Source: Daphnia pulex
Taxonomy: Eukaryota; Arthropoda; Branchiopoda; Diplostraca; Daphniidae
Assembly: GCF_021134715.1 (NCBI RefSeq)
Contig: NC_060022.1
Span: 4,655,001-4,719,000 of the forward strand
Direction of reading: 5' to 3'
Length of the DNA: 64,000 nt
Shown here: piece after piece, positions 1 to 64,000 of the stretch
How positions within the stretch are numbered: the first letter of the stretch is position 1
How the letters are laid out: every line of letters begins with the position of its first letter
The notes under the pieces: model-generated
Seen by the model: the letters and a program-made list of their open reading frames with translations, nothing else
What the model was told of the DNA's origin: nothing
Databases searched by the model: none
Position numbers and translations under genes: made by a program

Positions 1-538
1 CACGTGACTTCTCACTGGCCTCTTTTTCTGCTGACGCACATTTTTCAGTCAAATAAAAAACAGAAAACTCGCCCGTCATTTGGCTTAATTTGATGCAAGT
101 CTATACAGAACGTCTACCCCTCGAGATTGCACTTTGTATAAACACTTGTTACATTGTTAGACGCAGTAGCTGTTGGCGTTAATCCAAATCGTGCCGCCGC
201 TTGTGGGGAGCCTATCAAAATGCATCCATTTTCATCGCTAACATATAAACGGTCGATGTATAAGCAATGTCTGACCGCTGTTATATAAAAAGGCGTTGTA
301 ATTGGAAGCTAGCTTGTCTATATGAACTTGGTTTTTGATCAGGAAATGGCCTCTTTGTTGAACCCTGTTGGTTTTGCGTCACCAAAATGTGATATTATCC
401 CAAGGGCTGCGATAGTGGATTGTATTGGTAGCGAATGTCCAGAAGAACCCAATGCACTCTCGTACTGTTGCTCTGTTTTTCTTTTTAATGAAATTGTTTT
501 TTTGTTTACTCATCTTGTTCCGTGTTCTTGATTGATAG

Positions 539-651
539 ATGCCCACCCACAGAGCCAGATCACCGGTATTGCTTGGTTGGACAACAACACAATCGTTTCG
601 GTTGGCCAGGACTGCAACAGTCGCTACTGGGACATCCGCAATTTCCCCTGA
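539..651 (+). CDS. Terminal exon of a WD40-repeat protein, probably AIP1/WDR1-like (partial)
   Basis: The exon starts after a TAG acceptor at 537-538 in phase 1 (one base comes from an exon outside the window) and ends at TGA 649-651. The 36 readable codons form the last blade of a WD40 propeller: AHPQSQITGIAWLD, then a G-Q-D turn and a W-D dipeptide close to the C terminus. A final blade of this form is typical of actin-interacting protein 1 (WDR1; flare in Drosophila), which works with cofilin to disassemble actin filaments. No upstream exon is recognisable in 1-538, so that stretch is read as intron. The WD40 call is firm; the AIP1 assignment rests on one short exon. Another WD protein is possible. 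Confidence 0.6.
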
Positions 652-3600
652 AACTGTTGAACCAACAACAAAAGATTAAGGGGAAATTCGACCAAGTCAT
701 GATGATGGTTGATTGCTATTACATTATTATTAATTTACTACTACTACTAAAAAAAAAAAATTTACTACATCAGTACTACTATTTACTTCCGTTTCCCAGT
801 CTGTCTCTCTATCCCACTGTCAACAAACGCCATTCGCTGGTCCATATTCTTCCTCCCCCTCTGAATCAAGCAAGCACCAGAGTCTTTAAGAATTAACAAA
901 TAAGAGTGGCCTTATTATATTATTACTATTATTTTGCAATGGTCTACCAGTGCTATTTAGAATCGTGATCGCCTCGAAGCGTCTCGTCTATTACCCGCCC
1001 TATAATAGCCACGAAACCACACCCTCACCCACCCACCCACCCTCTTTTTTTGTTTTCATTTGTTGTCTCTTTGAAGGGACATATAGTCTTCCTTATTATT
1101 TTGCCCAGTTGTTTTCTCGGTTGATTGGACCGACATGTTCAGGTCTCGTCTGTATGTTGGCGATAGAAAGAAAGAAAAAAAAGAAACAACAACAAACAAT
1201 ATTGGTTATACGTAGCTCTTCCCCCCCACCCTTCTTGTTTGGTTGTCTCTGCGTTATTCCATTTCTTTTTCACACACACAATTATTATCACCATTTTTCT
1301 TTTGTTTTTTCATTTGCGTGTTTTGCTGATTCTTTAATTGCCTGAGAATTCATAAAAAACTAATGTATCTGAAGTGAAAAATTATGACCTTTTATTTATT
1401 AGGTAATAACGTGCGATGAGTCAAATGCGTGTTTACATACGCGACCAATTTGACCTTCTGATACCGCTTATCCCTACCGCTCTACCACCACTGTACTTTG
1501 AGTATCGAGTATTATGTGGGACTCTTCCGACGGTGGTCATCGGTGGTCATTGCGAAATCAATTTTTGAATGGTCAAGGCAGATGCTTATGTTACTCGCCA
1601 CCGGAAACTGTCAAAGAGAACGAGCCATCAGATGTTCTTTTTTACGTTCTCAATAGTCGTCGTGTGACGTACTTACAACTCAAAGTTGTTTGTTCACAGC
1701 GGATGAATCTCATTAAGCACAGTCATGCTGAACTGAGACTTTGTTATTTTTGCATGAAGATGGGATTTTTTCTTTTTACTTACAGAAAACCGCAGGAGGA
1801 AAGAGGGTGGTGTGATTGTGGACGTCACAGTAATCAAGCTGATTCGTGAATTTTCGTCTTTTTTTCAATTTTTCCCGCCATGGTTGTAATAGAGTAAACG
1901 ACGCAAGAGAATTCTCGGGAAATCTTCCGAATGTTGTTGAGATTTTGGCCGGAATTCGTCGGTTATTGAGGACCAGTAAAAACGGGACGTTGACTTTGAT
2001 GCTGATTGGGTTGGTCGAAATATCGGCGGATGCCACGAGTCGTTATTTCGCTAACGAGGCAAGATCGATTCAAGGAGTTTAGCAAATAAAACAAGAAATC
2101 AATACAAAACGAGAGGAAGTCCATCCTCCTTTTCTTTGCAATGATTTGATGTTCCAGATGAACTTTTGACCCGGAAACTCCCCAACCTTGACAGCATATA
2201 ATGTGTAACAACATCAAACCGTTACAAAAGCGGACGACGTTTTTTACGATCGCCCACGCGATTTTAACTGTCATGATGATCGAGTCTATTCCTCAGTGAA
2301 TGAATAATTGGTTTTTTGAATTTTCTCTTGCTTGCTGGTATAAATGCAGCCCTGAATCAAAGAATATCGGTTATTCTTCGAGTATTACTGTATTAGCTCG
2401 TTAAAACAGCAACATGCTGAAGAACTTGGCACTGCTGGGCATTTTTTAATTGTTTATTTGGGGGCTGGGCATCTTTAATTGTTTATTATTTTACGCTTTA
2501 AAAAATTCCCGGTCTACGTGCGGTCTTTCTTTTTAAAATGTTAAGCTGGTTAGTTGTCTAGACAAGCAGTGATGGTTCAAAGGGACTTGTTTCACGAATT
2601 TCGTCTTGCATATATCGCAAGAACCATTTGATCACGTAGGTTTGTTGACGGACGTCTTTGTCGCATCTCGAGACCTTTTTTCCCTCTTGAACAGTGGCCA
2701 AACCCCAACATCATGGGGGTTTCATCTGCGTCTTTGACCACCGAGATCATCACCCGACACCAATATCAATTCCAGGGAAATAAAGTAACAACCAGAGTTT
2801 GATGTTCTTTAATGGATGTCGTTAAACCAAGGACAATTTCAATTTCACATTTAATTACATTATGTTCACTATTGTGTGTGTCCCACGTGTTAAATCAAGA
2901 TAAGCTATCATTTAGTTGTTTTAAGTCATAATTAAATATCTAAGGTTGTGGTCGAAATGCTGTTATAAAATAACTCGGACTGGCAACTCGAATTGGCGAA
3001 CAAGAGAAGGCCGTTTATCGTGCGACTTGTCTTGTTCGCCATTTGGCGGCTGTTTGATTATTTGAGTTTCGAAAAAGTTTCGCAATTAAATTGTCAGGGC
3101 CAATGACACGATCAACTATAACCTCGGTCTGCATTTGAGAGTTTTCATTTTAGCTTGACTGCCAGTAGATGTTTGAATGTGGTTGTGTATGTCGGAAAAA
3201 AAACAGACTGTTTTGACTAATGGACGGCACGTGCATGCATGTTATTGAATTTTGGTACGTTCACAGTTGAGAGTTGGTCATTTTACATTATATTTCATTT
3301 CTCAAGATTCTTGAATAGTCATAAATATTTGATATTTGCGTTGCTGGCGATTTAAAATGACCCTTTGCCATAAAGTTGAATAAGATGAGGAGGCGAACCG
3401 GTTTAGTTGAGTTCATTTGTATGTTATTGAGAAAGAAGCGCACTCTGCACCGCTCACTTTATTAGGCTGTACACTGTACAGTTTTCATTCCATACAATCA
3501 CAACTCCTTATTCGTAAAAAATAGCACGTACGCAACAAATCAGCCAATTAACTATAGTGCTGTTCAGATTAGAATTTGAATCATTACAGATGGCCCTTTG

Positions 3601-5750
3601 TTGGTTGTTGACAAGTGCTGTTCATTTTGAATGACTATGGGCCTTTTGTGTTTGCAGCTGTCAGGATAGGATGCGGGATCCGATCAAAATTGCGCATGTT
3701 TTATTTAGTGAAGTGATGAAAGTTTGCTTGGTTTTCATATTTTTCAAGAAATTTTTTATTTTTAAGGACTTTATCAAATGTGCGCCTCAGATATTTCTCT
3801 ATTGACGTAATAGACTCATTAGTGGAAGATGCGCAGTGGCTAACAGATGGATGGTGACTTCTTATCAGGCAAACTGACCGCGGCTGATCGCACTTGTCCG
3901 TGACTGTGCGGCTTGCGCCTGCAAACCTAAACAGGCGCATATGCCATGATGGCGGCCTTATTGACCACCGAGTGTGGTCTATATAGGGTATTAATCTGCT
4001 ATACATTTTCGCTGTTTACATAAACAACCAACACACTGTCTAGCAAGTAGACTTCTTCGAATCTGTTTCGAAATGACGTACAAAATCCAGCCGCTCTTCT
4101 TACGAATTTTGTCGCACTTGTTGAATTTTGTTTTAAAACTAACTGTTGATCGGCATGGAAACGATCGATTTGATGATTAGAACTAGCCAAAGGGTAACCC
4201 GATGCTTTTGAATCGCCAACGGGCTGACCAATGGGCGCTTGTATAGGCTGCCTAGTCAATATTCAAAAGTGGTTTGAAGACTTAGGAAGCAGCCCATTTT
4301 TTATCCTGTTGTTGCCACAAGGAAAAAACTTTGCGCAGTTGCGGGAGCTTTGATAATCGCCTAAAATCCCCGCGATACAAAATGCAAAACGATCGTCACT
4401 CAAACAAATGTTTTCGCCTTTTTTCAAATGTACCAAGTCATTATCTAAAAGTGCCCTGTCAGAAATGAAATGACTAAAATACGACGATAGCAATGCCCAA
4501 TTGAGATGAATTAGCTTTGAAATCATATCGGGTTCAAGAAAAGATATAATTAACCCAAGCATCAGATGTTGACATCTGTTTCGCTATTTTGGGTTCACGC
4601 AAATTTTATTGCTCTATTTATATTTACGTACTCAATCCTCAAGTTCGATACCGCAATCTTTGCTTTCGACGCTGCCATTTCAAATAATCAATAAATACAA
4701 GGTCTTTTTTTTTTTTTAATTAATTCAAAATGTTCTTCATTGACGACTCGGACCGTGCTGAATTATAATTGCTATAAGGTAATGTTGTAGCCTGCTTGCA
4801 CGCTAGTCTCCAGCCACTATGTAAGAAACCATTCTGCCGCGGACGTTGATCGTATTTAACTTGATCTGCACACGAGTGCAGATCAAGTTAAGAGTGGAGA
4901 TCAGAGAGTCTACGGCTTTATTATGACGGGGGTGAAACTAAATAGCCTAGAGATGCTATCGTTTCATAGAAGAGGAATAAATGCATACATTTTGGTTGTC
5001 GGCCCTAATATTCATTTCAGACATATTAGACTCCCACAGGGTTGTGACCCTGGTCTACATATAGCAAAAAGTTCAATTTTTTTCATAAGCCCTTACACAC
5101 GTACGCTTAAGTTTCTAAGAATTAAGTCTAAAGTTGTTTTGGCGCAAAGAAATGTCAGTGAATTTAATGATGTACAAACAAGAGCAAGTCAAATGGGATC
5201 CGCTACATTGTACACCACAAGGTATTTCGTGTGTGCGTCAGTAGTAAAGAACATGTAGTTTTTTCTTGAAAGCTTTTAAATGCATGTTGCATGTCGGAAT
5301 CCACCTACACATTGCTATATGTCATTGTAATGTTTACTATTGATTTTATTTGATAATAATAAGAAAAACTGAAACACGCGCAAATGCATCAAGTCTAAGT
5401 TGATGCAACAGGTTCACTAGATAAGCCAGAGAAAAGGTTTCATTTCTAGAATTTTACCGGTGAAAATGCAAACTGTTGAAAAGCGACAATTGACAATGAC
5501 CCGATTACATAAATGTAAAGTGTTATGCAAATACAAGAATATCTCGCCAATGATTATAATGATCAGTGAAGAAAAAAAAAGTGAACCTTTTTGAATGCAG
5601 GTACCGCGATCTGACTTGCCATTTATAGGTGACACTATTAATTGTGTTTGTACCATCCAACAATGCTGATGTCCTAACGCCGAATGAATATAGTCTTCTC
5701 GCCATGGAATACGTTACTACTGCGCAGCGAGCCACGCCTCTATGGGTCCT
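652..5750. other. Intergenic stretch, no supported gene
   Basis: No exon set with matching phases and recognisable product is seen on either strand. Notable small items are a TATA-like box at 2338-2346 with a short signal-peptide-like reading frame at 2414, a short duplication of GCTGGGCAT...TTTAATTG at 2440-2488, and a perfect hairpin at 4856-4891. Open frames here are short and have no family resemblance I recognise. Confidence 0.5.
4856..4891. repeat. Perfect 16-bp inverted repeat (hairpin)
   Basis: Left arm TTAACTTGATCTGCAC (4856-4871), loop ACGA, right arm GTGCAGATCAAGTTAA (4876-4891). All 16 pairs match. No flanking gene explains it. Confidence 0.9.
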
Positions 5751-5756
5751 ACCACA

Positions 5757-5766
5757 GATATAAAAA
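5757..5766 (+). promoter_or_regulatory. TATA box of the ImpL2-like gene
   Basis: The sequence GATATAAAAA lies about 180 bases before the start codon at 5943. A pyrimidine-flanked TCATTT about 25 bases downstream could be the initiator, leaving a 5' UTR of about 160 bases without an intron. Inferred from consensus only. Confidence 0.6.
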
Positions 5767-5942
5767 GGAGACGGCACCGTCATTTCTGATCAAGTGTTGC
5801 AAGCCATCGACAGCTCTCCTCTCTCCTTATTCAAGCGCTTTCTCTCTTTTTTCCCAACACAAAAGTCCCAAGTTGTTGGACACTTTTTTTTGCCTAGCTC
5901 ACTTTGATTTGAATTTCATTATATTTCAAAGAAGATTTGATC

Positions 5943-7917
5943 ATGAAACCCACCGGAATTTTTACCAACGTGTTTTTATTCCTGGCCGCATTGACACTGG
6001 CCGCAGCAGCCTCCTTGCCGCTCCGCAGAACATCCATCTTCAGGGTGAGTTGATTTAGCTTGAATTCATTTGATTCACCTATAGCCCTCGTATAAGGTAT
6101 AGAATGAATGACAGTTGCTGGCGCTAAATTTAAAAATTAAATGTTGCAAGTAAAATGCATATGTAGCCACTGGTTGATGGGGGGTGAGATATTTAGTTTT
6201 GTCAATTTATTGCTTGACTTGACATAGTGCAATGTCCGGAATTTTGTTGTTGTTACTCAATCCCCCTTGGAAAAGTAAAGCGACCGGAAGTGCTGATAAA
6301 ATCTAGGGTAGTTTAAACACATCAAAACTGGAACGCGTGCGGCTGTTGCTGCTGCTGATGCAAAGATGGCGAATGTTTTTCTCGAATTCCTGGAAAAGGG
6401 CAAGATTAGGGCTGGATGGGGGTGAAAAACAAGGTCCTCCTCCTCGTGCAGAAAAAGAGATGCGACTATAGAAGAGAGTGACAGGCGGTCTAACTAATGA
6501 CATGTTTTCGTCAAAAATCGTGCGGACATCATCAATTTTGGCTCACGATATTCTCCCGAGAGTCTTATACAACATGTATATAGTTGAAATGAATGAATCG
6601 TTAGTGCGTGGGTTTAGACCGCATCGGACAGAAGTGCAGAGCAAATCCAATTTCATTGAGGTCATGTTTATTATATCTTATTTTGACTTTTTTAAAAATA
6701 ACAGGATAGCGAGACCCCTCGACGCCAGTACGAGGAATTGATAGCCAGTCGACAAATCCGCAGCAATTTCGGTAAGTGATACTATCACACGTTTTCCTAA
6801 GTTTTTCATTCAGCTCTCACTCGAGGTGTGTAACCATATATCCGTTTTAAATTTTTATCAGAGTCGTCAACATCGGATGATCAAGTCGAAAAATCATCAG
6901 CCGCTGGCGAACCTGCCGGAACGTTGAAATTCCACATCAAACCGCCTTCACAATTAACCGTAGCCATGAACGACCGTTTGGAGTTGATCTGTGACGTTTC
7001 CGGTTCTCCTCCTCCGGCCGTCTACTGGCTCAAGAACGGCATGCCCATTCCTGAGGTAATCTAATACTACCCAGCTAGCTACTGCTACTCTCTTGTCGAA
7101 GTGGAAAGATAATAATACTAATTTAAAAATAAAAATTCCCGATTGCCATACACAGTCGCCGTTCGACAGAGACGAAATTGAAGAAGCGTCAAACAAAATC
7201 TCCGAGATTGAGTCGCTGCTGCCGACCAGAGGTTTGGCTTCGACCAAAGCCCGTTTGCTCATCGATTGCGTTGATGGCGACGCCGAGGCCATTTATACTT
7301 GCGTAGCCCAGTCGGTCAACGAGAAGATCGTGTCCAGCACCTACGTTCACATTGAAGGTAATAATGTTGAATTGTGCTGGATCAATCGGGAATGAAATTA
7401 ACAATTTGGTTTGATATAATGAAGGTGAAGTTGCTTATAACGAAACCACCTGCACGTTGAGACACGAGACGGACTCGCTGCCGGCCATCGTTTTCATGTG
7501 GTCGGGTACCTACATTGACGTCGAAGGTAGAGATGCCGTCATCTTGTGCCGGGCAGCTGGTAATCCTTCGCCAAAAATTTCGTGGTACACCGGCGACGAT
7601 CGTCTCATCACCTCCGGACGTCACTATCAGGTAATTAGAATTAAATTGAAATCAATTCATCCTCAAATCACTATAACATTCTTGTTTGATGATTCTAAAA
7701 TCAGATCTTGCCCAGTGGTGATTTGAAAATTTTCAACCTCCGCTGGAACGAACACATGGGTCTTTACAAATGCCGGGCGGAGAATGAATTCGGATTAGAC
7801 GAATCGGTCACTTTCGTTTACCCAGTTGTGGTAATAAATTAACATGACTTTAATCTGTTTCTTCGCGATTAATTTAACAACGAATCTTCTTTTCAACTTT
7901 TGCAGCCGGAGAGTTAA
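5943..7917 (+). CDS. ImpL2: Secreted two-Ig-domain protein, ImpL2-like
   Basis: Seven coding exons: 5943-6044, 6705-6771, 6862-7055, 7156-7357, 7425-7630, 7705-7830, 7906-7917; phases agree and give 302 residues. Residues 1-21 form a signal peptide (MKPTG then a hydrophobic LFLAALTLAAAA core). Ig domain 1 spans about 78-175, with Cys100 and Cys170 and core Trp112. Ig domain 2 spans about 205-298, with Cys230, Trp242 and Cys280. The end of domain 2, YKCRAENEFG followed by TFVYPV, is the typical ImpL2 ending. Members bind insulin-like peptides outside the cell and dampen insulin signalling in flies; the ligand here is inferred. An extra pair, Cys159 and Cys198, lies beside the domain cores. The last exon codes only three residues and the stop. 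No transmembrane segment is seen. Confidence 0.85.
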
Positions 7918-10320
7918 ATGGATTGTTCAGAAAGCACGAATACGTGAGGCAAAATTTCAAAGCTTGTTGGTCGGAAAATTTGACCCGCAATCAATTTCCG
8001 ATCAAAATCGTTATATACAAGCCCAGCAACACACAGTCGACTAGAGTTCATCAGTTGCCGTTTTATATGTGTTATACACTACAACCGCGTGTACAATTAA
8101 TTATACGAGACCCTTATTTTTCTGTACATTCCGTTCCACCTCCTTTTCTTCGTCCATCGTATACTTAGAAAAGGACTACTCTGTAGTGCTCCGGACCCGC
8201 CGTAAATTAATTTATTATCCGCTTGCCATCACGATGACTGACTGAAAATCTTTTTAACTCATAATATGTTATTTACCAAAATTTTAGTTTCCAAAAATTA
8301 ATTTGATTATTATTAACGTCCTTTTTCAATTGATGTTCTTCATACTGTAAGATCTATACACACATATATCTAATATAACTCGAATGAAAGCGGCGAGCGC
8401 CTTTCTTTACTCCGTCCATGAAACTGGACAACGCTGGAATGAGAATATCCAACAGGCGGTTGTTTGTGACAGAGACTGGGCATAGCTTTGCCTTTGCGGG
8501 TCACGGTGGGGGTCTGGTGTCATCCGGTGTCGAAGAGGTTGTCAAAAGATCCTGAACTTTGTTGGTCTCTTCTCAAACAGGCCATCGGTCGAGCGTTTTA
8601 GTTTGTATGGGAGCTAGATTAGAAATCGCCGTTTTTCCATGGAATCCAACATCAAACTTCTGGGAATGTCTAAGGTAGTAGTTTACCATATTGCGTTGAT
8701 GTTTTTCCAACAAGTGCGCAAGTCATCATTTTATTGGAATGATGATCCCCGTTTTCCTTGGCCATCTGCAATCCAGTTTGATGCGGACAAGCAGATGTAG
8801 GACATCATAAACAATCGCGTGGGCTCCTGTTTACTGTAAGTTTCTTATTCATTCTTATCGTTTTTCGTGCATAATTAAATAGCAAAAAGCTTGGGCTTTC
8901 AACTATTTATCGTCTAAACTAGCAAAGGCATTCTTCGAATCCACTCTGCAGTCGATAAAAGATCACGTCATTTCATTTACATCACCCACACATAAACTAA
9001 ATTGAGGACTCACAAACAACTCAGAGATTAGGTCTATTCATAATTTTTCATTTTAACGTATTTTTCAATCGAGGATGCTGGATGAAGTTAAAATTTTTAA
9101 ACAGGAATAACGCAGATTTACAGGAAGACGGTTTTGCACGAAGACCTTTGATTCAACTCCCTGCAAACCGGATGACTTGCTGACCCGGAAGCGAGGGGCC
9201 GGCTAACCTTGAAACGGTTGCAAAAAAATATGTAGTAAAACTCTCAACTGACCCTTTCCATCGGTCGCCTACGCGTTCGATTGTTGCGCCCGAGCAGCGT
9301 CGATGATGATAGAAGGTTCTCGAATATCAATGCATAGTAATATTCAGCTTAATGTATACAAGCGCTTCTGCCGAAGAAGAGACTTTGTTGACTGCTGCTA
9401 GCAGTTGTGCTTAGTTATCAATACGTTTTTACGCGCAGGACGCACTTCAGACCATGAGTCCTCCTTGGCTGATATCACACAACGATGTTGATCACGTAGC
9501 CAGAGTGCAGACGTATCTTAAACGGGTTGAGCGAGATATTGCGAAAAAAACATTTTCTTATTACAAAAAACGTGATTCTCAGACGCGTGTTTGGTTGAAT
9601 TTAATCAAAGATATCCGATCGGTTAATTAATAAATGACCCATCGTGGTAGACATAAACTTTTTTGACAACTTTGATCTTTGCAATGTCATTTGCAATTTT
9701 TTTTTAAATATCTCGCGGACTATGTACTACGCCTCCATATGGTGTTTACATGGCTGTGACATTTTCATAGATAAATGTCAATTTCCACGAATTTGAAATA
9801 TTTTCCAGACTAATCAAGATTCGCTTGATAGAATTTCTGACTTTTGGTTTTCAATATTTCTAGAAAAAAACAGTCTGACGATATGAAAATATTATGGTCA
9901 AGGCTAAATGGGGGCGGTTCTATTACGTCCACGATACAAGTTTTAACTTGTAAGGTTGTACAGCCTAAATACAAATAATATCGACAGGTATGCGGCCGCC
10001 GGTGGGTAAATACTAAATACAAAAGAAAAAATTTTTCATAAGTGCGGAGTTTTTTTAAAAGCAAAGCAGGATTAAGTTAATGTAAATTCATATTATTTGA
10101 TGACGTTTGATTATTTGATGTTACCCCATCTTTGTCTCGTTTTATTATCTCTACCCCACAAATTTAAAAATATTTTTTTGTTGACTTAGCGAGGTCTTAC
10201 GGGATCGCAAAGGATAAATGATATTATCTTTGATTATGCGTCCTGCAACGGTCCACACAGACACACGGTAATCGGTTAAACAAATAAACAGTTTCCATTA
10301 TCTCGAAACCAATTTGACTT
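7918..10320. other. Intergenic stretch, no supported gene
   Basis: The first part is probably the ImpL2 3' UTR. The rest is AT-rich, with short open frames lacking splice-consistent partners. Nothing recognisable on either strand. Confidence 0.5.
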
Positions 10321-10326
10321 TCAGTC
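10321..10326 (+). promoter_or_regulatory. Candidate initiator of the adducin-like gene
   Basis: TCAGTC matches the arthropod initiator and is followed by a short non-coding exon that ends at a CAG|GTAGAT donor near 10381. The next exon begins after a TTCTAG acceptor at 10498 and carries the start codon at 10531. An imperfect downstream element (AGATT) sits about 28 bases after the initiator. No TATA box is seen. Confidence 0.4.
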
Positions 10327-10530
10327 GACTTTGAGCCAAAAGACGCACCAGATTCGTCCAGGAAAGGTGTGACAGTTTCAGGTAGATTTTGTTTTCGCTA
10401 GTGCGTATGTTGTTGATAATTGCATTTAAAAATTAGGACAACATTTACAATTAATTGCCTATTAAATGCCGATTAATTGATTATATTTAAATTCTAGGAA
10501 TCAAACGAGTCTTTTAAAATTGACCGTAAG

Positions 10531-12532
10531 ATGGCAACTCCCGCCGGTGATAACGACTCAATTCAAAACGGAAGTGCGCTAAAAAGGTTAGAAACTTATA
10601 AAGTTCAATTAGAGAACTACCAGGAAAATAATGAATCACTAATAAATCCAAATGAGCTTCAACGACGGAATTACGATTTAAAAAAATTGTAGAAAGTTCA
10701 ATTAGAGAACTACCAAGAAAAAATATTGAATCACCAAATCCCAATGTGTTTCAACAGAATTACGATTAAACACATTTTCAGTTTAATTAGAGAACTACCA
10801 AGAAAATGTTGAATCTCTAATTCCAGATGTGTTTCAACGGAATTACGATTACAAATTTTTTTAGTTTTTAATTAGAGAACTACTAGGAAAATATTGAATC
10901 ACGAAAATCTAAGTGTAATTCAGCGAAATTGCGATCGACAAAATTTGTTTACGCTTTCAGGATTCATTTCCAAGAAGAGGGTCATCGAAGCGGTTACATT
11001 CCACGAGGAATTATTCCCGTCGATGACATTGGAAATGTTGAACCAGCTGGTTACGCTCCTGGAGAAAAGGAATTGCGATGCAAATTGGCCGCGCTTTACA
11101 GATTAGTGGATCACCTAGGGTGGTCCCAGTCGGTGTTTAACCACATTACTGTATGGCCAACTTTATCGATGCTAAGTTTTTTTATTAGATCGTAATTATT
11201 TGCTATTAACAAACTAACCAGGTTAAAGTGAGCGAAGATGACCATCATTTTCTCCTGAATCCATTTGGATTGCTCTACCATGAAATCACCGCCTCGTCAC
11301 TAATCAAAGTGGACGTCCAGGTACATCAATCAGCAATCAAATTATTTTTCTTTTTCAATTTTTACTTTTTGTTTTTCTCATCAATTAGGGCAACATGATT
11401 GACAAAGGATCCACCTATTTCGGTGTGAACATTCCTGGTTTTGTTCTACACTCGGCCGTTCATTCGGCACGTCCGGACGCCAAATGTGTGATTCACATTC
11501 ATCACGCATCCTGCATTGCTGTATGAAATGAAGTCGTTTCAACTGGAAATCAAAGCGCATGTCGCTAATGTCGCCATTCGTTTCCGTGTAATATTATATG
11601 CAGGTGGCTTCGATGAAATGCGGCTTTCTCCCGGTCAGTCAGGAGGCTGTACTCGTCGGCAACGTGAGCTACCACGATTTTTATGGCGTTCTGGTCGACA
11701 GAGCCGAGCGCGAAACCATCATTAAAAATTTGGGCAACAATCATGTACGTACACAGTTACACACACGCAGTTTATATATAGCCGTAGGTGGCGGGACGAC
11801 ATTAAATCATCACCCGAGCGCTCACGCAACGCGAGCACGCTCTCTTTTATTCCTGTATTTTTTTGTTTTGTGCGTGCAATTTAGATTATGTTTTTGCGTA
11901 ATCACGGCTTAGTTGTCGCCGGCCGCACGGTGGAGGAAGCTTTTACCCGTGCCTACCACACGGTGCTGGCGTGTGAAGCCCAAGTCACGATGATGTCCGC
12001 CGGTCTGGAGAACCTGATCATCGTTTCCGAAGAGGCCAAGCAGCGTTCCATGGTTGCATCATAATATTCCATTTTTTTATTACTACTTGTTTCCTTTCTA
12101 GTTTATGATAGTAGTATCAAGACAAATTTGTTTTTCTTTTTCTCGCTTGTGGCTCGTGTACACATAACAGGAAGTTGTTCGTCGCGCTCAAGAAATGATC
12201 GAAGATGGCGCCCTGAAAGAAAAAGCCGGCCAGCAGCAACCATCAGCAGCAGGAGACGTTGATACTAAAGAGAAGAAGGCGCCTCAAGTCAGGTGGAACC
12301 TCGGCGACCTCGAATTCGAAGCGTACATGCGGATGATGGACAATGCCGTAAGTTCAACAGACCGACTTTTTCGTTTATTGCCAGCACAACATATTATAAC
12401 AAACAATACGTAAATTTACATAAATGTGAATATCCTGTCATTGTTTTGTTTTTCGTTTCTGAAACGCTTCAGGGATATCGAACGGGATACCCGTACCGTC
12501 TTCCATCGTTCAAGAGACCGACAGAAAATTAA
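10531..12532 (+). CDS. Shortened adducin paralogue (class II aldolase/adducin head only)
   Basis: Eight coding exons: 10531-10586, 10961-11150, 11222-11320, 11389-11520, 11604-11744, 11885-12052, 12171-12347, 12473-12532; the sum is 340 residues. After an 18-residue leader ([10 protein letters not shown]...) the product is collinear with the adducin head of the next gene, sharing [55 protein letters not shown]-type and MFLRNHGL motifs and six intron positions. It lacks the roughly 100-residue N-terminal region and everything after GYRTGYPYR: the neck-tail region and the Lys-rich MARCKS-like end are gone. Adducin heads mediate oligomerisation, while tails bind spectrin and actin, so this protein could pair with or poison full-length adducin; that is inference. 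The sixth intron has a weak donor (GTTGCA). It looks intact, not a pseudogene. Confidence 0.82.
10603..10960 (+). repeat. Four-copy degenerate tandem repeat in intron 1 of the adducin-like gene
   Basis: Units start near 10603, 10696, 10781 and 10867 and are 85-94 bases long. Each carries AATTAGAGAACTAC, then a GAAAAT...TTGAATC block, then TTTCAACGGAATTACGAT or a variant. The last copy ends exactly in the TTTCAG acceptor of exon 2, so the repeat has grown up to the splice site. Confidence 0.85.
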
Positions 12533-13908
12533 ATACTCTTTAAAACAGACAAAAGCATGCAGCTCACGATTTCAAGGTGCTGCGTGACACCGACAGCAGC
12601 AGCCCCCACGGGCTAACTGTTTCGGAGGAGGAGGACAGCTCCTCTAGTGCATGTAATAACTTTGTAATTTTTTTTTTCTGTCGTTTTACGTGCAGACATT
12701 TTATATATCTACCCGGTATTGTGTCTGTGTGTATGTGTAACTTGGACCTGTAGGGTATGCAGTAGTAGAAAACTATGCTATTACACAGAGGGTTGAAAGG
12801 TCGAAGCGTATCGAGTGCAACTTAAAACTATTTTCTCAAACAAAAAATGAAAAAGCGTTAACACATCTGTGTAACACAGAGTGTTAATGCCCTCTTGTAA
12901 CAAATGCACCCGGTTATTTTGTCTAACCTGCACGAATTAATCTTGAAATATTTTTGATTATCGATTGAAACGCAAACATGTTGTCGATTTGGCAGCAAAG
13001 GTCAACCCAGCCTCGATCCCGTGTTTCATTTCATGTAATCAAACGTTTCATTCTCTATTTGATAAAAAGGAAGGATAAGTCCACTTTTGTCAGCAAACTG
13101 TTCAAAGTGGTTATTCTTTTGTTATAGACTACTGCTGTCGACAGGTAAGTGAAAATTGTTTCTTTTCAAACAACAAAGAATAACAAAAAAAATGTCTTCT
13201 TCCGAATGAACAATCGCTTTCTCCAGCTGCGTTTCAGTTCTGTTGTTTAACGGGAAAAATGTCACGCATGTTTATGAAGGTAAACTTTCCCAGACGCCCG
13301 AGGGGGCTCTATGGCATAAACACATAGGTCGAATGCACCGACCAAGCTCCTCATACGGTTTGTCTGTTATACCGGTACACGTCAAACTTTCCATTCGTCT
13401 TGTTATACGAAGAAACTGAGAAAGAGTCAAAAAAGCTCTTTTTCGGTGCAAGGGTATAATGCAATCATATTTTACCTCGGGGGCACGAGCCCGAGTAAAC
13501 GACGACTACGTCACCCAATAAAGGAAAGACGATTGTTGTTGCTATAGTCGACCCATTCCGTCTATCGTTATTGAACAAACATCCCAAATATTACATATAG
13601 CATATAGGCAGCGGCCAACTGGTCTGGGTCGTCTGGATTCCCCATCACCAGTTTTGACACTTTTTATTTCTCATTTTTCCTATTTCTTTCTCAATTAGTG
13701 AACGAGAACGTCTCGTGGTATCAAGTTACAATTATTTCCAGTTGGAAGAATAGTCGGCTAATAAAAACGAGAATATAAAAAGAAATAACAAGGAAAAAAC
13801 AAAACAAAACCAAGCATCAGATGAATGGAATGTTTGCGAGTCGGCGTAGCGGGTGGTGCGAATAAAGTCGATGTGGCAACGCCGCGGCCGCTCATTTTTT
13901 CCACTCCT
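12533..13908. other. Between the two adducin genes; possible vestigial exon, otherwise nothing
   Basis: Directly after the stop, 12558-12654 reads as a Ser/Asp/Glu-rich open frame in the phase that follows exon 7 (see findings). The remainder has no supported exon. The upstream promoter of hts should lie near the right edge. Confidence 0.45.
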
Positions 13909-14024
13909 CTCAGCGACTAGTGTTTCGACCGGCCGCCGCCGCCGCCGCCGCAAGTCGAGAGCAGCAGAGAGTCGTGGAGAGTTGAGGACTTGGTGTTTTG
14001 TTGATTGTGTGCCTGAACTAAAAG
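13909..14024 (+). other. hts: Probable non-coding first exon of hts
   Basis: A strong donor AAAG|GTAAGC at 14024/14025 ends a GC-rich segment holding a run of seven CCG-type triplets. A TCAGCG initiator-like site lies near 13907. It would splice to the acceptor CGACAG at 16587 over a 2.56 kb intron. The start is approximate. A TATA-like GATATAAATA at 16355-16364 could serve a second promoter nearer the coding exon. Confidence 0.45.
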
Positions 14025-16587
14025 GTAAGCCAGCTATCTATTCATTTCACCTGTGCTTTGTCGTCCAACCCGAGACAGAGCATTGCCAATTAGGATTGCG
14101 AGTGCGAAGAATTCACGCGCAGAAATTTGTCTTTAGCTTGGCTTTTTTCAGGGCCTCGGCGTTGGCAGGCGTCTCTGTGGAAATTGTGTGTGTGTCGACT
14201 GCGTCGGCGGGCCATAGCTTTAGAGAGAGAGAGAGAGGGGTGGGCAGATGCACCACACAGCAGACAGGGACTTGGGTGTGTCCCGTGCTGATCAGCACAC
14301 CCGATTTTTTGGTGGGTTCTTTCGTTCACACTGATTGCTCTCTTCCTTCTTTAATTTCCATGTCCGGTTTATACACACAACAGAGCAGCAGTGTGTTTCA
14401 ATTCAATCGACGATTATCGTTTGACCCGTGCTTGTGTGACTACGTGTGTCTGTGTGTGTGTGTGTTTGTCTACGTGTGTTTTAAAAGGTGCTGCCAGCCC
14501 AACGGTGGGAGTGATTGTTTAGCTCGAGTTTATCAGTGACAGATTGGTTTCTATTCACAATTTCAATCGTGGTGTTCCATTAGAGCTGTGTGTGGATGAA
14601 ACACGCCTGCAGGGTTCGTGTGTGTGTGTGTAATGAAATTATTTTATTTTGTCTTTTTCCAATGTCAAACCTCGAATGAAAACCAGCAGAGAGAGGCTTT
14701 ATCGTGGTTTTCCAGGAGAATGCCAACGCTTCGTTGTCATTGTTACACTCGTTTCTCCAATCTTGCGTGTGCTGCTCTCGTGGGCGATAGTCAAAAATTT
14801 CCATTTTTTCCGGTTTTCGTTGAGAGTCGAGTCTGGCGAGGAGAGATGGGCAGGATATTTTATATACTAAGCAAGCGAAACATTTTCTCTCTCTTCCTTT
14901 TTTCGTGTGTGTCTTTCACAAGGCATCTGCAGAGTGATGAGGGAGGGGTTAATGGCCTGTGTCTTATTTTTATTTTCTCTTTCCTACTCAATTGTTCTTC
15001 CTTGTTTTTTCTCAGAAAGTCGACCGCAACTGTAATCTATGGTCGTCTCTTTTGATATTTTTTGATTAGGGATGGGCCGTAGATCGCTATTGTTTACAGC
15101 AGATCCCATCCCACAACTATCATTAATCGATTAAGGTCGACAAAGTCAAGCAACTCGATTTGCCCTTCAAAAAAGAACAAAACTAAACTAAACTAAAAAA
15201 TACTGCTGTTGTTGTAATAGCCCGCCCCGATTCATTTGTTGACCAATAGAAAAGACTAATCACCGGCACCAGTCCTAATCGAAACCTTTTGGGTCTCGTT
15301 TGTTTGAAAGACTAATAATTTAAAAAGAATAGCTTTCTCCTTTTTTTTTTGTATTTGTTAAGCTCCTGAAACCGAATGTTTGAAAGCTGAACTCTCGACG
15401 GCTCCTGTGTCGATCTATAAACAAATATGTGAAGGTGGAAACGACAGGGAAAGAGAGACCCTTTTTGACTAACTCGTCAATATCTCACAATTCTTTTCCC
15501 CCCTCACTCACCCGATCCTTGAAAATCCCCACCCTATATATTTATACTTTTCCGGCAACTGCCACTATATTTTTCGTTGAAATAACATGTAGAGAGAAAA
15601 CTGAACCCGTTCAGTTTGGGAGAAAAAATCGGGGTAAAGCCAGAGAGAGAGAGAGAGGGGATGAGTGAGTATGCAGTCCACATATGTGTAGGACTACACA
15701 CACACACACACACGGAGTAGTTGTCTAGACAACGACACAACGAAAAGGAAGCCTTGCGTGATCTGACTTGTTTGGAAAATTTTCGTACGGACGCCCTATG
15801 GAATAGGGGAAAGTGGCAATTCGGTTTTTGAGGATGCACACATAGGAATGGAAGCCAGAGCCCCGGAAAGAGCTCATTGTGTTCGGCTTGCGGAGTAACA
15901 AAAAATAAAAAAGGAAAATCGGTAGGAAAAAAAAAAGAATAGAAAGGGAAAAAGAGAGAGATGGGCAAGCTGCCCAGTTCCAGAACGTCTGGCTCTAGCT
16001 AGCTTTTTAACATGACGTCATTATGATACCAGAGATGCGCATTTTTTACCCGACTGGCTTTAGGCAGTTTTTGTTTTTATTTTGTGTATTCAATTTTCTG
16101 GAAAGAAGGAGAACAAGAAATTCAAAACCAGCTGCCTGTATTTCTCTCTGTCGTCAACGACGGAGAGAATTTTTCCCTTTTTTCCAGAGTGGGTGGGAAT
16201 GGCCAAAGCAAAAAGGGGGGAGGAGGAGGAGGAGGCACCGTGAGAGTGCGAAAACGATGCCCGTCCGCAAGGAGTGTCTTCCGTGCGGCACGTTTCTACC
16301 TCCTTGTGCAGCTAGCGTGCATCTGTCTAGGCGGTTGCGCCGTTGACCGTATCGTGATATAAATAACCCGTGACATCAACTTGGGGCACCCTTGAGGGGG
16401 GGCATTGCGCTTGTCCGAAAGTGAAAGACACACACAAAAGCTAGAAAATATAAAATGTGCGGTATTCCGCCAATAGAAAGACTCTGTCTGCTATCGTGTG
16501 AAAGCCCAGACTCGAGCGCGCGCTCATTTCGAAATGTGCCAATGTTGTAAACTAATTTTTTCTTTTTGGTATTTGCTCTCTCGACAG
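14025..16587 (+). other. Putative first intron of hts, microsatellite-rich
   Basis: Holds GA tracts (about 14221-14238 and 15640-15657), TG/AC tracts (about 14449-14465, 14618-14632 and 15698-15714), a GGA tract near 16211, and one full TGACGTCA palindrome at 16013. No coding exon is supported. Confidence 0.5.
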
Positions 16588-16730
16588 GTTGCGACGATTG
16601 ATATTTTTGGACTCCGTTTGTTGTGAGCCGATCGCAGACAGGAGCTTCGTTTATTTTGCTGGGCCAAGAAGAGGGCGATAAACGAAAAGGGCAGCTGGAC
16701 AGAGAGAACAAGGACTCGTGCCGTGACAGA

Positions 16731-19700
16731 ATGGCAGCCGAAGCAGCTACTACGATGGCTGCTGCTGAACAAAAATTGAATGGATTGGACGAGCAGCAGC
16801 TCAACGGTTGCGAATTTGACCCCAACGCCGTGGTGGATGAGGACGATTTAAAGAAGTTGCGGCCGCCAGATATCGACGCCGACGTCCGCGACATGGAACG
16901 TCGACGAAGAGTCGAAGTCATGATGGGCAGCAGGACCTTCCGCGATGACTTGGAGAGGATCGTTGACCAGCAGTTGAGAGAAGGAGGGGCTGCCGGACTC
17001 TTTGCTCTTCAACAGCACATTTCAGACTTGACCGGAATGGGTAACACTCATCCGTTTTTTTCCCCCCACCCCTCATTCCCATAAATCATCTGGGAATTGC
17101 TGATAATAAAAATATGTTGTCTGGGCGGTAATAGGTACCCATCGAGGGTTGGGCGGCGGTGGAGGTGGTGGAGCGCGTTGCGTTATCCCCATCAACGATA
17201 TTAAAGGCGTGGATTTCCCCAGTTACGTTAAAGGAGAAAAGATCATTCGGTGCAAGTTGGCAGCCCTCTACCGGCTGGTCGACCTCTTCGGCTGGTCGCA
17301 ATCTATTTACAATCACATTACGGTACTGGACGATATTATCCTCCTCTTTTTTTGATGTTTACAATCGTCTATTCCATCTTGACATAAAACGTGAACGATT
17401 CCCTTGTCGTCTGGCAGGTTCGCGTGAGCCAGGAGCAGGAGCACTTTCTATTGAACCCGTTTGGTCTGCTGTACAGCGAAGTAACGGCCTCTTCCCTGAT
17501 TAAGGTCGACATGCAGGTAAAAAAAAAAAGCCAATGCCGTGCGGAAAGACTTTACGCCTTTCGATGGCCGAGCGCATGCGACGATGCGTTTGGTCGATTT
17601 CCCGTTGCTGGAACCCCATATACTCCTTTTTTGTTTCTTTTTCGTTATTTTAGGGCAATGTGGTCGACCCAGGAACAACGAACTTTGGAGTCAACATTGC
17701 CGGTTTCGTCCTACATTCGGCCATCCACGCTGCCCGCCCGGACGCCAAATGTGTCGTCCACATCCACCATCCAGCTTGCGTCGCCGTGAGTGTTGTTTTT
17801 CTCGAAATTTTCCGATGATGGATGAGTGGCTATAATTGTAAGGGGGTTTTTTACCCCCCTCCCCGTTCACTTTTGACTCATTGGAACATTCTTTGTTGTC
17901 AGATCTCCGCCCTGAAATGCGGGTTCCTTCCCGTCAGTCAGGAGAGCGTGTTGATCGGGGAAGTGAGCTACCACGACTACTACGGCATTTTGGTGGATCC
18001 TGAAGAGCGCGAGTCGATCGCACGGAATCTCGGCCCCTTGAACAAAGTATGTCAAGGAGCATCCTCCTCCCAAACACTTCCAGGTCACGGTTCTAATACG
18101 GGATTGATGCTATTCTTGTAGGTGATGTTCCTCCGCAATCATGGCCTAGTCATCCTTGGCGAGACCATCGAGGAGGCATTTTTTCGCGCCTGCAATACCG
18201 TCCTGGCCTGCGAGTCACAAATCAGAATGATGCCCGTCGGTCTCGACAATTTGATCATGATTTCAGAGGACGCCAAACGACGCTCTCAGGTACCATCGTC
18301 AATTCCATTCCAGTATTTTTTTCTAATAAAAATACCCAAGTCAATCACGATTACATCTTTTGATAGGAGGTAGCCAAGAGAGCCAACGAGTTCACTAGAG
18401 CCGGACGCAATAATGTTACATTGACTGGAGTCGAAACTGGAGAGCAACCCGAACAAGAAGAGGTTAAAGAGAAACCTCGGACTCGCGAGGTCAAGTGGCG
18501 ACAGGGCGACATGGAATTCGAAGCTTACATGCGGATGTTGGATAACTCTGTACGTCTAATTTTGAAGTGCCTTGTTTGCGGGACTTGTTTGTGTCATTTG
18601 CCGATTGTTTTTTCCTATTTATAGGGTTACCGAAGTGGATATCCGTACCGCGTCCATTCAGTGAGAACGGAATTGCCCAGGCAGAAACATGACGTCGAAG
18701 TCCCACCGGCCGTCTCTTCCTTTGGTTATATGATCGAGGAAGACGAGCTATACAAAAACAGGTATATATTAATTGAAGCGTCCAGCCGTCGCACGACTGA
18801 CCTGGTTCACATTTTTGTTTTTTATAGCCCACTCAGAAAGTTGCTAGACGGACGTCGAACCCTGGATAAGAACCGCTGGATCAATTCACCCAACGTCTAC
18901 CAAAAAGTGGAAGTAGTCGAGCAAGGAACGCAGGATCCCAAGAAGATCACCAAGGTAGTTTGATCCCCCAAGCTCCAATCCTTAACAAAAACAAACAAAA
19001 CATAAAAACAGACGGAACATGAAATCCATTATTTGCTTGCTGGTAGAACCAAAAAAACGCACTATTTCCTTAAATCGGTGTTTTGGCCCACAGCTCCATT
19101 GATGTTTTTTTTTCTCTCTTAATTTTCGTTGACGAAAAGTGGCTTTGACATTCGACTATATTGGGCTTCTGTAGAATCCAATAATAATCCCCCCATCTTC
19201 TTAAATGCATTACTGAAAGCTTGTAACGCGGTCATGTTCTCCATTCCCTTTTTTGTCTGTTTCGTAGAATCTCTTTATTTGAAAGAAGGCAACTCTCCTA
19301 GTCTTTTCCTCTCTGACATTTTTTAAAATCATTTTTTAAACCGTAGAGCCTTTCTCTGATGTCTTCATCAGCAGTGTAGAGGTCGTCACATTTTCTTTTA
19401 GCCAACTATACTACTTAACTCTACAGAGTTTTGATTATAATTTTACTTTCTTCTCCTTCATTTGCATGGGCTGGTTTTAATACACGCTGGCTCAACACTA
19501 ACACGTTGTTTTTTGCCCTTTCGACCTGTTTATCCTTAAAGAATTGACAACGTTTTTTTTTCTTTTTTAAAAACTAGCCAGCTTAAGTATGATCCACTGA
19601 AATTGGATTAAGACAGACACAGAGAGAGAGGGATAGAGGATTGGATATAACTTGTATTGGCTTAGGATAGCACTCTAGGATAGATGACTAGGAAAAAATT

Positions 19701-22361
19701 GATACGATGTGTTTAACGTTTTATTTTTATTTATTTTTTGCGTCTCTCCGAAACTAAATCTAGTGGGTACCCGATGGCTCTCCGACTCACAGCAGCACTC
19801 CGTTCAAGTTGGAGATTGCCCACCAATTTGTTCCCATGGGCACGACATCGAAGGAATTTAAACAGAAGCAGAAGCAGATCAAAGAGAACCGTCGCCAAGG
19901 TGGCATCAGTGCCGGCCCCCAGTCGCACATTTTGGAAGGTGTCAGTTGGGACGAAGCTCAAAAATTACAAGTATAACACTTCAAAAAATGAAATGTGAGA
20001 AACGTCAAGTTAATTTCAACTTATCGAATGGCGGCTTGGGCAGGACGCTAATACAAGCGGCACAGGCGACCATGTAGTTGTTGTCGGTGCAGCATCAAAA
20101 GGCATCATTCAACGTGACTTCCAGCACCACGCCATGGTCTACAGGTGAATATCGATTACTGATTTGGATCTATTGTTACGAATTTACAATACCTTTTTGT
20201 TCTATTTTAGAACTCCGTACGCCAAGAATCCCTTTGATTCCGTCTCGGATCAAGAGATTGAGGAATACAAAAGACAAGTGGAGATGTCTCAGAAGGGTAT
20301 TTCAGGCAAGTTACATGATCCACTATAAAGTCAGCTAAAGTTGGAGCAAGTTATAATTGATTCTCTTAAAAACTACAGAGGAACACGAAGTCAGTTACTC
20401 AACTACGGAAGCTCCCACGATGGAGCCTCTTGTAGCCGAGTCTGTCGTACTATCTCCAAGTGGTGAGCAAGTCCGTCCCGAACGGAAATCATCACCAACA
20501 TCGCCACGGCCGCTAAGTGACGACGAAGGTACGTCTTTCATATCAATCATCTTATTATTTGGTTGTTTCTTCTTCTCGTTGTGGATCGATAGCGGTGGTG
20601 GTGGGCAATTTTATTCGTATACTCGTTTTCTCTATTATTATTATTATTTATTTTTTCGTCACTTCCTGTTAGTCGTTCTTATATTTTCCTCTTCTTTCCA
20701 ATTCAATTCACTGTCGTTTTTGTTTCCCTTGATTATTATTTTTTTTATATATGTTTCTCCTCTTTTTCCGTGTTGGGTTTTCGGGAAAACACACAAATAC
20801 CTTTCGTTGAGTAGCAAGTCCACGAGTAGTTGAGGTGGCTGTGAAACACGTGCCGCAAGAAGATCACGCACAACGCCAACTTCTCCCGGCAGACGGTTAG
20901 TTTGTTTTTTTCTCATTTGTCTTTTTTATTTTTCCTCGTCTTTCTATTCTCTCTATCCTTAGCTGTTGTGGTTCCAAATTTAGTTAGTAATCGAGTCGCA
21001 GTCAAGCATGTGTTTTGCATGATGTCATGGCCAGAATTGAGAATGCACATGATGAATGAATGGGTGTGGTGATGACTGCTTCGTGCTGTGTGTCTTTTTG
21101 TGTCGCTGCATGTAATCGTGGATGCGAGAAAAAACTAGCCACCCTTTTTATTTTTTTTTGTTTGCTGTTTTGTTGGCTGTTCCGTCTGCCCCGGTAGATA
21201 CCACAGGGGCCGAGTCGCCTGAGCCTTTTGCCGAGCGCTCGAAATCCGCCCGCCTTCCGCGCGACGGTGAGTGATGAGCCTCTTTCTAACATTATATAAC
21301 CCTCTTGATTATAAGCCGCCCCTTGCCAGCAGTGCGGCCTATAATTTTATTGAATGATGTATTTTTTTTCAAACTTTATCCTGTAACGTCTCCATTTAAT
21401 TTCTTTTAAATGCTTGGCATGCTTAGTAATTGTCAAGAAATTCACCGCTTTAAAAAAAAAACCAAACAAAAGAACACAGATCTCAGACTGTACATTGCTT
21501 AAGACGTTAAAAAAAAACTAACGTGAATTTCTAGTCGATTTTTAAAGACGTTATAGACCAACATTAAGGCTTATCTGTTCCTTATAGTTGTCGCTTTTTC
21601 TGTTGTGTGTTTTTTTTTTATTTCATTGTTTTTTTGTGTGTTGGGCCGTCGTGTGGATTAGGGTCGGGCGATGCTTGGGACATGTTCAAGCGTCGCTCGT
21701 GGTCGCTGGGCCGCGACAAGAGGAAACACCAGAATAAAGGTTTGCATTCACACATTACAGTCGTTTCTCATCCCAGTCCCTCCGCTTGTTTGATTATTCA
21801 TTGTTGTTTGCGGCTTGCTAACTTCCCTTTTAGTTTGTTTGTTTTTTAACTGTGTAGCACTGTAGCTAATAGCTGTTGTTATTTAGTTGAACTAATACCT
21901 AAAAACGTTTCTTAAACACTCTCGATGAAGCCTGTAAGACCCGGGTCTCTAGTCAGTCAGTTGTGCCTCGAAATAGGTGAATAACTAACTACCAGATTTA
22001 ATTGAAGTTTTTCTAACAACCTGGGTGAAGTGATTAAAAAAATAATAACTTTTAAAACGATTTTGAGTGGCAACTCGTGCTAATAACCCACTGACATTGA
22101 CGATGACACTCGAGGACGTGAATAAACTAATGCGTTTGATTGCAAACAATTTACACAGGCGCTGAAGTGAATGGCGACGAAATAGACAACCCACAGAGCC
22201 AGGTGTCGCAGAGTAGCCGCGACGAATCGTCAGCTCGCGACATGTCGACGGAAGATTCTCCCTCCAAATCCAAGGACAAGAAGAAGAAGAAAGGACTTCG
22301 AACACCATCCTTCCTCAAGAAGAAAAGCAAGGAGAAGAAGAAGCCAACACCAGAAGCTTGA
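16731..22361 (+). CDS. hts: Adducin (hu-li tai shao)
   Basis: Seventeen coding exons: 16731-17040, 17135-17322, 17418-17516, 17654-17785, 17903-18046, 18122-18289, 18367-18549, 18625-18761, 18828-18954, 19764-19970, 20044-20144, 20211-20305, 20379-20528, 20830-20895, 21198-21266, 21662-21739, 22159-22361. All phases agree; with every exon included the product is 818 residues. Order: acidic N-terminal region, Gly-rich linker (LGGGGGGGA), class II aldolase-like head (about 120-380), neck, then tail with the adducin motif [15 protein letters not shown] and [10 protein letters not shown]. The last exon ends in a Lys-rich MARCKS-like segment (788-811) with Ser802 placed like the PKC and calmodulin-controlled serine of adducins. 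Adducin caps actin filaments and joins them to spectrin at the membrane. Intron 12 uses a GC donor. Exons 13-16 are probably alternative cassettes. ATG 16731 is the first in frame after the acceptor. Confidence 0.92.
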
Positions 22362-23831
22362 ACAACTACTTCACTTTCGTACGTTTTCAAAAATGAAGTT
22401 AGTTCTCGGTCGTGTGAAACTAATCAAAGGCTTTTTCATCTATTTGCAGGCTTTTCAGTGTTCGGAAATAATCTATAAATGAGAAACAAACTCTTTTGGG
22501 ACTCTTTTGGGGACAGCGCACTGCCACTCGAGTGTCGTCGGGGTTTTTCTCGTTTTTTTTTTTTTTTTTCCTTATTTTTTCTCATCTTAAAGAAAAAAAA
22601 AACCATGAATAATCTCTTCTATATACTTCAGCTACTCTCCGGTAGTCCTCTTTGGTTTGCGTCAAGTATCGTAAAAAAAAACTAATCCGCCTTGCTTTAG
22701 ATTGGAGAAAAAAAAAAAGTGTTTGGTTTTTAGTATCTCTTTCTCCGTTACACTCTTGTGAGACCAGAATCTCTGATTCAAGGATTGTGGACGACGAAAG
22801 GCACTTTGCAGAAACTTTTATTTGAAAAAAAAAACAAAACAAAAACACATTAAACTCTTGGCTTCTTTGTACCACCTTTCTTTTCGACCCACTACGCTAC
22901 CCGGTAGACAATAATTGGAGATTTCGCGCGCTGCAATTGTGTAAAGAACGTAGGGGTCTTTGGGAGATCGACGAAAAAACCTGTTTGTTTGTGTTGGGCT
23001 TGGTTGGACATCTTCGGACTGAGACATACAATAGAACCAAAATGGATGAAATGTGGCGTGGGGTTTTCTCGATAAGTGTCGATTTCTCAATCGCAGTGCG
23101 AGGTGCTTTTTTCAATTCAAAACCTAAATCCTGTGGATTGACTTGATGTTAATACTTCGTTTTAATTTTCTTCTGCCGTCTTTTTCTTCCCCACCGTTGG
23201 CCTCTTCATTTTGTTTCGAGTTAAGATTCGTCAGGTGTGTCTATCCCCCCCCCCCATTATTATTCCTTTTTGTTAATGTAGTACTAATTCATCCGTGTGG
23301 GCCACTTACTTTCTTCCTCAATCCCATGAAATTTACTTTCTATATCCCAAATCATGTAGCACACACATCCCCCTGCTATTTTGCTATCTTATTTATATTT
23401 TACCTTTCTTAAACCTGGCAATTTTCTTCAAATCCTTTCCATCTATTCCTTTCTTTTTTCGACTTTTTTTTTCTAGATTTGTTAAAAAGCGTTTTCGTTG
23501 GTTTGGTATGCTTTTTTTAAACTGTGGAGAAAAGGTAGCTTGAACACACATGCCAGCTTGACCAGCAGCTTAACATTAAAACAAAAAAAACCCTTTGACT
23601 ACCGATTTTTTTCTTCTGGTATGCAGTTCCGTGTCATTTGAAATCGAACGAAAAGTGTACTATGATGTATCACTATATAACTGTACTGCACGTGGCGTCT
23701 GGCCGAAAATTATACCTTAATCTGAATGTCCACAGAACGAGGAATTTATTCAAATTATTTCCAGCTTTACCAATTTTTATTATTGACATTTCTTTTTCAA
23801 ATAGTGGCCTCAATGAGGGTAAGCATATAAA
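22362..23831. other. hts 3' UTR and gap to the convergent TTC1 gene
   Basis: Long T and A runs; no supported coding exon. hts and TTC1 end toward each other here, so their 3' UTRs probably fill much of it. Confidence 0.5.
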
Positions 23832-24790
23832 TCATTTGGACATGTTAACTGAGTAAGAGCCTGTGGCTGGATCTTGATTGATTTTGAAATTATCAGTTGA
23901 CAATCCAAAAGGTTTAAGAAACATATTTCCCAAATCTTTCATTTTTCCTGCACAAAGTATTTTGCACAGGTTAGTAACAAATAAAAAAAAAAGAAGATGT
24001 AATTTGAAAGCTTACCAAACATTTCTTGTTTGAGCTTTTCTGTTTGCTCCTCAATACGTTTAGGCAACTTCATCAAGGCAGAATTAACTTCCACATTGTT
24101 GGGCTCTACTTCATGTAATTCTTTATAGTCAGCTAAAGCCTTGTCAAGTTGATCTAATTCTTCATAAAGTTTAGCTCGTCGCATAAGTGCTTTGAAATAT
24201 GTTGGATTCAATTCTAAAGCTTTTGTGCAATCTTTCAAAGCACTTTCATTTTTACCCTGTATGAGAATGTAAAAAGAAAATTCATATGTTTTTGAAAATA
24301 TGGAGGTTAGAGGAAAATCAATGGGTGACCCTACCTGTTTTGCCTTTGCAGCTGCCCGATTGTTGTACAACATTGATCTTTCTTCTGTGAAAATGGAAGG
24401 ACAGATTTGCAAGGCATTGGAATAAAGATGGCATGCTTCGTCATGGCTTCCACATCTAAAGAGTGTATTCCCTTTCTCCTTGATTTCCAAAACTTTGGTT
24501 TTTCTCTCCTGAAATCCAAGATACAGTACAGTCAATGAAATTTAAACCATTGCTTAAACCACTCTACAACTCACCTCAATCTCTTCCTTGCTAAGTTGTA
24601 AATCTTCACTGTTTGTTACAACATCACAATCTGACTCATCTGATGAAACATATGGAGTATTTTCTCCTGAGGGGCCTAGTGCATCTTGGAATTCGACGTT
24701 TTCATCGTGCTCTGAAATTTCAGATTTGCAATTTGTGATATCCAAATCTTTGATCAAATCCTCAACTATCTTTTCGTTCTTTTCCGCCAT
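23832..24790 (-). CDS. TTC1: Tetratricopeptide repeat protein 1 (TTC1)
   Basis: Four exons on the minus strand: 24790-24575, 24508-24335, 24256-24016, 23947-23832; 248 residues. An acidic N-terminal region (about 1-75) is followed by three TPR units (about 78-190), with [23 protein letters not shown] and [18 protein letters not shown] as typical helix pairs. The ending [20 protein letters not shown] and a final acidic-hydrophobic stretch is diagnostic of TTC1 rather than other TPR proteins. TTC1 is a co-chaperone-type adaptor reported to bind Hsp90 and G-alpha or Ras proteins. The start is the first ATG of the frame, and length agrees with the family core. It lies 345 bases downstream of MED22 on the same strand. 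Confidence 0.92.
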
Positions 24791-25135
24791 AGAGTTTTAT
24801 CTTCAAGCAGATATTACAACACAATCCGTGAGACCCACCACAAGTTTGTTTTGAAATTGTTTTGACGTAACGCAATCTAGAATTTTCAAGCCATCTAGTG
24901 AATGAAATTAAAGTAATGTAAGAACTATGTATGACTAGTATAAAAGCCTTGCCCCCCCCCCCCAAAAAAAAACCAACAATGTTTGAAAAAGAATAGAAAT
25001 ATCAAAATTTGTGTGGGCTATTGAAAATGAAAACCCTGAACTTAAGATGAATTTTTGTTTCTCAAATCATAAATCAATAATAGACTTTAGCCATTTTTTT
25101 TTTCAAAATAAAGCAATATATTTCATAAAATCCAG
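24791..25135. other. Gap between MED22 and TTC1 with a C-tract/A-tract
   Basis: Holds the MED22 3' end and the TTC1 promoter region. 24952-24972 is twelve C followed by nine A, a likely length-variable site. No gene seen. Confidence 0.6.
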
Positions 25136-25688
25136 CTATTTGAAAGGTGATGAATAATATTCTTCTTCAAGATCATACAGGTCTGCAGCTAAATCATCTC
25201 TGAGAGCCATAAGTTTTCTATCAGATTCTTGTTGCATTGACAACATGTTTCGAGCAGTCTGACCAATAGCTTCATTGGCAGATGGAAAGTCATTGAGGAT
25301 CAAATATTGCTTCAGGTCTGTCACAAGTTTCATCAGAGATTCTCCAGCTCTGACCTTGAATAAAAGAGATAATATTAAATCTTCAGTTTATAAAATAAAT
25401 GAATTAATAAAGCTTACTATGTTCGAGGCTCGGACCAACATTTCAAAATGATCTTCTTCACACTGTGTCATTCTGGAAACTTGCGTTTCTTCTTCGACTC
25501 GAGCAAGTTTGATAATCTCTTTTAAAATACCATAAAAGAAAAATAAATTTTTAACCAATTAAAACTTTTTAAAAAGAAACATTTTTACCGCTGAAGTTAT
25601 CAAGCAACGATTTTACATCGTCTTTTAGCCGTTTATTATATGATTTGAGTAGTGCTTCTTTACTTTGTGGTAAAGCTCGTTGAGCCAT
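25136..25688 (-). CDS. MED22: Mediator complex subunit 22
   Basis: Three exons on the minus strand: 25688-25589, 25518-25418, 25354-25136; 139 residues. The start [20 protein letters not shown] and the later stretch [20 protein letters not shown] are the MED22 (Surf5) signature. It is a largely helical head-module subunit of Mediator, in the nucleus, that relays activator signals to RNA polymerase II. The C terminus stops soon after [11 protein letters not shown], shorter than long vertebrate forms but usual for a core MED22. Its start lies 133 bases from the start of the divergent 25822 frame, so the two probably share a bidirectional promoter. Confidence 0.93.
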
Positions 25689-25821
25689 TTAAAAAATTAA
25701 TAACGATAAAGCAGTGAAATGTGACAGTCTTTCAAGATTCAAAAGTATTTCTGGCACCAACAAACGGAAATTCGGAAAGTTAACAAGCAGACGACCGCAC
25801 ATCAACAGTAGCCGTAAAATA
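25689..25821. promoter_or_regulatory. Candidate bidirectional promoter between MED22 and the divergent gene
   Basis: Only 133 bases separate two divergent ATGs. No TATA box is evident in either direction. Inferred from spacing. Confidence 0.4.
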
Positions 25822-26998
25822 ATGGAAGTAGAGGGCGATATAAGCCATGAGCTTCGCGATAAGCTCAAAAGATGGCGTCGTTCGAAACCGGAGGGGAATT
25901 CAAACAGCAGACGATTTTTCCCCTTTTGGAAATTTGTTATTTCATTTCTCATTAGTATAGGTCAATAGGTGGGTGTGGTACGTAAGTACATGTGGTTGTT
26001 TACTGTGGTTGTTTACTTCAAGAATGCTGAGCCTTAAGTTATTTTAACAACACACTTGTAGGATCCTGTTAAAATAAAACACCAGAAGATCCAGAATTCA
26101 CAGCATTTTGGGAAATACTTTCACATAACCAAAAAAATTTTGGATAATGATGGAATAGATATGGATCTGTGCAAAAACATATTTCAAGAGATTTTTTGAA
26201 GATGCCAGTTATGCAAAGGAAGAAAACCTGATTTGAAAAAAAATGCACACAAAAAAGATCTCAGTGATTTAGAGGTATGTTTGTTGTATTTTGATGTGTT
26301 GAAATTCCGTAATTGTCATGAAATGTTGTGCAATCAATTCCAAAATTGTAGCTGGAGAAGGAAGCAGTGATAAAATAGTAAAACTGATTACGAAGAAAGA
26401 AAAAACTCATTAAGACTACAGGCACTTGAAAGTCAGCGGGATTTTCTTGTCAAGTTAAAAAAAAAAGACATGAAAGACTTTTTCACTCCCCTTAACTTGG
26501 ATTCAATCTGGCTACCTCCCAAAGTGAAAGGTGTTGTATATCTTGGACTTTCCTCTGAAAAAGACATGAAAAAAACTTTGAATAAGGATAGAAGTTTCTA
26601 TGATAAAAACAGTTTAAAAAATACTCTTTAGACATTGACATATTCATTCATAATTCTCTATTTCCTTTTATAGTTGGTCACAGAGGTTAAATCTGAGAAA
26701 AAAGTGTTTTTGGATGAAAAACCAAAAATTCAAACTAAAAAAGAACCCTGGGAACGAGAAGAAAACGATGTGAAGAAGGTAGAAACTGTTGCCGAATCTG
26801 ACAGAGCTCATACCGCCCTCGAAAACTGCGTTTCAAGGTCGAATGTCACATTTAATTGCCAACAAACCTAAGGCAATTGATGATGATGATGGAGGTAAGA
26901 ATAAAGCTTTATTTTCAACCATGAACTCATACCGTAAGCAAGTGAACTCACCAAAAATGAGGAAAGTTGTTAAAAACAGACACAGTAGGTGGGGATAA
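25822..26998 (+). pseudogene. Broken, unrecognised gene divergent from MED22
   Basis: A clean start, MEVEGDISHELRDKLKRWRR, is followed by Lys/Glu-rich coding-like pieces that change frame repeatedly: about 26062-26276 (ending at a GTATGT donor), 26352-26632 (with WLPPKVKGVVYLGL), 26674-26780, and 26789-26901 continued to a stop near 26998. Stops and single-base slips in A or T runs separate the pieces, e.g. near 26199 and 26370. Charged, coiled-coil-like composition suggests a nuclear or cytoskeletal protein, but I do not recognise the family. The last piece stops just before the outer border of the left palindrome arm, so the gene may have been truncated there. A rapidly evolving live gene with introns I have misplaced is the alternative. 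Confidence 0.45.
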
Positions 26999-28009
26999 CA
27001 ATCATCTCAGGTATTTTTAGCATGTTTTTAGAATCATTTAACTTTTTGCATTAATCTTTTATGGCCATCTGTCGCTTATCAATTATCAGTAGGTGACTAA
27101 AATAAATGTCCGCCAGGTGTCGGTCGCGAGTGAATTTTGGTCATTCGTTTCCGAGACACTCAGTGAGGACGTATTACAATATGGCATTTCCATTATGAAA
27201 GTAAAGTTAAAAAGATTTTGTTTCGTTACGAGACTGTATGGTTGCTAAACATAAAATTTTTACATGTTTATTTACAGGAAATCTAGCCTGTAATTTAAAA
27301 TCTGCCAAATCACGTTATCAGTTATCACGTGTGGCCTGAAACTGATGTCGTTGCTTGCTCTTGCTACTTGTATCGGTTGTATGTACAACCCATGCAAGTC
27401 TCTACTTGACTGCAAAAGTAAGTGTGTTATGTCAACTGATTTTCATTCGAATTTAGTTAATTGTTGACAGAGTAGATCTAGATCCTATTTTTTGTAGAAT
27501 CAACTGTGTTGCATCTTTAATGGACTTGTGGTTTTACGATTCCATTTCTATGGAGTTTACACTTACTTTTGTAAGTTGGGAAGTCTTGCCAAATGTAGAT
27601 TCTATTGAAAAATTTATGATATTAGAATGGCAACATGGGCACAAGTTCCAAAATAGAGCATCCTTGTAGTTTCGAGGGACTGTTTAGTTCAACTTTATGT
27701 CTTTCATTATATTACATCACACAAGACATTTCCTTCTCAATATTAATTTAATATTTTTTCAATTGTTTTAACAGCATCTGAGTATGAGCTGCAGCCAGTT
27801 GGTGAAGGTGTACACAAACCCAAAGTAAGAGTGCTAAATTCATTTTTCAATAAATTTAATATTTTTATTTTGAAGTCTTGCAGGGGACACTGACTGAATT
27901 GATTGACCCGGCAAATGGCGGTTCTTTGCATTATTCCATCCGACTACTTGTCCAGTCGTTTCAACTGAAGAATTTTTGCAGCGGATGGTGGAATATACGC
28001 GTAGAATAT

Positions 28010-28830
28010 AAATTACAAAGTATTAGGTCTGGAAGAAGAAAAGGTTGAGGCAGAACCCACTTCCAAAGGAGAAGAAACGAACTGAGCTTTTCTCGGTTAG
28101 CCTGTGCCGTTTCCCCTGACCAAACTTCTTCGATTCTTCTCTATGCGCACCTCTGCGTGGATCTTGACGTCCAGATAGAAGATGCCGTTCGACTCCTTCA
28201 GCAAGTAACCCTATTCATTTAAATTTTGTGTGATCAAATAGAAAATTTCGTTTTGGTTGATGCGCAGGTTGAAACGCTGCACGATCATCGACTAATGGAA
28301 AAATGCATTCAGAAATTAAACCAGAAAAAGTCGCTAGTCACAAAAAAAAGTAAAATTATCAACTTTCCTGCAAATGTACGATTAATTAATTAAACTTTAG
28401 TTTGCTCATCAGAAGGTTATCCACCTTCGATCATCATCCGTTAAATACGCGGTTGGACTTGTTATGATATACCAACATAGCGCTTGTAAGCCACCGTTAC
28501 TCTGTGTAATCGACTCCTGGACACACCATGATCCACAGAGAATATTTTGTAACGTCCTTTTCGACGATGGGGGATTCTTCCTTCGTTGCTGAAGGTAATC
28601 GTAATGAATTTTGAATCACCGACTTCCTACTCAACTTATTTGAATTTTTTTTACAAATAATTTAAAACTAAACACTGATGTGTCGTTCGTCAGCAGCCAT
28701 CCGAATATCGGGCTTTCTTTTGAACGTTTCAACGGCCGCCGATAATCCAATGCTGAGATGATGACCCTCTTCCCAGAGGATGAAGCCTTTGCTCTTTCCC
28801 TGGTCGGATAAAATTATACGTATTATCGTA
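28010..28830 (-). pseudogene. Exon-like fragments inside the left arm
   Basis: On the minus strand, short coding-like stretches are broken by stops and AT-rich gaps: one with SKGFILWEEGHHLSIGL, one with RRKGRYKIFSV, one with MIVQRFNLRIN, then YLLKESNGIFYLDVKIHAEV. The order is the same in the right arm (39670-40480, plus strand). I do not recognise the parent gene. They look like a host gene segment carried and decaying inside the duplicated unit. Confidence 0.35.
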
Positions 28831-30190
28831 TCGTATTATGTAATTGTCTGCCTTTTACGTACATTAGCTGCTAAATAGTTTCATCAAATTTTACGAGAAA
28901 TCAAAAAATTATTTAGGCCATTCAGGTTGTTTTTCTTAATTCAACCAATGTACAACTGTATGTAAAATTGTAAATCAGGTTCTTGTTTCACCTTTTCATT
29001 CATCATTTTGTAGCTTAAATCTTGTGTTATTTTGCAAACAATTTTAACTTTCACTTTACTTAAAAATTCCAGACAGAACTCCCTCTTACCTCTGGGTATC
29101 AATCTGGGTCGCCTCTGACCCCAATTAAGAAGTAAAGGCCCCCTGTGTAAGAAAGGTAGGCAAAAGGAAGGAATCCAACATAGAAGACTTTAACGTAAAC
29201 AGAAATCTAAAAGATTTATTTTATAACAACTTACAAGTGATTTTTTTGCTACAAAATAGCACTTATAAACCAATAAAATCAGACAAGGAAGAGCATTCAC
29301 AAAGACAAATAAGTGGAAGAACACAACTAATTAAATGAGACACAACACCCGTTATTTTATTAGGTGACATGTTGCTTTCTCACCCTCGATAATAACAGCG
29401 TCATTATTTTTTGACGCAGAAAAATTTGTTGATCTAGTTAGTAGTTGTCAATGAAATCACTCCTATATCATGTATCAGGTTCAGGTGTCTTAATCTTACT
29501 GCATGGAGCCATGGATGACATTGGAAACAGGAGATTTGACATGGTGGTCAAGTTAACAAACAACACATTGAATTGTGGCACCACAGACAGTAACAGCTTC
29601 AAGCACACCTTTCACCACCTCCATTAACAGCCTGAGCATCAATGGCCATTGAAACCTACAGAGAAAGATTCATCACAAGGCAAAGTGCAGAATAATAGAA
29701 ATAAAGTGAAAAGTTAAAAAAAGTGACACGAAAAGGTAGCAGTATACGATATTTCGTCAAGAATCTGGAATCACTAACAGTTGCCATAGACAAGGCACAT
29801 CGTCAGAAGAATCAAGAATATCAACTGTGAACTGTCAATAAGCTGCCTTCTCGGCTTCTCCTCATTAAACCTTGGGGATTTCGTCTGTTGTGATGTGTGA
29901 TGCTGCGGTGCTTTTTGGTGTTTTTGGTGAAGACGAGATGTAAATTTGGAGAGGGGAATATTACGTGAGTATCAAAGTTATTTGCCTTCGTTTGTTAGTT
30001 CTTTCTTTCAACTGTCAACGAGCTAGAGCGGACATTGTTTCCATGTATTTATTCTTTCTGACGCTAGACGGCTTAGCCTTTGATCATTTCCACTCAGTTT
30101 AGTTACGTTTACTTTGCACATCTCTGGAGAAATTTCTCGCTGCTACTACAAAGAAATTTTGGGTGATAGCTGTCAGTTTCTCTTTCAGCA

Positions 30191-30579
30191 ACAAAGCTCA
30201 CTTGTTAGATTTGTAATAATGTGGGTTTTTTTCTACTTCCGGTTTTCTCATTTCTGCCAGTAGTTTAGTAAATATTCATCTGACGCACAAAAGAACCACA
30301 TATTCGTGATCCTCGTCAAATTTGTGGTAAAGTTCATGTTCTCTTTTGTACGTACGCGTACTTCCGGTTTCGAGAATTTTCCTGAACTATATAGTTCAGG
30401 AAAAATCTCGATTTTGATCAAATTCTGGATTTCGTTTAAATTACCCCTAATCGACCCCAAATTTCACGGAGATCACGAATATTTGGTTTATTTGGTCGGC
30501 AGCTCAATGGTTAAGGCGCTATCGCTTACTTCCGGTATACTTCCGGAAAATTTGCATTAAACTAGCAAGTGAGCTTTGT
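30191..30579. mobile_element. MITE-like fold-back element, left-arm copy
   Basis: Ends are inverted ACAAAGCTCACTTG / CAAGTGAGCTTTGT, and the interior folds on itself: ATATTCGTGATC near 30301 pairs with GATCACGAATAT near 30471, around a centre CCTGAACTATATAGTTCAGG at 30384-30403. It is 389 bases with no coding capacity. A tRNA-D-arm-like string (GCTCAATGGTTAAGGCG) lies at 30502-30518, but no matching B box is seen. Confidence 0.75.
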
Positions 30580-30940
30580 TTTCTGTACAGTTCTAAGGAT
30601 TGATTGCTAGGTTTTAGCAAACAAATATGGACTTTTCAAGTTTGTTGAGTATCTTCAGACCATCTGCAAATACTGAGTTTTGAGACGTATCAAATAGATG
30701 GCGTGTTGATTGTGTCAATGGAATGGCGGTTTGTTGTCAAAAAAGCTATCCTTTCTTCGAAAATTACCAATGAATTCATTGGTAAATTCGAGTGATTTCG
30801 TCTCTAACTTGTCGGTGAGGTTTTCTATTCCGTGTATGTGTTGGATAACCTTAATGTTTCCCATCAACTTTCAGGAGGAAACGTGAAAGGGTCGTGGCCG
30901 TCGTGCAGCCTACCGTCAACTATTTGTTCAAAATCATTGT

Positions 30941-31010
30941 ATTCTACTGAATGTGCCATCCAAATGCTACAGATGATTCTACTGAATGTGCCATCGAAAT
31001 GCTACAGGTG
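30941..31010. repeat. 35-bp tandem duplication, left arm
   Basis: Two adjacent copies beginning ATTCTACTGAATGTGCCATC (30941 and 30976) differ at two positions. The same duplication is in the other arm, so it predates the palindrome or has been copied between arms. Confidence 0.9.
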
Positions 31011-32036
31011 ATAACCAACACAAGCTTTATCCATTTCATGTATTGCTGAAGCATATATTCTTCTCGTCTTTTATTAGGAGTCATAATTGTATTGGACTTG
31101 CTAGATCACCAACCCCAGCATAGACCAATCTCTCATTTCATCTTCTCGAGAGAAGATTGGATAACTGATCTGTGGTTTCATGTGTAAGTTCACTTATCAT
31201 GTCACTGAACTTTTTTCCATTGCAGTCTAACATATATGTATTTAAAGTATAGATTTCTAATTACGTCTATGGTCTATCTGATGTTTAAGAGACGCTTCTG
31301 AGTGTTTACTGATAATTGTTTATTCTTTTAGATCATAGACGTAGACATGAAGCACATTGATGACACAAATTATAAACAAGCTGACTTATTTTTCTTTTTT
31401 TATTTACAGGTTCTAAACTCCAGCTTTCTAAATTTGCATCATGGCAGACTTTATATGAGAGGTCATGTCCTTTCAAAAAGTCTACAAGGTCCCTTGTTTA
31501 CTAACCTGTTGGCTGCTACCCTTGAATCTCCCTTTTTACTTTCTTAAGCGGGCCATCTTTATTTGAGGTATTGCTTATTCTGTCGCTACAATCTTGTTTG
31601 AATATTATTGTCATCCAAATAAATGTTCATTCTGCTTACAGGGTAATCCTTCGCTACTTTTCACGGACTTCATCCACTGGTGAAAACCGACGAGAGAATG
31701 CTGTAATCCAAGACTGATAAATTGTGTAGTTAGATTCAATTACAAGTGCATTTCTGGGCTCCCTTCTTTTCTGTGGCCCCGTTTCCCTAACTAACCACTA
31801 ACCAACGCCCGCCGGTGGTCACTCACCCGCTGTGAAACCAGGAGGAGGGGAGGGCTCTGGTCGAACGGGGACTTGGAAGGCGCATGATCCGATGAAAACT
31901 TTTGGAGGGTCATGAGTCTAACCCGGAAGCCTAGTATGACTACATCTCCCCAGTAAAACTTGCCTCGTACTTCTCTCTTCTTCTCGGTCCAGATAAATAT
32001 CTCTGGGGGCCGTAGACATATCCTATAACAGCATGT

Positions 32037-32467
32037 GCGAGTTAAACAAAGCAACCCACTACCCAATGAAACAAAAAGCCATGGTTTATTTTTTGCAGAA
32101 ATCTGCATCAGTCAAGTTACAAATTTTTCTAATTCAACAACTCGCGTAGAATTTTGCATCTAGTCTATTAGTGCGAATCGCGATTCCATGTGTTTGGTAG
32201 TTTAGAAAATGGTTGTTTAAAAAACAAACAATGGGGTGTTCTGGGTAGCCAAAAAAACTCACCATTGTTTGTTTTTTAAACAACCATCTTCTTAACTACC
32301 AAACACATAGGATCGCTATTTGCACCAGTAGACTAGATGCAAAATTCGACAGAAGTTGTTGAGTTTGAAAAATTTGTAACTTGACTGACGCAGATTTCCG
32401 CAAAACTATACCATGGCTTTTTGTCTCATTGCCGCAGCGGTGGTGGCGGGTTGCGTTTAAACTCGTA
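32037..32467. repeat. Second fold-back (imperfect palindrome), left arm
   Basis: Halves of about 200 bases face each other: AAAAAGCCATGG near 32070 and CCATGGCTTTTT near 32411; TTTTGCATCTAGTCTA near 32151 and TAGACTAGATGCAAAA near 32329. The inner perfect stem begins GGTTGTTTAAAAAACAAACA (32211) and is mirrored near 32265-32287. Probably a decayed fold-back transposon. The copy in the right arm is at about 36025-36455. Confidence 0.75.
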
Positions 32468-33093
32468 CAGAAGAAAAATGTCTTGAACCGGACGCTCTGT
32501 TTATTGAAATTTTTGTACTTTTCAAAAAAAATAATAAAAACTAGTTTGATGTATTAAATTTTTTTATTTATTAAAGACATAGGGTTTGACATTGGTTTAT
32601 GTGGTTTAGGGTATACATTTGAGGGTTGATAGGTGTAATGTTTATGGGGTCTGAAGAATTGGAAGGTATAAGTTTGTGGGGTTTGGAGATTAATTGGTAG
32701 GGATATGTTTGTAGGGTTATAAATTAACTGTTTTTTAACCAAACTTGAAATATCCCCCTTCCACATCCTCCTCTTTCCTTTCCCAATCCCGAAAACATGT
32801 TTATTATTTGTTTGACATAAACATCCCCATATTTCTTTTTTGTTCCTTCTTAACATATTAACGGTATACTACATTGACACAATGCCAATTTCATAAAATA
32901 ATAATGCAACTTCGGTAACACGACACCAGCACCAAACGGCCAATTGAATTTGATGCAGAAAGATCTATAACCAGCATAGGCTGCAACAACGTACCACAGC
33001 GGACAGCAACTACGCGAACATACACGATAAACCTGTAACCGAAATGAAATGAATTAATCTTCACCATCATGGAAATGCTGTCTGAAAAGACAA

Positions 33094-34499
33094 ATTAATG
33101 ACACTTTCTATGGTTTTAGTTAAACCAAATATTCTGAAAACAATATCTGATAGCTATTGTTGAAACAAAAACAAAATGTGTGATTTAAACTACAACAAAG
33201 AAGAAAGAGAATCTAAGACTTTAACTGGATGTTAATCCTGCTTTTAAAAAATCAATTACTATCAAGCAGTAAATTCTCATGCGATAATAACAAAAATGAC
33301 ACAAGTATAGCTAAACTATGAAACCTCTCAGTGTCAGTTAGCAAGCTTTTTGAATCAGCCAGACAATTAGAAAGTTGATTGAAATAATTACTTCAGCTGT
33401 TCATGTTTCTTCATTTGACGAAACACACAGCAGTACAGGTAGCAAAGGACCCTTTACCAGCTGGCTGCATCAAATCCATGTGTACATTGGGCAGCAACGA
33501 CGAAGCTCAGACTTTGCCAGACTGTTTATCACTAAAAAAAAACTCAATTAGGCCTACTATCAAGGACACAGCATCTCAAATGACAAAAACAAAAATGACA
33601 GAAACTAAAGTTAACTACACAATCCTTTCGAATTTGCAAAGGATCCTAGAGCTAGCAAGCTTTTCCAAGGTAGACAACTAAAGTTCTACAACAGGCAAGT
33701 TAAGACATAGTCATCAACGAACTAAGTCTCACAGTTAGAAAGTTGAACATATTTACCTGATTTGTTCTGAAGTGTTTCTTACAAAACGTACAGCCAGTAC
33801 AGGAAAAAGAGACAACATCTTGGCAAAATGTACAGATGCTCAGGCCACATGATCAGCTGAAATTTCCTAGTAGATATTATAGACACAAGTAGAATTCACA
33901 CACAAATAATTAAGATTCAGTCACATCTAACAATTCAAACAGGAAATACCATTTTTATGAAGAAAAATGTCAGGAAGGAAAATACGCCGTACGGATTATC
34001 TATTGATACGCTTTCAATCAGTGCTCGAAAAAAAATGGCGGCGGACTTGCGTAACGAAGACTTATCGTTCCATATCAGTAGTTTTAAATGTGAATCATAG
34101 ATGGCGATGAAACTAGTATTTTAGTCTGCTAAAAAAGAGTCCAATTAAATGTCTGCCATTGCCAACCTACACGTGTTTTCCGTAATTTTCAGCAGTTTGT
34201 GTCAATTAGACCCATTTCTAATTAACCCACATTTCCCAAAAATGAAGAAATTCAAAAAGTGGATAGTAACTTTCATCTTTTCAAACTGGCAGTTAGTATC
34301 ATTAGATTATTTACTCGTGAATGGCATGTGACACTGTAGCCGGCTTTCTGTTACAATTTATTAGGAGATGACAAATTCCGTTCGCTGGATCTGAGTCCCA
34401 CAAGTCGTTGAATACTGTTTGAGATCATACGGACGTAAAGTATACAAGAGAGCAGCAGTTCATCCTCCATGTTCCAACAAAATGCCAATTGATTAAGAC
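33094..34499. other. Left part of palindrome spacer; Cys-rich exon-like stretch, otherwise nothing
   Basis: On the minus strand, 33759-33833 reads CTFCQDVVSFSCTGCTFCKK-HFRTNQ and ends at a CAG|GTAAAT donor; a decayed similar stretch lies near 33400-33450. No complete gene. The plus-strand start MAADLRNEDL at 34035 is open for only 22 codons. Confidence 0.4.
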
Positions 34500-35375
34500 T
34501 TGCCCTTGGTTTGGCCAATTGCCAGATCTTTCCATCTAGGTAGTGTCCCGCTGCCCTTGCATCAGGAATGGCTTGTTCTGGTGGCAACACCACCCCGTAA
34601 ATTTGCCAATGCAGAGTTGATGAAGATCCCCAACTTTCTTCACTTGACACTACCCGCTAGCCAAGCATCGAAAAGTGAGAACCCTTCAGTATAATAGATA
34701 TATTCATAAAGCTTTACGCATTATTTGTTTATAGAGATCTGCACAGAGTGGCCGAAAGAGTTGGATACCAACGAAAAGATTGAAAATCATTTACCTATCA
34801 CAATCACAACTAGTGATTACCTCCATTCTTCCCCCTCATTGAGGGATGCCCGATCCAGAATAGTAACACTCCAGGTCTGAAAAGAAGAAAAAAAGAGCAT
34901 TTCATATCCTGTTATAAGTAACTCTTTTCTTCCTTCATGTAGGTGAAATTGAGCTCTTTGAAATTGGACAATCACGCCAAGGATAAACTGCTTCGACTAG
35001 TGAAAGAGCATTACAACCTAGAAACTGACGTGCTGACGATTGTCTCTGAGCGGTGTCCTTTATGCAGAACGTCAATTACGCCATGTATCTGCTGAATGTT
35101 CTCGTCAGCGAGTCTTGGGTACGTCCTAATGTTTTGTTAAGCAAACAACAATTGCGTGCTAGTAATCGACACTTCCTCTTTTGTCTCTGTTGTTTGCCGT
35201 ACAGAAAACTGAGCCGTGGGAGGATGAGAAATGCGAAGCAGACATGGAAAAAATATGTGTGGGAAGGGAGCCAGTCGCAACGAACAGTGGAGCAGCTGCT
35301 CCAACGAATGCCGGACAAACAGAAAGCCCAAGACATGCCGGAGGTCATCGAACAGTACGCAGCCTATTCTGGTGA
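34500..35375 (+). pseudogene. Mitochondrial ribosomal protein mS35 (MRPS35) pseudogene, intron-containing
   Basis: Four exon-like blocks match mS35: 34500-34674 (KFANAELMKIPNFLHLT), 34735-34874 (CTEWPKELDTNEKIENHLPI), 34943-35118 ([20 protein letters not shown], then [15 protein letters not shown]) and 35205 to about 35370 (KTEPWEDEKCEADMEK, then VWEGSQSQRTVEQLL). Introns between them keep GT-AG ends, so it is not a retrocopy. It is broken: the frame shifts between RCPL and NVNYAMYLL near 35060, apparently a four-base loss, and again near 35250 where an A run has one extra base. The first block also looks shortened before its donor, and no N-terminal exons are present. mS35 is part of the mitochondrial small ribosomal subunit. 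It fills the right half of the palindrome spacer and stops about 25 bases before the right arm. Confidence 0.85.
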
Positions 35376-36024
35376 ATACCACATCACACTAACAGCCTTG
35401 TCTTTTCAGACAGCATTTCCATTGACGGTGAAGATTAATTCATTTCATTTCGGTTACAGGTTTATCGTGTATGTTCGCGTAGTTGCTGTCCGCTGTGGTA
35501 CGTTGTTGCAGCCTATGCTGGTTATAGATCTTTCTGCATCAAATTCAATTGGCCGTTTGGTGCTGGTGTCGTGTTACCGAAGTTGCATTATTATTTTATG
35601 AAATTGGCATTGTGTCAATGTAGTATACCGTTAATATGTTAAGAAGGAACAAAAAAGAAATATGGGGATGTTTATGTCAAACAAATAATAAACATGTTTT
35701 CGGGATTGGGAAAGGAAAGAGGAGGATGTGGAAGGGGGATATTTCAAGTTTGGTTAAAAAACAGTTAATTTATAACCCTACAAACATATCCCTACCAATT
35801 AATCTCCAAACCCCACAAACTTATACCTTCCAATTCTTCAGACCCCATAAACATTACACCTATCAACCCTCAAATGTATACCCTAAACCACATAAACCAA
35901 TGTCAAACCCTATGTCTTTAATAAATAAAAAAATTTAATACATCAAACTAGTTTTTATTATTTTTTTTGAAAAGTACAAAAATTTCAATAAACAGAGCGT
36001 CCGGTTCAAGACATTTTTCTTCTG

Positions 36025-36455
36025 TACGAGTTTAAACGCAACCCGCCACCACCGCTGCGGCAATGAGACAAAAAGCCATGGTATAGTTTTGCGGAAATCT
36101 GCGTCAGTCAAGTTACAAATTTTTCAAACTCAACAACTTCTGTCGAATTTTGCATCTAGTCTACTGGTGCAAATAGCGATCCTATGTGTTTGGTAGTTAA
36201 GAAGATGGTTGTTTAAAAAACAAACAATGGTGAGTTTTTTTGGCTACCCAGAACACCCCATTGTTTGTTTTTTAAACAACCATTTTCTAAACTACCAAAC
36301 ACATGGAATCGCGATTCGCACTAATAGACTAGATGCAAAATTCTACGCGAGTTGTTGAATTAGAAAAATTTGTAACTTGACTGATGCAGATTTCTGCAAA
36401 AAATAAACCATGGCTTTTTGTTTCATTGGGTAGTGGGTTGCTTTGTTTAACTCGC
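36025..36455. repeat. Second fold-back, right-arm copy
   Basis: Mirror of 32037-32467, with the same inner stem and CCATGG-flanked ends. Confidence 0.75.
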
Positions 36456-37481
36456 ACATGCTGTTATAGGATATGTCTACGGCCCCCAGAGATATTTATC
36501 TGGACCGAGAAGAAGAGAGAAGTACGAGGCAAGTTTTACTGGGGAGATGTAGTCATACTAGGCTTCCGGGTTAGACTCATGACCCTCCAAAAGTTTTCAT
36601 CGGATCATGCGCCTTCCAAGTCCCCGTTCGACCAGAGCCCTCCCCTCCTCCTGGTTTCACAGCGGGTGAGTGACCACCGGCGGGCGTTGGTTAGTGGTTA
36701 GTTAGGGAAACGGGGCCACAGAAAAGAAGGGAGCCCAGAAATGCACTTGTAATTGAATCTAACTACACAATTTATCAGTCTTGGATTACAGCATTCTCTC
36801 GTCGGTTTTCACCAGTGGATGAAGTCCGTGAAAAGTAGCGAAGGATTACCCTGTAAGCAGAATGAACATTTATTTGGATGACAATAATATTCAAACAAGA
36901 TTGTAGCGACAGAATAAGCAATACCTCAAATAAAGATGGCCCGCTTAAGAAAGTAAAAAGGGAGATTCAAGGGTAGCAGCCAACAGGTTAGTAAACAAGG
37001 GACCTTGTAGACTTTTTGAAAGGACATGACCTCTCATATAAAGTCTGCCATGATGCAAATTTAGAAAGCTGGAGTTTAGAACCTGTAAATAAAAAAAGAA
37101 AAATAAGTCAGCTTGTTTATAATTTGTGTCATCAATGTGCTTCATGTCTACGTCTATGATCTAAAAGAATAAACAATTATCAGTAAACACTCAGAAGCGT
37201 CTCTTAAACATCAGATAGACCATAGACGTAATTAGAAATCTATACTTTAAATACATATATGTTAGACTGCAATGGAAAAAAGTTCAGTGACATGATAAGT
37301 GAACTTACACATGAAACCACAGATCAGTTATCCAATCTTCTCTCGAGAAGATGAAATGAGAGATTGGTCTATGCTGGGGTTGGTGATCTAGCAAGTCCAA
37401 TACAATTATGACTCCTAATAAAAGACGAGAAGAATATATGCTTCAGCAATACATGAAATGGATAAAGCTTGTGTTGGTTAT

Positions 37482-37551
37482 CACCTGTAGCATTTCGATG
37501 GCACATTCAGTAGAATCATCTGTAGCATTTGGATGGCACATTCAGTAGAAT
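37482..37551. repeat. 35-bp tandem duplication, right arm
   Basis: Inverted counterpart of 30941-31010. Confidence 0.85.
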
Positions 37552-37915
37552 ACAATGATTTTGAACAAATAGTTGACGGTAGGCTGCACGACGGCCACGA
37601 CCCTTTCACGTTTCCTCCTGAAAGTTGATGGGAAACATTAAGGTTATCCAACATATACACGGAATAGAAAACATCACCGACAAGTTAGAGACGAAATCAC
37701 TCGAATTTACCAATGAATTCATTGGTAATTTTCGAAGAAAGGATAGCTTAACTTTTGACAACAAACCGCCATTCCATTGACACAATCAACACGCCATCTA
37801 TTTGATACGTCTCAAAACTCAGTATTTGCAGATGGTCTGAAGATACTCAACAAACTTGAAAAGTCCATATTTGTTTGCTAAAACCTAGCAATCAATCCTT
37901 AGAACTGTACAGAAA

Positions 37916-38302
37916 ACAAAGCTCACTTGCTAGTTTAATGCAAATTTTCCGGAAGTATACCGGAAGTAAGCGATAGCGCCTTAACCATTGAGCTGCCGAC
38001 CAAATAAACCAAATATTCGTGATCTCCGTGAAATTTGGGGTCGATTAGGGGTAATTTAAACGAAATCCAGAATTTGATCAAAATCGAGATTTTTCCTGAA
38101 CTATAGTTCAGGAAAATTCTCGAAACCGGAAGTACGCGTACGTACAAAAGAGAACATGAACTTTACCACAAATTTGACGAGGATCACGAATATGTGGTTC
38201 TTTTGTGCGTCAGATGAATATTTACTAAACTACTGGCAGAAATGAGAAAACCGGAAGTAGAAAAAAACCCACATTATTACAAATCTAACAAGTGAGCTTT
38301 GT
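37916..38302. mobile_element. MITE-like fold-back element, right-arm copy
   Basis: 387 bases with the same ACAAAGCTCACTTG / CAAGTGAGCTTTGT ends. Its centre is CCTGAACTATAGTTCAGG, two bases shorter than in the left arm. Confidence 0.75.
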
Positions 38303-39669
38303 TGCTGAAAGAGAAACTGACAGCTATCACCCAAAATTTCTTTGTAGTAGCAGCGAGAAATTTCTCCAGAGATGTGCAAAGTAAACGTAACTAAACTGAG
38401 TGGAAATGATCAAAGGCTAAGCCGTCTAGCGTCAGAAAGAATAAATACATGGAAACAATGTCCGCTCTAGCTCGTTGACAGTTGAAAGAAAGAACTAACA
38501 AACGAAGGCAAATAACTTTGATACTCACGTAATATTCCCCTCTCCAAATTTACATCTCGTCTTCACCAAAAACACCAAAAAGCACCGCAGCATCACACAT
38601 CACAACAGACGAAATCCCCAAGGTTTAATGAGGAGAAGCCGAGAAGGCAGCTTATTGACAGTTCACAGTTGATATTCTTGATTCTTCTGACGATGTGCCT
38701 TGTCTATGGCAACTGTTAGTGATTCCAGATTCTTGACGAAATATCGTATACTGCTACCTTTTCGTGTCACTTTTTTTAACTTTTCACTTTATTTCTATTA
38801 TTCTGCACTTTGCCTTGTGATGAATCTTTCTCTGTAGGTTTCAATGGCCATTGATGCTCAGGCTGTTAATGGAGGTGGTGAAAGGTGTGCTTGAAGCTGT
38901 TACTGTCTGTGGTGCCACAATTCAATGTGTTGTTTGTTAACTTGACCACCATGTCAAATCTCCTGTTTCCAATGTCATCCATGGCTCCATGCAGTAAGAT
39001 TAAGACACCTGAACCTGATACATGATATAGGAGTGATTTCATTGACAACTACTAACTAGATCAACAAATTTTTCTGCGTCAAAAAATAATGACGCTGTTA
39101 TTATCGAGGGTGAGAAAGCAACATGTCACCTAATAAAATAACGGGTGTTGTGTCTCATTTAATTAGTTGTGTTCTTCCACTTATTTGTCTTTGTGAATGC
39201 TCTTCCTTGTCTGATTTTATTGGTTTATAAGTGCTATTTTGTAGCAAAAAAATCACTTGTAAGTTGTTATAAAATAAATCTTTTAGATTTCTGTTTACGT
39301 TAAAGTCTTCTATGTTGGATTCCTTCCTTTTGCCTACCTTTCTTACACAGGGGGCCTTTACTTCTTAATTGGGGTCAGAGGCGACCCAGATTGATACCCA
39401 GAGGTAAGAGGGAGTTCTGTCTGGAATTTTTAAGTAAAGTGAAAGTTAAAATTGTTTGCAAAATAACACAAGATTTAAGCTACAAAATGATGAATGAAAA
39501 GGTGAAACAAGAACCTGATTTACAATTTTACATACAGTTGTACATTGGTTGAATTAAGAAAAACAACCTGAATGGCCTAAATAATTTTTTGATTTCTCGT
39601 AAAATTTGATGAAACTATTTAGCAGCTAATGTACGTAAAAGGCAGACAATTACATAATACGATACGATA

Positions 39670-40480
39670 ATACGTATAATTTTATCCGACCAGGGAAAGA
39701 GCAAAGGCTTCATCCTCTGGGAAGAGGGTCATCATCTCAGCATTGGATTATCGGCGGCCGTTGAAACGTTCAAAAGAAAGCCCGATATTCGGATGGCTGC
39801 TGACGAACGACACATCAGTGTTTAGTTTTAAATTATTTGTAAAAAAAATTCAAATAAGTTGAGTAGGAAGTCGGTGATTCAAAATTCATTACGATTACCT
39901 TCAGCAACGAAGGAAGAATCCCCCATCGTCGAAAAGGACGTTACAAAATATTCTCTGTGGATCATGGTGTGTCCAGGAGTCGATTACACAGAGTAACGGT
40001 GGCTTACAAGCGCTATGTTGGTATATCATAACAAGTCCAACCGCGTATTTAACGGATGATGATCGAAGGTGGATAACCTTCTGATGAGCAAACTAAAGTT
40101 TAATTAATTAATCGTACATTTGCAGGAAAGTTGATAATTTTACTTTTTTTTTGTGACTAGCGACTTTTTCTGGTTTAATTTCTGAATGCATTTTTCCATT
40201 AGTCGATGATCGTGCAGCGTTTCAACCTGCGCATCAACCAAAACGAAATTTTCTATTTGATCACACAAAATTTAAATGAATAGGGTTACTTGCTGAAGGA
40301 GTCGAACGGCATCTTCTATCTGGACGTCAAGATCCACGCAGAGGTGCGCATAGAGAAGAATCGAAGAAGTTTGGTCAGGGGAAACGGCACAGGCTAACCG
40401 AGAAAAGCTCAGTTCGTTTCTTCTCCTTTGGAAGTGGGTTCTGCCTCAACCTTTTCTTCTTCCAGACCTAATACTTTGTA
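39670..40480 (+). pseudogene. Exon-like fragments inside the right arm
   Basis: Inverted counterpart of 28010-28830 with the same coding-like pieces and the same interrupting stops. Parent gene not recognised. Confidence 0.35.
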
Positions 40481-41505
40481 ATTTATATTCTACGCGTATA
40501 TTCCACCATCCGCTGCAAAAATTCTTCAGTTGAAACGACTGGACAAGTAGTCGGATGGAATAATGCAAAGAACCGCCATTTGCCGGGTCAATCAATTCAG
40601 TCAGTGTCCCCTGCAAGACTTCAAAATAAAAATATTAAATTTATTGAAAAATGAATTTAGCACTCTTACTTTGGGTTTGTGTACACCTTCACCAACTGGC
40701 TGCAGCTCATACTCAGATGCTGTTAAAACAATTGAAAAAATATTAAATTAATATTGAGAAGGAAATGTCTTGTGTGATGTAATATAATGAAAGACATAAA
40801 GTTGAACTAAACAGTCCCTCGAAACTACAAGGATGCTCTATTTTGGAACTTGTGCCCATGTTGCCATTCTAATATCATAAATTTTTCAATAGAATCTACA
40901 TTTGGCAAGACTTCCCAACTTACAAAAGTAAGTGTAAACTCCATAGAAATGGAATCGTAAAACCACAAGTCCATTAAAGATGCAACACAGTTGATTCTAC
41001 AAAAAATAGGATCTAGATCTACTCTGTCAACAATTAACTAAATTCGAATGAAAATCAGTTGACATAACACACTTACTTTTGCAGTCAAGTAGAGACTTGC
41101 ATGGGTTGTACATACAACCGATACAAGTAGCAAGAGCAAGCAACGACATCAGTTTCAGGCCACACGTGATAACTGATAACGTGATTTGGCAGATTTTAAA
41201 TTACAGGCTAGATTTCCTGTAAATAAACATGTAAAAATTTTATGTTTAGCAACCATACAGTCTCGTAACGAAACAAAATCTTTTAAACTTTACTTTCTAA
41301 TGGAAATGCCATATTGTAATACGTCCTCACTGAGTGTCTCGGAAACGAATGACCAAAATTCACTCGCGAATCAATAGACACTCCGACACCTGGCGGACAT
41401 TTATTTTAGTCACCTACTGATAATTGATAAGCGACAGATGGCCATAAAAGATTAATGCAAAAAGTTAAATGATTCTAAAAACATGCTAAAAATACCTGAG
41501 ATGAT

Positions 41506-43802
41506 TATAATTTCATATGTTAAAGAAAAAAGTAGAAAAATGTAAACACTGTTCAAATTTCTTTTTCAAAATCACTTTTAAATCAATTTAGAAAATAAAT
41601 AATTTACCCCAGCTCCTGAGATAAATACATTCACTACTGCATGTCACAATTCTCGCAAACCTTTAATCGTTAAGCAGCAAAAGAGCATACTTTTTTATTT
41701 ACTTAAAACGCACAGGCCGCCAAACAAGAATTTTTGTATGCGCCCAGTCTAAGGATTTCCTTTATAAATGAGGATTGATAAACGTTCAGGGAATCTCTGT
41801 ACGTGTGTGTGTATTTGAGAAAGGTATCACTTAAATATACAATTCAACCTTTATGATATCTCGTGGTAGACGGGAGTATAACGGAGCGTACATGCATGTT
41901 CATGTTGTGTTTTTTTTTTTGTTTTTTGGGTTTTTTTTTTTGTTTTTTTTTTTTTTTTTGGGTTTTTTGTTCAATTTTGGAAACAAGGTGAAAATGTGCA
42001 AGAGACGGAACTTGTTGGTTTTTGAGTTGGGTAAACTAACGGATACAAATGGATGTACAATGGAAAGGAATACCAAACTAAAACAAGGTTCCAATTCAAA
42101 CTAATATTTTAGCCAATCATCCATTGAATTTAGGGAGGATTGGGTAATGGCCAGGAAAGGTTAGGATATACTAGATGAAATTTTGGTTAAATCTGAGATG
42201 ATGAACCAATGTAGGTATACATTTTAATTAACAAACACGTTTAACACACCAGAGCCAACATTTACAACGGTATGAAGATTCATGTATGATACAATCATCG
42301 CAATTACCATATATATATATATGTATATATATATATACACAAAACTATAGATTAATGATATTTTAATTTTGTGTATAATATTAATAATAATAATGTACAC
42401 GGACGCACCGTTCATATGGGAGTGGATGAATTACTCTCTAACCCAATGTTCTTTTGCATGGCGGAGGGCTTTCTATTAAAATCATGTTGCACCGAGGCAT
42501 GTGATATAATACCTATGTCATAGCGAAATAAAGAGTTGGATAGAAAACAACAAAATATAGAACATCGAGTTGTTGTCGCCCACCAGGTAATTTCAACTGT
42601 GCATACACTGTACAAAAATCCATTTGTTTTAGTACAAAACAAAACAAAACAAACAATCCCTCATCAAAAAAAGAGGACCTGAAAAATCCACTCTTGTGTA
42701 CAGTACAGCACAGTATCGTGGCAGGAGGGAGTGAATAAGCTGCATCGTCGAGAGGTTTCCAAAAACATGCCGAACAAAATAGAAAAAAACAACAATAATA
42801 ATAGTAGCAAAAAAGAAAAAAAAATATATAGAATAACAACAGGTTTATGTAAATGTAGATGTAATGTAAGCTTTGGCAATGGCCGACGATAATTACTCAG
42901 GGTATATCGAAGTGAGATAGAGCTAATGTGTCTAGCCGTCTCTCAATTATTTTGGCGCCCGATTGATTTCACGTTTCACTCTGAAGGAGTTTTGAAACGC
43001 GAACAAGCACTCTGTTACGGCATTTAAACGTTTGTTTGTTTTGGTTTGGTTTTTTTACTCGTCTAAATATGTTCTAAATGCCTTTTGAATATCCCCTCTC
43101 TTTCCCAGGTCGAACAGTACCAGCTGCCTTTTTTGTGAGGACTAGGGTAGGAGAGAAATATATATATATACTGTATACGTAACGAATAATTTCATTTGAT
43201 TTTTTAGATTTCTGTTTAACTTAAATATAAATATAGAAAAACCAGTTCAATTTTGAAACCGAATCAGTAATAGCGATACAGAATTTATAAAGTACCGGCG
43301 CTGTTAATCAAAAACTAATGCACAGGAATAATAAGTATTTCCCTTTCTTTGCATTCTCATTTTTCTGTAATATAGAGAAATACGAATTACTTCCTCTCTC
43401 TTTTTTTTTTTTTTAAATTTTACAAATACAGTCAATATAATATAAAGTCATTAATATTATCTTAAAAAGAAGAAGAGCCATCACTTGAGTTTTTAAGCGT
43501 ACGAAGATGTGGTCGAAAGTCAAAATGACCCACAGCAGCAGAGTGTGCTCTACCCCGACAATCCGGAAGGTGATTTTTTTGTTTGGTTTTTTTCCCCCTT
43601 AAATTAAAAGTGTGATGTTTATAGTATGTAACTGATGATGATTATTTTTGTCACGTTAGCATTAAAACGTGTAGATACGTGTGAGTGAGAATGTCATCAA
43701 AGTGTGACGAATGCGTGTGTGTGTGTTTCCGTGTTTCTTTGTTTGAATCTGTGTGGGTGGATGTTGAACGATGTGGTACCAGAAGAACTCGACGGTTCTT
43801 TT
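41506..43802 (-). other. Probable dunce 3' UTR and downstream DNA
   Basis: Lies between the outer palindrome border and the dunce stop. T/G-rich near 41908-41962, a TA microsatellite at about 42307-42336, and A/T runs. No coding exon supported on either strand. The UTR end is not marked by a clear poly(A) signal. Confidence 0.5.
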
Positions 43803-46800
43803 TTAGTCGTCTTCTTCGTTGCCGCTCTCGCCCTCTTCCAGCGTGATTTGAAACTGGATGCGTTCAGAAGGGACGGACAGAGCGTTGCTGGAGCGCCAGT
43901 GACCATCTTCGCTCTCTATTCGGTTGACGTCGTCAGCCTCTCCTGTTTCCGTGTTTTCGCCCGTATCGTCTGTGCCAAACAATCGGTATTATTCGTTGGA
44001 TGATCTTCAGCAATGAAAATAATCAGCGATAACTAACCTGATTGATCGACAGGAGTGTTGTCCGACTGAGCGGGAGGTGGTGAAGGAGGTATCATGCTAA
44101 AGTACCAGTCGCGATTATCCTCCAATCCGTCGAGTATGTCCTGAGCGTCTGGATGCACCAAATCGGCCCAAGTTTCCCAAAGAGGATGCACAATGTAATC
44201 GATGAAGCCCACCTACAAAGGAAGTAGAGATGAGTCATTCAGCCTTTTACACGGTCGATCTCATTTTGCTGCTTAACAAATCTTCTTCTTTGATAATTGT
44301 ACTGAGGGTTAGAGATCAATGGGGCAAATTTGAATGAGCACCTGCGACTTTTCGATGGTAGCATTCTGCCTGTCACACATCGGGCTGACATCGAGGCCTT
44401 GTTCACGTTCACGGTCACCCTGTTGGAAGAACTCTTCCATGATAAGCGATACCCAGCGACGGTAAATGTCCAACGGTTTGGTTGGATTGCTCAAATCAGC
44501 GCAGTGCACCATGTTTTGAAGCACCTACAATCGTGTCGTGGCAAAAAGCAACAAAGTAGAAACCGGACACGTCAGTACATAGTAAATGAAACCAACTTAT
44601 TGCTATATCGGCTGTCACCTCGGCGGGTTAAATTCAGCCGACCGTGATCGATGTGTTGATGCAACACGTCAAACAATACCTGAATGCGATCGGTGTAGTT
44701 GTCCAGGAGTAGGACACCCGAGCCGGCCACTTTCTTCGTTTCCACCATCGTTTTCAAATCGGCCAGCAAACTCATGTGCTTCGACATGTCGGTAGCCAAG
44801 ACCATGTCGATGACCATCTTGCGCAGGGTTTGCCGCTGCTTCTTGTTCAAATTGCTGAAAATGTCGCAATCGGGGCTTTGCAACAACTTGAACGCCACCG
44901 CCAGATGATGATTCTCCAGCACGGATTCATCGTTATACATGAGAGCCAATTCGGAACCTGATGGAAAACGAAATTGTTTTTTGTTCGTTATTTCATAATC
45001 GAATTTCAATTACGCCCAGAGAGTGATTACGTATTAGTGTCAAAACTCACTTGTATTGATCAGAAATTGATTGGTGAGACCGGGGTGATCGACGTCGTGA
45101 ATAGTTGCGGCGAAGATGGCCGCCATAATTTCCAAATTGGTAAACACCGACTGCAAAGTAATAAGTTTATTGCAAATTACTTTGTGTGTGCGCGCGTTAG
45201 ATGATGAAGAACAACATCCACAGGATGAAGCCCTTAAGGGCAAAAGTTGTTGGAAAAAGTGTTCCATTCATTTCCAGATAGAAATGGGAAGGAAAGTAAA
45301 ATAATTTGCTACACAATGGAATCATCAATAAGGACTTTGCTGAACATCGACGCTTTGAATAAATTGGCAGCATCCGCCGAGACCCTGGAAAGCTCCACCT
45401 CTCCCCCCCCCTCCCTCATCATTTGCCCTCCCCCATTTCGTCTATGACGTCTTTTCTCACTTTTACCAGCTCCCGCACGTACTGCTGCCACCCCCCTTTT
45501 TTTTTTAACTTGCTACGCAATTATGGATTGGCGTCACGTCGTCGCGTCTACTTCCCAGGCAGCACAGTCGACCTCTCTTTTGCTCTATAAGCTCTCGCGA
45601 TTTTCCTACTCACCTCTAATGCAGGAGAATTAAGTAGAACGTGGGTGGACTGAGTGACATCAGCAGCGTGAAAGTGATTATGGTAGGGCACCTCCTTGCC
45701 GTAGTGATCCTCGAGCGTCATCAGGAAAGAGACCAAAGTCTTGTCGGGTATCTTGAAGGCGTTCATAAGACCGCGCTCCTGCTCAACCAAACCAAAATGC
45801 GTATTACATATCGCGGCCCACATCGGGCGGAATTTCATTTCGTCCCGCCGTTAGAGGGTTATGCACGTACTTTGAAAATGGCGTACGTCACGGCCGTCAG
45901 CGGTCGATTGCTGGACAGTTCCGCTATTCTGAAAATGTCGATACCCCAGCGGTCGACTTCGTCCAGAAACTGCAAAAAAGATTAAACGTCCCGGATGAAA
46001 TGGATGATTAGACGGGCGGGCATTGGGTTGCGTAATGTAGGGTACCTTTCCGAGTTCATGTTCATTGGCTGTGTCCACCCCGTATTTGGCCACCTTCTCC
46101 GAGGTGGTGACACTGTTCGAGTGACTCAACGGTCTCTTAACGCCGGATATGTGTGACATGGCCCGGCCCACGTGACTCGACGACGCCGATGACGAGGCCG
46201 GAGTAGCTCCACTTTTAGCTGACAAGGCGACCACTGTCCCCGACGATGATGACGATGACGTAACAGATCCGCCCAACGTGAAACCATCCTTGCCACCATC
46301 CTTGGACTTTCGCGGTCCCGAGGCTGATAAACGGGCCTTTTCCGTCTCTGAATCGTCGACGCGCAGCGACGGCAAATCCAACTCTTGTTGTTTATCTGCA
46401 AACAGAAAATGGGTCAAAAAAATTGTTCATAAGTATTACGTAAAAGAAGTATTAGGCTCATGATAGAGAGCAACCAAGTTGAATAACCCGCGCAAACTTG
46501 ACGGGATTCGCTACCTTACAGTTACAGTTAACTTCGCCAAGCGAACCTAATTGGATTCCGCTAATACCAAGATGCATAATGGATTACAGCGATGTTGGGT
46601 ATATTGTGTCCTACTTTAGACTAATTTAGGTGTACTCAATGATGATTTGTAGCCTAGCTTGTTATCCAACTAAACTTCTAAGAGCTTAGGAAGCGACGCA
46701 AATTCCATCGGGCCATGAGATGTGCCATTAGGCGCCTAATTAGAGGCGATTCTACACCCATTCGAGATGATAGAAGAAATCAAAATGGACAAAAGAAGAG

Positions 46801-49800
46801 CGTGTTTCTTCAAGGGAACTACCAGGAGGTGATAGAATTTTCTACTATCACATAGTTCGTCAACAAGTTAAGCCCAACAAGATAACAAAGTAAAGAATTT
46901 GCACGAAACCCGCAGATATTTAGTTCCGGAACCGAAACAACCAGAAAAAGATCCTCCAGGACCCTCTTGACAGCCGAGAAGAAGGAATAATAGTCTCTCT
47001 CTGTGTGGGAGTTTAATTCAATTGAAAGTAGAACGCGCGAGGGCAAAAGAAGAATGCGGCCTGTCGTATAAATATATGTACGTGTACAATGTAAACATTG
47101 CGTTAGGTGTTTTGTAAGGCTGCCACCGCGAGTCGGCCCCGTTGTGTGAGCGTCGTCGGGTGATAGCTGGTCGACTACAATCAATCGCCTGTGTCAACAG
47201 ACACAAAGCACAATTTTAAAAGTTCCACGAAAGGTTAACCGAAACAAAAAATCCGGACTTTGTGTTTCTCGGAGGTATTCTGTAACGAGTTTGTTTGTCT
47301 AGCTCATCCTTCCGCGTAGCAAGTAATATATATTTATACATCCTTTGCCGGGCTGCACAATTGCCGTTCCATTGTATTTTTAATGGGTTTCAATTTGTAT
47401 GTGTTAAAACCCCCTCTCCCTCCGCTCCTGCCGTGCCAGTTATTTCATTTGCACCGGGTGTGTACAACATAAGAGGAATTCCGACTTTCAATTCAAACCC
47501 GATTTCAATTGGGATGCCAAACCCAGGCCTCTTCTTGTTCTCTAATCTTTTCTCTTTTCCCTTTAGCCGGCGATGCGGTTGTTTTATACGTAGGAACTGC
47601 ACGAGCGCTTCCGCATAACTGGAGATCCAAACGGAACATTTTTCTTTTTCTTCCTTCCCATTTTTGTTTTCCTGTTTCTCCGCTCCTTCTCTCTATCCTT
47701 CGTGGCGTCCAGGGATCTATATCTCTATATATAACTGTTACGGCGCCATTTTCAACTCGATGGCCAACACGTCAACACACACGCAATAGGGGGCGATCGA
47801 ACCGTCTCAACAAAAAAAAAAAAAACCTTCGTTACTTGTAAGTTCTCACTGTCGTGTCGTGGGGCGAGCGAGCGACAGTTTTTCTCCTCCTATGTGACGG
47901 AAAACGCAAAAAAAAGGAAAAAGAGAAAAAGGTATTCCGAAAAATCCATTAACCGCCCATCGTGAGCAGTGGGGAGAGAGAAAAGTTTAGCGATGACACA
48001 CGAGTGACCAGCGCAGCGGCTCCTGTCGGTCAAGTATCGCCATCGTCGCCGCCGTCGTTGCTGGCTGCTGGCGAACGGAAAGCGATCAATAATTTCTTTA
48101 CACTCAACGTTTCTTTGCCCAGCACTGGCCGATGGTGTGCGTCGTGGCAACGAGGGAAAAGAATCCAGACACACACACACTCCGGAACCCCCCTTAAACC
48201 CAGCAGACAGTCGGAGTGTATGTATTTTAAAATATGAACGCACACACTCCCGTCTGCGCAAAATGAGAAAGAGATTGAGGGAGACAACGATGAAAAAGAA
48301 GAGATAAAATAAGAAAAACAAAAAAAAAAAAAAAAAAAAAAAACAAGATGAGGATGCGGAATTTGTGGGTGTGATGAGAGCGGACGTCACAGGGAGGAAA
48401 TAGGGGCAGTAACCACGCCCACATCACCAGCCGCCATTTCTCTCTCTCTCCTCGGTTCTCCTCTATATCTATAAGGAGTCGAAAGGGCTGGTGCACTGGT
48501 CCACCGTCGAATGAAGTAAGGACGAGCGGTTGATCGATCCATCGATCCCAATAGCCTCTCAGACCCTATAGTCCGTCCACCAGCATACACACAACGAAAT
48601 GCGAAAACAAAGGTCGGCGCGGCTGGGGCCAGGAAGGAAGAAAAGGAATGATGAAAGCATAGAATATACTATATAGTTGGGCCAGCAGAAAAAGGAGGAT
48701 ATTGGTTCCAAGACTAAAAACCCAAAAGAAGAAGAAGAAGTTTCAAGTGAGAGGGATAAAAGAGAAAGAATATGTGGCGCTCGCTGGCCGAGAGAGTATC
48801 ATCCGCTCTTCTTTCTTTTCTGGCCGGTTGACAATTTCCTTCGCCCAGCGCACAGCTATACCTTTAGTAGAGTAGTATATATCCTATACGTTTTCCCTCC
48901 TTTTCCTACTCCTCGGTCGGTCGTCTCCTAATTCTCTTCGCTCCTCCTCCATGACGACATGCTCCCGAATATCTCTCCCGCCCCAAGTCTGCCGACTTCG
49001 CTCGAGCTCAACGTGCATAGTTTGTCCTTTTGTTTATTCAGCACAACAAGGCAGAGCTCCAAAAAATGTTACCGCCAGCACGCCGATGAAAAACCAACGT
49101 CAATATATCGACTGGGGGGGGGGGTTGTATATTATATGTGCGCATCGCCCACCGTTGCATCCATCATCCGAAAACTCACGTAGGACCCGACGACTGAAAT
49201 TGACGCACTTTCCAAGCAGGAGACAACTCCCGCTAATGAACGACGACTCTTTTTTTTCCCCTCTTTTTTGATGCTAAAACATTCGCCCACTCGTCCAACA
49301 GTTCAATCTTTTTCCCCTTTGCTTTTTTGTATTTTTTAAACTAAAAACGTGAATTGATTGGACGACGGATATCCTATTATTTACAAGTTGTCTGTCTGTC
49401 GAGAAATACGGACTAAAAGAAAAGTTTTGTCCTTTTTTTTTTAATTTCCGGTGTTTCTCCCGGGGAAAAGGACAAAATGGCCGAAATGAGACGTGGCTTA
49501 AGCAAAATGGCAAAGATATAGCCGGGAATGTAACGAATACACAACGCCCGAACGTTATGTATGGGGTCTCTGGCCGACCAAAGACACCAATACTGGCAAT
49601 ACACAATATTATAAAGACGTGGTAGTGACTTTTTACGGCTTGGTCTGGTCTGACTTTTCATCCGGCGACAGATTATTATAGCCTCGACTCGGTTGACACG
49701 TTGTCAAGTCACTGGCTGAGTGTTGGCTGATGCCCGTAGTCGATGACAGTCTTCTTCTTTTCTTTCACGCCGTCTCGCGACTAACACAAATACATTTTGG

Positions 49801-51617
49801 GCTTGCTGGCTGTTGCTATAGGGGACCCGGCAATCACGGGGCGCCGTCGATACTAATTAGGTGAAGAGTCTCGTTGCTGCTCTTCTCTCTGGCTGGTATA
49901 CCTGATTGCCGGAGAGCCGATACGGCCCGAAAATCTTGTTTTTGTTTATTGATTCCATATACCCCTTAGACTGTGTTTAGACGTTTAACATCTAAAAAAA
50001 GAAACCTCGTCGAGTTGTGAACGAATCCTGGTCGGAGCCCAACGTAGACGATCCCTTCCTTCTGATTGAATGGACTTGAAAGGAAACGGGATGACGCGTC
50101 TCTCTCTCCCTCCCTCGTCTACTACATATGCGCGGTTATTATATTATGTATCAAATTGCGTTTCGACGTGGAGCACAAAGGCGCCCGTCAAAACACACAC
50201 ACAAGAGTTACTGACGTCACACGCTCGTTTTGGACGGAGTGGTGGGAGGAGGGAAAGAGAAACGCTAGGCCCGACGCCATTGGATGAAATGGGAGATGCC
50301 CACACACACACTCACACACACACAGAGATTAACAAGTTAAGATGCTCCGTGATGACGCGTGGAAAAAGATTGGCCGATATAAAACCTGCGACGAAGTTCT
50401 TACTTACTTCCTTGTTACTAAATCACATTACTTGTGTAATATATCCGCTCGCAGCATGTGAAAGCACGTGTGTGTATATAGCTCAGTGTGTGTAGATGAA
50501 TCGCATCGAGTCTGTGTGGAAAAATGAACGGATGGAAGGGGGGGGGATAGGGCGTGAATGGGCGGCTCTAAAAATGGAATCCGCATGATATTGCGCCTCT
50601 CGTTCAGCTGCAATAACAATTCGCTTCGGCCCCTCCTACGACCGACTGCCGTTCAAAATCATTTCAACAAAAAAAAAAAAAAAAAATGAAATTGGCAGAA
50701 AAGAAAAATGAAGGAGAGAAACGATCAAAGTCGATGGCGCGCGAACGGGCCGGGACGAAATTAGCTTCTCCTTTTGCTATATCTCTCGGTCGCACACACA
50801 CATATATATTTATAGGCGAAAAAATAGATATAGCCTTCCACTCTCTCTCTCTCTCTCTCACTGTCTCGGACACGAATATAGATCTCGCATCACCGTTGTA
50901 CAACAAAAAACACGAGACGGAAATAGCCACAAATCAAGCGTTCGCGTGCCCCTTTCAACGCGCAAACAGCCAGTGGGGGGAATGCTACTGACAGGAAAGT
51001 GTTCATCTTATTTCACTCCTGTTTGTGTTTATATAGTAAAATTCCAGCGTGCTGCTGCTGCTGCTGCTGACTGGGATCCACGAAAATAAGAAGACAGGCA
51101 AAACAATAACAAAAGCCATGATTAAGAAAGAAGGAGAAAATAAGGGCAACGGGGTCCGTCGCTCCAACTTACCCAAGAATGTCGAACAGATGTACTCGGA
51201 GATCTGGTTGCCCGATCGACTGGATTCGGAAAAATGGCTCAGCTCTTTGTTCAGCATCCGTTTGAACTAGGGAAATGAGAAATGAAAAGAAAATATTAAA
51301 ATGAGAACAGTTTATAGATTCACGATTTCGTCTATGTATTTTTTAGTATTTTTGAAGAACTCCATGCCTATGCAAATTTGGGACCCGCATCATCGGATAG
51401 GTGTTGGGGGTCGGAAGGAGGGGCGATATCCATCGGTCATTCACTAGAGTGAAATATCACTTGCATTCGTCATTTTGCCGAGCTCTTTCGATCGCATTCC
51501 AAATGGTATTTATGGTCGACCACAATCGCCACTGAGATTTCATTCGAGATTCAAAAGGGGGTCACGGTCGGAATAGCTTACCAAGAAACCGGCATCATCC
51601 AAGAGTTTGATGGCCAT
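43803..51617 (-). CDS. dnc: cAMP-specific 3',5'-cyclic phosphodiesterase (dunce/PDE4), short isoform
   Basis: Minus-strand exons: 51617-51582, 51266-51173, 46395-46046, 45969-45871, 45778-45614, 45150-45051, 44957-44680, 44524-44342, 44212-44038, 43969-43803; phases agree, 548 residues. Exon 1 codes [12 protein letters not shown]; exon 2 is the UCR2 part [19 protein letters not shown]; exon 3 is a Ser-rich linker. The HD-type catalytic domain (about 160-500) hydrolyses cAMP to AMP: His226 in [10 protein letters not shown] is the expected proton donor; His230, His266 and Asp267 (HDVDHPG) and Asp384 (VHCADLSNP) bind the two metals; Gln435 and Phe438 (SQVGFIDY) hold the purine. The ending [12 protein letters not shown] is dunce-like. 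UCR1 is not found in the window. The 4.8 kb and smaller 5' introns leave room for other promoters. Confidence 0.93.
46396..51172 (-). other. Large dunce intron, repeat-rich
   Basis: No conserved exon recognised. Contains a 24-base A run at 48320-48343, CA tracts (e.g. 50301-50324), a CT tract at 50841-50859, a six-unit CTG tract at 51051-51069, and a full TGACGTCA at 50212. It may hide alternative promoters. Confidence 0.45.
50212..50219. promoter_or_regulatory. cAMP-response palindrome TGACGTCA in the dunce intron
   Basis: Exact eight-base CREB/ATF palindrome. Function inferred only. Confidence 0.4.
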
Positions 51618-54600
51618 TTTCGTCATATGGTTTCCAAAATAAAAAAGTCACGCTCGTAAAAACAAACAATCAACAAACGAACAGAAACTGACACCAAGAA
51701 TTCACTGGATAGCTTGAAAATCTTGTCCACTAATCTTCCTCAAGACGAGCCACATCTTTGACACTTTTACGTATAGACGTTGCATGTGCGCGGAGCAATG
51801 TGAATAATTAATCAAGGAGGAGACGAGTTTGTAGTAGTAGTATGCCACCGGCCACGGGTTCTGCCAACTGCGTCTGCTTCGTTTGCTGGCCTCGATCACG
51901 ACTACTATACCGCTACTACTACGAGAGCATATAGTATACGCACAGCCAAACTGCTACCACCACCACCACTACCGTTCAGGGGAGTGTCAATTTTTTCGTA
52001 GTAGAACCTCCCCTCCTCTTTCTACCACCCCGCTCGACTAAAGCCTTTGGCTTTGTTGATTTTTCGCTTTGTTTTGTTTTGACTTTGGTTTCGCCAGTTT
52101 GGCACGCTCCTTTTCTGTCATCGACGGATGGGCCACAGCGGGACCATAGTTCTTTGTCGTCAATCACCAGTGAGAGACAGACGAGGTTAAGAGGAGGGAA
52201 TGAGGGCGGTGAAAAAAAAAAGCGCCAAGAAGGACGACGCAAGAAGAAAAATAAGGAGTCGAAACTGCCGCACACGGCGATGCGATACGGCCAAGTTGGC
52301 GACTGTTGATCATCATTGCGCCGGGCCAGGCATTTTCCAACCGGAGGGGGGAGATAAAGGGTGGCGCGTTTGTTTTTGGCCGCCGTTTTCGTTCCAGCAG
52401 TCGTGGGACGGGCGCGGTCGCCTCGAGCGCGCACACACAGAAGTGGCAATATAGAATCAGCTGGTTTTCCTTGCCAAAAAACATTAAAGAGACAGTCGTC
52501 GCTGCTCCAGCGGTGGCAGAGAGCTTAAAGGGAGGTGGATGAGAACGGACTGGAAAAAGTCTAAAAGAGATAGATAGACACAAGATGGAGATTGACGAGT
52601 ATGATGCGACACACTGTACTCAATGAACCCAACGACACACACAACAAATCTCGACAGTAATGTCAACTGGGAACTTTCTACGACCTCCTGGGTTTTGGCG
52701 AATTGAAGTATAACCAACCAGCATCGACCGAAACTTGTGTGTTTGTTGCTCTGTCAAGCAATCTACTTTTTCCGTCGCGGACTCAACGGACCCAGGAGCA
52801 TTTCAACATTGAAAAAAAAAAAGCTAAAAAAGGAAACTTAAAAGTTCTTATGATCACGCCAATGGTCCCATATTGCATATTCAAGTCCAAACGAAAAAGA
52901 AAATAAATAAATAAAAAAATCGGCGCCACCGAAGCCACAGCGACGGATAGATGCAGACGGACAGGAATGCGGTGTGCAAAGATTTCGCGCGCAGCAGAAG
53001 AGCACCACCAGCAGAAGAGACGCGATGCCAGAAAGGGGCCCCCGGTTTATTTCAAGAGTTCAGAGATCAAAAGAGGTAGTAGCAGACAGTACCAGTTGAT
53101 TGGGAATGTCGCTCGATTTTAAATATAATTCATTAGATGACGGCAATCGTACAAGTAGTGATGGGCATCCGTGATGGCGGGGCTCAGGAATGTCACGCTC
53201 ATATTCTTGTGATCACGACGTCTCCGCCTCTTGGGCTCTTCGGTCCAGAAAATGCAACAACAACAACAACATCGCCCCCGAAAATAACAAAAAAACCAAC
53301 AAAAATATGAAAGGGGAAAATGGCCGCCGTTTGTTTTGCCTGCGCATACCGGGTCACTCACTCAGTGGCGAGGCGTGCGTGGCGTGAGTGGCTAAAGTCA
53401 AAAAGTGTAAATAAAATACAAAAATACAGATGCAAATATAACGATTTCTTTTTCTTTCTTTCGCCTAGATTTCTTTCATCTTTCGCGTACAAGTTGTTGC
53501 TGTTTCGGCTGCAGCCGAAATAACTGCGCGCAGCTGAGCCATTTTTTTGGTTATTTAAAAAGAAAAAAGAGGATAGGCTTTGAGGGATCGAATCGTCGCG
53601 TGAAAACATCAACATTTATTTCCGTTCCAGATCTCGTTTGGGAGAAAGAGACTTTAGGGTTTTCTATACAACCAATGGCGAGTGTTGTATCACTGGACTG
53701 CGTCGACTGGACTGCGTCGTTTTTTGGAGTGGGGGGGCTTTGGGTTGCATCCATTTGTTATTGCCGTCGGAACAGCAGGACGCTAGAGAGACGGCCAGAG
53801 ACGGGCGGGACAACTCATTTCTCTCAACTCCCCTCTTTTATTTTAAATCTTTTCCGTCTTCCTTCTTGTCTTGTTGGCATTCGCCAACTAGTCAGTCGCC
53901 GTAACAGCATTAGTCGATGACGGCGATGGGGATGAAAGATGCCTTGGTGCACACACTCGTGATCGCATAATGCGATCACGTCAAGGATTGTTGCACGCAA
54001 AATGAGGCTTGAAAAAATCTCTCGTCTATTCGCTGATTGGAAATCTCCGTCGACTCGCTCTCTGTCCGATTCTCATCATTCTATTGTCTCGCAGGCGTGT
54101 GTAGACTCCATCGGAGCCCCCCCTTTACATAACTAATAATGAATTCCCGTCCTTAAAGCCAGAAATAAACCCCACCCAAGTCATATAGATGTAAACGACC
54201 GACGTCGGAGGGTACACACACAAGTACATGGGGCGTATATATCTTGCGTCGGACATTTCTTTTTTCGGAATGTTGCCCCCCTACGTTTTCTCTATCTCGA
54301 CTTTTTTTTTATCTCGTCGTCTGGCGCTTGGAGTGAGTGAGACCGAGCGAAAAGAAACCGAAAACCACGCGACGAGAGGAGAGAAATAAAAAAGAAAATA
54401 AATTAAGACAAAAGAGAAAATGTGACGAATAACGACGGCAACTCTCGAGCGCAACATTTCCGACCACTTTGCACGGATGGCGAAAGAAACCCTTCAGCTA
54501 CATATAGACCGAACGCAATCTGTTATCATTTCGTGACAGACACAGCACTCTGAGAGCATCTTTATAACTCGTTTTTCTCCTCCAAAGATTTGCCAATGAT

Positions 54601-56585
54601 ATGACGTCGACATAAAACTTACTAATAGGCACCGCCATAATCCCGATTCGATTGTCGCCGCCACGTAGAGGCGCGATCAAATATCATCCGCGTCCGTCAG
54701 ACGGAAGTTGATTCTAATTTCGTTCCTCCCGATGATACACTTGTAATGTTGCCAAAGGTCAGAATCTCCTGTACACTGCTGGTGAACTTTAACCCTCGCA
54801 TTGATTATTAATGGTCTTCACCCACAGAGCAACTATAATAAGCATCACATTAAGTAATCCCGACTCAACGGCCTTAGTCACGAACATATGGGCACGTCGC
54901 ATGGGGGGCGCAGCACGCCGCTGAAAGCTTTTGAATACATCCCCCCCAAGTTGGACGGCAATTACTCTCGACGGGCTGCTGCCGGGTTTTACGTACGGGG
55001 TTCTGCACACAGAGAGAGAGAGACGCATAAAAATTGCAGCTCGCCCTGGCCAAAACGAAATTTGTTAACATTAAAAGCCGCTTTTGTGCAGACATATTCC
55101 CGTCGCTCGACACCGAGGCGGATGATCTAAGGCGACGGACACGGAATTCCGCGAAGCGGCGCAAGGGTATTCGCCACGTTTCCCAACATCCGATTAACGA
55201 CGGATGTTCCGTCCTGACATCAGGAGGAGAGCTCAAGAGCGCCAGCACAGCAGCACAATCGTATACATATTGCGTACTACTACTACTACTCGTGCCGGCT
55301 TTTTTTTTTTCTTTTTCTGCGAAATAACATTACTTTCTATTTTAAAAATGGCGCCATGTTTTTGTTTCGGATGGCGACCAAGGAAGCTGTTGACAGCTCC
55401 ATCCTTTTTTTTCCCCCCATCAGAGGAAAAACAGCCACACTTCCCCGGTGCTTTCTCTCTCTCTCTCTCTTCAGTCCTGTATAGTGTTGTGTGTGTGTTA
55501 CTTTCTTTGCCAAGGAGGGCGATTGCGACCTTCGTTAGTGTTCCGCCCTCAGTTTGAGCCCGTCGGTCGATACTCTACGAAGCAGCACGTGCGCGCCAGA
55601 TAGGGAATCAACTGAACAAGCACCGAAAATCTTAACAAGCGCCCCCGTTTTTTCAAACTTTTCAACGAATACGACGGAAACCTTAAAATAAAATCTAAAA
55701 AAACAAAAATACTTTAAGTGCGATCCTGTTATGTATCCATTACATTTTCTAATAAGCGTAATCATTAGACAACCGACGACGGGTAATGGTTACATAAGTG
55801 TGTTATCATCGAATGTCGAAAGTTTTATGAGAATCTGATGAAATACACACAGAGATATATGTGTGTGGGTGTTTGGTGTAAACAGTCTGCTCGGGAGTAA
55901 GAGAGAGAGAGAGAGAAGACGCCTAGGAATGAAAGAGGTGAGAATTCCCCCCCCCCCCCCACCACCACCGCCAACTTTGTCGGACGGGGTAGACGCTGCG
56001 TCTCAACTTGGGCAGGGAACAAAAGAGCAAAAAGACCCTGAGGACCCTGTGCGTCTGGCTGTTGCCACTAGATAGAAGAGAGAGAGCGGGAATTATGCAG
56101 ATGCTGGCTGTATTTGAACTTGGCAGAGTAGTAACGCATGCAATCAGTCTACAGAGAGTGCTTTTCACTCGCTGCTCCAGCCGCTAGTGTATACATCCAC
56201 TATGTATGTATATAGCGGCGCGGAGCTCTCTATTACCCAACTGATGGTAATGCTCCAATGATTTTCGGCGGCTGGGCGCTTGCCCCAGACTTTCTCGAGT
56301 GCCAAAAGTATAATAATGTCAGTTGCATAACCGCAGCAGACAGACAGCAACAACACAAACCGAAATATCGATTTCCACGCTATGTGTACGTGTGTGTGTC
56401 TATATGCACTAGAGTATTACCCGGGCTCAAGGTGCCTAATCAAAGAGTAAAAAGCCTCCGCCTGGATTTGAAGCCTTAGCTTTGAAAGCTTGCACACAGC
56501 AACAAGGCTCTTCTAAGAATAGTTTACAGGGCACGGGCCGTAATGAATTACTGATGCCCGCCAAATTCTGCTCAGCTCTCACTAC
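51618..56585 (-). other. Intron or promoter region between the two dunce first exons
   Basis: No exon with dunce UCR1 residues is seen. Contains an inverted repeat CGTGATCGCA-TAA-TGCGATCACG at 53958-53980, GA/CT tracts at 55011-55024, 55455-55470 and 55901-55916, and a C run at 55949-55962. It probably includes the promoter for the 12-residue first exon. Confidence 0.45.
53958..53980. repeat. Perfect 10-bp inverted repeat
   Basis: CGTGATCGCA (53958-53967), loop TAA, TGCGATCACG (53971-53980). It is a near-palindromic potential dimer binding site within the dunce 5' region. Confidence 0.8.
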
Positions 56586-57485
56586 CTGTTTGCACTTCAT
56601 GTAGCGCAATTTGGTGCCGACAGAGTCGGACTGGTCGTCGGCGTCCGTCGACGGCGACGAGGATATCAAAGGCTGGAGAGAGCGGCGGACCAACTGGGGC
56701 AGAGAGAAGGCGGCCGGCTGGGAACTGCGTCTTGACGAAGTCGACGGCGGAGTCGACGGTGCGGTCGTTTCGGCCGCTCGCGTTGGCGGCTGGTGGTGCC
56801 TTGGTTGGTTGGTTGCCACCGAGTGAACGGGGTCGGCCGGCGGAGCGGCGACACAAGACGTGAAAAATGACGAAGCCGACGATGTGGGAACCACCGAGCT
56901 GGAACTCGATCGACGCGGGTACTTTTTGCGCCAATTGAAGAGACCGGAAGAAGCCGAAGAGAAAGAGGAGGATGCTGCCGATGGCAACGCTGGCGCCGTC
57001 GAGTTATGATGATGGTCGACGGACGGATGTCGCCAGATTGTGCTGCTGTTACTGCTCCGGCTGCCGCAGTTATTGTCCTGCTGTGCATTGAGCGAACGCG
57101 ATCCTCCTCCTCCTCCTACTCCATCGCTTCTCTGCTGCTGCTGCTGCTGATGCTGTTGGCATCGATCGTCTACTTCACCTCCACGCTGCTTGCCGGACCT
57201 GCTGCCAGGCCGGAAGGGCGACAAGCTGGCAGGTCGATTTCGAAACGTCGCGCCAAAAACGGTCGTCGATTTGCCGTCTTCTGGCAACGAGAGACGCTGC
57301 TGGGAGACCGACGCCGTACGGTAATGATGACGACCGGACCCGCTGGTCTCGTCCACATCGTCATGGATGCCACCCGATCGTCTCCTCCGGCTGTTGCTAC
57401 TCGATTTCGAAGAGTGCAACGGTGGCGGACTTCTCGGCTGTCCATAGAAATCGGGACTCTCCGTGCCTCTCACCGTCTCGGTCAT
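56586..57485 (-). CDS. dnc: Alternative 300-residue first coding exon, probably of dunce
   Basis: ATG at 57485, open for exactly 300 codons to a CAG|GTAGTG donor at 56586/56585. The exon ends in phase 0, the phase needed to join the UCR2 exon at 51266, giving a predicted 836-residue isoform. The encoded region is low complexity: Ser/Arg/Pro-rich, a Gln tract (QQQQQQ), a Gly run (GVGGGGGS), and the end DQSDSVGTKLRYMKCKQ. It shows no UCR1 motif and no membrane segment, so it is probably a disordered isoform-specific N terminus used for targeting. Long frames on the other strand through the same bases are explained by repeated CTG/GCC-type triplets. Membership in dunce is inferred from strand, order and phase; a separate gene nested upstream is the alternative. 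Confidence 0.6.
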
Positions 57486-59964
57486 ATTATCGATACGCAG
57501 GAAATAACCTCGTCAGCAGTTCAAAAAGGGCCAAGCCAAAAAAGGAAATTCCTTCCGATGGATCGATAATGGCTGAGGAAGATGCTGATGCTGCTCGGAA
57601 TCGTGAGTGAGTGAGTGTGAGAGAGAGAGAGACGAATCAAACTAAAACTGGTGGAGTAAAGAGTTATCACCCATCAGCCACCGCCATTGCCGGACTTGTG
57701 ATGATGATCCATCGGTTCACGATCCACAAACGGACAAAATGGCCGGGCATTTGACAGGACACCAGTAATCTGGTCACACGGCATTATAGGTGCTGTATCC
57801 TTTCGTTTTTCTCTCCGTCTCAGGTATAATAGAGCTTGACAATAAACGACACTGTTTCACGGAGGGACCACTGGTGACGGACAAACGCTACGTGTGTGTG
57901 AGCCCAGACACGGCTCCTAGGCATTTGCACCGACACGCCAATTTGTCGACGACACGGTTAACATGTTTAGCTTGAGGTTCGTCCAGAGAGTGGAGACAAC
58001 GGCAGGACCCAACGACATCACATCTATTGCGCGCCTCAATACTCTTGACAGACACACACACACCCCGGAGTTGCTGGGCTCGATCGTCCTAACCTTCTTT
58101 TCTTTTTTCGGGGGCTAGATATATATATTTTCTTTTTTTCTTTTCTGGCGTTGGTTGAGCGCCCTCCACACTGGCGGATGGATGGCGAACGACTGAGGGT
58201 GCCTGCCAACTGAGAGTAGCTGTACTATGGGTTGTCGTCGTCCCTACTCCTTTCTCCTACGCTTGCCACAAGCGTTGTGTGTTCCACAGCAGCTAGGCAC
58301 CAGCTCTATATAGTTAGCTGCACTGAGTGAGGGAGAGAGAGGGGCTCGGCTCCTGTAGTGTGTGTGTTGAACTATACCGGAATAACAACTAGAAAATAAA
58401 AGCAAAGACAACGACAGCCAAAAAAAAACTGGCCTGGCATTACTTTTTCGTGGTCTGGGAGAGCGACACACTAACGTAACAACCGCAACGAGGAGGAAAA
58501 AGGAATAGATAAAACCCAAAGAAAGAAAGACAACAAAAAAATCAACAAAAAACAGTTGATGTGAACCGTTTCCGTGGAAAATTCGAGACCCAAACCAAAT
58601 CATTTTTAAAATACCGAAAATACTTTGAAGCTTGATTGAAGCTTAATCAGTCGAAAAAATGTTACATAGTCCCGTCTGCACAAGTGCCATGGTCTAAAAT
58701 CGATGGAAGCGAGTAGTATTTGACACCGCTTTCCGGTTGGGTCACGCAGAGGCCGATAAATTCTATGTAGAGAGTTAGGAATTCTTATCGAGTAAATCGA
58801 GCCGGGTAGTATTCTATGTGGCGGTGATGGGATCGTTAAAAAGATGAGTGTATATAGTATTGACGCGTCTCGTTGAGACGCTATTGACTGGTAAACGAAT
58901 TGCCATACAAGTATAGAGAGACTTGTGTGTACCTCGTCTGGAATGGCGACGGCGGTGGATATCAACACACACGCCCTCCTTGCTCTAGTAGTACACCTCT
59001 TGGCTTCATTCGATCAATAGCGAGAGAATATATGGAGGAAACGGGGAGGGACAACAAAAAGGAGCCAGAGAAAGAGAGAGAGAGAACCCAACCAACATAC
59101 AAAAACGCAGCAACAAAATCAAATAAAGCATCAGCGAGAGCCCAGGAGGGATTGAGAGCCCGTGTGTGGATGAAAAAAAAAATAATAAAAATAAAAAACC
59201 CCCACCAACAGCAGCAGGAGCAGAAGCAGGAGCAGCTCGGGCAACTAGTCTATAGACCTCTAGGCTGCTCCTGTTTCCGCTCCGAGTCACAGACACTCGA
59301 AATCCGCTCTCGCTCTCACAAGCCCCGGCTGTTTCTCTATGCAATTCGACGCTCAAAAAGACGAAACAAAAAGGCAAACGGAATAACTGGAAACATGTTT
59401 CAACTGCTACCGGTGCAGTTGCAACTCTCGCGGGCTGGGGCTTTTGCGCAATCATCTTCACAAAAAAAAAGAAAAAGACAGAACGGAAAAGATGTGGAAC
59501 GGAACGGGAGGCGAGTCGCTGAAGAGATGGATTGAGTGAGTAAGTGCTGAGTGAGCACCGAGGGTAAAGACGGAGCAGTCAGAGGGGGAGATAGGAGAGG
59601 ATGTTGGAGGGGGGATTGGATTAGAGATGATTACATATATATCGACACAAGGTTGGTGGCCTATTACGTTCTTAGCCAGAGAACGACACACAGCCGACAG
59701 CCGAGTGACTGGTAGCGTGATGGCTCGGCTGCCGGTTTGTACGCTCGATCTCCTCATATTTCCTCACTTCTTGTGAGTTCCAGGATCCTAAACAAAAAGG
59801 AAGCGTCGCCAGAAGGAGCCCAGAAGCAGCCAGCCTCGGCTACGAAGAATGGAACGGAAAGAGAGCGCCAGGCAGAAAGAGAGAGAAAGACAAAACAAGT
59901 TCACTTCTGCCTTCTATACTGCTGATGGACGATTCCCACCAATGAAAATCTAAGGCTCTACCTC

Positions 59965-59972
59965 TGACGTCA
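59965..59972. promoter_or_regulatory. cAMP-response palindrome TGACGTCA
   Basis: Exact CREB/ATF palindrome, followed after two bases by a TGACG half-site (59975-59979), 2.5 kb upstream of the 300-residue first exon. Confidence 0.4.
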
Positions 59973-62900
59973 TTGTGACGCACGAACGCTGTCCCTCCCC
60001 CTCCATTCCGAGGTACCCGACATACTACTATTACCCTCCCAATGTCTCTCAGTTAGTCGACTCTTCTTCTTCTTCTTCTTCCTCTTTCCCTCCCAAACAT
60101 TTCTCCGTCGTCTATTCTCCTTCGTCTTCTTCATACTTTCATCTCGGTCGTTCAGAGTCGCACGCGCTCTTCTCCACACACACACACACACACAACATGG
60201 AAATGGGGAAGAAGAAGGAAGAAAAAAAAGGAAAGAGCTAAGAGACCATCAGCCCATACAAACAATCAGTTCCACACACGACATCCCCAAATAGCAAGGG
60301 ACGATAAAAGATTTTTCGGTGAGGCAGGGGCGCTATTTTCCCTAGACAAACACGTGTGCCGGAATATGAGCAGCGCGCCAGCAGCTGAGAGAGAGCATCG
60401 GCAGAGAAGGATTCAACTCGATATCAGACCAATCTCGTTGGGCCGGAGAAGAACAAAGGCCGCCGAAAGACGGTAGACGGCCAGATTACCATCAACCGAC
60501 CAACACGAGTCAAATGTTGATCTTTAATGTCTACAAATTCGCAAACAGAATCAATCGATCCCTCCCCCCGTGACCAGATTGGCTGGACCTGCGCTTCAAG
60601 TCTTAGCAGGGCTCAGCATCATCGAGAGGGAAATGTTGAATAAAGCAAATATTAAAAGAAATAACCTTTTCTCGCTTTTCCAGCCTTAAAATACGCTCCG
60701 CCGAGAACAGGCTAACTATACCCTTTTGAAGCTCGCTTTTTGATTGTTCGCTTCTGAATTGGAAATGTGGAAAAGTGGGGGGATCGTCTAATACGACGAG
60801 TTCTCGGGATCTCTAACCCACCTACCCAAAGGAATGAAGGTGCTGGGGGTGGGGGGCAAATCAAAAAGCGGGGCGACACACAAAAGAATGACGTGATTAT
60901 ATGCAGATTGACGATTTCGATACTGCCAAGTAAAGCAAATAGCGACTGAAAAGGCGAAACATGCTGTTCATTTCGTGACTTTGTCGATCCATTTCATCAG
61001 CAGGAGTCTGTGTCGTCGGCGCTGTCGTCAGCGATTTCGACGTGTACGAGGCCTAACACAAAGATGCCATATCGACCACCTATCGCATTTTCCTGGAGGG
61101 GCATCAAAGTCAGATCTCTCTCTCTCTCCTGTGCCACGCATACAAACCCATTAAAACGCGAGTCTAAATGTCGAGGTGTGGGAGTCGACAAGACGAGAGA
61201 GAGAAAAGTTGGATTGAATCGACGAAAGAGAGATCAAGAAACGAGAGAACAGCAATCGCAATCCCTCACGCAGTCGAAAAGTTGAGAAAAGCCACGGCAG
61301 GACCAATAATAGGAAAGGGGCGAATGATGTGCCGCACCATGGCCGTGGCAGATGAGATGGAAGGGAGAAGAGGGGGGAAAAAAATGATAGAAAATCCAGT
61401 CAACGTTTTTGGGGGAGAAAAAGGGATCAAGTTGCGCGAGTCCAAAAAAAAATAAATAAAAAAATAAGGAAGAGGAGGGCCAGGAGAAAAAAAGTAAAAA
61501 GTTTTCTTGGCTCCAAAACCTCGCGACCAGAGGCTAAGGAAGAAAGGTTATATTGACAAATCGATCAATCGATTGTACAACATATACAAACAGACTGGAC
61601 AGGGCAGGAAATCGCCTGCCAACACGCAATATACAGCAGAATACTACGACGTAGTAGTACACACACCTTTGAATATGGAAAGGAGGAAATCGTGTATAGG
61701 AGCTGCGAAGTCACGCGATTCTCCTGCCACCCTCTCCAAACCAAGCGGCATAAAAGCGTCGGTAGATATTTATATACATACACGTATTAAAGTTGAAAGA
61801 TGGAAATCGTCCATCGGTTGTCCTTGAAAATTGTATCGTGCACTATTCTCTCTCTCTGTGGCTGTGCACACACACACACACACAATGGGGTTGGCTTCAA
61901 CTTGGCTAAACCTCAAAGACACATAATAACTTGGGGCCGGCTACTCTTCAAACTCGGGGAGGAGTACTACTCGATAGCTGCCGCTTCTTTTTTTGTTTTT
62001 CCTTATTCTTTGCCAGGCGTCGTTGTCGTCCCCATCATTATCCCATAAATCTACATACTACAACGTTTCCCCTTTCCGCTCAAATGCTTTTGAATAATGA
62101 TGATGCGCGATGACGATTTATAGGCGCAGATATAACAGTGACTATAAATAGCAACTACTACACAAGCTTGGAGATTCCATTCATCATCACCAACGCCGCG
62201 GCGGCGACGGACTCTTAAGCCACAACCACACACACACACACACATACACGCGAGCGGGGAAACAAAAAATTGCTGATCCAAGACGACAAGAAGACGGACG
62301 CACATCCAACGCAGCAGGCAAAGCCTTCAAACCGGCAATAATGCATCTCCACCACCACCACCACGTCACGGGATTATTATGTCGCAAGGCGTCTCACACA
62401 AGAAAAGGAAGGGGGGGAGGGGTAAAAAAAAAATCCCGCAAGAATCCAGCATCATCAGCAGTAGCCTAACATCCGCACGCGCGCGCGCCCACCCTGACTA
62501 GTCTATTAATTCCGCTGGCGCCAGACGTCGTGCAGCGAACAAACACAAAACACACACACACACCAAGACAAACAAAATAGAAATCTACCAAATATAAAAA
62601 AAAAAGTCGGGAGGGCGGGAAAAATACAAAATTAAACGGGGGCAAGGTCTTGCGAAGACGCGGATGCTAGATATTGCATAATGCCGGCGGTAAACGGCGC
62701 ACTGCGTACGCGAATTAATTGTAAAAAGAGCTCGTCATTAATCTACTTGTCGTCAACCCCCGTGTTTCTCTCATCGCTCGTTTCCATTGCTCAAGTCGTC
62801 ACTAATACCAGTCACGTACGTGTTTCTTGTCGACTTATTTCGTATAAGCTACTCCAGTAAAAAGAAAAAAAAAAAGAAAAAAAGAAAAACAGGAGAGACT

Positions 62901-63560
62901 ATAAAGCCCAAGACGGAACCGGATAGGTAGAGCACATCAAAAACACGGACTCACTATAGATGATTGGATAGTTGCAAGATATCGATCCCGCGTTTTTATT
63001 TTATTTTTTTATCCCGTTGATTATCTTGAATTCATCCCTTGACGCCGAGCTGCTTGACCTGGGCCTGCGCTGGCTGACTAGATATTTCGATTTCAAGTTG
63101 AAGTGTTGATCTGATGCCTTCAAACACGGCAATGTCTATGACGTACACACCCACGTGAAACGGGATCCTGTTTCTCTTAATCCAATTGTACGTCAGTCAA
63201 GTTCAATCATGGAAATGCCGTGCTCAACACATCACAGAGGGGGTTGTTAAAACACTCGGGCTCTCTCTCTCTCTCTCTCGTCCTCTTGTTCTTCCTCCTC
63301 GGGGCTGTGTGCAACGTGCATCCTCCTTGCCGAGGACATCCGCTCTCGACTCGACCCGACCATGCAGCAACTGAATAAGGAAGGCACGGCACGGGCGACA
63401 AATGATTCGGTCGTGTAACGAGATTTGCGTGCGCCAGAATTCGACAAGGCAACTCGTCGGCAGTCGGGAAAATTCAACGGGGGGACCGAGGAAGAAAAGG
63501 TCAGATCCGGGGAAAAAGAAAGAGATGGATGGTAATAAGATGAAAGCACACACACGATGA

Positions 63561-63568
63561 TGACGTCA
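63561..63568. promoter_or_regulatory. cAMP-response palindrome TGACGTCA
   Basis: Exact CREB/ATF palindrome about 6 kb upstream of the long dunce first exon. Confidence 0.35.
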
Positions 63569-64000
63569 ACAAGGCAACGCCGAATTCGACATGTAAAGCG
63601 ACCATAGTTTGGAAAGCGTTTTAATTAGCCTGCAACGTGAAATTGGTCGCGCCCAAGTTCCCCGTTCCGATATTCCCCTATCCCCTGCATCACATGTCCT
63701 GCTTTTTTTTTTATTTTGGCAAAGGGCAAAAAAGTTACTGCAGTCCAAGGGACATTGCACAATGTTCCACTCAGTGTTATACAGTAAGAAATTCACAGCA
63801 CAGACTCGCAGCCGGCGAATGCGGAGATAATTTTGTTTTCTTCTTCCGGGAGAAATTGAATCAGTCTAGAGCAGCAGCAGCCAGACAGCCAACCCATCAC
63901 GAGTTGCTGGTGCAAGAAGAAAATGAAAATGAAAAAAGAAAAAAAAAAACACGACACCCTAGTTCGTTTGGAACGGATGGTGCAAGAATGCAAGGATATC

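What the first reader, a model, noticed from the sequence alone, without database searches (positions are those of the whole stretch)
27001..41505. Giant palindrome: two 6.1 kb near-identical inverted arms around a 2.3 kb spacer
Seen directly: every landmark in 27001-33093 recurs inverted in 35398-41505, with paired coordinates summing to about 68,500 throughout. Small independent indels (13 bases near 27124, TA near 30392, three bases near 30738) argue against a simple assembly fold-back. Large arms with high identity in a palindrome are known in sex chromosomes and amplicons to be kept alike by arm-to-arm gene conversion. Here it sits between ordinary housekeeping genes and carries no intact gene.
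Basis: partly seen in the sequence, partly recalled or inferred. Interest (0 to 1): 0.85.

Follow-up and report, generated by a model that had tools for sequence, protein, structure and literature searches.

The report
Dispersed palindromes with self-matching arms
This 14.5 kb mirror-image stretch of mostly non-coding DNA belongs to a family of large palindromes scattered through one genome, whose two halves tend to stay nearly identical while different family members drift apart, most likely because each half keeps being copied over the other.

Summary
The palindrome is real: arms 27000-33093 and 35398-41506, 99.59% alike, 4 substitutions and 6 indels, 2304-bp unlike spacer. It is not alone. 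In this 133.19-Mb eukaryotic genome the arm recurs at many loci, mostly on contig C6 among the copies scored, often as +/- pairs. I read 14 further loci: nine W-type, five of a related A-type. In 10 of 14 loci where both arms could be placed in a tree, a locus's own arms are sisters (97-100% identical), while loci differ by about 2-15%. Four spacerless A-type palindromes with coinciding centres are 8-14% apart yet 98.5-99.2% arm to arm. Differences cluster at arm ends in 10 of 12 loci tested, with identical tracts up to 4.7 kb. Arm-to-arm gene conversion predicts this; recent one-step duplication or assembly fold-back does not. One arm pair holds part of a neighbouring host gene (ENPP). No shared termini, target duplications or transposase were seen in what was tested. 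Unexplained: a non-coding core, 98-100% conserved in the 40 copies scored of 439 candidates, beside a roughly 390-nt hairpin.

The parts
27000..33093 (+). left palindrome arm (6094 bp)
   Evidence: 99.59% identical to the right arm, inverted
35398..41506 (-). right palindrome arm (6109 bp)
33094..35397 (.). spacer, 2304 bp, not palindromic; parts of it recur at many other loci
   Evidence: 69 matches, 40 of 168 first-look candidates scored
35050..35364 (+). spacer fragment resembling the mS35 (mitochondrial ribosomal protein) gene, broken
   Evidence: PDB mS35 chains, best E 0.0029, 20 residues aligned; exon and intron reading by eye
27000..27812 (+). outer arm segment shared with the A-type family of spacerless palindromes
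40682..41506 (-). mirror of the A-type outer segment
   Evidence: coordinates
31738..32487 (.). conserved core of the arm, taken as non-coding (31740-32060 is 98-100% identical in the 40 copies scored)
36005..36754 (.). mirror copy of the conserved core in the right arm
   Evidence: coordinates; one search lists both copies
32064..32431 (.). imperfect inner hairpin, 85% self-complementary; RNA fold of 32050-32445 is -230.9 kcal/mol, z -26
36061..36428 (.). mirror copy of the inner hairpin

Best explanation
The locus is one member of a dispersed family of large, mostly non-coding palindromes. SHOWN: the palindromic organisation is older than the divergence among several loci, yet the two arms within most loci read are nearly identical, and in most of them the residual differences sit at the outer ends or at the centre. 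INFERRED: after a palindrome is copied to a new place, its arms pair (within a chromatid, between sisters or between homologues) and repair one another by gene conversion, so the interior is repeatedly made identical while the edges, where conversion tracts run out, drift. INFERRED: repair synthesis that runs past an arm's end copies flanking DNA into the other side, so arms can lengthen outward and pick up host gene pieces. INFERRED: new loci arise by copying segments of existing palindromes to other places, mainly on the same chromosome, by a process that leaves no fixed termini.
For: Arm trees of 18 arms from 9 loci and 20 arms from 10 loci: arms are sisters in W (99.9% by substitutions), P2950 (99.9%, right arm partial), P3530 (100.0%), C4 (99.9%), C8 (100.0%) and P1227 (97.3%), while loci are about 85-98% alike. 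P3274's arms (98.5%) group together with a 100%-identical copy of one of them at P3130. A-type: C6_459, C6_4250, C6_4580 and C1_3370 are spacerless, 7.8-9.7 kb long, 98.5-99.2% arm to arm by substitutions, sisters with support 1.000. Left-left, left-right, right-left and right-right comparisons between two loci agree (for example 84.2-84.5% for C6_459 against C6_4250), and centres coincide to within the stretch of roughly 100-260 bp that did not align, so the palindrome is ancestral and its arms evolve together. Differences along the arms (12 of the 15 loci, without P3130, P3695 and C6_5259; null: uniform placement): over-dispersed in 11 of 12 (p<0.001; W p=0.11); enriched within 300 columns of an arm end in 10 of 12 (p<0.05; W p=0.0025); longest identical run above expectation in 10 of 12 (up to 4721 bp; not W or P2950). 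P2950's arms contain ENPP exons (E 1.5e-25) in a stretch with only two full-length places in the genome, the two arms; outside the palindrome the right copy runs on into consecutive upstream ENPP exons, while three of the 13 left-flank open pieces were tested and gave no match. W's inner edges have two ancestries: the left edge continues like the P1227/P3695 type, the right like the P3274 type, yet the arms are identical from 30839 to 33065, with two differences in the last 28 bp.
Against: Three of 14 testable loci do not have sister arms: P3415 (97.7% by substitutions, 95.4% with gaps), P3130 (95.2% and 92.1%) and C6_5259 (90.0%). P3130 looks like a recent copy of two different P3274 arms, so it may simply be young; P3415 and C6_5259 are unexplained exceptions. 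P3695 could not be tested (one whole arm only). P3274's differences lie in the arm interior and P3415's rise towards the centre, neither being enriched at ends (p=0.96 and 0.62). For W alone, two of the three clustering statistics are not significant. The uniform null does not allow for uneven mutation rates. Of five outer arm segments searched genome-wide, only P2950's is locus-unique; C4's has relatives on C6 and the other three have relatives elsewhere, so outward growth rests mainly on one clear case. No reads, other strains or species were available.
Confidence: 0.8

Rival explanations
1. Each palindrome was made recently and separately by one inverted duplication; the arms are alike only because they are young.
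For: Arms are 95.4-99.7% alike in 7 of the 9 loci (P3130 92.1%, P3695 84-92% in pieces), and P2950's left arm looks like an inverted copy of DNA native to its right side.
Against: Four A-type loci have coinciding centres at 86-92% identity between loci, with arms at 98.5-99.2%, so separate origins at the same centre would be needed. P3274 and P3415 share a centre junction. Differences are clustered, not uniform, in 11 of 12 loci. W's two inner edges have different ancestries.
Confidence: 0.08
2. It is a foldback-like or long-TIR DNA transposon family, and arms match because each insertion is a fresh copy in which one arm templated the other.
For: Multi-copy and dispersed over several contigs, inverted-repeat architecture, captured gene fragments.
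Against: Read by eye, outer ends differ from locus to locus and no target-site duplication was seen at the 12 loci printed. Thirteen of 74 open pieces of arm and spacer gave no transposase. P3130 and P3274 share two mutually different arms, 3454 bp at 100% and about 4.2 kb at 99.2%, so copying does not by itself make arms equal. Among the loci read or listed, no source as close as the arms are to each other was found for W, P3530, C4, P1227 or C6_4580.
Confidence: 0.1
3. Assembly fold-back artefact.
For: Near-identical inverted arms are a classic artefact; no reads could be inspected.
Against: The arms differ by indels and substitutions, the spacer is asymmetric, flanks are unlike on the two sides, and the organisation recurs at many loci with different arm lengths and divergence.
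Confidence: 0.02

Closest known systems
Mammalian X and Y chromosome palindromes kept alike by arm-to-arm gene conversion (PMC8981503 and PMC3403216: passages seen)
   Same: Two inverted arms around a spacer, arm identity above 99%, signs of conversion, unstable spacers and shifting arm boundaries (a PMC8981503 passage reports spacer sequence that is arm sequence in another species).
   Different: Arms here are about 3-8 kb, not tens to hundreds of kb; mostly gene-free; a dispersed family of related palindromes on several contigs; no known link to sex chromosomes.
Palindromes reported in Adineta vaga and Folsomia candida (PMC7953838: passages seen)
   Same: Palindromes in an invertebrate genome, discussed with gene conversion.
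   Different: Those were found by collinearity of annotated genes; D. pulex was left out of that palindrome screen for lack of annotation. Ours are mostly non-coding repeats that such a method would miss.
Foldback-like transposons such as Galileo, Tetris and Tm1 (search listing and abstract starts; for Galileo a term search of the text found none of my terms)
   Same: Multi-copy inverted-repeat units, largely non-coding.
   Different: No fixed ends, target duplications or transposase found here in what was tested; arms longer (lengths of known foldback elements recalled, not from a call).

Membership tests
Palindrome maintained by arm-to-arm gene conversion | two inverted arms flanking a spacer | tested here: met
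Palindrome maintained by arm-to-arm gene conversion | arm-to-arm identity above 99% | tested here: met
   99.59% with gaps, 99.9% by substitutions in the core
Palindrome maintained by arm-to-arm gene conversion | arms of one locus closer to each other than to any paralogue | tested here: met
   W_L/W_R 99.9% against at most 98.0% to another locus read; true of 10 of 14 testable loci
Palindrome maintained by arm-to-arm gene conversion | differences gathered at arm edges | tested here: met
   W: 5 of 10 events within 300 columns of an end, p=0.0025; 10 of 12 loci significant, P3274 and P3415 not
Palindrome maintained by arm-to-arm gene conversion | conversion events seen between strains, species or generations | not testable with these tools
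   no other strain or relative of this genome is held (it has no relatives here)
Sex-chromosome palindrome | lies on a sex chromosome and carries reproductive genes | not testable with these tools
   contigs are unnamed; no intact gene found in 13 arm and spacer pieces
Foldback-like or long-TIR DNA transposon | same termini in all copies | tested here: not met
   outer ends differ by locus in the 12 loci printed, by eye
Foldback-like or long-TIR DNA transposon | target-site duplication | tested here: not met
   none seen by eye at the ends printed; at W only a 4-base ATAA near each end, offset by one base
Foldback-like or long-TIR DNA transposon | transposase gene or autonomous partner | tested here: inconclusive
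   no Pfam match above cut-off in 13 of 74 arm and spacer pieces; the genome was not screened for a partner

The most novel reading that the evidence does not exclude
The family is a self-spreading palindrome system without a transposase. Palindromic DNA is broken and repaired often (perhaps at the roughly 390-nt hairpin in the W-type arms); repair copies one arm onto the other, runs outward into flanking genes so that arms lengthen, and occasionally seeds a segment elsewhere. The nearly invariant non-coding core beside the hairpin would be the part that makes a palindrome heritable as a repeat: a break site, a pairing site or a hairpin-RNA gene.
Probability: 0.2. Interest if true: 0.88.

Novelty: new variant of a known kind. 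Interest (0 to 1): 0.62.

Why it matters
Arm-to-arm gene conversion is usually discussed as a rescue device for sex chromosomes that cannot recombine. A dispersed family of short palindromes (15 loci read here, more listed), at different stages of homogenisation, growth and decay in one small genome, would be a replicated natural experiment on how palindromes arise, how long conversion tracts are, where conversion stops and when a palindrome escapes it.

Tried and rejected
Spacer flip: P3274 and P3415 carry the same spacer junction in opposite orientation. I first read this as inversion by arm-arm recombination, then dropped it, because insertion in the opposite orientation gives the same picture. 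Fixed transposon ends: boundaries near window 27812, 29676, 29932 and 33093 recur in some loci, but none is shared by all loci read and I saw no target duplications. The W end motif, searched genome-wide with up to one mismatch, was found at both W ends and once at C6:469636 exactly, plus three one-mismatch sites. Coding potential: the 106-aa frame 31794-32111 (minus) has no stop in C8 and C4 and one in P1227, but differences show no third-position excess (C8 3,7,5) and it has no Pfam match, so I take it as non-coding; the differences are few. RNA structure: the inner hairpin folds strongly, but only 1 of 161 predicted pairs has a change on both sides and many changes break pairs. Rfam: no match at the gathering score in the window; 19 matches below it over 31600-32500, mostly miRNA precursors. 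ARAGORN, run with the bacterial code, found no tRNA. GC-biased conversion: arm G+C is 37.2-39.1% and not consistently above flanks in 7 loci. A first edge test for W (5 of 10 events within 215 bp, p about 0.0003) used a limit chosen after seeing the data; I rely on the 300-column test. Organism: Daphnia pulex is recalled from genome size and contig number, not proven. Literature: seven library searches, some longer than the rows listed, showed no paper whose title or abstract start reports such a family in Daphnia; most listed papers were not opened, so that is not proof of absence.
Full report
OBSERVATION. The inverted repeat is present as described. Self-BLAST joins 27000-33093 to 41506-35398 over 6112 columns at 99.591%. 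The spacer is 2304 bp and the flanks are unlike. Each arm also contains its own smaller hairpin (32064-32431 in the left arm), 85% self-complementary.

SETTING. The window is part of contig C6 (7.26 Mb) of a genome of 133,188,837 bases in 13 contigs. I take it as a eukaryote: genes are split into short exons. By size and contig number I recall Daphnia pulex, assembly KAP4; no call proves this (that a KAP4 assembly, GCF_021134715.1, exists was seen in a passage of PMC12102780). The palindrome lies between a TPR-protein gene and a cyclic nucleotide phosphodiesterase gene.

A FAMILY, NOT A SINGLE CASE. Searching 3 kb of the arm returned 114 matches, 40 of 1033 first-look candidates having been scored. 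By my count of that listing, 31 of the 40 longest matches lie on C6, about 5% of the genome; that share is of the best-scored candidates only. Many come as +/- pairs a few kb apart. The outer 0.8 kb and the spacer have their own sets of relatives. I read 14 more loci: eight W-type, one W-type on C8 and two A-type, three A-type. With the window that makes ten W-type and five A-type loci. The two types share the segments 27150-27811 and 32763-32991 of the window.

WITHIN AGAINST BETWEEN. Arm-to-arm identity with gaps in the W-type: W 99.6, P2950 99.7, P3530 99.7, C4 99.5, C8 99.0, P3274 98.1, P1227 97.7, P3415 95.4, P3130 92.1, P3695 84-92 in pieces. Loci differ from one another by about 2-15% by substitutions. 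In trees of the core, arms are sisters at W, P2950, P3530, C4, P1227 and C8; P3274's two arms group with P3130_L, a 100%-identical copy of one of them; P3415 and P3130 are not sisters; P3695 was not testable. In the A-type, C6_459, C6_4250, C6_4580 and C1_3370 are sisters with support 1.000 and C6_5259 is not. So 10 of 14 testable loci have clean sister arms, one is complicated by a copy elsewhere and three are exceptions.

WHY THIS MEANS HOMOGENISATION. Four A-type palindromes are spacerless, have centres that coincide to within the roughly 100-260 bp that did not align, and are 8-14% apart by substitutions, yet each is 98.5-99.2% arm to arm. Left-left, left-right, right-left and right-right comparisons between two loci agree. 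The palindrome is therefore ancestral and the arms have been made alike since. The positions of the remaining differences mostly agree (12 of 15 loci tested against uniform placement): over-dispersed in 11 of 12, gathered at arm ends (outer end or centre) in 10 of 12, with identical interiors of 3-5 kb in P3530 (4721 bp), C6_4580 (3583), C8 (3216) and C6_459 (3153). Against this, P3274's differences lie in the interior and P3415's rise towards the centre without edge enrichment. W itself shows edge enrichment (p=0.0025) but neither significant over-dispersion (p=0.11) nor a significant longest run (p=0.13), having only 10 events. W's inner edges carry sequence of two different ancestries although the arms are identical from 30839 to 33065 and differ at only two places in the last 28 bp.

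GROWTH AND SPREAD. P2950's arms reach about 2.6 kb beyond sequence shared with the families, into DNA that includes ENPP exons. That stretch has two full-length places in the genome, the two arms; ten further hits are 45-57 bp long and lie outside the ENPP reading frame. On the right the gene continues into consecutive upstream exons of the same domain; on the left, three of 13 flanking open pieces were tested and matched nothing. I infer that the left copy was written from the right. C4's arms carry a DUF4789-like gene piece (E 1.2e-5, 26.2 bits against a cut-off of 27). Its closest relatives outside C4 are on C6: a copy at 1.746 Mb beside a W-type arm copy, and a tandem cluster at 2.07-2.09 Mb. 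This suggests that a palindrome carried a gene piece between chromosomes; the direction is not shown. P3130, read in reverse, matches P3274's outermost left arm and right arm with the middle missing (3454 bp at 100.0% and about 4.2 kb at 99.2%). The two arms shared are unlike each other, so copying to a new locus does not by itself equalise arms.

UNEXPLAINED CORE. Inside the W-type arm, 31738-32487 is more conserved between loci than its neighbours, with sharp edges. In the eight W-type relatives aligned no difference from W appears between 31753 and 31880; a second, diverged copy of part of this block in the outer C8 arm does differ. The part 31740-32060 is 98-100% identical in all 40 copies scored of 439 first-look candidates, 33 of the 40 on C6; the scored ones are the best candidates. 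It is followed by a hairpin that folds at -230.9 kcal/mol without compensatory support (1 of 161 pairs). Some variants in the core are shared across loci in a patchwork (P2950 with P3415; C4 with C8 and P2950), which suggests exchange between loci as well. Purifying selection, preferred exchange or both could explain it.

COMPARISON. Mechanistically this works like the conversion-maintained palindromes of mammalian sex chromosomes, including unstable spacers and shifting arm edges (PMC8981503, passages). It differs in being a dispersed, short-armed, mostly gene-free family. A survey of palindromes in parthenogenetic animals left D. pulex out for want of annotation (PMC7953838, passages). It fails tested features of a classical foldback transposon (shared ends, target duplications).

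VERDICT. Observation confirmed, interpretation supported, and enlarged: a dispersed palindrome family whose arms evolve in concert within most loci read. A new variant of a known kind.

Noticed in passing
window 31738-32487 and mirror 36005-36754: Conserved core, apparently non-coding, with sharp edges; its first part is 98-100% identical in 40 scored genome copies, next to a roughly 390-nt hairpin; cause unknown.
   Followed up: partly
G000 C2:1464812-1481708, C2:4049458-4061323, C1:5222225-5237114, C10:15893375-15898898, C10:15196546-15204567: Mirror-paired hits with equal or nearly equal scores in both copies suggest further palindromes on other contigs.
   Followed up: no
G000 C6:5259501-5268500 (L037): A-type palindrome with interrupted arms whose two arms are only 90% alike and whose left arm is closest to another locus: may show what happens when conversion stops.
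   Followed up: partly
G000 C6:2066608-2091883: Tandem cluster related to the DUF4789-like gene piece carried in the C4 palindrome.
   Followed up: no
window 10601-10902: Tandem array, 3.5 copies of an 85-bp unit.
   Followed up: no
window 30941-31012 and 37480-37551: Two-copy 35-bp tandem repeat inside both arms.
   Followed up: no
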